This document shows positions 1 through 64,000 of a DNA stretch of 64,000 nucleotides, one piece after another; within the stretch, counting starts at the first letter, position 1, and each line of letters opens with the position of its first letter. The translations under genes were made by a program, and so were the position numbers. Source of the stretch: Antedon mediterranea (lineage: Eukaryota; Echinodermata; Crinoidea; Comatulida; Antedonidae). The stretch covers positions 28,936,288 through 29,000,287 of the forward strand of contig NC_092676.1 of assembly GCF_964355755.1 (NCBI RefSeq), given 5' to 3'. The notes under the pieces are model-generated. The model searched no databases and was not told where the DNA came from. It worked only from the letters and a program-made list of their open reading frames with translations.

Positions 1-1205
1 AAAACGAAAAACGAAATATCCAAACAGCATTTAACATGATGTTAGCATGTAGTTGATAACATTTTTAATGAAAAAACTACCGGTGGTCCAGGCTTAGATT
101 AGTGTGACCGTCACAAAAAGAATATACATCCTGACTTATGGAGGCGCCCTACCGCATGGACAATAGTACTGTTACAGGGAAAACCGCGGCTGGCACATAT
201 TCTTTGATAAAACCATGGAACTACTATAAGTTCCATGATAAAACCAATAGCCGAAGGCTTATTACACCAATGACTTCATTGACTGCTGCCACCAACGTGG
301 GATTTATAACGTGCGATCTTCCTCCTCCGATGGTGGTGTGCGATACAAAAAAATTAAAAATACAAGATAAAATACAAGGTATTATTTATTTGTGCAATAT
401 CTGTGATAACCTTACTTCATGAAAAAAGAACACGTCCTATTACTAAAGCATGGTCACATGGGTTGTTGTCTATCACCACAATGTAATTACTAAAATTATA
501 TAATAGTCATATTCATCATAATGTATAAGCCTATTTACTACAAATTCAAATTTTATCTTCTATTCATCTTTTCGGAAATTCATTGCTCGTTTTCAAATAT
601 ATAAAAATATGTAACAATACAAAAGGTAAAAAATTACAAAACAGGAAGAAAACGCCATAAAACATGAGTAAAATTAACAATAAACTTATTGCAAATCATC
701 AGTAACGTTTAAAATTGTTATTAAAAAGTTGAATGACAATGAACAATATTCACACTATATTATTAAGTTTTTGAGTCGTTTTCTGTGTATATTATCATAA
801 AAGCTAAAAAGCATCAGCGTCCATCACCAAAAATGGTTCTCACTCACTCTGGACGTAACTTAACGCAAAAGGGCGGATCAGAGAGAGGGCGTACCATCAC
901 ACACACGTCGCGCGCGTGGTCAAATGTACGCGATTGGCACTTACGTACACGTCCCGGTGTTAGAGAACCATGTCATAAAAATTGCTTCTAAAAACAAAAC
1001 TAATTAATAATTATAAAACATTAAATCCGTGTACACAATATTAATCATGTATAATCCTGTATAAATATGTTGTTAAATCATTACGACGATGATGCGACAT
1101 TGACGATAATGTATTTCATACTAAGGTGAATTATGCTGTAAAAATAATACGAAAGCGAATCATTCCGTGATTTTTTACTTTTCTTCCATCAAATGCGTCA
1201 CACGT
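1..1205. other. downstream flank of M1, no gene recognised
   Basis: No coding exon that I can support. The part from about 1000 to 1200 matches the sequence downstream of M2 exon 4 (about 6030-6165), with the same run of ATGATGCGACATTGACGATA, so it is probably the shared 3' untranslated/downstream region of the duplicated genes. An open frame at 138-422 resembles nothing I know and lacks splice context. Confidence 0.5.
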
Positions 1206-4200
1206 TTAAGCGGAAAGGGCTTTTATACCCAGCAAAATACACTCCACTAATAGAAGAACCACTGAACCAAAACCGAATACCTAATGAATAAAAATGAAAC
1301 AATGTTATAGATAGTTAGAAAACAGGCACAATTGCATGCTGTGGTGATACAAAGTGGTGTGTTAAATATACATGTTTGTAAATAATACACTACTCACGTC
1401 AAGCGGCAAATAATACACTACTCACACAAGCGGCAAATAATGCACTACTCACACAAGCGGCAAATAATACACTACTCACACAAGCGGCAAATAATACACT
1501 ACTCACACAAGCGGCAAATAATACACTACTCACACAAGCGGCAAATAATACACTACTCACACAAGCGGCAAATAATACACTACTCACACAAGCGGCAAAT
1601 AATACACTACTCACACAAGCGGCAAATAATACACTACTCACACAAGCGGCAAATAATACACTACTCACACAAGCGGCAAATAATACACTACTCACACAAG
1701 CGGCAAATAATACACTACTCACACAAGCGGCAAATAATACACTACTCACACAAGCGGCAAATAATACACTACTCACACAAGCGGCAAATAATACACTACT
1801 CACACAAGCGGCAAATAATACACTACTCACACAAGCGGCAAATAATACACTACTCACACAAGCGGCAAATAATACACTACTCACACAAGCGGCAAATAAT
1901 ACACTACTCACACAAGCGGCAAATAATACACTACTCACACAAGCGGCAAATAATACACTACTCACACAAGCGGCAAATAATACACTACTCACACAAGCGG
2001 CAAATAATACACTACTCACACAAGCGGCAATCTGCTCTTTCTGTTCTACATGGTATGGTTTAAATAAATCAATTATTTCCTTGATTTTGTACGCTAGGCA
2101 ATCTGAACCAATCAAAACAAGGATAGCAAACACAACACAAATACCAATCTCCTGTAACGACAAACAATTATTATTATTTCATCAACAATTAGTCTTTTTA
2201 ATTTTGATAATTAACCGTTGTTAATTCAATTCAATTCAACATTTATTTAAATCAAATAATAACATAATGTACATAGATTAAACAAATGAAACAACAAAAA
2301 CATTATCATTTGGTTCGGACATTCCTCCTTAATAGGCCTATAGTTAATCATAGAGATATTACTATGAGTTAATTAAATAATAAAGCTTTAATTTCGAAAT
2401 GAGTCAAGTATGCTCACTATGATGGGATTGATCCATTCTGGCTTGATAAGGTGACCAATCAAAGTGACCGCTATCAGTGACGCTACTGTGATTGCAATCG
2501 CCATATATACATAATACGCCCAAAACTCATCTCGGCAAGCCTCGGCGTTTGCAGCATCAACACAGTCGACTATTGTATCAAGCATAAGACCGAATCCAAT
2601 GATCAGTAAAATCTGTAAAGAGGAATTTCACAAGATACTTTTTTCAAAATCAAACTTATTTTACCACACACAATTAGTAGGCCTATAAACCTGAGACAAC
2701 AACAATCACGGCACGGTGTCGCTACGCATTATTTTTTTTTCCTATTAGGTTAAGGCAGAAACTATAGAGGGCGTGTATATATCATGAATATTCATGATGC
2801 ATGCCCGAACTCATGACGTCATACTTGCAAAACACACTATGCGTGACGTTCGCAATAATGCAGCTAGATCGGAGTTAGTTACTGTACTGTGAAGGTCACA
2901 CTAGACCTGCAATTTATTACGTTTTGAAAAAATAATGCATATAACATTAAACCAGGTTATTTATTGTCTTAAATGTGCGTTCTATTAGGTTAATTAGGAT
3001 AAAAATAGAAAAACAATGCACTTCCTAATAAGTAGCTCGCGTCGAAAGTTCTCTGGTAGACGTTTCTAGGCCTAACTTAGTTGGGCTTAGTTTTTAGGCC
3101 TAGCTGGTAAAGAGCGGTAGCGTACGAACATCGTACGCTAGCTATAGGCCTAGTCTGACCAGGGAGTTGCAACTGTGTTGCGACTGTGTTGATGCTGCAA
3201 CTCCCTGGTCTGACGATGTCGCGTTGCTGAATTGTCTTTCCTTTTTTTGGCAGAATCCGGCAATATGTAAGCCTAGATATGATATAATTAAACATTTATA
3301 ATAATCACAATTGATTCTAAAGTTATGTGTGAGTTTTAATTAATTCATTCGATATGTAGGCCTACATAATTTTTGGATGTCAAAAAAATAAATATTTCAG
3401 AAACATAAAGCAAAACATCACATACAGGCCTATATTATAACGTTTTTATTTATTTTGTTTTTGCATTAGCAGTTCCAAAGATTTCCCCATGTATGGGCCT
3501 ATATGGAATAATTCAGTCTGAAGTACAATGTTAGACTAACATGAAACATGTATGTCATTGTAGTGTAAAATTCTTAATCAATTTAATTTACTCTCAGTTG
3601 TTGATACTATACGTACGTAGGCGCGGCTAAATGGTTGGTGAGTGTTTTTGCAGCAGCTACCCTAGCATCGGTTTCGGCCTAAACCTAATAGGAAAAAAAC
3701 AATGCTGCCGGGCATGTCGAGTACGGTATACATTAACTTGAAATTTCTTTAAAATGACAATAGCCTTCTAAAATGTATTGTTTTGTTGTACATTACTAAC
3801 AGTACTGATTGTTCGTAAGCAGAGATGGTTCGCTTCATCACTTTTCTCCATTCCACATGACTATAGGCCTGCAACAACACGGCGTCGTCGGTTCGTCTAA
3901 AATTGATTTATTTAACTTTATTTAAGGCATGATTTTGTTTTTATTGTTAGGGTTCCGAGATACAAAATTCCTTATTGTTCCATAGACTGGAAATTGTTTA
4001 TACAACTATACAATATAGAATACAATAAAACATTAAAAAACAAAAAAAATTAATCCCTTTAACCAAAAGCAATCTCTTTAAATTTAAAAAATACAAAAGC
4101 TTGAGAGAAATAGCGTCACAAAGCGTCACATCTGGATATTTGCCTTACGTCATAATAGTATACATTTGTATCATTCAACCGAAATAATTCAATGACCATA

Positions 4201-4782
4201 TAAATAGAAATTAAATATGATGCATTTTGTATCCGTGTATTTCAGCATTCAATTCATTATTTAGTGTGTAAGATTCATATTATGAGGAAGTAAAGTACGG
4301 TTGAGAATTTCTCAATGTTTCTTTCAAGGCAAACTAACAACAGTAGGATGCTGCGCTCAGGTGAGCTCAGTATTGTATTAAGCATTTTATACGTGATATT
4401 CCTGAATTAAATTGAATAAAGGTGGTGCATGCCACAACAAAAAAAAAAGATGATAGATGGGCTAATAATAACCAACGAAAAGCTTAGCAGAAAACGAAAG
4501 AAAATAACTAATTTTAAAGGTACTTTTTTCCAACAAAAAACTAAAAAAGATTTTGTCTTTATAGTGAAGTAGAGTAACAATAATCCAATCCACTCGAGCA
4601 ATTCAATAGGACTGAATATGCATGTAAAAGTGTAATTTTCTTTAAAAATTCTAATTTCCAAATAGGAGAGGCTTGATGAGCCAATGATGGCTGCAATCCG
4701 AATGTATTATGCTATTATATTTACTTACGGCTTCAATGATCCTGAGTATACCATTCGGCGTTGCAAAGTATTTACACTCCAT
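1206..4782 (-). CDS. M1: four-transmembrane MARVEL-like protein, 4 exons, 151 aa
   Basis: Small integral membrane protein rebuilt from four exons, all joined in phase 0: 4782-4729 (ATG; donor GTAAGT), 2612-2418 (donor GTGAGC), 2151-2020 (donor GTGAGT) and 1280-1206 (TAA). Residues 11-30, about 49-72, 84-104 and 128-147 are hydrophobic, giving four membrane spans with short ends. The start reads MECKYFATPNGILRIIEA; a GILxIxE opening to span 1 is typical of MARVEL/CMTM-type proteins, which work in membrane trafficking. Two cysteines (35 and 44) lie in the first loop, as in the paralogues. M2, M3 and M4 share exon sizes, phases and sequence. The family call is by pattern only; another tetraspan family is possible. 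The exon-3 donor is the first of many identical donors in a minisatellite. The frame is open and there is no sign of decay. Confidence 0.62.
1381..2028 (-). repeat. 27-bp minisatellite covering the end of M1 exon 3
   Basis: Twenty-three near-identical 27-bp units plus a 24th degenerate one. Read on the minus strand each unit encodes AACVSSVLF and contains the exon-3 end and donor TGT|GTGAGT. Because 27 is a multiple of three, the exon-3 frame stays open through all 23 units and stops at a TGA only in the 24th. M2 has the same exon end (8700) as a single copy, so the expansion is specific to M1. Confidence 0.95.
3157..3210. repeat. perfect 15-bp inverted repeat in M1 intron 1
   Basis: GACCAGGGAGTTGCA at 3157-3171 is exactly reverse-complementary to 3196-3210, with a 24-nt spacer that itself repeats CTGTGTTG. 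It lies next to several short palindromes (CGTACG twice, GCTAGC, TAGGCCTA). It could be a DNA cruciform or RNA hairpin, or the remnant of a small element. Confidence 0.8.
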
Positions 4783-6164
4783 TATGTGATCGTCGTCTGA
4801 AACATAGTTAAAGATATACATCGATAAACAAGTTATTTATCTTGTAATTGAAAAATATTATTATACACTCTTAAAACATAATACACTTTATCTTCTTTTT
4901 AAAGAACTTATTATACAACTGAGAACAACGGAACTAAGCCGCCCGGATCGCCTGTCCTCGTCCGTCCGTCTAGCTTGATTTGAATCATTATACTTTTTTT
5001 GGATTTTAGATATTGACATATCTTATATATATATATATAATATATATTATATATTTAATAAATCTATGCATACAATTTTGAAAATTTCAACCAAATATTT
5101 GATAGAAAGACTGTATTCGGCGTCATTGGCGTTCGACCTCTGTCCGACGTATATGAAAGGCAATCTACATTCAGGATCTAAGTTTGATAGAAAGACTGTA
5201 TTCGGCGTTATCGGCGTTAGACCTACCTGTCCGACGTCTACAATGATAAATGAAAGGCAATCTACATTCAAGATCTAAGTTACTACAATAACTATTAATT
5301 ACAACAAAAATAATTGTTCTAACCAACCTGAGTTTGGTGTTTTTCAACAGATACTGCAGTAAGATTTTGCTTCTGGTATTTTAGGAGCTGGCAGAACTAA
5401 TGAATCCAATCGACTAGAAGAGTCTAATAAAGCGGGAATTTCCACTCTAAGTTTGCATCTTGTCTTGAGTCAACAACCAACCAAGTGCTTACATTTGGAC
5501 AGGCTCTCCCATAATTAACAAGGGGGGTTTCTTATGACTGTGTTTCTACCACACTCATATTAAAAGTGTAATGTTTCGGACCGTGTTCCAACAGTGCACA
5601 AGTATAAAGCTTGTTTCCCACCATGCGCAATACAAGGACGTAAACGCAACGCAAGTGAATGACAAGTGATTGATCAATTATTGTGCGTTCTAGTTGGAAC
5701 TAAGATGACCAAAATAAAATTTCAATATTACACATCATTTATTTATTATAAAATCTTCTCTGAAGATAGAAAAACGTAAGATGATGTTTTACGCTTCTGT
5801 ATTTGATACTTAATACTTAATTGTATAAAAAAGATGTAACATGCTTATTGTTCTGAAAATAATACTAAAAAGTAGTCCAGAATTGGGACCGTGGTCCGGA
5901 TTGCCTCCAAAATAGAGTGCTCCTTGACCATATCTATCTGTATTTTCATTTTGGTAAAGATCTTGGAATGACTTTTTGAGTAATCCTGCTAACAAACAGA
6001 CACACACACGCGATCGACTACATGTGGAGGTAAATTATAAAACATTAAATTCGTGTAGACAGAATTAATAATGACGACGATGATGATGCGACATTGACGA
6101 TAAATGACGTAGTCATACTAAAGGCAAATTATGCTGTAAAATACGAAAGAAAATCATTCATGTT
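4783..6164. other. M1-M2 spacer with an 87-bp tandem duplication
   Basis: No coding exon seen. A unit starting GATAGAAAGACTGTATTCGG occurs at about 5101 and again at 5188. The stretches 4990-5060 and 5280-5540 have diverged counterparts upstream of M2 (about 11680-12060), so the M1/M2 duplication included the upstream region, which probably holds the promoter. A run of AT dinucleotides lies at about 5026-5053. Confidence 0.5.
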
Positions 6165-9100
6165 TTAATTTTCTTCCATCAAATTAGTCCATAACGAGTT
6201 AGGCTGATCGGAAGAGGCTTTCAAACCCAGCAAAATACACTCAACTATTAGAAGAACCACTGAACCAAAACCGAATACCTAATGAAAAAAAAAATTATAA
6301 AAAGTTAGAATACAGGCACAATTGCAATATGTGATCCAAAGGGGTTTTGGGCAATTTCTACTGAAGCTTGGTTCCCACTAGCGACGCAACGTAACGCAAC
6401 CTACGCAACATAAGCAAATGCCCTTCCAATAATTGTGTTTGCCCCCGCCTGCGTGAAATCAAACCTGCGATGTTTGCAGCACTGTTGCGTCGTCGGTTCC
6501 CACTTGTGATTACGCAATACTGCATTGCGTTCTAGTGGGAACCACGCCTTAACAGGTTTCAATTGTCTTGCTTGTATAACATTAATAAAAAAATATGATA
6601 AAGCGTGGTTCCCACTAGAATGCAACGTAACGACGAATTGATGCAAAGTGCTGTATTGCGTAATCACAAGTGGGAACCAACGATGCAACAGTGCTGCAAA
6701 CATCGCAGGTTTGATTTCACGCAGGCGGGGGCAAACACAATTATTGGAAGGGCATTTTCTTACGTTTGCGTAGGTTTCGTTACGTTGCTCAGGCCCGTAG
6801 CCAGGGGGGTTTTTTGGGGTTCGGGCGAACCCCCCCTTTTGCGCGAACCCCCCTTTTACCAGCGAACCCCCCTTGAAAAACAAAGGCCCCACTTCCAAAA
6901 TTGTGCAATTAATTATCAATTATAGCAGATTTTTTGGTCATTTTACTTCTATTGACTATGTTTAAATCGATCGAATATACAGATTGTCCGATGTCAAAGT
7001 CACTGCTGAGCGTGAGATCGAGAGGCACAAGATCACGTCGTTCAGTTCAGTTCAATCTTTTTGGGGATTTTTATTTTTTTCCTGGAAATATTTTTCATTA
7101 AACCAAAGAATTTCACTGTTTAAACTTGAATAAAAATGGTGCTGAGTTAAATTGGTACGTGTACGTAGGCCTACCGTATATTTCGGTGTATAAGACGCAC
7201 TTTTGACACGCACATTTGACCTCTAAATGTAACCCTAATTAATTTAATTACCTACTAATACTTAAATTAATTAAAAATAGTGTAGGCCTACTACTCTGCA
7301 ATGTAGGCCTAGCTAGTTACTCACTCCTGTCTAACCACAGTGTGGTAACAAGTTTATTGAATTTTTAGTTAAGATAAATTGTCATCCTCGACTGTATTAA
7401 TTAATATTACAGTACGCATTAGATATTCTACCCAGGCCTAGTAATACTCTCTGAACTCGCAGGTGTGTATTCTAGCAGCATGCAGCATCATCACAGCGCA
7501 ACACATTTATGGAAGAGTCCATTAATTACGGTGGTGTCACATTTTATTTACACAATAACTATTTCCCTTGATCACGGTGGTTTATTTTTATTACATCTCT
7601 ATGTCAACAATCACATAATTTTATAATCATGTAGTCAATAGTTCGTATGTCAAGCGATATCTAAAAGAGTGTGTTGTTATTGTGTTAAGTAGCTTCCCCT
7701 AATCTTATAGTGTATATATGGCCAACAGTGCTGGCCACCAGGCAAGGAGCACATGGTTAGTGCTCTCTCCTCATATTGCTGTAATGCATGCATGGAAATA
7801 GGAAAGATTTTCATATAGGCCTACCCAACATGATATTCCTGGTTCATTATCAGCCCAAAAAACTGAACATCATTTGGATTGATTTTATAATGGTCATACA
7901 CACAATAAGAAGGTATATATTTAAATAATATGAAATTAAAGTTACTTAAATAGACTTAGGCTAGCCCTACCCACACAGTGCATCGTAAATATGGGGATTT
8001 CCCTTTTCATTGAACGTTCAGTTGAAGTAGAGACTGATTACGATGTAATAAAGGCAATCAAACAAAATTATATCATTTGATTCTAATATGTCTCAAATAT
8101 CGTTATTTTATTATTAAAATACCATTGTTTTGATTGTAAAATGTTTAAATTTCGGCCTAGAAATAAGTGCGTCTTATGCATCGACTACATAAAAAATACT
8201 AATATTTCAGTCTCCGTTATGGGTGCGTCTTATACACAGGTGCGACTTGTACACCGAAATATACGGTACTATTTGTTTTTTATGTTTATAGGATAAGAAA
8301 TTACTTAAGGGCCTAATATAATATACTTTTTTGCAACAATAAAGCTGTATTTCATGATCAGTACTACTAACTTCCATACTGTAGGCCTACTATATAATTT
8401 CTCTGCATAACCCAGATTTTAGTAGGTAAAAAATGTCTGTAAGCTTATTAAAACAACCAAAATTGCTCTGAGAGCCAAAGCGTCCAGGGGGCTTCGCCCC
8501 CTGGACCCCGACCGGGGGCCCTTGGCGGCCCCCTCGCCCCCAGCCTACAGTTGCTCGCTGCGCTCGCAAAATACTTGGTGTCAAGAAAACCCCCCTCTGA
8601 TGCATTCTGGCTACGGGCCTGTTGCTAGTGGGAACCACGCTTCAGGTGGATAAAATATAAACAGTACGGCGGTTTGTAAATAAATACACGTCTACTCACA
8701 CAGGCGGTCATCTGCTCTTTTTGCTCTACTTTGAATGGTTTAAATAAATCATTTATCTCCTTGATTTGGTACGCTAGGCAAGCTGAACCAATCAAAACAA
8801 GCATAGCAAACACAACACAAAAACCAATCTCCTGTAACGACAATTATTATTATTATATCAACAACTAGTATTTTTAATTTTGTTAATTAATCTTTGTTAA
8901 TTCCATTCAACATTTATTTAAATCAAATATTAATATAATGTACATTAGATAAAACAAATATAAAACAACAAAAACAGTATCATTCAATATGCCTATAGTT
9001 AATCAAATAATAAAGCTTTAATTTCGAAATAAGTCAAATATGCTCACTCTGACGGGATTGATCCATTCCGAGTTGAAAAGGTGACCAATCAAAGTGACCA

Positions 9101-11119
9101 CTATCAGAGATGCTACTATGATTGCAATCGCCATATATACATAATACGCCCACAACTCATCTCGGCAAGCCTCGGCGTTTACAGCATTAACACAGTCGAC
9201 TATTTTATCAAGCATAAGACCGAATCCAATGATCAGTAAAATCTGTAAAGAAAAGGCATTTCAATGCAATGTTCAAGTTCAGCAAAGATGGTTCGCTTTA
9301 ACACATTTCTCCATTCCAAACGACTGAAGGCCTACAACACGACGTCGTCGGTTTGTCAAAAATTGATTTATTTAACTTCATTTAAGGTTAATTTTGTTTT
9401 TGTTGTCAGTCTTCCAAGATAAAGACTTATTGTTCCATGGAATTGTTACTTTATTTTGGCAATTATACAATATAAAATACATTCAAACATTTAAAAACAA
9501 GGCCAACAGCCATAAGTCGCGTGCTAAAACGCATAGTGATACCGGACCGACAGACAGACCGACAGACCGACCGACCGACATAGTGAACTATAGAGTCGCG
9601 TCCACGCGACTAAAAATGAACCCTTTTAATTAAAAGCAATACAATCAGTTTCGTTTTATTCCGTAGGATTAGCAATAAGCCTATTTCATTTAGGATTAGC
9701 AATAGGCCTATTTCATTTAGGATTAGCAATAAGCCTATTTCATTTAGGATTAGCAATAGGCCTATTTCATTTAGGATTAGCAATAGGCCTATTTCATTTA
9801 GGATTAGCAATAGGCCTATTTCATTTAGGATTAGCAATAGGCCTATTTCATTTAGGATTAGCAATAGGCCTATTTCATTTAGGATTAGCAATAGGCCTAT
9901 TTCATTTAGGATTAGCAATAGGCCTATTTCATTTAGGATTAGCAATAGGCCTATTTCATTTAGGATTAGCAATAGGCCTATTTCATTTAGGATTAGCAAT
10001 AGGCCTATTTCATTTAGGATTAGCAATAGGCCTATTTCATTTAGGATTAGCAATAGGCCTATTTCATTTAGGATTAGCAATAGGCCTATTTCATTTAGGA
10101 TTAGCAATAGGCCTATTTCATTTTTAAGAAGCATGAATCAAATCTTCACAAACATATGTAATTATCCAACCATGAGGTCATTATCAAAACTGAATTATCT
10201 GGCTATACGAATTATGTCATAATAATACACATTTTTCATCATTATTTAACCGAAATATTACAATGACCAAATAAATCTAAATTAAGGATGCCTTTTGTAT
10301 CCGTGTATTTCAGCATTCAATTAATTATTTTTGTGTGTAAGATTCATTCGACTGTAAAGGTTTCAATAAACACAGTTGCAAGAGCGGTCGGTCCGAGTTC
10401 ACACAGGAACAGGATGCTGAGCTTTGGCGATCAAGGGTACGAGTTCCTATCTTGCTTGCTTGGTAATGTGAGCTCAGTATTAAGCATTATACGAGATATT
10501 GTTGAATAAATTGAATAAAGTATGGAACGCCGTTTACGCAACATTTCGATGATATGAATTTTATGACGCGATATGTGAATGAAATGCATCGATATGAATT
10601 GAATGGCGCGATATAAGATTGAAATGTTTTGAATTCAATGCTTTGAATTAAATTTTTTGAATGAAATGTTTTGAATTGAATGTTTTGAATGAAATGTTTT
10701 GAACGAAATGTTTTGAACGAAATGTTTTGAATGAAATGTTTTGAATGAAATGTTTGAATTGAATTGAAATATAAAACTATTGGCGGCGTATGTCATTCAC
10801 GTTAGCGATTTTTATCTCAAAATATGCATTCCACTTTTCAGGTCCGTTAGGATTCTCTGTAAAGGATCCATATTGATGACAGCGTGGAAATGAGATGAGG
10901 GTCCCCAGGCTTAGGCCCAAGAGGTTGATAAAAAAATTGCGAGCGGGAATAAATATGCATGGAAAAGTGGAATTTTCTTTAAAAATTCTATTTTTTCCAA
11001 ATAGAGTAGGCTTGATAAGCCAATGATGGCTGCAGCAGCTCAACTGATGTATGTGAGCTACTTACGGCTTCAATGATCCTGAGTACACCATTCGGCGTTG
11101 CGATGCGTTTACACTCCAT
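6165..11119 (-). CDS. M2: four-transmembrane MARVEL-like protein, 4 exons, 164 aa
   Basis: Closest paralogue of M1. Exons: 11119-11066 (ATG; GTAAGT donor), 9242-9048 (donor GTGAGC), 8831-8700 (donor GTGAGT) and 6278-6165 (TAA), all phase 0. The first three exons have the same lengths as in M1 (54, 195, 132 bp). Exon 4 is longer: after the fourth span the frame continues to a tail ending LMEEN, whereas M1 stops earlier. It has the same four hydrophobic spans and the loop-1 cysteine pair. Introns and flanks are also alignable to M1, so this is a recent tandem duplicate. Intron 3 was enlarged by nested transposons (6364-8643) and intron 1 by a 27-bp minisatellite. The family assignment carries the same doubt as for M1. 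Confidence 0.62.
6364..6548 (+). mobile_element. short inverted-repeat (MITE-like) element, copy 1
   Basis: Non-coding element of about 185 bp. One end reads GGTTCCCACTAG, the other CTAGTGGGAACC. The same sequence lies inverted at 6603-8643 (split by a later insertion) and at 45528-45710 in AMT-B. No transposase is encoded, so it would be moved in trans. Confidence 0.75.
6603..8643 (-). mobile_element. MITE-like element copy 2, split by a hAT-like insertion
   Basis: Inverted relative to the copy at 6364-6548 and about 55 bp from it. Its body runs from 6603 to 6789 and its last bases resume at 8622 (TTGCTAGTGGGAACCACGCT). The gap is filled by the element at 6790-8621. Together the two copies could form a long hairpin in M2 intron 3. 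Confidence 0.75.
6790..8621 (+). mobile_element. hAT-like non-autonomous transposon, TIR CAGGCCCGTAGCC
   Basis: Starts CAGGCCCGTAGCCAGG and ends GGCTACGGGCCTG, with a 5-bp target duplication TTGCT at 6785-6789 and 8622-8626. G-rich and C-rich tracts lie just inside the ends. No intact transposase is seen. Ends beginning CAG(G) with a 5-bp duplication suggest the hAT5-type group, but this is inference from ends only. A second member lies at 28843-30635. Confidence 0.78.
9660..10124. repeat. 27-bp minisatellite in M2 intron 1
   Basis: About 17 units of AGGATTAGCAATAGGCCTAT plus TTCATTT. Each unit holds the palindrome ATAGGCCTAT. The minus strand reads through as NEIGLLLIL repeats, but this is intronic and absent from the matching M1 intron, so I do not treat it as coding. 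Confidence 0.95.
10540..10765. repeat. degenerate short tandem repeat in M2 intron 1
   Basis: Irregular 17-18-bp units of the type AATGAAATGTTTTGAAC, grading upstream into related GATATGAATTG units. Confidence 0.8.
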
Positions 11120-12132
11120 TATGTGATCGTCTGAAACATAGTTAAAGATAAATCGTTTTTGTTTCCTTTTCCTCGTAGGATAGTTCAGTTATTTTAATTG
11201 AAAAAAAAATAGAAAATTGACTTAAATCATAACACACTTTTCATCTTCTTTTTAAAAAAATAAATACATTTGCCTAGCCTAAATTATATAACTGAGGACA
11301 ACGTAACTGGGCCGGCAGTAGGCCTACTCGTCCGTCCGTCTGTCTAGGTACATAACCGAATTGCCAAGAATAAAACATTTCTCAGTTAGGCTAAAAGGGC
11401 ATCTATTATCCACATACAATCACTGAATCCTTAATAACATTAATTAAAATTTCATTAATATTTTCAATCGGTTTTATTGATTTTCTTTGGGGTTTTTTTT
11501 TTTTTATTTTGATAAAATTCTACCATAATTTGTTATTTTGGCAGCCTTTCAGAAGTTTTCGCTTTTGGGGTTTCGCCGCTCTTATTTATAATTATTTTAT
11601 CGCAAACTTTGTACATAGAAAACAAAAGAGAAATAAATGTTTTTGAAAAAAAAATGCATTCATTGATACTTTGTTTGGATTTTAGATATTGACAATTTTT
11701 TTATCTAATAAATCCATGCATAGGCCTACAATTTTGAAAATTGCGTTTGACCTACTGTCTACATTATTATGATAAACGAAAGGCAATCTAAATTCAGGAT
11801 CTAAGTTAGTACAATAACTATTAATTACAAAAAAAATAATTGTTCTAACCAACCTGATTTTGGTGTTTTTCAACAGATACCGCAGTAGGATTTTTGCGTC
11901 CGGTATTTTAGGATCTGGCAGAACTAATGAATCAATATGAGGAATCTAGAAGGATCTATACAGCGGAAATTTCCACTGTAATTTCCATCCTGTCTTGAAT
12001 CAACAACCAACCAAGTGCTTACATTTAGACAGGCTCACCCATAATTTAAAAGGGGGTTTCTTATGACTGTGTTCTACCACACTCATGTTTAAAGCGTAAT
12101 GTTTGTTATATATTTATAAATCTACTCTGACG

Positions 12133-12285
12133 ATAGAAAACATGGAATGTTTTGACTACCTCCAAAACCGAACCCAAATCACATCCTTTAATTCTCACTC
12201 CTCGTGCTGCCTTCCTATGACTTGTGGCGTCCCCCAAGGATCTATACTCGGACCTCTCCTTTTCCTCGTTTTGATTTTCGTCTGA
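12133..12285 (+). pseudogene. non-LTR retrotransposon reverse transcriptase fragment
   Basis: The frame reads YLQNRTQITSF followed by CGVPQGSILGPLLFLV. GVPQGSxLGPLLFL is the hallmark reverse transcriptase motif of CR1/L2/Jockey-type non-LTR elements. Only about 50 residues remain and the frame then ends, so this is a dead remnant. Confidence 0.85.
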
Positions 12286-12504
12286 AAATTTGCAGGCCGC
12301 AGACATCCGATAAGAATGATGTAGGTTATCATACCGTATTTGGCTATATGACTTACAGATAGAAACTGATACAATAAACTCTGATTATAGCTCAAATAAT
12401 GCAAGTGATTCAAAAAGAAGAAAACACAGACGACGTGGAAAGAAATATGGTAGATCAAAAACAAGCAAGTAGTGTAGTAATATTAAAATAGTATTTAATA
12501 ATAT

Positions 12505-12672
12505 CAATAGGTTAACGTCTGTTAGACTCAATGAGATTGCTCATTTAATCAAAGAGAATAATATTCAGGTTTTTGGCGTTGCAGAAACCTTTTTAACTAA
12601 TGATAATAATATTAATATAGATGGTTATAATGGTTTGGTAAATGTAGAAAACACAAGCGAGGAGGGGGTGTA
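12505..12672 (+). pseudogene. non-LTR retrotransposon endonuclease fragment
   Basis: The frame contains LIKENNIQVFGVAETFLTND and INIDGYNG, matching the N-terminal part of the apurinic-type endonuclease domain of non-LTR elements (a conserved E in the TET/AET context, then the DGYN segment). It stops at TAG, and a related stretch continues in another frame to about 12790. It lies downstream of the RT fragment, the reverse of the normal order. Confidence 0.7.
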
Positions 12673-12789
12673 GGTGCCTTTGTTGCGAAATATATCACTA
12701 TTTTAGATGACAAATGAATGTTTTTAATTGTAAATCCGATGACTGCGAAAGAATTTGGGTAAAAGTGTGTTTTGAATCAAGTCGTTATC

Positions 12790-13170
12790 CTCTAACCCAG
12801 TTTTTTAACTCTTGTCCAGCGTCTTCGTCCCTTCTGTCCTCGTTCTGTCACGTGTTTTTGTCCTGTGTCTTGTTGTGCTTGTGTATGTAGCTTAAATTTT
12901 TTATTATTTTTTTATTATTTTTTCTTTATTCTTGTTATTTATTTATTCATATTTTATTTTCATTTATTTATTTATTGACTACTTTTGAAACATTTATTAT
13001 ATATACTTTTTGAATTATTTTTTTCTGGTGGAACTAGCCTTAAAGCCCTCTGGGCTTATTTATGTTTTTCCAGCATAAGTGTATTCTAAATTTTTTTTTT
13101 TTAAACACACTGTAATATTATTTCACAATGATGTATCTTATGAAAATAAATTGAATTGAATTGAAATTGA
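12790..13170 (+). mobile_element. non-LTR retrotransposon 3' end
   Basis: T-rich untranslated sequence ending in short repeats of TTGAATTGAA, the usual form of CR1/L2-type 3' tails. It is probably the tail of the remnant just upstream. Confidence 0.6.
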
Positions 13171-13577
13171 ATTACGCTTCTGCATTTTGTATGAAAAAAG
13201 TGTAATAGGCCTGTTGGTTATGATAAAAGAGATACATACCCGATTATGTTAATTATTTATTACTATACGAAGAAGCATTAGGTACTGTTGAGTAGAGAAA
13301 CATCTTTGTCCATGTTTGAGCAGATTTTTTCTCCACTGACGTTGGCCTATATTATAATATTGTTGCTTTCTATATGACTTTGTGCAGCTGCTAACTAAAT
13401 GCTAAAATCAAAAAATACATAATGTAATTGTGTAAGGTTTTGAAAATTATTGATAGCAAATCATTAGTGCCGGGTTGTCGACAATCTGTAGCTGGGGTTA
13501 CTAGTGGTACTAATAAGCTACCGTTATACAATCATGAACTCAAAACACGTGGATAGATGACGTGACGACTTCGATTC

Positions 13578-16500
13578 TTACAATGCTCTTTTCAGACAAC
13601 TACACTCCAGTATCAGACAAACCAATGTAGCAAAACCGAATCCCTGTAAAAGCAAAATCAAATACTGTGTTAGGCTCTCTAAAATCTATTATCCGATATT
13701 GAAATTTTAATTACTTGGTGATTTTATATTAATACGGGTTTGATGTTATTTTGCTTATAGGCGTCCCCTCCCTTCCAGCAATTGCCATGCCCAATTTTTA
13801 TTAAATGTGTGCTGCCACCAATTCAAAAAGTTAAAGTCAATAATCATTATCCAATATATAAAACCGAAATTTGGTTCCCACTTGGACGAGGTGAGTGAGT
13901 TGACCAATCACAGGCGACAGTGATCCACCATTACATCATGATTCATGAGGTGATGTCATTAATAAACTGCTACTTTTTTTTTTTTTTTTAAATTCACATT
14001 TTAGGCAAATTGCCAAGGATCTCAAAGGTGGCAATCTCGTTGACAAGAAAAACATACACACAAGATGCTCTACATAAACAAAGACTTTGGGAGTGAGTAG
14101 TTATGGGCGCTGGTATGGCACAAAAGCACAAAATCAGAAACGAATAAATAAACACGATGATTTATGTTTTTTTATTTGGACTCATTTAAACAAACCCAAT
14201 TTGTGTTTTGTATGTAACATTAAGGGTTGAGGGATGGAGGAAGAAGATAGGTACAAAGAGGAAACATTTTAAAATATATTCTTATCCACTCAGTAACGAA
14301 ATATTGTTTTTAATGTTTTATAGGCCTATAAATAATATACCACTAAATACAGTAAAACATTTACGATTTAATACTTTGTTAAAACTCTCACTGTCATAGT
14401 CGATTGAAATAGTAAAGTACATGTAACGATACACCACTACGTACGTTTATATATTTTTAAATTATTAATTAATACAAACGTTGAGAAGCAACTGTCAGTA
14501 ATAACGTTTATTTATTTGTATATTATATGTTTATAATCTAACAGTATAGGGCCTACCCACACTCACAGTAATAAAGTTTATTTGTATATTTGTTTATATT
14601 ATATCTAACAGTACCAACACTCACAGTAAGAAATTTGCGATTCAAATTGCGATCAAAAAGTGGTTAATACCTTAACAGTATTGTAGCATTGCAATACTAT
14701 TTATGTTTATTCTCCAAGGGGGCCCATAAATCTAAATCTATACCTCAATGGTTAAACCAAATAATTTGGAATGTTCCATTCATCACAAATCAATACATTT
14801 GTAAAAACGTATATTACATGTATCAAAATAGCATTTTTAAAAGAAAATCGGCCTGTCTTCAACATTATGATGCTGTACTCGAACGGTTCAACCGGTTTTC
14901 AGCTATTAAAAACAATTATCGTAGGAGGAGATAGGAAAATGCGAAGCATCCTCGTGTTATTGTGTGCGGGTATTTTTCAAATTGACATCCATTAGACAGT
15001 GTATACCACGATCGAAAAACACCCCTATTTGGGGCAAATCGTTGAACCTAAATTCGTTGTAATCGTCAATAACTAATTATCGAACTCAATTTAATTAGTA
15101 AACAGGGTTACATCAGGTGGTTAAAATCAGTACCGAAAGTACGAACCAACTTTATATACCATCGAGTAAACATTCTAGAAATAACGCGTGATTTACCGAA
15201 TTTTGCCCTTACGTAAATTTATATATAGATTATGTTGTGTTGGTAACATTTAAAGTGGGTTAATTCAGTGTGTTGCCTACTATATGCTGTATAATTTAAA
15301 TTTTACAACTTGTAGTCCAGTTTTACAAAGTAGGCCTACTGAAAAGTAAATGACTACGGAAGAATAAAACAATAGTTGTTTTGATTGTATAAAATAGGTG
15401 TGATGTTTCGGATTTATAACAATATAGGTATTATTTAATTTGATTACATGACATCATGTACTTGGCGGTAATTTTAAAAAGAGATACTTATGTATGCACG
15501 TGCAGGAGTTAATTGAAACTAGTTAATTGAGGTTTTTGCTTGATCTTTGGCGACATAATCCAAAGACATAAGTCATTTTCTTCCGGATATTTAGGATTTG
15601 AAAATAAAGGTTATTTAAGTATGTACAATTAAGTAAATAAAAGGTAATCTTATTAATCTTCCGGAATTGTCAACAAAGGGCGAAATCGAAAGCAGTGACA
15701 TGGGTGTTTGACATACTAAAGTTTACTGTAACTTATCTATATAATTTTAACTTTAATTTAAATCATAAAAGGAAAAAACAAAAGAAATAAAAAGGACGCT
15801 TCTGATGTCATGCATAAATTAATTTGTTATGTTTAAATATCGGTAGGCCTACTTTGTAAAACTGGACTACAAGTTGTAAAATTTAAATTACACAGCATAT
15901 AGTAGGCAACACACTGAATTAACCCACTTTAAAATGTTACCAACACAACATAATAGTATGTAACTAATTTAAAATATATACGGTAATACCTCTATTGTTA
16001 TATTCAAAACCTATTGTTTCATACTTCCTAGTCTTTGTGCTATATGCCTGTTTTATCTGATTTTGTGCTTTTGTGCCATACCAGCGCCCATAACTACTGG
16101 AGTGGAGTTGCAAATTGTCATGAGAAAAAATTCTGACATATGACAGGACTTGAACCCAAGACCCTAGCCAAGCATCATAACCACTGAAGCCACAACTCAA
16201 CTCTATTAAAGCCACAACTCCACTAAAGCCACAAACTTACACCTGTGACAGCTTGAATGTTCTCGTTGACTTGAAATCCGTATGGCTTGAATAAGTAATT
16301 TGCTTCTTTTCGATTGGACGCTACACAGGCTATTGAAGCGACTAAAAGGGGAAAAGCTACCGCAATACAAAAACGGATCTCCTGTAACGAAAGAAATAAC
16401 ATGAGTTATACGAGTGTGCTCTACTATTCCTAATGGTTCTCACTAGAGACGCAACAGAAGGAGACAACGCAAGTGATTTAACCAATCACAAACGATGGAT

Positions 16501-17691
16501 AAGTCGCTTGTCATTGGTCAACTCGCTGCGTTGTGTCTTCTACGTCAAGGTTGCGTCACATCAACTCAACAACCTAGGCACAGCGCAAGTTAGTGACCAA
16601 TCACAAGCGACAGTTCTGATGAGCCATCGCGGAGTGATATGAGAGGATCCAAGCTTTAAAGACAAAATCAAATTATAGGCCTGCCTATAACTAATTGTTT
16701 AATTTTGTGTGCATATTCCATGTACATGTTCCATGTGCACAAATGACACACATAAGAGTGAAGGCCTACTATACCATTGATTGCGACCCATCAGTAATGT
16801 CGTCTGGCATGATAAGGTGACCAAGCACAATGACCATTATCGAGACTGCCAATAGCATTGCGAATACTGCAAATAAGTAATATCCCCACAACATACTGAT
16901 ACAAAGCTGGGGAGGTGCGTTCACGTTGCACTCGATTATTTTATAGAAACTAAGACAGAATCCATTAATCAGAAAAATCTGTAAAGAGACAATTGTGATA
17001 TTGTTTTGCGAAACTTTAAGCTTGATACACTCTAGTACACAATTAAAGAACGTAAGCGCAACGCTAGTCTACGTTCTAGACAGAGTTTTGACTTAATATT
17101 AGTAAAAATAAATATTTTGGCACATATGGCGTTTCATACGTATACTACTTTTGCTTTTAAATTGAAAAAAAGCCGACTGGTGGTGGACTAACAATAAAGA
17201 CAATAACTACAGCCTTCTTGTCTAGCGCAACGCAGGTAATTTGACAAACAATAAGCGACTAAACTGTTGCTTGTCATTGGTCAAATAACTTGCGTTCCGC
17301 GTACGTTTTTGCGTTCCGCGTACGTCCTTGCGTTGATTGCGTACGTCCTTGCGTTGGTTGGGTGGGATGATAGTAAGCCCGTATAATAATAATATGTCAC
17401 TCTGAGAAATTCATAACTCACAGCTTGTTTCATTTCCATATTATTCCAATACAAGGAAATGTTAACTACAAGTTTAAATTAAATCCATGATACGTAGGCC
17501 TACAACCAATAGAAAATGCTTCCCCCCTAATAAACTGGATTTTTTCAGCCGACTGACAATTGGTTGTTATTCGATTTCGTCAATCGGTTTTCGTGGTCCA
17601 AGTGAATCAGTATAATACTTACCACTTCAAAAATTTTAGCTATTCCATTTAGCGTTATCAGGTACCAGTACCATCCGTACTTAAGCTTCAT
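13578..17691 (-). CDS. M3: divergent four-transmembrane MARVEL-like protein, 4 exons, 159 aa
   Basis: Exons: 17691-17623 (ATG; donor GTAAGT), 16978-16775 (donor GTATAG), 16381-16241 (donor GTAAGT) and 13643-13578 (TAA), all phase 0. The N-terminus is five residues longer than in M1 (start MKLKYGWYWYLITLNGIAKI). It keeps the LxGFxL opening of exon 2, the two loop cysteines nine residues apart, the GYYLFAV second span and GHLIMP after it, EIRFC at the start of exon 3, and GFGF with a conserved EC pair in the last span. It is clearly the same family but an older copy than M1/M2. Intron 3 contains a fold-back element and a tRNA-derived SINE. The exon-2 donor (GTATAG) is weaker than the others. 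Confidence 0.6.
15229..15954. mobile_element. fold-back element in M3 intron 3
   Basis: Long inverted repeats: the left arm begins ATTATGTTGTGTTGGTAAC and the right arm ends with its complement. The arms are about 110 bp (15229-15340 and 15840-15954), with AT-rich sequence between. No coding capacity. No clear target duplication was found. Confidence 0.82.
16100..16215 (-). mobile_element. tRNA-derived SINE fragment
   Basis: On the minus strand there is an A-box-like TGGCTTCAGTGG (16192-16181) and a B-box-like GGGTTCAAGTCC (16157-16146) at tRNA-like spacing. Downstream sequence (about 16045-16098) has an inverted relative at about 14098-14160. It does not fold into a proper tRNA by eye, so I call a SINE, not a tRNA gene. 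Confidence 0.55.
16430..16640. repeat. dispersed repeat with CCAATCACAAGCGACA motifs
   Basis: Contains GGTTCTCACTAGAGACGCAA and two copies of a CCAATCACAA(A/G)CGA motif. Related pieces occur at 13890-13925, 17220-17350 and 18550-18620. It resembles the MITE-like family at 6364 but is degenerate. It lies in M3 intron 2, just upstream of exon 3 in the direction of transcription. Confidence 0.5.
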
Positions 17692-17750
17692 GACTTAACA
17701 GGTTGGAATCTAAAGATATCAAGAACTTAAACACCAATGACTGGTGGGCA

Positions 17751-18576
17751 GTCGTTGCAAAATGGAAAATGAACGGAAACTAAAAAATAAAACAAAACGG
17801 TTGCTCATTTAAGCTGCAAGTAAACTGTACCGAAACCTTCACAATTGTTTTTGGTCTCATTTTGACGCATTTTGTCAAATATATTTTTTGTAGGCAAATT
17901 ATGGAAAACTACTCTCAGGAGGTACGTATAAATGTTTTTAGTATCTTTTAGTTTTTTAGTTTTTTAGTTTCTTCGGTATAAAGTTCAAATATTAGGCCTA
18001 CATAATAGTATTATATATTGAATATAGGCCTGATTGTGTACTTAATTTCACAAGCTGTTTGGAGCAGGTTACAGTTAAACAAAATTAAATGATGATGCGT
18101 TTTAAACTGTATACCTTACAATGTAGTGTTAATTTGACCAATCACAAGCGATAGATTCTAATTGTCGTTGCAAAATGGAAAATGAACAGAAACTGAAAAA
18201 TAAAACAAAACGGTTGCTCATTTAAGCTGCAAGTAAACTGTACCGAAACCTTCACAATTGTTTTTGGTCTCATTTTGACGCATTTTGTCAAATATATTTT
18301 TTGTAGGCAAATTATGGAAAACTACTCTCAGGAGGTACGTATAAATGTTTTTAGTATCTTTTAGTTTTTTAGTTTTTTTAGTTTCTTCGGTATAAAGTTC
18401 AAATATTAGGCCTACATAATAGTATTATATATTGAATATAGGCCTGATTGTGTACTTAATTTCACAAGCTGTTTGGAGCAGGTTACAGTTAACAAAATTA
18501 AATGATGATGCGTTTTAAACTGTATACCTTACAATGTAGTGTTAATTTGACCAATCACAAGCGATAGATTCTAATT
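17751..18576. repeat. 413-bp tandem duplication just upstream of M3
   Basis: Two copies, starting at 17751 and 18164, with few differences. They begin about 60 bp upstream of the M3 start codon and so probably duplicate its promoter or 5' region. Each copy also holds, on the plus strand, TTTTTTGTAG followed by 28 bp and then GTACGT, the outline of a tiny exon. Confidence 0.9.
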
Positions 18577-18743
18577 GTCGCTTGTTATTGGTTAACTCAC
18601 TTCATTTGCGTCAATTACGTCCTTGCGTAGCATCCAGCTTTAAAGCAACTGACTTGAAATTCAATTGACCAATAAGATTATAGTGTTCATGCAATAACGC
18701 ATCTCTGTATTTTGTTTATAATCAATCCGTGTTTGTATGAGTC

Positions 18744-20421
18744 GGGTTGGTGAACATCAGTTCAAAATACGCAGAATTTTTTCCAAAATACGTCAAGTTG
18801 AGGGCGCTATACTAATCCAAAATACGCGAGTCTTTTCAAAATACGTCGACTTGAGGGCGCTATTCATTTTCCAAAATACGTCAAGTTGAGGGCGCTATAG
18901 ATTATCCCAAATACGAGAATTGTCCAAAATACGCCAATTGAGGGCGCTATTCATTTCCAAAATACGCGTTTTGTCCAAAATACGTCAATTTGCAATTTGG
19001 GACCGCTATTAATTTTCCAAAATGCGTCAACTTGAGGGCGATTCCAAATGTATCATATTGAGAGTGTAAGGTAAAATTACAGTTTAATGTATTAAAAAAA
19101 AGTTTCTTGGAATAAAACAAACAAGTACATTTTAGTTATAAATGAAAGTATTGGAAGGCAGAATTTTTTGTAAATAAAATGTCATAGAGTAGCCAATTAT
19201 TATTTTTCAATGTAATCATTTATTACTGAATAAAAACAAATATGTGCCAACATCAGTCAATAGACAGTGCCTATAATATACATTAATAATGTCTGAACGA
19301 TGTACGATTGCATTGCCAGACGTAGCTAGTTTAAATGCGGCATAGACCGGCTACAAAACCAGCATGTACGTATATAGTATTTAAGTATAGTCATATGTAT
19401 GTGTTATATATTTGGTGATCTACAAAATCGATATTTTTCCCGAGCTCGACAGAAGACCAACATCACTTTCAATTTAATGTACAGTACTTATGGTCAAATA
19501 AGTTACCTAATCTGAAATCTAACATAATAGTTATTTCATATAATATATAATAATAAAAAGCATATGGTATTGTAATTAAAAAATTAATTAAAATAATATC
19601 AATAATTGGTTAGAAGAAGTAAAGTAATTATTTAAAGATGTATTGTCCCTTCAAAGTAATATTAAAGTTATTCACTCTAAGTCGAAAATTTGAGCCAAAA
19701 ACAACAGGTTTACGTAATTAACAGGTAAATTAATTAGATTACATTTCGTCTGGGAAATCGTCGCAAGCGAAAGTAAACAAAGATTTCAAACCATCATTAT
19801 GCATTATGCATGATGCTAATTAGGATTTTTTACAACTCGTCACGGTGGTTGAAAAGGTGTTTTTACACAGATCGCGAAGAAGTTTTATGATTATGCATAC
19901 AGAGTAGCCAAACAAGCGCGTTGCATTATGAGATATGTTTTGATTGAAAACTTTGACTGGAAGTCAAAGTTATTTTTTGAACAAAAAAACATCTGTATTT
20001 CGGTTAATTTTTTTTTTTTTCGACTAGTTTTTGGTGAAAGTTAATAACTATTAAATACTATACTTCAAAATGACCCCCTTTTTTTGAAAATTTAATAAAA
20101 AAAATTTTTTTTTAATTAGTCAAAGGGACAATACATCTTTAAATCGCGTATTTTGGAAAATGAATAGCGCTCTCAAATTGACGTATTTTGGAAAATTACA
20201 AGCGGTTCCAAATTGACGTATTTTGGACAAATCGCGTATTTTGGAAAATGACTAGAGCCCTCAACTTGACGTATTTTGGACAATTCGCGTGTTTGGAAAT
20301 GAATAGCGCCCTCAAGTTGACGTATTTTGTAAAGACTCGCGTATTTTGGATTAGTATAGCGCCCTCAACTTGACGTATTTTGGAAAAATTCTGCGTATTT
20401 TGGACTGAATTTCACCAACCC
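18744..20421. mobile_element. fold-back element with tandemly repeated arms
   Basis: The ends read GGGTTGGTGAA and TTCACCAACCC. Each arm is about 280 bp and made of several units combining CCAAAATACG and TTGAGGGCGCTAT. The interior is AT-rich and contains a second, smaller inverted-repeat element (19632-20142). No ORF of note. A target duplication was not identified. Confidence 0.85.
19632..20142. mobile_element. inner MITE, ends TTAAAGATGTATTGTCCCTT
   Basis: Perfect 20-bp inverted ends at 19632 and 20142 bound about 510 bp of AT-rich, non-coding sequence. A related fragment with ATGTATTGTCCC lies at about 48547 in block B. Confidence 0.75.
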
Positions 20422-21716
20422 TATTGGTTTGTATTGATATTATATGTATATACAAATATATAAACTGAAAGACACACAAATTATGATAACAAACGATTCA
20501 TAAGTAAACAACTTGTTATTAAATATGCAATAGATAAAATAACAAAAAATATCCAGAAAATAATGTAAACATATAATATGAGTTCTGTAATTGTTTTTTA
20601 TGTAACATTGAATGAATAAAGGTGGTGGTTAACCACAAAAGATTAAAAAAAAAAAAATCAATCAGTGTTTCTGAATGTTATGTTATCCGTACGCACACAG
20701 TATTTCCAGAAAGAGTAATTTTACCCTTTATTGGTATGTCTTTTAAATAATTAAAACATTAATTTAACTCTTCCCTATCGTGAGTCTCCATTTTGTAAAT
20801 TAAATGGAACCGTTCGTTAAAATCATTAAAAAACTTTGCTTATACTTTCTTTTTAAAGTAAACAAAAGACTAACCTACCATTTGTTTGCTATTTTATATT
20901 TTTTTTAAGAACTCTCATTCACCCATCTTAACCAAATTAACGGCAAACAACCGGTTTTAGGAGAATCAAAAGTTTTCGTTATTGCGCATGCGTATTAATA
21001 TGTTCATTCACTTTTTGTGACGTGGACAAATGCGCAACCAATCGTTTTCGATTCGCGCATTCGTTAACAGAAAACAGGTGTGATGATGATTAATAATTGA
21101 TACACAATTAAAAGTAAGTTATAATGGCGACATGATTCACTGATGAATACTGTATTACAACTCTGTATAGAAAGGTAAAGTAAGTGTATTTACAGTACAT
21201 ATAAAGTTATCAAATATGAAGTAAAAATGTAATTAAAATGATACAGAAATCAATATTGTGGTAGCAAAATGCTAGTGGAGTTTCCATTATTTAACTAAAC
21301 TAAATTATCTATTATATATACTGTAATATTATAACGTACCTACGCGACCACAGCAGCAATGAAGTTACCGACTACTGCATTAATGTACGTTACTGCAGAA
21401 GCGATGAATACGTTTCTTAAATTATAGACATCCTCTTAGTAGTAATGTACGTTACTGCAGCAGGAAATATTTCTTAAATGACTGATTTATCTTAAAGTCA
21501 TTTGCCCAACTTACAGACAGCAGAAGCGATGAAAGTCCGTTTCTAAATCATTTGTCCAACTTTACGAACTGCAGTAATGTACGTTACTACAGCAGCAAAG
21601 AACTCATCACAGACATCATAATCAAAGTCATGTGTCCTATAAACTAACTAAGAAGCGCTCTAATTCCATACAGACGAATTATTCGATGAAAAACAAAATG
21701 TTCTCCCGTGTACGGC

Positions 21717-24700
21717 CTACAGAGAAGGTGAGTTTGCAATTCTACGCAGAAAAATACACTCAACTACCAGAAGAACTACTGCAACAAAACCGAGTACCTG
21801 ATGGGAAAAAAAAGATTAGAATTCCGCCATAGAAACAAACGTTACGTAATTCAAAGGGATTTTCACTCATGCTGCCCAGTGTCTCAGCTCTAATCCCAGT
21901 CTATACTAGCAAACTTCTTGAACGAGTTTGATAATATAAGTTTTCCAACTGGTAAACTTTTGTTTTGGTTAACCTTTCTCGATTGAGAATATAAGGCCGT
22001 ACCGTCACTGACTGAAGTTAACATATGCAGTTTCTATGTGAAAGAGACAGTAACTGCCGCTTATATGTATGTATTTATTTTTTTTTTTTTTTTTAATTAA
22101 TTAATATTAAATAATAGGCAGTCCTGTAACCAAGGAAGATACTAGCAGACTGTAGTTTAAAGACTAAAGATTGCCAGTGTAAACTAAACCAAGCAGCAGC
22201 CTTTGTAAGTTTTTTTTTAACTACTAACATCTTGCGTTAAATGGTTCAAGTGGAAACCAAGCTCAATATTCAACATTATACTCACAACGGCAGTGATTTG
22301 TTTGTCTAGTTCTTGAAATCCTTTGTCATTTTTGTCTTTTACGTCGGACGCAAGGCAAGCTGAACCAACCAAAACGAGGATAGCAGCTACAACACAAAAA
22401 CCAATCTCCTGTAACGAAAATAATACTTAAAAAATTGATACAATTATTATCTTCTCACAAAACGTTGATTTGACGATATTATGCAAGTGGACAACAGGCT
22501 AGACATGATGATGATGTCTATCCAAAAAGTATACAAAATAATTCACAAAGTGACCATACCGCTTTGGCAACTTTAGCCCTGATGAGCTTCATCCAGGCAG
22601 GCATGATGAGGTGACCAATCACAGCGACCACTATCAACACTCCTACAAGGATTGCAATCACTGCGTATACGTAATACTCCCATGGTGCATCACCGCAAAT
22701 CTTACCAATTAATATAAAGTCTATGCACTTTTCGAGTTCGATGATTCGATCAAGAATAAGAGCGAATCCGACGATCAATAAAATCTGTAATATAAAGGAA
22801 AATGAAACGTTAGTGTCTTATTCAAGCACATCGGGGCATTTAGAAATCGGATAACTGCTCTAAATGTCTATATCAAAATTTTGAATAATTATGAATTTGC
22901 TGGTTTTTTTTTATATTATAGGCCTAATATAAATTTATTACGACTAATGTTCGTAAAAAGAACATGGGCGTATGGCAATAAAAACCTAGTCTTAGACTTA
23001 AGCCTGGCTTTAATCTAGACCTTTCAGTTAATATCCTACCATGATTAAGTCTACTCCGCGGAGTCTACGGCAATATCCAATATTGCGGTCTTTTTAATAC
23101 TAATAGTTAAGAATTTCAAACAATTTGAACAAGCTTAAAGTTAATGACAAATGAGGGCGCTATACAGACAAGTATAAATCGAGTATGAGGTATATTCAGA
23201 GCGTCATTTCGACGATCGAGCATTCTCTACTTCTACGGAGCGCCATTTATGCCTTTATTTACTTACGAAATAGAAATAGTACTACGGTAGCTGCTCCAGT
23301 GGACCAAATTTAGCACTAGTGGAGCGCAGTGATAGGAAAAGAATATTAAAATTAGTGACTTATTTCTATTTATTTCTTATGTTAATACACTGTGCTCAAG
23401 TGGACACAATTTGGCGCCAGTGAGGAGCACAGTGATATAAAATAGAAATAAGTGTCACTGAATTTTAATATCTTTTCGTATGTTAATACACTGTGCTCAA
23501 GTGGACCCAATTTGGAGCCAGGGGAGCACAGCCTTTTCGAAGGTTGTTGATTGCGATCGCGCTCGCGATCCTTAAACACGAGGGACTGCCATTAGGCTTG
23601 TAGCTTTATAACTTAGCTTATATATTATTAGCCTAGGCCTAGATTGGTTTTAACTTTTAAAAATCCACGTGTTTTTAGGCCTCTTGACAGAAAAATCAAC
23701 ACTGTCAAAAGCTAGGCTCTATTTTGAAAATTAAGGAGCGCGATAAATTGCTCTACTCGAAGCCTGTTGAGGAGCGCGGAGGAGCGCGGTCGCGCAGGCG
23801 CTCCTTATAAATGATGCCCTGGCACAGGAAGAGTGATATAAAATAGAAATAAGTCACTGAATTTTAATATATTTTCGTATGTTAATACACTGTGCTCAAG
23901 TGGACCCAATTTGGAGCCAGTGGAGCACAGTTATATAAAATAGAAATAAGTCACTAAATTTTAATATCTTTTCGTATTAATACACTTGCTCAAGTGGACA
24001 CAATTTGGAGCCAGGGGAACACAGTGATATAAAATAGAAAAAAGTCACTGAATTTTAATATCTTTCGTATGTTTATACACTGTGCTCAAGTGGACCCAAT
24101 TTGGAGCCAGGGGAGCACAGGAAGAGTGATATAAAATAGAAATAAGTCACTGAATTTTAATATCTTTTCGTATGTTAATACACTGTGCTCAAGTGGACCT
24201 AATTTGGCGCCAGTGGAGCACAGTGATATAAAATAGAAATAATTCACTGAATTTTAATATCATTTCGTACAGTATGTTAATACACTGTGCTCACGTGGAC
24301 CCAATTTGGTGCACGCGCCAGTGAGCACGCAGTGACATAAAATAGAAAAAAGTCACTAAATTATAATATTATTTTTTCGTATTTTAATACACTGTGCTCA
24401 AGTGGACCAAATGTGGCACCAATGGGAGCACAGGGAAATAGTCACATGCAAAAACATCGAGAAAAAATACTTCTGGAATTTAAAAATATTTCAAACTTGG
24501 TATATTTGTTCAATATCGGTTACTCCCTCCGTAAACCAAAAGAAAAAATAGTTTCAAGCCACATCAGTGATTTTAATAACTTGCGTTTGCATAAGATGAT
24601 ACTTACGAAAAAACATACAATTCCGACACATATGTTAAACTCTAATAATGATTTTTACACAAAAAAAACCCGGTTAGGAATTCGATTTTTTCCGGTGTAA

Positions 24701-27700
24701 ATTGAGCAACTTAAATTAAAAATATACCAAGAAATATCAGTGATTTTAGTAATTTTCGTTCGTTTAAAATGTATATTTATGATAGAACATAGAATTCCAA
24801 CACATTTTTTAAACTTAAAATTTTGATCGTCATAAAATAATTGTCCTACACATTTGAAATTTGGAAGTATACGTTCAATAGGTTACTACGCGTTCAATAT
24901 GTTACTACATAATTCATATTTTTAACATATGTCTTTTTTTTAATCGCTAAAGTTTAAAAAAATATGTTGGAATTGTATGTTCTTTCATAAGTATTTATCT
25001 TAGACAAACGCAAGTTATTAAAATCACTAATGTGGCTTGAAACTAATTTTTCTTTTGCATTACGGATGGAGTACCCGATATTGAACTTATATACCAAGTT
25101 TGAAATATTTTTGAATTCGATAAATATTTTTTCTAGAAGTTTTTGTATGTGACTATTTCCCTGTGCTGCTCCACTGGCGCCAAATTGGATCCACTGGAGC
25201 ACAGTGTATTAACATACGAACATTTTTTTTGTAAAAAAAAAATACTCCTTGATTTCAATATACATTTCTTGGTATATTTTTTATTTAAGTTGCTCAATTT
25301 ACAGGGAAAAAATCGAATTCCTAACCGTTTTTTTTTTGTTGTCAAAATCATTATTAAGGCCAATTTACACAGACGAGCGGTAACGGTAAGCGGTAATTGT
25401 AAGCGAAAAACCGCGTGGCTTTTCCCATTTACACAGCGCGCGGAGTTCGCAAACAGAGTGGTGGAAAGTAGGTGCGTGTAGGCCTCGAGGCTAATGCATG
25501 TTACAGTCACTGCTGGCCTGGATGTGACTGACTGTCAGTAGGCCTAGCACACACAAGCCTAAGTTTTAGAGGGAATTGTTGCCTAATAACGTACTAAAAT
25601 GTATATTTTCTTTTCACTATCCTTATACGAACATTAGTCACGTCGTAGGTGTTTGTATTTCTGAATAAAAAGAAGAAGAAACTATAGGCTAGGCCTACTA
25701 CGGCACTCGTATTTATTGTCGTCTTTCACTCGACGGACGCAAAAAAATTTTTTTGATAGATGACGTCATTTCAATCATGTCGTTGGTTGGCAAGAATCCA
25801 TAATTACCGCGCGGTATTTTCACAAAATCGAATCTGTTTCGATCCTGAGCGGATTTCCGCTCAACCGCTCGTCCGCTCCGCGTTCTGTGTAAATGGTCAT
25901 AAGAAATAACATAGATTCTATTTTTGCGTTTTCCGCTCAACTTTACCGATTACCGTTACCGCTCGTCTGTGTAAATTGGCCTTTAGAGTTTAACATAATA
26001 TGTGTCGGAATTGTATGTTTTTTCATAAGTATTATCTTAAGCGAACGCAAGTTATTAAAATCACTGATGTGGCTTGAAACTATTTTTTCTTTTGGTTTAC
26101 GGAGGGGAGTAACCGATATTGAACATATATACCAAGTTTGAAATATTTTTTAATTCCAGAAGTATTTTTTCTCGATGTTTTTGTATGTGACTATTTCCCT
26201 GTGCTCCCATTGGTGCCAAATTGAGTCCACTTGAGCACAGTGTATTAACATACGAAAAGATATCAAAATTTAGTGACTTTTTTCTATTTTATATTACTGT
26301 GCTCACTGGCGCGCGCGCCAAATTGGGTCCACGTAAGCACCGTGTATTAACATACGAACAGATATTAAAATTCAGTGACTTATTTCTATTTTATATCACA
26401 GTGCTCCCCTGGCTCCAAATCGGGTCCACTTGAGCATAGTGTATATTAAATACGAAAAGATATTAAAATTCAGTGACTTTTTCCATTTTATATCACTGTG
26501 CTCCACTGGCGCCAAATTGGGTCCACTTGAGCACAGTGTATTAACATACGAAAATATATTAACATTCAGTGACTTATTTCTATTTTATATCACTCTGCTC
26601 CACTGGTTCCAAATTGGGTCCACTTGAGCACAGTGTATAAACATACGAAAAGATATTAAAATTCAGTGACTTTTTTCTATTTTATATCACTGTGCTCCCC
26701 TGGCTCCAAATTGTGTCCACTTGAGCACAGTGTATTAATACGAAAAGATATTAAAATTTAGTGACTTATTTCTATTTTATATCACTGTGCTCCACTGGCT
26801 CCAAATTCGGTCCACTTGAGCACAGTGTATTAACATACGAAAAGATATTAAAATTCAGTGACTTATTTCTATTTTATATCACTGTGCTCCTCTAGCTCCA
26901 AATTGGGTTGGGTTCACTTGAGCACAGTGAATTAACATACGAAAAGTTATTAAAATTCAGTGACTTTTTTCTATTTTATATCACTGTGCTCCCCTGGCTC
27001 CAAATTGTGTCCACTTGAGCACAGTGTATTAATACGAAAAGAAATTAAAATTTAGTGACTTATTTCTATTTTATATCACTGTGCTCCACTGGCTCTAAAT
27101 TGGGTCCACTTGAGCACAGTGTATTAACATACGAAAAGATATTAAAATTCAGTGACTTATTTCTATTTTATATCACTGTGCTCCCCTAGCTCCAAATTGA
27201 GTTGGGTTCACTTGAGCACAGTGAATTAACATACGAAAAGATATTAAAATTTAGTGACTTATTTCTATTTTATATCACTGTGCTCCACTGGCTCCATATT
27301 GGGTCCACTTCTTGAGCACAGTGTATTAACATACGAAAATATATTAATATTCAATGACTTCTTTCTATTTTATATCACTGTGCTCTCCTGGCGCCAAATT
27401 GGGTCCACTTGAGCACAGTGTATTAACATACGAAAAGATATTAACATTCAGTGACTTAATATTTCTATTTTATATCACTGTGCTCCCCTGACTCCAAATT
27501 GGGTCCACTTGAGCACAGTGTATTAACATACGAAAAGATATTAAAATTCAGTGACTTATATCTATTTTATATCACTCTTCCTGTGCTCTCCTGGCTCCAA
27601 ATTGGGTCCACTTGAGCACAGTGTATTAACATACGAAAGATATTAAAATTCAGTGACTTATTTCTATTTTATATCACTGTGCTCTACTGGCTCCAAATTG

Positions 27701-28312
27701 GGTCCACTTGAGCACAGTGTATTAACATACAAAAAGATACTAAAAATCATTGACTTATTTCTATTTTATATCACTGTGCTCTCCTTGCTCCAAATTGGGT
27801 CCACTTGAGCACAGTGTATTAACATACGAAAAGATATTAAAATTCAGTGATTTATTTCTATTTTATATTATTGTGCTCCTCAAAATTGTGTCCACTTGAG
27901 CACAGTCTATTAACATACGAAAAGAATATTAAAATTAGTGACTTATTTCTATTTTATATCACTGCGCTCCACTAGTGCTAAATTTGGTCCACTGGAGCAG
28001 CTACCGTAGTACTATTTCTTTTTCGTAAGTAAATAAAGGCATAAATGGCGCTCCGTAGAAGTAGAGAATGCTCGATCGTCGAAATGACGCTCTGAATATA
28101 CCTCGTATTTTAATAGAAAGAAGCGACAATCTCCTCTAGTAGGACATAATTGGACCATGCATGAATGGGCATATTGCCTATTTAATAGTGTTACGATTAC
28201 GCCCTATTAGATTTTATTTTGTGTGTTAAAGTAACATTAATATTGCAATTATACTCACGGCTTCGATAATCTTGAGTATTCCATTTGGTGTTACCACAAA
28301 TTTAAACTCCAT
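21717..28312 (-). CDS. M4: four-transmembrane MARVEL-like protein, 4 exons, 160 aa
   Basis: Exons: 28312-28259 (ATG; donor GTGAGT), 22784-22560 (donor GTATGG), 22408-22286 (donor GTGAGT) and 21797-21717 (TAG), all phase 0. Exon 1 reads MEFKFVVTPNGILKIIEA, very close to M1. Exon 2 has a longer first loop, with cysteines at exon positions 20 and 30, then WEYYVYAVIAILVGVL and GHLIMPAW. Exon 3 begins EIGFCVVAAILVLVGSACLA; exon 4 has GFVAVVLLVVECIF. Intron 1 is 5.5 kb, almost entirely a fold-back element with satellite arms, so exon 1 is far from exon 2. The exon-2 donor (GTATGG) is non-optimal and should be confirmed. The matching exon 1 and all intact frames support a functional gene. Confidence 0.58.
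23187..28104. mobile_element. 4.9-kb fold-back transposon with satellite arms
   Basis: The ends are GAGGTATATTCAGAGCG and its exact complement, flanked by a 4-bp duplication GTAT (23183-23186, 28105-28108). Inside the ends, both arms (about 23300-24430 and 26190-28000) are tandem arrays of about 97 bp, opposite in orientation. Each unit contains GTGCTCAAGTGGACC and a partly complementary GGAGCACAG, so it can form its own hairpin. The centre (about 24430-26190) is a further inverted repeat, interrupted by a nested element. No transposase is seen. Confidence 0.9.
25357..25982. mobile_element. nested 626-bp element with TTA target duplication
   Basis: Ends AGGCCAATTTACACAGACGA and its complement, with TTA on both sides (25354-25356 and 25983-25985). 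The left arm of the host fold-back (about 24640) keeps the empty site. A 3-bp TTA duplication fits PIF/Harbinger-type elements, but that is inference. The interior has GCGGTAA-type repeats and no intact gene. Confidence 0.85.
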
Positions 28313-28842
28313 TGTTTAACCAGCTGTCTGAAATCTAAAAATTCAGTGATGATTATCGCCAGGAGGAAACAATAGCATATAGTGTAAAAAGTCACGGATT
28401 TTTCTTTTACCTGATTATGTTATCCTGTATATAGATGTTGTTAAATAAATAACAAATATAAAAAATCTATTTGGCCTTGGGTTAACAACATTGCAAGCAA
28501 GCGCGTTGTAGGCCCCTACATGAAAAAAAATGTTTGCAGTTTTTCAAGAATAAAAAATCTAAATCGTCAAATTTAGAAAAAGCCTCTGTACTATCGTTTA
28601 ACCTTCCATTTTGAAAATAATTGGTATATCGATGACTTACTTGAAAACAGTGTTTTTCGTTATAACGCCTTTCTAATTGAAATGAGACTGTAGGCCTACG
28701 TGTATGAAATGTACTAGTATTTACCCAATTTTTAACGGATGGAGTGGGTGGCGTAAGTACCGAGACCTTGACATATTGCTTATTATTAGCATCAAGACAA
28801 AACTTGTTATTCTCTACACAAATCCCAGTAAATTGGCCTACA

Positions 28843-30635
28843 CAGGCCCGTAGCCAGGGGGGGTTTTTATGGTTCGGGCGAACCCCCCCCCCCCCCTTTA
28901 CAGCGAACCCCCCTTAACCGACTGCGAACCCCCATCCCCGACATGCCCAATACCTCACCCTCATCTCCGAAAATCGTCCAAATACGTGCCCCACAGTACA
29001 AAAAGTTGTTCGTAAATTAAAAAATTTGTAAACTCGTTCGGAATAACTCATACAGTACCTTCTTCCCTGTATGAGCGTACTTCGAGCGATATAGTCTGTA
29101 AATTTCTAAGAGTTGCAAATGAATTGCCGATTTTATCAACATGATATTGACGCGTCTCACAGCGAGCTGGGGGACGAACGATTCGTACAAAGGACACCGC
29201 CAGACAACTGCGTACCAATTGTTTAGATCACTGGCAGTCAGGCAGCATGCATAAAGTATATAGCCTTCCGACATACATCAGTATTTATGTGTGGCTATGA
29301 AGTATAATGTATCATAGAGGATTATAGTGAATATTAATATTTTACACTATAATATCTATGGTATCATGTACTGTAGTTCACATTATGGCATCCGATTATT
29401 TTTTTCTAGATCACCAGCCGATACGTACTCAAATGTATCAATATCACCTATTTACATTGGCATATTTAATTTCCTCAACAAATTGCTGTAAATAAATATT
29501 ATAGATAGAGCTATAATAAGAATTGCATTTTCCTTCACCCAGTGTGCTTTTTTCGGGGCTTCTCCTAGACGTACGTTCGCATTGAACTTGAACGCAAAAC
29601 AAAATATCGAGTAAATGATCAAACAATCGGCGGTTCCGCACAGAGCACGCGCATCTAACATACGGCAACAAATGTTATCGTTTAAATAGTCCACGAGTCC
29701 AAGTACGATCGTTTTGCTCATTGGTAGAATGCTGCATGAGAGTGTCTTTTCCGGCCATCTAGGGGTGTCATTTAACATTGCTTCGCCGATACGTACTCAA
29801 ATGTATCAATATCACCTATTTACATTGGCATATTTAATTTCCTCAACAAATTGCTGTAAATAAATATTATAGATAGAGCTATAATAAGAATTGCATTTTC
29901 CTTCACCCAGTGTGCTTTTTTCGGGGCTTCTCCTAGACGTACGTTCGCATTGAACTTGAACGCAAAACAAAATATCGAGTAAATGATCTAACAATCGGCG
30001 GTTCCGCACAGAGCACGCGCATCTAACATACGGCAACAAATGTTATCGTTTAAATAGTCCACGAGTCCAAGTACGATCGTTTTGCTCATTGGTAGCATGC
30101 TGCATGAGAGTGTCTTTTCCGGCCATCTAGGGGTGTCATTTAACAAAATTTGCTTCGCCGATACGTACTCAAATGTATCAATATCACCTATTTACATTGG
30201 CATATTTAATTTCCTCAACAAATTGCTGTAAATAAATATTATAGATAGAGCTATAATAAGAATTGCATTTGCCTTCACCCAGTGTGCTTTTTTCGGGGCT
30301 TCTCCTAGACGTACGTTCGCATTGAACTTGAACGCAAAACAAAATATCGAGTAAATGATCAAACAATCGGCGGTTCCGCACAGAGCACGCGCATCTAACA
30401 TACGGCAACAAATGTTATCGTTTAAATAGTCCACGAGTCCAAGTACGATCGTTTTGCTCATTGGTAGAATGCTGCATGAGAGTGTCTTTTCCGGCCATCT
30501 AGGGGTGTCATTTAACAAAATTTGCTTCGCCTCAGGCCCACCCCAGGAGGGGGGGGGGTCGGTAGGTATGGGGGTGGGGTGACCCAAATACTTAGTGTGC
30601 GAACCCCCCCTTAACAGATCCTGGCTACAGCCCTG
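28843..30635 (+). mobile_element. hAT-like non-autonomous transposon, second copy
   Basis: Starts CAGGCCCGTAGCCAGG and ends GGCTACAGCCCTG, with 5-bp duplication CTACA at 28838-28842 and 30636-30640. It has the same ends and the same inner G/C tracts as the element at 6790-8621 but a different interior, including a triplicated segment. No intact transposase seen. Confidence 0.82.
29425..30530. repeat. three tandem copies of a ~370-bp unit
   Basis: Units start near 29425, 29788 and 30158 (GCCGATACGTACTCAAATGT) and differ by only a few bases. They lie inside the hAT-like element. Their minus-strand open frames of 75-131 aa are copies of one another, resemble no family I recognise, and are probably not genes. 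Confidence 0.92.
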
Positions 30636-30640
30636 CTACA

Positions 30641-31152
30641 CAATGCTCTACCGTTAGTAGTCTTACAAAGCACAGCATTGTTATGTTCAGACCAATAAAT
30701 GAATATACTGTCCGAAAAACATGACGCGTAAATAACATACTTATCAATAGGAGAGTTTTCCTCCCTGGCGTTATTCCCAAGATATTACATTTCGGCGCAT
30801 AGTCACACGGATTCAGGCAGGTCAGTCGAACCATTAGTGCAGCCTGGAATTAATTCCACATGGACGAACAACATCAATGCTTTTCAACGTAAAATCTAAT
30901 TGAAATTTACAGTGATACTATATCCTTAAACATTTCATCGCATTTTCATATAAAATTGGTAATGTTATGTTTAGTTTATACCAGCATAATCTCTGTGTTC
31001 ATGTAGGTCTACGCACCGAGGCCTACACAGCCTAATGCATGGGCGTGGTCGACATTATTTCCGCGCCAACTGTATCTTAAGATCTAGATCATCTGATAGT
31101 GATTCATTACCCATGATACATAACATAACGTAGAAGACGTAGTATGTGATAA
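30641..31152. other. spacer, nothing recognised
   Basis: Sequence between the hAT-like element and the start of the duplicated block. No coding exon or repeat structure that I can support. Confidence 0.4.
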
Positions 31153-32040
31153 ACATGCTAAAACAACGGAGAACCCAGTCTGTAGGCCTACTTATATTAA
31201 ACTTACCTCTCAACAATAATTGTGTCACGTAGAGTAGTAGATTAGCTCCTCGGTTTAACGCTATTCAATCAACGTAAGGCCAATGCACTACTGTATTAAT
31301 AAATTATAGATTAATAATTAATCACTTGTGCACTGGAAGCGGTTGTCTGCTAATACATATCCTGTTGTAAACGGACAGAGTGCAAATCACATATGTTTAC
31401 GGGTACTAAATGCAGTAGACTAAAGGAATATCATAAAACCCACACATCTGTATCATAAATATTTGCATATTCAACAGTTCACATTTAGGACGGTCGGTCT
31501 GTGTTTGGCGATGCATGATATAACATATAAATTCGTTTTGTCCACGGTATGTCGGTCATGGGTAATTCCGAATGTATCCAAATTTATTTTGTTTCGGAAT
31601 TCTGATTGGTATCAGGATGAGATCTTTAGATATACAATATTATCATGCTATAGGTTGCAATTTATGGGAAGTTAATCGACAAAAATCACTGTTAGAATAT
31701 ATTTTTTATATTTATAAAATAAACAACCAAACAACTCATTAACGTCAGCCAAGGTAGTAGGCCTAATTTCAAAAGTTGCATACTTCTTTCCTTGGAAGAT
31801 CCAAGAACCATTTATTATAAATGGCCTTTGGCCCAAATAATATACAGTGTAACAGTTAAATAAATAACGTGCATCTAAACATTCTGTTCTACGTCTAAAT
31901 AAAAAATATATATTTTCCAAGCTCAGTAATGAGATCAGTATTTAGTAGACATAAGTTAAATATATTTTAATTTAGATGGGTTATTTTGTAAAAAAGTAAA
32001 ACATATAATTAGTTCTGAATATCTGAAAGTGATAGTAAAG

Positions 32041-32402
32041 TGATCATCAACAATAATCATCATCGTCGTCATCATCATTAACATAATCATCAACATCATC
32101 GTCATCATCATTAACATAATCATCATCATCAACGTCATCATTAACATCATCATCAACATCATTATCATCGTCATCATCATCGTCATCATCATCAACATAA
32201 TCATCATCATCAACCTCATCGTCATCATCAACATAATCATTATCACCAACATCATCATCATTATCATCGTCATCATCATCGTCATCATCATCACCATCAT
32301 CAGCATAATCAACATAATCGTCATCATCAACACCATCGTCATCATCAACATCATCGTCAACATCATCGTCATCATCACCAACATCATCATCATCAACATC
32401 AT
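32041..32402. repeat. ATC/GAT microsatellite, block A
   Basis: Interrupted trinucleotide run of CATCAT with CGT and AAC variants. Both strands are open in places (poly-Met/Asp/His-like frames), which is a composition effect. The block B counterpart is at about 43550-43855. Confidence 0.95.
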
Positions 32403-32702
32403 CGCAATTTATATCAGCATTGAGGGCGATGTACCATTATCGATACTAGAGTTACTACTTAATCGATTAGAGTAATCGGTCAATTTGTGTTGGCGCCAAC
32501 CAGCTATCAATCGATTAAATTTCGAAAAACTTAGGCTAAGGGAAATTAAATACCTCCATGATCTAAGTGAATACTATAGGGAAATACTTCATACTTAAGA
32601 CTTTATACTTTATTGAGTTAAGTGAAATAATTAATACTTAAGAGCAATATCTCACTTAAGTGTGATTGGTGAATACGGCCACTGGATACTTCAATTAACA
32701 AG

Positions 32703-35700
32703 CTAATATGCCACTGCCTCCTGAGTCGAATCTGATTCGTTATCGGAAACCATTTCGTTATTTACCACACCTAGTTGCAGACGTTCAGCAAACTGCTGTG
32801 ATCCCTCCAATCGTATATGCTCTGGAATTGTATCTATAGATGCAGTAGAAGCGCTCATTTTATAAGTTGTGTTTAAATTGAAAGCGGAGTTATTAATATT
32901 CGTGGTTCTTTCCTCCACTGAATGAATTGTCGGCACAGAGGGTGTCAGCGACGTGTCATCTTTTGGATTGTCCTTTGCTGGTGATGAGCACAGTGTAAGT
33001 ATACTTTTGAAAGAGAATTGTATATCTGTACAGAAAAAAAGTTTGTTATATAAATAAAAGTTTCACTCGACATAAAATTATAATATAGTCATTCATATAC
33101 GAGTAATTTTAGCCTATTTAACTGCGTCTTACCACGGTGTTTTAGGCCTATAGTTTTTAGCTTTCCTCCTCTTTAATGCGCAACAAGAAATGTTGCATTA
33201 CCACCTAGGGGCCTACATGTACGTACACTGTACGGCTCTTTGGAGTCACGTAGCCATACATGTTCATAGCCGTACATGTTCGTAGCCATACATGTTCGTA
33301 GCCATACGTGTACATAGCCATACGTGTACATAGCCATACGTGTACGTACCAGTTTCGATGTCCTTATCAACGTAGTTATCCATGTTCCAACCGTGTCCAT
33401 AGGCTGTCAAAGGATAGGCTGGTTCTCCGTGTTTTGCTATATCCAAACCTATACAAAAAAAATAGATAAAATTACCACGACTATTTACGTTTTAACTATT
33501 TAAAAATTTACAATGCGAATGTAAATGATAGGCTTGAAATTTTATAAAATGCAGTTAAATGTTTACAGTATCTTATTTTTAGAAAACAACCCCGAAAGCT
33601 AACCTTTTTCTTCGATAGTTGGATGAACTCGCAGAATATTGAACGCTTTCATCGTCCCAAACATTATCAAGGACGTGGCAACTGACCAGGTGAAAATTGA
33701 GATTGCTCCAGTAAATTGAGATTGCTCCAGTAAATTGAGATTGCTCCAGTAAAGTTCCATAAAAGGCTCTTAAAAAGAAACAAAGGAAATGTTACATGGT
33801 AAAACTTTTCTTTCTATTGCTATTTCTACAGACACATTACATCAAACTAAACATGAAACATTCGACAATTGAAAATACAGAAAACGATAGTTTTTTTAAT
33901 TATTGCGAAAACTGCGTTCCATATTTTTCTATAAGTTTTAATACTTACGAGAAAAGAGTCAGAATCCCATGCATAAACAATCCCAGTATCCCTTGCAAAA
34001 ATTGTGACTGCGATGATTCCCCAGAATCCTCCACTCAGGTGAACTAGAAATAAAGTGTGAATGTTAGAATCATCAAGAAGTAAATTCCACTCCAGATTTT
34101 TACTTTATATGCCTACACTTTATCTATGGGCCATCTCAGTATGCACTATAAGCATTGGCAGAATGAATGTTAGACTCAATAGCTACGTAGTATATTACCT
34201 AATTTTTACTTACCTGCAACTGCGTCCAGTGGATCATCAATATGTGCCTTCAAGACCAGTTTGCTAACCAGAATAAACAAACATCCAGCTACAAAGCCGA
34301 TAACAGCTGCACCCCAACGACTAACGGAGTCGCATCCAGCACAGATTGCAACCTGTAATTGTACAAAAAAAATGTAATCTTGTGCGTTTTTCGATTGTAA
34401 ACCGACAAAATATTACGACACACAATAAAGGATAACGAACAATGTTACTTTCGTTTAGTTTAAATCTGCACAGGTTCAACTGGTACAAAAACGATCACCA
34501 GAGTACAAACTGGTAAAACATTTTACTCAATGTGAAAATAAATGAGAAAAGAACCTACCATTCCAGTAAGACCTCCATTGATTGTTGTCAACAAACTCCA
34601 CTGATTTCCTTTGTAAAACGTCTGTTTAATGATAAGCGCACAAAGAGCGGCAACACCTCCAGACAGTACTGTGTTGACGATAGACTCAGCGACCACTACA
34701 CCGTCACCATCGTTTGAAATACTGCCCTGCGAACCACCATTGAAACCGAGGAAACCCAAGAATAGGATGAATCCACCCAATGCTGCAAACTAGAAATAAA
34801 ACAAATCAATTAGACTACTGTAGTTCAAAAAGGTGTAAAAGTAAATCTCTTGTAATCTAAAATTAGTATAGCAGAACATAAATTGTTTGAGTCAATGTAG
34901 TAGCAGCAACAAAGTTGTTATACTTCTATAAATAAAACTGAATATGATATGAAAATATACAAGTCTTCCTGAAACAGGATTCTTACAAAAGTAAAACAAT
35001 TTAATCGCACAGAAACAGATTGAAATGTATATTTATATTCTATAGACGGCGCGCTATTTAACATTTCAACCTATGTTGAAGATACAAATAACTCGAGATT
35101 TTAATAGGCTTTTCTGTCGTCATTATATATGTCGATTTTTCTTGAAATTCAATAGGTATGATCTGTTGGCAAATTTATAACAACAAAATCAGGAAGTTAA
35201 CTTGTGGAAAATGTGGACGTTATCATTAAAACAAAAATAATTTACTTTGCATTTTGCAAGTACAGTATAGTATAGTTGTAAAATTTAACGTACTGGTACG
35301 GTGTGTCCGTGGATAGTGATTGGTTTACCATTGGCGTCAAATCGACCGATTCGTGGGCCTAGCATAACAGCACCAATCAACGCTACTGAACCGCCCAAGA
35401 TGTGAACTACTGCACTGCCAGCAAAATCCTGAAAAAAAAATCAACAATGGCTGGATAAGCTAAACTTGTTTCTGCCATTTTTAGCGCGAGTTTTGATATC
35501 GACGTTCTGTCGTATCAGACACAGAAACAGATTTTTCTTCTCAAGTTTATTAAATGTAATAATTAATTGTATAATAAAGTAACAATATCATTATTACAAT
35601 TAAATAATAGGCCTACTTACGTCAAAAGCAATTTGTGGATTATTTGGCATCTCTGTCAGCCAACCGTCATCAGACCACGCCCAATGCGTCACAACTGGAT

Positions 35701-37299
35701 ATATAAAGCCTGAAGAGAAGATGTTTTTATTTTTTATTGATTGATTTATTGTCTCAATTACTTTATCTGTTTACTTGTTAATTATATCATTTTAGTTTGA
35801 TAGGGTCTTATACGTGACAAGAATAATTGTATTCTTCTAGTATAGATCCTCAATATGATATTGAATTAAAAATAACCGTTGAAGAAAGAAAAAAAAATAT
35901 CATAAGGTTGCAGGTAACAATAATTGTAAGATGAAAAACGCGCTACTCATAACAGACTTAACTATCAACACTTTGAATACTAATGTTGATTACAAACAAA
36001 CGCGTTTTACCTGTCAAGATAACGCTATACACTAGGTAGGCTACAAACTCAGTTCTCTCTGCCATCGAACCTGATACGATCGTAGCGGCGGTAGCGGCAA
36101 AAACAAATTGAAAGAACCAATCGTCAACTTGGTCACTTGGCATGTTATACATAAAGTACCAATCTGATCCAATAAACGCATTTCCACCAGGACCAAACGC
36201 GAACGCATAACCAACGCCCCAGTAAAATACACTGCCAATACCTATATAGAGAGAAATCCAAGTATTCTTTATATATAATTTGCATGATAAAATAAATGAA
36301 GAATGACGTCTAGAATAAATGAAGAAGAAATATTAAATAGAACTATGAGTTTCAAAGTTTAGCTCTAAATTATAATACTTTGAACTTTAATGATTGAAAC
36401 TGTATTTTTTAATAGTTCATACGTTTTAGATTTAAAATTGTAAAAGGGGTGTTTTTTTATATTTCTGTTGGCTCTGTATTTAATAAAATAAAAACAAGTT
36501 ACTCTCTAGTATTTTAAAACACAATGTGTTAAAACACAATGACTTACAGATATCCAAAAAATTCTTGATCAGTATGTTTGTTGTGTTTTTACTCCTCACT
36601 GATCCCGCTTCCAAAAACGCAAAACCACATTGCATAACTGAAAATTAAGAGACTTGTTAATAATATGGTGAATTAATATTAATTATTAGTAATCATTTTA
36701 TAACAAAAATATAACTTAGCAATGATTAAAACACATTAATTGGAAGTATAATGAGCTAAAAAGGTGTCCGGCCTTCCTCGGAAAGACGCTGCAGGGTTAG
36801 ACTTGAATCCAACGATTCGTTCTCAAACTCACTCGAACTTCAACAGGACAAGCTACAATTCTAACAATACATGTTTGATCTTCTGCTTTTATGTTGTTTA
36901 TTTCGTCAATTTGCAATAGGCCCACACAATGTTGTTGCTGTGGGCAAGGATGTATTCTTCTAAATGTTTGTTTACACACTGAGTGTATCATTGATAAGAC
37001 GTCTATCCAAACTTTACTTAAAATCAGTGGAAAAGTTGTTCCAACCAAGAACTTGTATTTTGAATGTTGCAATATTAATGTTCTTTGTGATTTATATACT
37101 AAACATCAATAACATTCTCTTTCGGTTTACAGTTTCCAATCCTAATTAATTAATTAATTAATTAAGAAATACAATAACATAAATACTTACAAAATATTAA
37201 ACATGCCATAATGATTTTAAAAAATAAATCAGAATTCGATTGAAGAACCAATAACTCATCCTGTAGCATTTGTATCGAATCAGATTCGTTAAGAATCAT
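32703..37299 (-). pseudogene. AMT-A: ammonium transporter broken by an exonic 19-bp expansion
   Basis: Eleven exons match AMT-B one to one: 37299-37191, 36637-36548, 36241-36011, 35709-35621, 35428-35294, 34789-34559, 34352-34214, 34043-33949, 33768-33604, 33448-33350 and 33025-32703. Splice sites are GT-AG and phases are consistent. In exon 9 the sequence ATTGAGATTGCTCCAGTAA (plus strand) occurs three times (about 33695-33751), against once in B. The extra 38 bp shifts the frame and gives TGA at 33669-33667. The product would be about 406 aa and lose the last membrane span and the conserved GLDxxxHGEPAYP C-terminal region that couples the subunits of AMT trimers. Everything before the break, including both pore histidines, is intact, so the lesion looks recent. 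A truncated transporter or polymorphic allele is possible, as is an assembly error. Confidence 0.85.
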
Positions 37300-38464
37300 C
37301 TTGAGAAAAATACGACTCTTCCTTCTTGGTTGATAAAGATAAGATGATAATATCTGCTGCTGCAATATTCAACTCTTTTACCACGACTAATGCACGCGCA
37401 AAGTAAGAACAAATATGGACTAAAACACAACAGCATCATGCGTGACAAAAGTGCTAAAAGTTTTTGGAATGTACCATTTATGTAGAGGTTGAGTAATGAC
37501 AAAGCAATAAAAACCGATTACAAAATATGTTATAATCAAAAATATAAGTTATAGAAATAGTAATTGTATTGTTTTAATAGAAAGTTAACGAAAGATATTA
37601 ATAATAAATATAATGATTTACAATATAAAAAGACATATTTATTAAGTATAGTTGATATACACATAATGGAATCTTCCGAATATTAAAATTAAATACATTT
37701 CAAGTTAATACAACGAACATGTGTTAAAGCGGAAGATCAATAATCTTTCGTATGAGTGTATACGATCGCATACAGTTTGGATTGTTTCACACAAAAAAAT
37801 ACTGTCCCTTTAATTTGTAGATACCCCTCTAATAAAAAATCCTCAACTTTGTCGCGCACCAATGCCATCAACAAGAAGAAGCACATTGTTCATGTTCGTG
37901 CGCGTACAGACGCGAAACAGGATTGCGGTGGTACGCGACTGATAGTAATTATTTTAGGGAATGGACAAATTTGATTGATTGATTAATAGTATTGCTTCAT
38001 TTTAAACATAACATTTCAAATGAATTATTAATTAAAATGACGAGTCACCATGAAACAGCCTCGCCTTCAGTTAATTATATTAAACGCTTTTTGACAATGA
38101 CGCTATCATAATAATAACCTACTTAAGTCTGTATCCAACAAAAAGAAGATGTTCATACTTATGTTGACTCGACACAATTTGACCTTTGGTAGAATATTCA
38201 TGTGTTTGTACAAGTAGTGGTCTATTGATTGAAAATCTTCAACTTCGTATTGTAATGAGTTGAAGGAGGACAATCTAGGTCTCAGACGACAGAAAACAAC
38301 TATAGAAGGGACTTTCTGTGAACCAGATTTAACAACCCAGCAAAGTTCGGTAACACTCAACTTTTTCACGAGATTGTATCAGCTTTAACTTTACATTACA
38401 ACGCGGCAGAGTAGTAGGCCTACCAAGAAAAGGTAACCACACATCCAGGTTCTAGATACCAGAC

Positions 38465-40779
38465 CTACCAACGATAACAGCTCTGAAAAAAAAGAAATAA
38501 TTAAGTTTGTATTCAAATGATGTATACAATGTAATGTATACAAATAATATGAGCTAGCATATAGGACTTTTGATAAATCACCACCAAAATTTGGAGAACG
38601 ATCTTACCTCCTTTGTCGTCGAGTACTGCTCTGCTGCAGCCCTTGGGGCAGGCACTACTTCTGTTTCTTTCATGTGCTCAAGTCCACCAAAGTTTCCAAG
38701 TCTCTCATACTTCCGCCATTTTGCACGTCTGTTCTGGAACCAAATCTAAAAGGATCTGTTATTATAACTTCTATTTTTTTTCACACTTTATTGTATTTTA
38801 TTTTCTTCTTTTGATATATTTTATGAATTTTGTGTGAAAAATAAAGAATACTCAAATAATCAATCAGTATCAAATATTATAATTTTCTTTATCTTTTCTC
38901 CACGATTTAAATTTATTTATGGAAAACCATAGAAGTTAAACCATAGAAACATTGCTACCTGAATTCGTTCATCATCAAGATCGGTTGTTTCTGATAATCG
39001 CTTTCTTAAGTCATAGTTTGGATAATGTGTAACTCTGAAGATTTTTTCCAGGCCTGTTAATTGTTGAGGTGTGAATGTTGTGCGCATGCGTCTCTGTCTC
39101 TTGTAGTCGTGCTCTGTCGGTTCCCGTTCGTTATGCAAGTTGTAATCTGGGGTAACTACAATAGAGAAACAAAATTGAAACACTTAATGCGCATTTAAGA
39201 AAAGGTATCACTTAGAAATCACAAGTGATCACAAAGATCACGAGTGCGTACAATTAATAATGTTTGAACGCGCGCGTCAAATTATGCGTTTCACCGTTGT
39301 TGTTATTATTTTTGATTTCTCTCTTTGCCAAAGAAAGTTGGTTACTACTACCACAACCATAATACATAATATTAAAGCTCACAAACTTTATTATATTGTA
39401 AACCTAAACAGAATTTGACCCTTTCCAAATCATAAACTAATTTCAGGCCAATACACAGTAGAATGTTTAAATGCTGGGAATTTTAAAATAAACTTCGCTG
39501 AATTATATGAGCAATTGGTTGCCTGGAGAGGACACTTGAATTGCTAGTTGTAAAAAATATTATCACAATTATAGATAATGGAGGTGTTTACGACTAAGGA
39601 AATCAAATTGGAGGGCCTTAAATTAAAAGTAGCTTTAGTGTATTGTTTGTACAGAGACACGGGGGTGAAATACCGTATCAAAGTTTGAACGCACAACATG
39701 TCATCCTCATCGTTTGTAGAGCTCTTTTTAGTGTGACAGGCAAATGTCAGCTTATGTAGCCTATGTATTACGTTTTATGTTATGAACTCAAAGCTCTCAT
39801 CACCTACACACTATGTTCCTATTTCTCACGCGGTTTGCGTTTATCTACTATTTTATGACGTTTTATAGCATCAATATTTGAACTGATAAAACCTGTCGTT
39901 ATACAATTGTAGTAAATGGATAATTTATAATGTAGACCTAATAATACCATAATTATTTTATCATTAAGTCTAGTGCACTAGCTAAGACTGACGCCTAACC
40001 ACCATAAACTGATATAATTAATTTACGATAACATGTATGCTTATTTATTTGTTGAAAAAGACTGTGCCACATCCATAACTAAACGAACATGAAAAAAAAA
40101 GGTTTTACTCCTGTTTATGATAAAAATGTAACATATCAACGCGCGCGTACAAAAGCCGTACAATTGTTATCTGTCTTTGTACGCGCGTGTCTCTAATGAT
40201 GTCACGTATTTGAAATCAATACAAGAAACTATCTGTCCTACCTTTACTTGAAGCTTGTTTGGTGCCGCCGAACGGTAGCTCTACTTTCGATGATATTGAT
40301 GACGTTTGCGAGAAATATTTAAATTCAACCTTATTTGTTTCAACATCCATCTTTTGCCCTTTTGGTAATTTGCAATACGTGGATTGGTCACCCTGGCTTG
40401 TGGTCGATTTTGTGGGGACCGCTTCTTGCTCTTCGGTACACCTCACTGCTCCTATGGGAACATTGGAATCCTTTAAGACAAAGTCGAGTTCTTCAGATTG
40501 TGCGTCATCTTTGATAGCCGCCCTCGAATTGACATCCTCTAGGACTACTGTCTTTAGTGGTCCTGTGGTGGTGGTGTCAGTATTAACGTAATTTCCAACT
40601 GGAGCTGCGATAGCAAATTGATCCGATTGCAATCGACTAGAACCAGATGCATCATAAGTAGGCGTATAGTGGTGACCAACGCCAGACGGGGCACATATTC
40701 GACGGTCTGCATCTACCGTTTGTAAGATTGATTCAATAGAATGCTTTAAGACGAATGGCTTTCTTCTCTCCACCGCCAT
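38465..40779 (-). CDS. ISX-like paired-class homeobox protein, copy A, 296 aa
   Basis: Probable DNA-binding transcription factor. Exons: 40779-40242 (ATG), 39155-38959, 38745-38608 and 38482-38465 (TAG); the exon 1/2 junction is phase 1 and the others phase 0. Residues 13-19, HSIESIL, form an eh1/octapeptide-like repressor motif. The homeodomain is residues 200-259, with RTTF at positions 5-8, EKIF at 17-20, THYP at 23-26, and IWFQNRRAKW across helix 3. Position 50 is Q, and the intron falls between positions 46 and 47, the usual place in paired-class genes. LEKIF/THYP, the GNFGGL after the homeodomain and the N-terminal SIExIL match intestine-specific homeobox (ISX) best from memory; other paired-class families are not excluded. 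The last exon adds only five residues, so the 3' end is the weakest part. Confidence 0.8.
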
Positions 40780-41002
40780 CAATTTACATTAACATTATCG
40801 TCCGATTCTGTCAAAGATCGACAGGCTGAATTAGCTGTCAACGCGCGCGCCCAACCTTTATGAAGTTCTTTTTATTTGACGTTTTAGTCGTCTTCTTATC
40901 ATGGCGCGTAAAACAACTATTGTCTGATCTTTCTGATGCTGACGCAAACGCGTTGCTCTTATCTGATATAAAGTTGTAAAACGCAAGACGTGTTTACTTT
41001 TG

Positions 41003-41192
41003 ATTGAAAATGTTCATCTGGTTTGTTAGTATAAGTATATTGAAAATATGACAGGGTCATTAAACAGAATAGGTCAGTCTGTTTGATGATAGATCGTCAT
41101 TATTTCTGAAGAAGCTGTCCGATCAGGACAGCGAAACTGTCAAGGTTAGTTTTTACTAATTATTGGTTTGAAAAAAAGAATATTTTCAATAT
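41003..41192 (+). mobile_element. 190-bp retro-insertion with 13-bp target duplication, block A only
   Basis: Flanked by GTGTTTACTTTTG at 40990-41002 and 41193-41205. Block B has this sequence once (53961-53973) and no insert. The insert contains CTGAAGA (41106), a 7-bp stem GCTGTCC/GGACAGC, then GAAAC (41133), resembling a hammerhead ribozyme core of the type known in Penelope-like elements and retrozymes. No coding capacity. Confidence 0.78.
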
Positions 41193-42064
41193 GTGTTTAC
41201 TTTTGGACTAGTTCATTATTAATATAGGGTAAGTTGAGAATATAAACATCGTATACGACTTATTTTCGCAAGTATCTCATTGGGATGCTATGACGTACGA
41301 ACGTAACTGCTGCACCAACCGAATTCAATGCACAGTTTGAAAAAAGAAACACAGCAAAGTTTTTGAGATATTCTTGTATTATTTTTATTTTACATATGAA
41401 TTCTGATATCATCAATCATGAGGCAAGGTAACTATTTGGCCCATCCAATTAATACACTATCTTTTCGTATTCAGAAATATGCACAAAATATTTTAATTGA
41501 CATTTTTCGAACGCATGCGCTCTCATAAAAACAATATGTTTTTGCATTTGTTTACAATACGTTTGTTTGTAAATTATAGCAAAATCCTGGCAACATATTA
41601 ATATTTCGTTGCCAGGATATCATTTTGAAATTCACCCAAAAATAACTACATTCTTGTCACATTGTCTGGGTACAGTACTGCCGTGTTAAATATAATGCTA
41701 TTGTCTTTATCATCAGTAATTTGCCGAAACAAAAATTATTTATCATTTTGACAGCAAAAAAATGTTAATTAAACTTGTTTATAATTAGCAAAGATTGAAT
41801 GTCCAGGATATGGCAGACGATTAGAATGATTACTATAACAATCTTAATAATAATAATGATAATAATAAATTCAATTGTACAGTATACAAAGAACTGGGAT
41901 AATATAGTAATTATACCAATATTATAAAAAAAATATGATAGAGCATTCAATATATGACAGCGAATACAGTTTTATTTAAAATTTCTTAGTACAATGTTAT
42001 ATACAATATCTCTAGCCACGTCTTCCTACTACTTCTACTAATACATAAAAACAAATGTGCTAAT

Positions 42065-42655
42065 GTTGTATGTGAAATAACATATCAATAATATATCGAT
42101 ATCAATACCAAAATGATATCAATATATTGATATCAATACCATATTGATATCAATAACATATTGATATCAATAACATATTGATATCAATAACATATTGATA
42201 TCAGTACCATATCATATCAATACCATAATGATATTAATAAGATATTGATATCAGTAACATGATATCCTATCAATTATAAATTTATATCAATAATAAATTG
42301 ATATCAATACCATATCAATACCATAATGATTTCATATCAATACCATAATGATATCAATAATATAGTGATATCAATACCATAACGATATATCAATACCATA
42401 ATGATATCAGTAATATATTGATACAAATACCAAAATGATATCAATAATATAGTGATATCAATACCATAACGATATATCAATACCATAATGATATCAGTAA
42501 TATATTGATACAAATACCAAAATGATATCAATATTGATATCAATGGAATAATATCAATACTTTAATGATATAAATAATGGTAATATCAATATCACAATAA
42601 TATCAATAATTGTAATATCAATATCACAATGATATCAATAATTTGAATAATGCAG
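42065..42655. repeat. TGATATCAAT satellite closing block A
   Basis: Irregular tandem units around TGATATCAATACCATA. GATATC is itself palindromic, so the array is rich in short inverted repeats. It sits at the junction of blocks A and B. Confidence 0.93.
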
Positions 42656-43549
42656 TAATGTAGTAAGTGGTTAACATGCTAAAACAACGGAGAGCCCAGT
42701 CTGTACTGTAGGCCTACTTATATTAAACGTACCTCTCAACAATAATTGTGTCACGTAGAGTAGTAGATTAGCTCCTCGGTTTAACGCTATTCAATCAACG
42801 TAAGGCCAATGCACTACTGTATTAATAAATTATAGATTAATTGACAATCACTTGTGCACTGGAAGCGGTTGTCTGCTAATACATATCCAGTTGTAAACGG
42901 ACAGAGTGCAAATCACATATGTTTACGTACACTAAATGCAATACAATATAAAGAATCATAAAAACCACACATCTGTGTAATAAATATTTGCATATTCAAC
43001 AGTTCACGTGTAGAACGGTCTGTCTGTGTTTGTCGGTGCATGATAGAACATAAGTTCGTTCATGTGTATTCCGAATGTATCCTATTTTTTTTTTCGGAAT
43101 TCTGATTGGTATCACGGGTGACGTGAGATAGCACTTTAGATATAGGCCTACTGTACAATATTATCATGCTTACAAACGAAAGCTTGATAAGTTAATCTAC
43201 ACAAATCATCAGAATATCATTTTTATATTTATGTGTACACAAAACCAAACAACTCCACGTCAGCCAAGTAGTAGGCCTATACTTTTTAAAAACTTGCATC
43301 TTTCTTTCCTTGGAAGATTCAAGAAACATTTATTATGGCCTTTGCAATATAACAGTTAAATAAAAAACATTAGAGTGCGTCTAAAATTTCTGTTCTACGT
43401 TTAAATGAAAAAATAAATCTTTTCCAAGCTTAGTAGTTAGTAGACATAAGATAAATACAGTATATGGGTTATTTTGTCTAAAAGTAAAGCATATATTATT
43501 TAATTCTAATCTGAATAAACGGGACAAACTAAAGTGAAGTGATAGTGAA

Positions 43550-43855
43550 GTGATCATCATCAACATCATCATTGTCATCATCAACATCATCATCATCATC
43601 AACAACAACATAATCATCATCAACATAATCATCATCCTCGTCATCATCATTATCAATCATCATCAAAATCATCATCATCGTCATCATCATCAACATAATC
43701 ATCATCATCATAAACATAATCATCATCAACATAATCATCATCCTCGTCATCATCATTATCAATCAACATCAACATCATTATCATCGTCATTAACATCATA
43801 ATGTACATCATTATCATCGTCAACATCTTCTTCATCATCATCATCAAATAACACC
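43550..43855. repeat. ATC/GAT microsatellite, block B
   Basis: Counterpart of the block A array at 32041-32402, with different length and interruptions. Confidence 0.95.
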
Positions 43856-44188
43856 ATCGTCATATGCATCAGCCTTGAGGGCGATGTACCATTATCAATA
43901 CTCAATATACTTATCGATTAAAGTAATCGGTCAACTTGTGTTTAGCGCCAACCAGCTACCAATCGATTACATTTTGAAAAAAACGATGAAAAAGATAGGA
44001 TAGGCCAATAAGATCCATATGATAATTTTAAAAACAATCTCCTATCTAAGAATGGAGATACCTCCATGATTTAAGTGAACACTAGGGAAATACTTAAATA
44101 TTTATTGAGTTAAGTGAAATACTTAATACATGAGTATCTCACTTAAGGGTGATTGGTGAATACGGCCACTGGATACTAGTAATACAAG

Positions 44189-47100
44189 CTAATATGCCAC
44201 TGCCTCCTGAGTCGAATCTGATTCGTTATCGGAAACCATTCCGTTATTTACCACGCCAAGTTGTAGACGTTCAGCAAACTGCTGTGATCCCTCCAATCGT
44301 ATATGCTCTGGAATTGTATCTATAGATGCAGTAGATGCGCTCATTTTGTAATCTTTGTTTAAATTGGAAGCGGAGTTATTAATATTCGTGCTTCTTTCCT
44401 CCACTGAATGAATTGTCGGCACGGAGGGCGTCAGCGACGCTTCATCTTTTGGATTGTCTTTTACTGGTGATGAGCACAATGTAAGTATACTTTTGAAAGA
44501 GAATTGTATACCTGAACAGAAAAAAAAGTTTGTTGTGAATAAAGGTTTCACTCGACATAAACGTCTAATATAATCATTCATCTACGGGTGTTTTGCCTAT
44601 TCAACTGCGTCTTATAATAAAGTATTACTGGTGCATTTTGATGCGCAACAAGAAATGTTGCATTATCACCAAAGAGGTTACTGTACGGCTATTTTGAGTT
44701 ACGTAGCCATACGTGTACGTATCCATACGTGAACGTAGCCATACGTGTACATAGCCATCCGTGTACGTACCAGTTTCGATGTCCTTATCAACGTAGTTAT
44801 TCATGTTCCAACCGTGTCCATAAGCTGTCAATGGATAGGCTGGTTCCCCGTGTTTTGCTATATCCAAACCTATACAACACAAAATAGATACAATTACCAC
44901 TATATTTTACTTTTTACATAGTAAATGATAGGCCTGTAACTTTATAAAATGCAAATGTTTGGGGTTGTTTTACTCGTTTTTACAGTATCTTATTTTTAGA
45001 AACCCGAAGTAGGCTAACCTTTTTTTTCAATAGTTGGATGAACTCGCAGAATATTGAACGCTTTCATCGTCCCAAACATGATCAAAGACGTGGCGACTGA
45101 CCAGGTGAAAATTGAGATTGCTCCAGTAAAGTTCCATAAAAGGCTCTTAAAAATAAACAAAGGAAATGTTACATGAAACAATTTTGCCTTCTATTGCAAT
45201 TTCAACAGACACATTAAGCCTATGTCAAACCATTTTTCCATGGTCAAACTAAACATGAAACATTCGACAATTGATAATGCAGAATACGATTGTTCTTGAA
45301 TTATTGCGTAAACGGCGTTCTATATTATTCTATAAGTTTAATACTTACGAGAAAGGAGTCAGAATCCCATGTAAAAACAATCCCAGTATCCCTTGCGAAA
45401 ATTGTGACTGCGATGATTCCCCAGAATCCTCCACTCAAGTGAACTAAAAATACAGTGTGAATGTTCATTAGAATCGCCAAGAAGTAAATTCCACTCCCGA
45501 TAAGATTTTTCCTTATGCCTACACTTAAAGCTTGGTTTCAACTTGCAACGCAACCTACTACGCAACATAAGAAAATGCCCTTCCGATAATTGTGTTTACT
45601 CCCGCCTGCGTGAAATCAAACCTTACGTCGTCGGTTCCCACTTGTGATTACGCAATACAGCACTTTGCATCAATACGTCGTTGCGGTGCGTTCTAGTGGG
45701 AACCACACTTTATCTAGTATGGGCCATCTCGGTATGCACTATAAGCAGGGCAGAATGAATTTTAGACTCAATAGCTATGTAGTATATTACCTATTTTTTA
45801 CTTTTACTTACCTGCAACTGCGTCCAGTGGATCATCAATGTGTACCTTTAAGACCAGTTTACTAACAAGAATGAACAAACATCCAGCTACAAAGCCGATA
45901 ACAGCTGCACCCCAACGACTAACAGAGTCGCATCCAGCACAAATTGAAACCTGTAATCATACAACAATGTATTCTTGTGTGTTTTTCGATTGTACACCAA
46001 CCAAATATTATGACACACAAAGGAGGATAACGAACAATGTTACCTTTATTTGGTTTAAATCTACACAGGTTCAACTTCTACAAAAAATGAGCACCGGAGT
46101 ACAAACTTGTAAAACATTTAAACTAATGTGAAAATAAATGAGAAAAGAACCTACCATTCCAGTAAGACCTCCATTGATTGTTGTCAACAAACTCCACTGA
46201 TTTCCTTTGTAAAACGTCTGTTTAATGATAAGAGCACATAGAGCGGCAACACCTCCAGACAGTACTGTGTTGACGATAGACTCAGCGACCACTACACCGT
46301 CACCATCGTTTGAAATACTGCCCTGCGAACCGCCATTGAAACCGAGGAAACCCAAGAATAGAATGAATCCACCCAATGCTGCAAACTAGAAATAAAACAA
46401 ATCAATTAGACTACTGTAGTTCAAAAGTTGTATAGGTAGGTAATCTAAGATGAGTATAGTTAAAACATAAATTGTTTGGGTATGAAGCAGTCGCAACAAG
46501 GTTGTTATACTTCTATAAATAAAATTGAATATGATATGAAAATGTACAAGTCTTTCTGAAACAGGATTCTTACAAAAGTAAAAACAATTTAATCGCTCTG
46601 AAACAGAGTGAAATGTAAAAATATATTATATAGAGGGCGCGCTAATTAACGTTTCAACCTATGTTGAAGGTACAAATAACTCGAGATTTTAAATAGGCTT
46701 TTGTGTCGTCATCTATATATATCGATTTTTTTTAATTTAATAGGTAGGCCTATGGTCTGTTGGCAAATTTATAAAATAAATCAGGAAGATAACTTGTGGA
46801 AAACGTTATTATTCAAACAATTACAAACAAAGATAAGTTACTTTGCATTTTGCAAGTACAGTGAAGTTGTTGAATTTCAAAAAGTTAGTTATTAACGTAC
46901 TGGTACGGTGTGTCCATGGATAGTGATTGGTTTACCATTGGCGTCAAATCGACCGATTCGTGGGCCTAGCATAACAGCACCAATCAACGCTACTGAACCG
47001 CCCAAGATGTGAACTACTGCACTGCCAGCAAAATCCTAAAAAAAGTCAACAATGGCTGGATTAGCTGAACTTGTTTCTGAAACTTTTAGCCGAATTTTGA

Positions 47101-49114
47101 TATCGACGTCCTAGTGTCGTATCAGAAACAGAAACAGATTTTCTTCTCAAGTTTATTCGTTTATTCTTAATACAAACTTAAATCTAACAATTATAAATTA
47201 TAATAAAGTAACGAATATTATTATTAGAAATAAATAATAGGCCTACTTACGTCAAACGCAATTTGTGGATTATTTGGCATCTCTGTCAGCCAACCGTCAT
47301 CAGACCACGCCCAATGCGTCACAACTGGATATATAAAGCCTGAAAGAAACGATTTTAAGATGAAAAACGTGTTACTGATAAAATGCCTACGGTATTATAA
47401 GTATCAACATGTTAAACACTAGGCCTAATGTTGATTCAAAATAAACGCGTTTTACCTGTTAAAATGACGCTATACACCAGGTAGGCTACGAACTCAGTTC
47501 TCTCTGCCATCGAACCTGATACGATTGTAGCGGCGGTAGCGGCAAAAACAAATTGAAAGAACCAATCGTCAACTTGGTCACTTGGCATGTTATACATGAA
47601 ATACCAATCTGATCCAATAAACGCATTTCCACCAGGACCAAACGCGAACGCATAACCAACGCCCCAGTAAAATACACTGCCAATACCTATAGAGAGAAAT
47701 TCAATAGGTATTCTTTATATTTAATTTGCATGATAAAATAAATGAAGAATGGCGTCTAGAATAAAATTAGAATTAAATAGAAAGTTTCAAAAATTAGCTC
47801 TTAATAATAATACTTTGAATTTTAATGATGGATTTCTTACGTTTTAGATCTAAAATAGTAAGTTATTTAATGTATATTGTAGGCCTATTCATTGTTTCGT
47901 TTTATCTTAGTACAGGAGGGTTTATTTTTATCTCTGTTGGCTGTGTATTGAATAAAATAAAAATAAGTCACTCTCTAGTATTATAATACCCATCTGGTTT
48001 TTTAAACACAATGTGTTAAAAACACAATGACTTACAGATATCCAAAAAATTCTTGATCAGGATGTTTGTTGTGTTTTTACTCCTCACCGACCCCGCTTCC
48101 AAAAACGCAAAACCACATTGCATAACTGAAAATTAAGAGACTTATTAATAATACGGTAAATTAATATTAATTATTATTAATAATTTATAATAAAAAATAT
48201 ATATATATAACGTAGTAATGATTAAAATATAGTCTCCGGCCTTCCTCAGAAAGACGTTTTAATCCAACGATTTGTCCTCAAACTCTTCACTCAAACCTCA
48301 ACAGGTCAAGCTACAATTACAATACATTTTGATTGAGTTTGATCTTCTGCTTTTATTTCGTCAATTTACAATAGGCCTACACAATGTTGTTGCTGTGGGC
48401 AAGGATGTATATTCCTCTAAATATTTGTTTACACACTGAGTATATCATAAGACGTCTATCCAAACTTTATATTAGGCCTACTCAAAATAAGTAGCTTTAT
48501 ATTAGGCCTACTCAAAATAAGTAGAAAAGTTGTTACATATATAAACATGTATTGTCCCCCAAAATCATGAAAAATTACGGTTAATAAAATCAGACTTTAA
48601 GTAGGTGATTTTGCAGTTTTAATCAAGTTATTCACTTCTAAAAAAAAACCAATACAATTGCATATTCAAAAAACAATAAAAAAATCTTTAATGTTCTTTG
48701 TGATTTAAAAACATCAATAACTACGGATGTTGACATCCTCTACAACATTCTCTGTCATTTTCATTTCATTTTTCATTTATTTATTCGACCAAAACACAGA
48801 TACAGAACAGAACAGAAACAGAGAACAAGGGTCAGGGGCAACTAAAGCAAAACAATTACTATAACTCAAAGAGTCAGTTGCCCTTAAAAAACATCGAAAT
48901 ACAAAAAAAATAAAAGATTGCACCAAGTAAAACACATCTGTCGGTTTACACTTTTCTATCCTACTTAATAATTTGAGAAATACAATAACATAAATAAATA
49001 CTTACAAAATATTAAGCAAGCCATAATTATTTTAAAAAATAAATCGGAATTTGATTGAAGAACCAATAACTCATCCTGTAGTGTTTGTATCGAATCAGAT
49101 TCGTTAAGAATCAT
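44189..49114 (-). CDS. AMT-B: ammonium transporter, 11 exons, about 555 aa
   Basis: Membrane channel/transporter of the Amt/MEP type that moves ammonium/ammonia. Exons: 49114-49006, 48125-48036, 47686-47456, 47339-47251, 47035-46901, 46385-46155, 45950-45812, 45443-45349, 45145-45019, 44869-44771 and 44511-44189; all GT-AG and phase-consistent. Diagnostic segments in order: [73 protein letters not shown] with the first pore histidine (182), [20 protein letters not shown], and [17 protein letters not shown] with the second histidine (343). Then follow the last membrane span and [13 protein letters not shown] (416-428). The roughly 105-residue tail after that is polar and probably cytoplasmic. 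The start is the first ATG of exon 1; the frame upstream has only a TTG. Plant/bacterial-type AMTs are kept in many invertebrates and lost in vertebrates, which have Rh proteins. It lies 3' of the homeobox gene on the same strand. Confidence 0.93.
45528..45710 (+). mobile_element. MITE-like element in AMT-B intron 7, block B only
   Basis: Same family as 6364-6548. It begins AAGCTTGG and ends CCACACTT, flanked by TA on both sides. AMT-A has an uninterrupted site (about 34111-34125). Non-coding. Confidence 0.8.
48757..48936 (-). mobile_element. non-LTR retrotransposon 3' end, block B only
   Basis: On the minus strand it ends in an AT-rich tail with AAATGAAAAATGAAATG-type repeats. It is flanked by TCTGTC at 48751-48756 and 48937-48942, and block A lacks it (about 37110-37125). 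It lies in AMT-B intron 1. Confidence 0.65.
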
Positions 49115-50278
49115 CTTGAAAAAAATACGACTCGTCTTTCTTGGTTGATAAAGATAAGATGATAATATCTGCTGCTGCAATATTCAACTCTTTTACCACG
49201 ACTAATGCACGCGCTAGCACATATGGACTAAAACACTACAGCATCATGCGTGATATAAGTGCTAAAAGTTTTTGGAATGTACCATTTATGTAGAGGTTGA
49301 GTAATGACAAAGCAATAAAAACCGATTACAAAATATGTTATAATCAAAAATATAAGTTATAGAAATAATAAGTGTATTGTTTTAGTAGAAAGTTAACGAA
49401 AGATATAAATAATAAATATAATGATTTACAATATAAAAAGACATATTTATTAAGTATAGTTGATATACACATAATGGAATCTTCCGAATATTAAAATTAA
49501 AAACATTTCAAGCTAGTTAATACAACGAACATGTGTTAAAGCGGAAGATCAATAATCTTTCGTATGAGTGTATACGATCGCATACAGTTTGGATTGTTTC
49601 ACAAAAAAAAACACTGTCCCTTTAATTTGTAGATACCCCTCTAATAAAAAAATCCTCAACTTTGTCGCGCACCAATGCCATCAACAAGAAGAAGCACATT
49701 GTTCATGTGTGTGCGCGTACAGACGCGAAACAGGATTGCGGTGGTACGCGACTGATAGTAATTATTTTAGGGGAATGGACAAATTTGATTGATTGATTAA
49801 TAGTATTGCTTCATTTTTAACATAAAATTTCAAATGAATTATTAATTAAAATGACGAGTCACCATGAAACAGCCTCGCCTTCAGTTAATTATATTAAACG
49901 CTTTTTGACAATGACGCTATCATAATAATAACCTACTTAAGTCTGTATCCAACAAAAGGAAGATGTTCATACTTGTGTTGACTCGACACAATTTGACCTT
50001 TGGTAGAATATTCATTTGTTTGTACAAGTAGTGGTCTATTGATTGAAAATCTTCAACTTCGTATTGTAATGAGTTGAAGGAGGACAATCTAGGTCTCAGA
50101 CGACAGAGAACAACTATAGAAGGGACGTTCTGTGAACCAGATTTAACAACCCAGCAAAGTTCGGTAACACTCAACTTTTTCACGAGATTGTATCAGCTTT
50201 AACTTTACATTACAACGCGGCAGAGTAGTAGGCCTACCAAGAAAAGGTAACCACACATCCAGGTTCTAGATACCAGAC

Positions 50279-53200
50279 CTACCAACGATAACAGCTCTGA
50301 AAAAAAAAGAAATAATTAAGTTTGTATTCAAATGATGTATACAATGTAATGTATGCAAATAATATGAGCTAGCATATAGGACTTTTGATAAAGCACCACC
50401 AAAATTTGGAGAACGATCTTACCTCCTTTGTCGTCGAGTACTGCTCTGCTGCAGCCCTTGGGGCAGGCACTACTTCTGTTTCTTTCATGTGCTCAAGTCC
50501 ACCAAAGTTTCCAAGTCTCTCATACTTCCGCCATTTTGCACGTCTGTTCTGGAACCAAATCTAAAAGGATCTGTTATTATAACTTCTATTTTTTTTCACA
50601 CTTTATTGTATTTTATTTTCTTCTTTTGATATATTTTATGAATTTTGTGTGAAAAATAAAGAATACTCAAATAATCAATCAGTATCAAATATTATAATTT
50701 TTCTTTATCTTTTCTCCACGATTTAAATTTATTTATGGAAAACCATAGAAGTTAAACCATAGAAGTTAAACCATAGAAGTTAAACCATAGAAACATTGCT
50801 ACCTGAATTCGTTCATCATCAAGATCGGTTGTTTCTGATAATCGCTTTCTTAAGTCATAGTTTGGATAATGTGTAACTCTGAAGATTTTTTCCAGGCCTG
50901 TTAATTGTTGAGATGTGAATGTTGTGCGCATGCGTCTCTGTCTCTTGCAGTCGTGCTCTGTCGGTTCCCGTTCGTTATGCAAGTAGTAATCTGGGGTAAC
51001 TACAATAGAGAAACAAAATTGAAACACTTAATGCGCAATTAAGAAAAGGTATCACATAGAAATCACAAGTGATCACAAAGATCACGAGTGCGTACAATTA
51101 ATAATGTTTGAACGCGCGCGTCAAATTATGCGTTTCACCGTGGTTGTTATCATTGTTGATTTCTCTCTTTGCCAAAGAAAGTTGGTTACTACTACCACAA
51201 CCATAATACATAATATTAAAGCTCACAAACTTTATTATATTGTAAACCTAAACAGAATTTGACCCTTTCCAAATCATAAACTAATTTCAGGCCAATACAC
51301 ATAGTAAAGTAGAATGTTTAAATGCTGGGAATTTTAAAGTAAACTTCACTGAATTATATGAGCAATTGGTTGCCTGGAGAGGACACTTGAATTGCTAGTT
51401 GTAAAAAATATTATCACAATTATAGATAATGGAGGTGTTTACGACTAAGTAAATCAAATTGGGAGGCCTTTAGCCTGGGTGCAGAACAATTATTAGGCTA
51501 TACACATTTGCGGGAAAAAAGTATAGGAAAATGTTTTTTGGTTTTTCTAATAGAGTAATACCATATGGAATGTCAGAAAAAAAATCCCCATCCCAGGGTC
51601 TTGGGGAAAATTTGTCATGGCACTTTTAAATTTTGGCCTATATAACACACACAAATTCCTATTAACACACACAAATACCTATATATAGGGGATAGGGAAA
51701 ATCAATTAACAGTTTTTGTTACTTGCAGTTGTGTTTTAATGATTAAAATTAGTAGAGGCTTACTTTAATAACTACTTCCCATAGTAGTTGATGAATCAAG
51801 TCGATACGATGACATCATCATGCCAGAATCCAATATGGCGTCCAATTTGGCGGGAAAAACAGGGTATTGCTAAACCCCCGCAAACCCCTGGAAACCTAAA
51901 AAAAAACATAGAAAACCCCACCGAACCGACATAAAAGTGATTGAATCATGGAGTGTACGCCCCACTGGGTATGACCATGTAAAAAAAAATTAAAATTTCT
52001 ACGGTTAACTACTTATTTTTGGGATAAAACATCATTTTTTGGTTAAAAATTAGCAATCATTTTTTACCAAAAAATGATGTTTTACCCCAAAAATAAGTAG
52101 TTAACAGTAGAAATTTAATTTTTTTTTTTACATGGATATATCCAGTGGGTCGTACACTACATGATTCAATCACTTTTATGTTGGTTCGGTGGGGTTTTCT
52201 ATGTTTTTTTTTAGGTTTGCAAGGGTTTGCGGGGTTTAGCAATACCATGTTTTCCGCCAAATTGGACGCCATATTGGATTCTGGCATGATGATGTCATTG
52301 TTATCGACTCGATTTATCAACTACTATGAGAAGTAGTTATTAAAGTAAGCCTCAGCAAATTTGAATCATCATAACACAACTCCAAGTAAAAAAAACGTGA
52401 ATTGGTTTTCCCTATCCCCTATATATAGGTATTTGTGTGTGTTAATAGGCATTTGTGTGTGTTATATAGGCCAAAATTTAAAAGTGCCGTAAAAAATTAT
52501 CCCCAAGACCCTGGGATGGGGATTTTTTTTCTGACATTCTATATGGTATACTCTATAAGAAAAAAATTTTCTTATACTTTTTTCCCGCAAAAATTTGTAC
52601 TGCACCCAGGCTACTTAAATTAAAAGTAGCTTTAGTGTATTGTTTGTACAGAGACACGCGGGTGAAATACTGTATCAAAGTTTGAACGCACAACATGTCA
52701 TCGTTTGTAGAGCTCTTTTTAGTGTGACAGGCAAATGTCAGCTTATGTATGTATTACGTTTTATGTTATGAACTCAAAGCTCTCATCACCTACACACTAT
52801 GTTCCTATTTCTCACGCGGTTTGCGTTTATCTACTATTTATTACGTTTTATAGCATCAATATTTGAACTGATAAAACCTGTCGTTATACAATTGTAGTAA
52901 ATGGATAATTTATAATGTAGACCTAATAATACCATAATTATTTTATGATTAAGTCTAGTGCACTAGCTAAGACTGACGCCTAACCACCATAAACTGATAT
53001 AATTAATTTATGATAACATGGATGTATGCTTATTTATTTGTTGACAAAGACTGTGCCACATCCATAACTAAACGAACATGAAAAAAAAAGGTTTTACTCC
53101 TGTTTATGATAAAAATGTAACATATCAACGCGCGCGTACAAAAGCCGTACAATTGTTATCAGTCTTTGTACGCGCGTGTCTCTAATGATGTCACGTATTT

Positions 53201-53771
53201 GAAATCAATACAAGAAACTATCTGTCCTACCTTTACTTGAAGCTTGTTTGGTGCCGCCGAACGGTAGCTCTACTTTCGATGATATTGATGACGTTTGCGA
53301 GAAATATTTAAATTCAACCTTATTTGTTTCAACATCCATCTTTTGCCCTTTTGGTAATTTGCAAGACGTGGATTGGTCACCCTGGCTTGTGGTCGATGTT
53401 GTGGGGACCGCTTCTTGCTCTTCGGTACACCTCACTGCTCCTATGGGAACATTGGAATCCTTTAAGACGAAGTCGAGTTCTTCAGATTGTGCGTCATCTT
53501 TGATAGCCGCCCTCGAATTGACATCCTCTAGGACTACTGTCTTTATTACTGGTCCTGTGGTGGTGGTGTCAGTATTAACGTAATTTCCAACCGGAGCTGC
53601 GATAGCAAATTGGTCCGATTGCAATCGACTAGAACCAGATGCATCATAAGTAGGCGTATAGTGGTGACCAACGCCAGATGGGGAACATATTCGACGGTCT
53701 GCATCTACCGTTTGCAAGATTGATTCAATAGAGTGCTTTAAGACGAATGGCTTTCTTCTCTCCACCGCCAT
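50279..53771 (-). CDS. ISX-like paired-class homeobox protein, copy B, 297 aa
   Basis: Exons: 53771-53231, 50999-50803, 50560-50423 and 50296-50279 (TAG), with the same phases as copy A. Exon 1 is one codon longer (GPVIKT against GPLKT). The homeodomain differs from copy A by S for P at position 10, and two residues just upstream differ (Y for N, C for Y). Helix 3, Q50, the eh1-like HSIESIL and the splice positions are identical. No stop or frameshift, so both copies look functional. Intron 1 is enlarged by the fold-back element at 51471-52613. Confidence 0.8.
51471..52613. mobile_element. 1143-bp fold-back transposon, block B only
   Basis: Ends TAGCCTGGGTGCAG and its complement, with 3-bp duplication CTT (51468-51470, 52614-52616). 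The empty site is at 39617-39619 in block A. The whole element is close to one long palindrome centred near 52045, so either strand could fold into a hairpin of about 550 bp. Non-coding; the superfamily is not assignable from the ends. Confidence 0.93.
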
Positions 53772-54839
53772 CAATTTACATTAACATTATCGTCTGATTC
53801 TGTCAAAGATCGACCGGCGGCCCAACCTTTATGAAGTTATTTTTATTTGACGTTTTGGTCGTCTTCTTATCATGGCGCGTAAAACAACTATTGTCTGATC
53901 TTTCTGATGCTGACGCAAACGCGTTGCTCTTATCTGATATAAAGTTGTAAAACGCAAGACGTGTTTACTTTTGGACTAGTTCATTATTAATATAGGGTAA
54001 GTTGAGAATATAAACATCGTATACGACTTATTTTCGCAAGTATCTCATTGGGATGCTATGAAGTACGAACGTAACTGCTGCACCACCCGAATTCAATGCA
54101 CAGTTTGAATAAAGAAACACAGCAAAGTTTTTGGGATATTCTTGTATTATTTTTATTTTACATATGAATTCTGATATCATCAATCATGAGGCAAGGTAAC
54201 TATTTGGCCCATCCAATTAATACACTATCTTTTCGTATTCAGAAATATGCACAAAATATTTTAATTGACATTTTTTCGAACGCATGCGCTCTCATACAAA
54301 CAATATGTTTTTGCATTTGTTTACAATACGTTTGTTTGTAAATTATAGCAACATCCTGACAACATATTAATATTTCGTTGCCAGGATATCATTTTGAAAT
54401 TCACCCAAAAAACTACATTCTTGTCACATTGTCTGGGTACAGTACTGCCGTGGTAAATATAATGCTATTGTCTTTATCATCAGTAATTTGCCGAAACAAA
54501 AATTATTTATCATTTTGACAGCAAAAAAATGTTAATTAAACTAGCAAAGATTGAACGTCCAGGATATGGCAGACGATTAGAATGATTATATCTATAACAA
54601 TCTTAATAATAATGATAATAATAATAAATTCAATTGTACAGTATACAAAGAACTGGGATAATATAGTAATTATACCAATATTACAAAAAAAATATGATAG
54701 AGCATTCAATATATGACAGCGAATACAGTTTTATTTAAAATTTCTTAGTACAATGTTATATACAATATCTCTAGCCACGTCTTCCTACTACTTCTACTAA
54801 TACATAAAAACAAATGTGCTAATGTTGTATGTGAAATAA

Positions 54840-55335
54840 CATACCAATAATATATTGATATCAATACCAAAATGATATCAATACCATATTGATATCAATA
54901 CCATATTGATATCAATAACATATTGATATCAGTACCATATCATATCAATACCATAATGATATCAATAACATATTGATATTAGTTCCATATCATATCAATA
55001 CCATGATATCAATAAGATATTGATATCAATACCATATCAATACCATAATGATTGCATATCAATACCATAATGATATCAATAATATAGTGATATCAATACC
55101 ATAACGATATATCAATACCATAATGATATCAGTAATATATTGATACAAATACTAAAATGATATATTAATATGATATCAATGGAATAATATCAATACTTTA
55201 ATGATATAAATAATTGCAATATCAATATCACAATGATATCAATATTTGTAATATCAATATCACAATGATATCAATAATTTGAATAATGCAATAATAGTAC
55301 AGTATATCAATAATCTATAATATTAATTTTTTTTT
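54840..55335. repeat. TGATATCAAT satellite closing block B
   Basis: Shorter counterpart of the array at 42065-42655. Confidence 0.93.
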
Positions 55336-56105
55336 ATATCAATAATTTTGACCAAAAATAAATGTATATGATGTCTTTATGGAATGGCCGCAAACTATTT
55401 CTGTTTTCATTTACTTTTACATAGATTTGTCCTGTATATTCAATTCACATTTTTGTTTAGATTTTACAAACATGAAATTATATAGAAATAATATATGACA
55501 CAAATAAAACTCAAATTCATTAACTATATAAAAATAAGTTTCTCAAACACTTTTGGGAAAGATTCTTTTTTTGTATTTTGGTTTTGCTTTGAAGTTGTTA
55601 AAACAAGTAAAAAAGAAAATTCACATTTCAATCACAACTTTGTTGTTATATTTTTTTTACGCTTTTTAAACGGATATTTATATTTTTACAAAATTGATCA
55701 TTTATTTTACAAATCATACCATTCATAAGGAAACTTAATTTTGATTATATTATTGTATTTTAATCAATATTCTTTATTATTAACTTTTAGCTGGATTTTG
55801 TCAATTTTCCAATTTTGTCAATTTTCCATAAACCAATGTTATTTCTTTAACTAATCCTTCAAAATCTGTTAATGAACTTTTATAATTGTTGCCTGTTTTG
55901 TTGTTGAATGTTGTTTTCCTTAAGATTATGCTAATTATTTAGATAATAATATGACGAGGGCCTTTGTTTGATTACACAACAAGTGCTGCGGTTAGCGTAA
56001 ATCAATACACAAACAAATCGTCAGAGGACATACACTACATTACATTTAAAAAAAGATTTAAATCAGACATAATATGGATTAAGACCACAATACTGTGGCT
56101 ATCAA
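55336..56105. other. AT-rich spacer, nothing recognised
   Basis: Very AT-rich sequence between the duplicated region and the AP-2 alpha gene. Open frames here are short and without recognisable motifs. Confidence 0.4.
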
Positions 56106-56123
56106 GAGTGATAAAAAATATGA

Positions 56124-56345
56124 GGATTAACAAGGATTTGTATCAAGAGGGATAAAGCGATATGACGAGGATTAACAAGGATTTGTATCAAGAGGGATAA
56201 AGCGATATGACGAGGATTAACAAGGATTTGTATCAAGAGGGATAAAGCGATATGACGAGGATTAACAAGGATTTGTATCAAGAGGGATTAACAAGGATTT
56301 GTATCAAGAGGGATAAAGTGATATGATGAGGATTAACAAAGATTT
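56124..56345. repeat. 45-bp tandem repeat
   Basis: About five units starting GGATTAACAAGGATTTGTAT, one of them shortened. It lies downstream of the AP-2 alpha stop codon. Confidence 0.92.
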
Positions 56346-56741
56346 GTATTTATGAATAATCCTGAATCTGGAGAGAGAAAAATATACTTTCTTTTATTTT
56401 TTTTATAAGAAATACATGTTTACGACAACATAACACTACATACTATCTGTAACACTCAAATACAACATCAATTTAGATTTTTAAAATATACTACACAATT
56501 AATACACATAAAATGTACGCTCATTCAATCACTATTTTAATCATTTCATTTAATTCTTACGTCGCAATCCCCGTCATACAATTCAATAACTTTAGTTCAA
56601 GAGAAATGTTACCAAAGTAATGAAATTGAATACATCATTTCGAGTTGTGTATTGGAAACGAAGTTTATCACTACAAACGTGCAAATAGCTGTGCCGGATT
56701 CTGTTCACTGGTTTCACAAAGGGATAGGGGGCGCTATTTGA

Positions 56742-59700
56742 TCAAAACTGCGTTGTTAACAATCTACACAATTCTTTCGATACAGATTCACGACTTGTTC
56801 TTAATGTGAGACGGTACATCTGAAATAAAAATTTGGGCTTTATCAAGTCAAACTGAGGTACACATTCATCCTAGAACTGAATATAACTGGATGTATTGTT
56901 TTAGGGAAGACTAAGTATTTAACTGGATGTATTGTTTTAGGGAAGACTAAGTGTTTAACTGGATGTATTGTTTTAGGGAAGACTAAGTGTTTAACTGGAT
57001 GTATTGTTTTAGGGAAGACTAAGTGTTTAACTGGATGTATTGTTTTAGGGAAGACTAAGTGTTTAACTGGATGTATTGTTTAAGGGAAGACTAAGTGTTT
57101 AACTGGATGTATTGTTTAAGGGGAGACTAAGTGTTTAACTGGATGTATTGTTTTAGGGAAGACTAAGTGTTTAACTGGATGTATTGTTTTAGGGAAGACT
57201 AAGTGTTTAACTGGATGTATTTTTTTAGGGAAGACTAAGTGTTTAACTGGATGTATTGTTTAAGGGAAGACTAAGTGTTTAACTGGATGTATTGTTTTAG
57301 GGAAGACTAAGTGTTTAACTGGATATATTGTTTAAGGGAAGACTAAGTGTTTAACTGGATGTATTGTTTTAGGGAAGACTAAGTGTTTAACTGGATGTAT
57401 TGTTTTAGGGAAGACTAAGTGTTTAACTGGATGTATTGTTTTAGGGAAGACTAAGTGTTTAACTGGATGTATTGTTTTAGGGAAGACTAAGTGTTTAACT
57501 GGATGTATTGTTTAAGGGAAGACTAAGTGTTTAACTGGATGTATTGTTTAAGGGAAGACTAAGTGTTTAACTGGATGTATTGTTTTAGGGAAGACTAAGT
57601 GTTTAACTGGATGTATTGTTTTAGGGAAGACTAAGTGTTTAACTGGATGTATTGTTTTAGGGAAGACTAAGTGTTTAACTGGATGTATTGTTTTAGGGAA
57701 GACTAAGTGTTTAACTGGATGTATTGTTTTAGGGAAGACTAAGTGTTTAACTGGATGTATTGTTTTAGGGAAGACTAAGTGTTTAACTGGATGTATTGTT
57801 TTAGGGAAGACTAAGTGTTTAACTGGATGTATTGTTTTAGGGAAGACTAAGTGTTTAACTGGATGTATTGTTTAAGGGAAGACTAAGTGTTTAACTGGAT
57901 GTATTGTTTAAGGGAAGACTAAGTGTTTAACTGGATGTATTGTTTAAGGGAAGACTAAGTGTTTAACTGGATGTATTGTTTTAGGGAAGACTAAGTGTTT
58001 AACTGGATGTATTGTTTTAGGGAAGACTAAGTGTTTAACTGGATGTATTGTTTTAGGGAAGACTAAGTGTTTAACTGGATGTATTGTTTTAGGGAAGACT
58101 AAGTGTTTAACTGGATGTATTGTTTTAGGGAAGACTAAGTGTTTAACTGGATGTATTGTTTTAGGGAAGACTAAGTGTTTAACTGGATGTATTGTTTTAG
58201 GGAAGACTAAGTGTTTAACTGGATGTATTGTTTTAGGGAAGACTAAGTGTTTAACTGGATGTATTGTTTTAGGGAAGACTAAGTGTTTAACTGGATTTAT
58301 TGTTCAGAATTGTTTTAGGAAAGACTAAGTGTTTAACTGGATGTATTGTTCAGAATTGTTTTAGGGAAGACTAAGTGTTTAACTGGATGTATTGTTCAGA
58401 ATTGTTTTAGGGAAGACTAAGTGTTTAACTGGATGTATTGTTCAGAATTGTTTTAGGGAAGACTAAGTGTTTAATCTTTTATTTTATAAAAACAGTCACA
58501 TGTCACTTTGTGGCCTCACAGCAATATTGCACATGCTTTACAAGGTGATAGCAAACATAAAAAATACAGACGAGAGGGAAACTGCCGCAAAGAAAGGAAA
58601 TTAAGCATTAGGAGCTCGATATAAAAAAGAGTGTTTATTGGTGTTTAGAGCTGAAAACGGAACTACATGAAAAACTCAACTGTTTAGAATGCTTCTGCGA
58701 TTTAACGAAAGATTTTGGTCCCTTAACAGAAATGGGGATGCGTAGCAAAGATAGCCCTTGAGTAAGAAAATATTTTCAAAAGTACCACTTACCTGAGCTT
58801 GTGCATTAGGTTCTAGCCTCATTAGGCAACCAATCTGCAGCTCTCTTGTTTTTAGGATACCAGAGCATACAAAGTTATCTGGATTCGGATCTACATTTTC
58901 CAACAATCCCATACCAAAGCCGATTAGCTGTAAAATAAGTATATCTGTGTTGTATTTTGTGCATTGTATCTGTTCTGAGGGTCCCAAATGATCAGCAATA
59001 TCTGGATGGATCACCCTCATTAAATATGGTTTAAATAAATTAAATAAATATTATATAGCGGGACGAATCCTGTCCATAAATAAGACAAAATAAAATACTA
59101 CTGTCCAGATGATGATAGAGACATAGACCTAGATAAAGCATCAAGGCCAGAACTCAAGCCAACTTACTCAACAACTACCCACAACCCTGATTATTTCTTT
59201 CCTTGGATAAAACCTAGATAAAGCAAGTACTCAAGTCAACTACCACGTACAATTTTGATTAATTGTTACCTTAGCATTATTAGCCTGTCGGTCCATTGGA
59301 AGGGCTGCCTTAAAAATATTCTGTGCTTCTTGAGATGGGCTGAAAAGAAAAGCATTACAATTGTAAAATTAATGGCAACAAACAATATTTCCAAATTGCA
59401 TATGATGTCATAAGAGAATACAATTTATAAAATGGTGGGAAAAAACCAAAAGGAAAAGGCTCATTATTATGGCTAAACCTTATAAAAAAAGAACAATCTA
59501 GATATAAAAATAAACTGTTAGATTAAGGAATCACAGTCAAGCTTAGGAGTTAGTACTTCCCAAATGTACTAGCTGTATCTTACATATTAAGCTGTTTCCA
59601 TCTGGAAAAGAAATCAGCGGAGTTCATCTCTGCAGGCTGAAAGAATTTAGATACCATGACGGGAGCTTTAAGATTTACAAATTGCTTTGAACCACCGTAC

Positions 59701-62700
59701 CTAAAATAAACAACAACAAAAACAGAATAAGAAATTGCCAAATATTTTTTGAACTTACAAACAATTGTATATAACCTAAAGCTCTGTCTACACTATCAAA
59801 CTTTATGCGACAAAATAAAGTGATGTGCCCATATATGGACATGATGATGTCAATTGTGATATAACTACCATATTTGGGCAAATCAAACTAATTTGATAGT
59901 GTGAACAGAGCTTAAAGCCATAATCACTCACATGAATGAAATATAATGTGCCCATAAATGAACATGATGATGTCATATAACTATCATATTTGGGCAATTT
60001 AAACTAATTTGATTGTGTGAACAGAGCTTAAAGCGATAATCACTTACATGAATGAAATGCTAATTCTAGGTGCATCTGAAAAGTCCTCAATACATTCTAC
60101 ATTTATCATCTGTTGTACTTGCGCTCCACAGTCGATGGTACCACCAACATCGTCAGACTGAACAGCGATCTTAGACCTTAAATCGTTCGGACAGCTAACT
60201 ACAGTTGAGAAGTCTGTGAATTGATAGCTAGTCTTGTTACCAAAGAACAAACCTATTCGTCCAAGGTTCATTCGGTACTCAGATTTTACACCAATCTGAA
60301 GAAGCTCATTCTCAAACAGTACCCCATTGTTCTTGCAGATAAATCTTTAAGAAAAAAATAATCAAATTGGCACTAAACTAATATCACCAATTAAGTAATA
60401 ATAATATATGAATGTCAACAATCCTGACATAGTGCCAGGGTTGTAAATAATGACTTTCAACTCCACTCGCTAAGCCTCAAATGAGACTTAGTTTATAAGC
60501 ACGATAAATTATAAAATATTTTATCCATCCTGTAATTGGCAAGTTTGTGTCCGCTGGTGGATGTGAATGAAATAAAAATAATATTTTACTTACTTGTTAA
60601 AATTCTCTTCAGCACCAGGCGACAAAGTATTTGGATCGCCCATTGAAACTGAAGCAGGCGCGCTCGGGGGACTGCCGAACATGTCAACAAGTAATGATGA
60701 GTTATTAGTGGTGGGGGCGGCATTCAGTGATGCTGGCTGCGAATCAAGACCGAGAAGGTCTATTGACGCTGGGGGCGCAGTTGGCAATGGTGGTTGCTGC
60801 ATCTACAATAACATAAATAACAAATAATCTTACTATGGTGTAAATGTATTTAATATTTTAATTTAATTTATACCAGAATGTTACAATTTGCCTCAATGCA
60901 AATGTAGTTGGTAGGTAGTATAGGCCTTTTTCACAAAACGGTGAACATAAATTAAACAAATTCTTATGAGAGTAGAAATCTTATTTTTCTTTATGCCGCA
61001 TATATCTACAATCTTTTACAAAGTGTATTAAAATTTCTAAAAATACCTGTGGTGTGGGGTCATCCGTGCTGCTCTCTCCGCCGACGTTGTTAATTGACAC
61101 ACCTGGCATTGCTTTTGATTTTGTTTTCTCTTCTTCTTGGAATCCCAATGGTTTCTTCTTCTTTAGTTTAGCAAGCAGTGATGATTCTCTTTCAGGAAAT
61201 GGGGGCATTTCCTCCAAAACAGTTGCCTATGGGAATATTGAGTTAAATTATTGTTATTTACGATTTTTGATGGATATGTCCAAAAATTCAAAATGATTCT
61301 ACTCAAGAACAGGAATTCATGCCAAAATTACATTAATATTTTTATTATCCATTCTATCACATTAGTATTCTAATTTCTGTATCCCGTTTGCCCATTGAAA
61401 CACACTTTTAAGTTATAATGTATGTCAAAAATAAATGCAGTCAGAACCTTTTTGGTAACAGAAACTTGTTTTCAGTTGTCTGCCCTCCTCCTGTATGTCA
61501 TTCTTATAGGGGAGGCCAATGTGTTTTTATGCTATAATTTGTTGTCTGCCCTCCTCCTGTATGTCATTCTTATAGGGGAAGCCAATGTGTTTTTATGCTA
61601 TAATTTGTTGTCTGCCCTCCTCCTGTATGTCATTCTTATAGGGGAGGCCAATGTGTTTTTATGCTATAATTTGTTGTCTGCCCTCCTCCTGTATGTCATT
61701 CTTATAGGGGAGGCCAATGTGTTTTTATGCTATAATTTGTTGTCTGCCCTCCTCCTGTATGTCATTGTTATAGGGGAAGCCAATGTGTTTTTATGCTATA
61801 ATTTGTTGTCTGCCCTCCTCCTGTATGTCATTCTTATAGGGGAGGCCAATGTGTTTTTATGCTATAATTTGTTGTCTGCCCTCCTCCTGTATGTCATTCT
61901 TATAGGGGAGGCCAATGTGTTTTTATGCTATAATTTGTTGTCTGCCCTCCTCCTGTATGTCATTCTTATAGGGGTGGCCAATGTGTTTTTATGCTATAAT
62001 TTGTTGTCTGCCCTCCTCCTGTATGTCATTCTTATAGGGGAGGCCAATGTGTTTTTATGCTATAATTTGTTGTCTGCCCTCCTCCTGTATGTCATTCTTA
62101 TAGGGGAGGCCAATGTGTTTTTATGCTATAATTTGTTGTCTGCCCTCCTCCTGTATGTCATTCTTATAGGGGTGGCCAATGTGTTTTTATGCTATAATTT
62201 GTTGTCTGCCCTCCTCCTGTATGTCATTCTTATAGGGGAGGCCAATGTGTTTTTATGCTATAATTTGTTGTCTGCCCTCCTCCTGTATGTCATTCTTATA
62301 GGGGTGGCCAATGTGTTTTTATGCTATAATTTGTTGTCTGCCCTCCTCCTGTATGTCATTCTTATAGGGGAGGCCAATGTGTTTTTATGCTATAATTTGT
62401 TGTCTGCCTTCCTCCTGTATGTCATTGTTATAGGGGTGGCCAATGTGTTTTTATGCTATAATTTGTTATACTTTGCATCTTTGTTATGTATTCTACTTTC
62501 TATTCTATTTGAATATCAATGTTTTACCAAAACTTCTGTGCTTGTCCTGTTAGAAAGCTGTAGATACTCTACAGCACGCTGTTGTAGTTCAGCATCTGCA
62601 TTTCTTAGTTGGTTATCAGTTTGCAAAACCTGCAAGAAAAAAAGAATTTAAATTATGTTTTTACTTGATCTAATCTAGCCTGTGAAAACCTTAACGTAAC

Positions 62701-63960
62701 TCACTATGATAAATAAATAATACTAGTAATACTAATAATAATAATACACATGCAGCCACTGTCAGCTAGATGTGTACATTGGACTTACAGTTTACAGTGT
62801 TTATCTGAGAAGACTCGTTCTACCACCAGAACCATTGAGTGAGTGAGCCACAAACCCTTGCCGATGTTATGGCTAGGGATTACGGTTTCACTGTGTTAAT
62901 CGCTCGGTCATAACACACACTAATATAATTTATTTTGTGATTCAATAAACTTACATCTTGAATAATGTGCTTAATCTCTGGAAAGAGGTTGATAAACTTG
63001 ATATACGTAGAGAGCAGGAGGCCTCTTGTAGGAGCACTACATAAATGAAACTTGGAATGAAGGAGCTCAAACTGCACTGAAGGACTGAAAGATAAAAGCA
63101 AGAGTCAAATATGGTAGGGATATACCCAAACATGGTAGTGATATGCCCAAATATGGTAGTGATATGCCCAAACATGGTAGTGATATGCCCAAACATGGTA
63201 GTGATATGCCCAAACATGGTAGTGATATGCCCAAAAATGGTAGTGATATGACATCTTCATGTCCATATATGGGCACATCACATTTGTTTGATAGTGTAGA
63301 CAGATCTTGAAATCATTCAGTGTTCTAGTCTAGGAGCACTATGAAATTAAAATTAGGATCTAACATACAAACAATATATCCTTTGCCATTATAATTCATT
63401 TTAGTTCATTGAAGTTACTAGTTTTTATTTATGCAACTTTTTAAAACTTTTATAAACTAACCTGGATCTGGGATCACCTGCAATTAGGTTACCGAATTCA
63501 CCAAGGATGTACCCTCCTACTTTTACCATGTTTTCGTGGCAAGCTGGTGCCTGAAGAGCCTAAAACAACAAAAAATCTTTATTATTCAGAAACAGACTTT
63601 CAAAGAATCAGAAACTTAGGAAGTCCAAAAGAATGTTTGGTATTAATGGTAGCTATGCCTAAAACTAGCCATGAGTCTCTAGTTATTAATTAATTACAAT
63701 CATTATTATTTTTTTAAACTTAAAACCTAGACTACTTAAAGCTTTTAATTACGTTAAATAATTTTTTTTAAAAGTACCTCAAAACAAGTTTTAGCTGCGT
63801 AGCCCTGGACGTCGTCTCTGTTTATGACTATCTGAATGACTCGGTACCACACCTCCTCGCTGACATAGTCTCCTGCTATTCGAATTAGATTAAGTATTGT
63901 GTCTACGTACCAAGTATAGTCTACAGCAAACTTTTCTGCTAAGATGGCCACTTTCAACAC
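56742..63960 (-). CDS. AP2A: AP-2 complex subunit alpha (alpha-adaptin), C-terminal 532 aa, 5' end outside the window
   Basis: Large subunit of the AP-2 clathrin adaptor at the plasma membrane; its ear recruits endocytic accessory proteins. Eleven exons: 63960-63778, 63559-63462, 63084-62955, 62629-62528, 61226-61047, 60802-60594, 60344-60048, 59700-59584, 59339-59270, 58927-58793 and 56819-56742 (TGA). Trunk: [82 protein letters not shown] and LLAKLKKKK. Hinge: Pro/Ser/Ala-rich, with a DLLGLD motif. Ear: [58 protein letters not shown] and the end [18 protein letters not shown]. This follows animal alpha-adaptins closely. Roughly 400 N-terminal residues should lie beyond 64000. The introns before the last exon and after 62528 hold large minisatellites. 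Confidence 0.96.
56885..58470. repeat. 36-bp minisatellite in the last AP2A intron
   Basis: About 43 units of AACTGGATGTATTGTTTTAG plus GGAAGACTAAGTGTTT, with minor TTTTA/TTTAA variants. The last four units (from about 58285) have gained a 10-bp CAGAATTGTT insertion and become a higher-order variant. Confidence 0.96.
59780..59912. mobile_element. small MITE in an AP2A intron, TAA target duplication
   Basis: Ends AGCTCTGTCTACACTATCAA and a near-complement, flanked by TAA (59777-59779, 59913-59915). A partial relative lies at 59935-60031 and another at about 63100-63310. The 3-bp TWA-type duplication suggests a PIF/Harbinger-like origin, by inference. Confidence 0.75.
61476..62465. repeat. 66-bp minisatellite in an AP2A intron
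   Basis: Fifteen units starting TTGTCTGCCCTCCTCCTGTA. The plus strand is open throughout and reads as a hydrophobic 22-residue repeat ([20 protein letters not shown]...), giving a spurious 409-aa frame. It is antisense to AP2A and intronic. Confidence 0.96.
63115..63260. repeat. 21-bp tandem repeat inside a MITE relative
   Basis: About six units of AACATGGTAGTGATATGCCC, next to a GTTTGATAGTGTAGACAGA end (about 63287). It appears to be an internally expanded copy of the MITE family at 59780. Confidence 0.8.
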
Positions 63961-64000
63961 CTACAAAGAAAGAAGATAGTTCTTATAGTATTTGTTCAGA

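Follow-up and report, generated by a model that had tools for sequence, protein, structure and literature searches.

A minisatellite at an exon end multiplies a splice donor in a MARVEL gene of the crinoid Antedon mediterranea, and similar donor arrays recur in the same genome

The window analysed here is a 64,000-nucleotide stretch of DNA from Antedon mediterranea (NCBI RefSeq assembly GCF_964355755.1, contig NC_092676.1, positions 28,936,288 to 29,000,287 of the forward strand). Positions 1206-17696 of the window, plus adjoining DNA, are occupied by four tandem genes of the MARVEL family (M0, M1, M2 and M3), of which M0 sits just beyond the window edge. The contig that carries the window (C7 of the 354-Mb, 18-contig genome) holds two additional members, M4 and M5, at a distance of about 19 Mb from the cluster, which brings the number of family members found to six. 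M1 is encoded on the minus strand by four coding exons, which are separated by introns that are all in phase 0 and have GT-AG ends (Table 1); all of its exons, phases and splice sites are intact. The joined protein has 151 residues and contains four hydrophobic segments according to hydropathy, and a Pfam scan assigned residues 5-143 to the MARVEL domain (PF01284; 52.4 bits, cut-off 32.8), with no other convincing match. Like the MAL, CMTM and plasmolipin families, M1 is thus a four-span protein covered by this domain over its full length; the assignment holds at the level of the MARVEL domain and not of a subfamily, and the tandem cluster is fast-evolving. The gene model proposed for M1 in an initial annotation of this DNA proved to be correct.

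Table 1. Features of the MARVEL cluster (window positions) and of the donor arrays found in the genome (contig positions). A slash marks the exon-intron boundary.
Feature	Location	Strand	Remarks
M1 exon 4, span 4 VFGFGSVVLLLVECILLGIKALSA then stop	1206..1280	(-)	acceptor TTTTTATTCATTAG
Degenerate 24th unit of the M1 array, TTGACGTGAGT	1381..1407	(-)	in-frame TGA before donor GAC/GTGAGT, shifted by one base
23 tandem units of the M1 array, GCCGCTTGTGTGAGTAGTGTATTATTT, 27 bp each	1408..2028	(-)	in-phase donor TGT/GTGAGT in each unit
M1 exon 3, span 3 and the loop after it, end ...EQIAAC	2020..2151	(-)	ancestral donor TGT/GTGAGT, first G at 2019
M1 exon 2, spans 1-2	2418..2612	(-)	donor ATA/GTGAGC, phase 0
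M1 first coding exon, MECKYFATPNGILRIIEA	4729..4782	(-)	donor GCC/GTAAGT, phase 0; counterpart exon matched in M2, M0, M4, M5
M2 exon 3	8700..8831	(-)	single donor TGT/GTGAGT, then unrepeated intron
M2 remaining exons	11119-11066, 9242-9048, 6278-6165	(-)	from paralogue comparison
M3 exon 3	16241..16381	(-)	single donor GGT/GTAAGT, place and phase as in M1
DHX8 array, 37-bp unit, 22 donors	C1:17776256-17777062		exon end ...LTEPPG; out of frame
TDP2 array, 31-bp unit, 27 donors	C1:41208068-41208945		exon end ...GDTNLRDSE; out of frame
TUBGCP2 array, 18-bp unit	C8, from about 18846672 downwards	minus	exon end ...FSNCIQ; in frame (VSVYIE and variants)
HUWE1 array, 30-bp unit, 3 donors	C9:24970928-24970996		exon end ...RHLYNSIE; in frame (VSPFLYNSIE)
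Array at a probable rabaptin-like coiled-coil exon end, 17-bp unit, >20 donors	C3:18139966-18140348		out of frame

The end of M1 exon 3 is occupied by a minisatellite, which was reported by TRF as a 27-bp unit present in 24.1 copies at 1380-2030 with a 99% match. Each unit consists of nine bases of the exon 3 end (the last three codons) and 18 bases of the intron start; the repeat therefore starts at the exon end, and a donor is found in every unit. Twenty-three units share one sequence, the sole deviation being a C in unit 22 that changes Val to Ala. They are followed by a degenerate 24th unit, and splicing from its shifted donor would yield a truncated M1 without span 4. Of the 24 GTGAGT strings present, 23 are equivalent; their first G falls at 2019, at 1992 and so on to 1425. 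The unit length is a multiple of three and the units are free of stops, and the reading frame is open from exon 3 across all 23 of them. The junction of exon 4 at 1280 is also in phase 0 (TTCATTAG/GTATTC), and joining any of the 23 donors to this exon is predicted to insert between 0 and 22 copies of the nonapeptide VSSVLFAAC; the length of intron 3 would range from 739 bp (first donor) down to 145 bp (last donor). The initial annotation had described a unit spanning the last codons of exon 3 and the GTGAGT donor, a row of 23 equivalent donors, and a frame kept by each of them with 0 to 22 nine-residue copies, and the present analysis agreed with it on all of these points. An acceptor inside the unit, which would create mini-introns within the array, was rejected upon inspection by eye, since the candidate GAGTAG lacks a pyrimidine tract and its use would lead the frame into a stop.

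Comparison with the paralogues provides a basis for the origin of the array. All six genes agree in the codon and the phase at which exon 3 ends, and the donor there is TGT/GTRAGT in five of them and GGT/GTAAGT in M3. Only a single copy of the unit is present in M0, M2, M3, M4 and M5, and the earlier description of M2 as single-copy, with unrepeated intron after its exon 3 donor, was borne out. Because the exon end is common to the six paralogues and the array is restricted to M1, the first M1 donor is ancestral and the array derived. No second match to the 27-bp unit could be found in the 354-Mb genome when up to three mismatches were allowed. The near-uniform sequence of the M1 units is compatible with recent turnover. 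The stretch that separates the first and second coding exons of M2 contains another 27-bp minisatellite, at 9664-10123; it has 17 copies, which are 99% alike, and is unrelated to the M1 array.

The segment that extra copies would add to the protein is strongly hydrophobic (mean Kyte-Doolittle value 2.17). The repeats had been placed by the initial annotation in the loop before span 4. However, hydropathy analysis indicated that the unit merges with span 4: with at least one copy of VSSVLFAAC, the hydrophobic block of this span lengthens continuously towards span 3. With three copies, the MARVEL score falls to 39.3 bits (52.4 bits without them), and two copies should already be long enough for an extra span, in which case the C-terminus could flip. 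Extra copies would thus alter the membrane domain of M1 instead of neutrally lengthening a loop, which gives reason to expect selection against a strong use of the later donors.

The same architecture was identified elsewhere in the genome by scanning for at least three AGGTRAGT strings in close tandem and reading their flanks, a survey whose counts are lower bounds. At least four arrays begin at certain exon ends, namely those of DHX8, TDP2, TUBGCP2 and HUWE1 (Table 1). The TUBGCP2 array contains 13 donors within its first 280 bp, and the small HUWE1 array is perhaps at an early stage. A rabaptin-like coiled-coil exon end is a probable fifth example (weak PDB match, E 0.38). As in M1, the units of the four arrays start at the exon-intron junction and carry one donor each, whereas their lengths differ from that of M1 and their donors are much nearer to the consensus (7.7 to 9.5 bits in the other arrays versus 1.1 bits in the M1 unit, which has T at -1). 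When the first donor is joined to the following exon, the protein of each of the four genes aligns with solved homologues and shows no gap at the junction. The TUBGCP2 and HUWE1 arrays are in frame, as is that of M1, while those of DHX8 and TDP2 contain stops: each of donors 2 to 22 of DHX8 meets TAA, and each later donor of TDP2 meets TGA, in the first extra copy. Most of these later donors equal the first donor in consensus match (CAG/GTAAGT in DHX8, GAG/GTAAGT in TDP2). DHX8, a core splicing helicase, is single-copy in this genome, the remaining matches being at most 58% identical and hence other DEAH helicases. As their later donors lead to stops, DHX8 and TDP2 can work only if the first donor provides enough mRNA, and long rows of equal donors are thus compatible with a sufficient use of the first one.

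Several estimates bear on what may be expected by chance. The M1 array itself is certainly not a chance product, and the landing of an array on a donor is unsurprising, because donors occur every few kb and, according to our own rough estimate, many such collisions are expected genome-wide. Arrays with at least five copies and a unit of at least 10 were found 11 times in 130 kb (approximately one per 12 kb) in a biased sample composed of the window and other stretches. By our own estimate, a random unit would be both a multiple of three (one in three) and, at 27 bp, stop-free (about two in three) in approximately one case in five; an open 27-bp frame is thus weak evidence of function when taken alone. 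Approximately 20,700 AGGTRAGT strings are expected by chance in this genome (34% GC). Real donors probably outnumber them, again by our own estimate, and the occurrence of exon ends among such arrays would therefore need no special mechanism. We do not claim that donor strings are enriched in arrays, since the reversed control pattern was also frequent (179+114 versus 327+127, counted as matches and not as arrays).

The minisatellite of human IFI6 (6-16, G1P3) has a unit of 12 bp, also a multiple of three, which is present in 26 copies. It is located at an exon end (Turri, Cuin and Porter 1995, NAR 23:1854, via PMC4526556), and PMC4526556 reports that, in addition to the normal donor, two repeat units further downstream serve as donors, which results in three mRNAs. 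M1 resembles IFI6, as described there, in that a minisatellite at an exon end multiplies splice donors. It differs in that the gene and protein family are unrelated, the unit is 27 bp, and the insert is hydrophobic and lies beside a membrane span; moreover, the use of the IFI6 donors was reported in mRNA, whereas use of the M1 donors is predicted from sequence. The Pfam scan of M1 revealed no match to Ifi-6-16, the domain of IFI6 and ISG12. M1 may function in the way that IFI6 does, but the two are not related.

Based on these observations, we consider it probable that the M1 array is a recent minisatellite and that the first donor makes most of the M1 mRNA, with at most a minor use of the next few donors. 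The minisatellite would have arisen when the junction of exon 3 and intron 3 was duplicated in tandem, and later expansion or homogenisation would have led to the 23 equivalent copies. Although all 23 donors are competent by sequence, the donor at 2019 would dominate and the other units would act as intron; the one to three donors that follow it might at most be used at a minor level, which would place one to three hydrophobic nonapeptides before span 4. Dominance of the first donor is expected in M1 from the donor-1 junctions of DHX8, TDP2, TUBGCP2 and HUWE1 and from IFI6, and arrays of the DHX8 type are the best available guide to M1, short of proof. On the other hand, the dominance suggested for DHX8 need not hold for a donor as weak as that of M1, and leakage could exceed that of out-of-frame arrays because extra M1 copies keep the frame. 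In addition, SRSF1 favours the intron-proximal one of competing donors (PMC5585400), a preference that would favour the late M1 copies.

In a different and unlikely reading, M1 has low expression or is in decay, and the array is a passenger without consequence. Between M1 and M2, NG86 gave a dN of 0.093 and a dS of 0.098, and the ML omega of 1.16 was not different from 1, which would fit a decaying gene, as would the loss in M1 of the C-terminal tail of M2 and the weak consensus of the exon 3 donor. However, every exon, phase and splice site of M1 is intact, and the ML omega relative to M0 suggests diversifying selection instead. This omega was 2.08 for M1-M0 (2dlnL 5.9 versus omega = 1) and 2.61 for M2-M0 (2dlnL 9.9), the two comparisons sharing a branch and being based on predicted gene models; diversifying selection in the MARVEL cluster is thus possible. 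Given the shared branch, the predicted models and the M1-M2 omega of approximately 1, these comparisons do not show purifying constraint on M1, but the intact exons across the paralogues argue for maintenance of the family.

Less probable still is the isoform ladder suggested by the initial annotation, in which all 23 donors would be used at comparable rates and graded proteins with 0 to 22 nonapeptides would be produced. The sequence does permit it, in that the 23 equivalent donors are in a single phase and are followed by no stop, the intron would be at least 145 bp whichever donor is used, and the rest of the four-span protein is intact. It is not the likeliest outcome, given that DHX8 and TDP2 tolerate arrays whose later donors would destroy the protein and that IFI6, in the account of PMC4526556, uses the first few donors only; besides, once two or more of the hydrophobic repeats were included, the protein would gain a membrane span or a long stretch of hydrophobic residues. 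It is equally doubtful that the extra donors, themselves uncut, serve as a platform that raises local U1 occupancy and aids the recognition of exon 3. In favour of this reading, the donor of the M1 unit is weak (T at -1), and exon definition and the recruitment of SRSF1 can be promoted by U1 that is bound to a donor further downstream (PMC8724738). Against it, one such donor is presumably enough for splicing in the paralogues, and the arrays of DHX8, TDP2 and HUWE1 exist despite near-consensus donors, so that need does not explain the arrays.

Donor multiplication by a minisatellite is already known from IFI6; of greater interest is the finding that it recurs in a single genome. No account of several donor arrays in one genome was found in the searched literature, whose coverage was incomplete. 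The arrays of M1, DHX8, TDP2, TUBGCP2, HUWE1 and probably more genes might form a class in which in-frame members would give rise to copy-number-dependent isoforms and a first-donor rule would protect the out-of-frame ones, a tentative proposal to which we assign a low probability. If it is true, the set represents a natural experiment on the choice of the spliceosome among identical donors. Minigenes are the usual means of studying how one of several identical, closely spaced donors is chosen. In this genome, natural arrays range from 3 to 27 donors; some are in frame whereas others would be destructive if leaky, and one RNA data set on these arrays could directly test the first-donor rule. 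That minisatellites can capture exon ends several times in one genome with no apparent harm extends what was known from human IFI6, the single well-known case.

Among the other scanned arrays, no recognisable exon was found in the flank of 11 (L045, L046, L059, L071, L072, L074, L075, L076, L077, L080 and L082), and a degenerate array (L078) has an exon-like frame upstream for which the homologue search found no homologue. No host exon was recognised on the same strand for a 31-bp array of about 36 copies at C1:40902567-40903659. A perfect CAG/GTAAGT is present in each of its units, which also carry TTTGTAG/GTTGATACAG and thus resemble a 10-base micro-exon with an acceptor and a donor.
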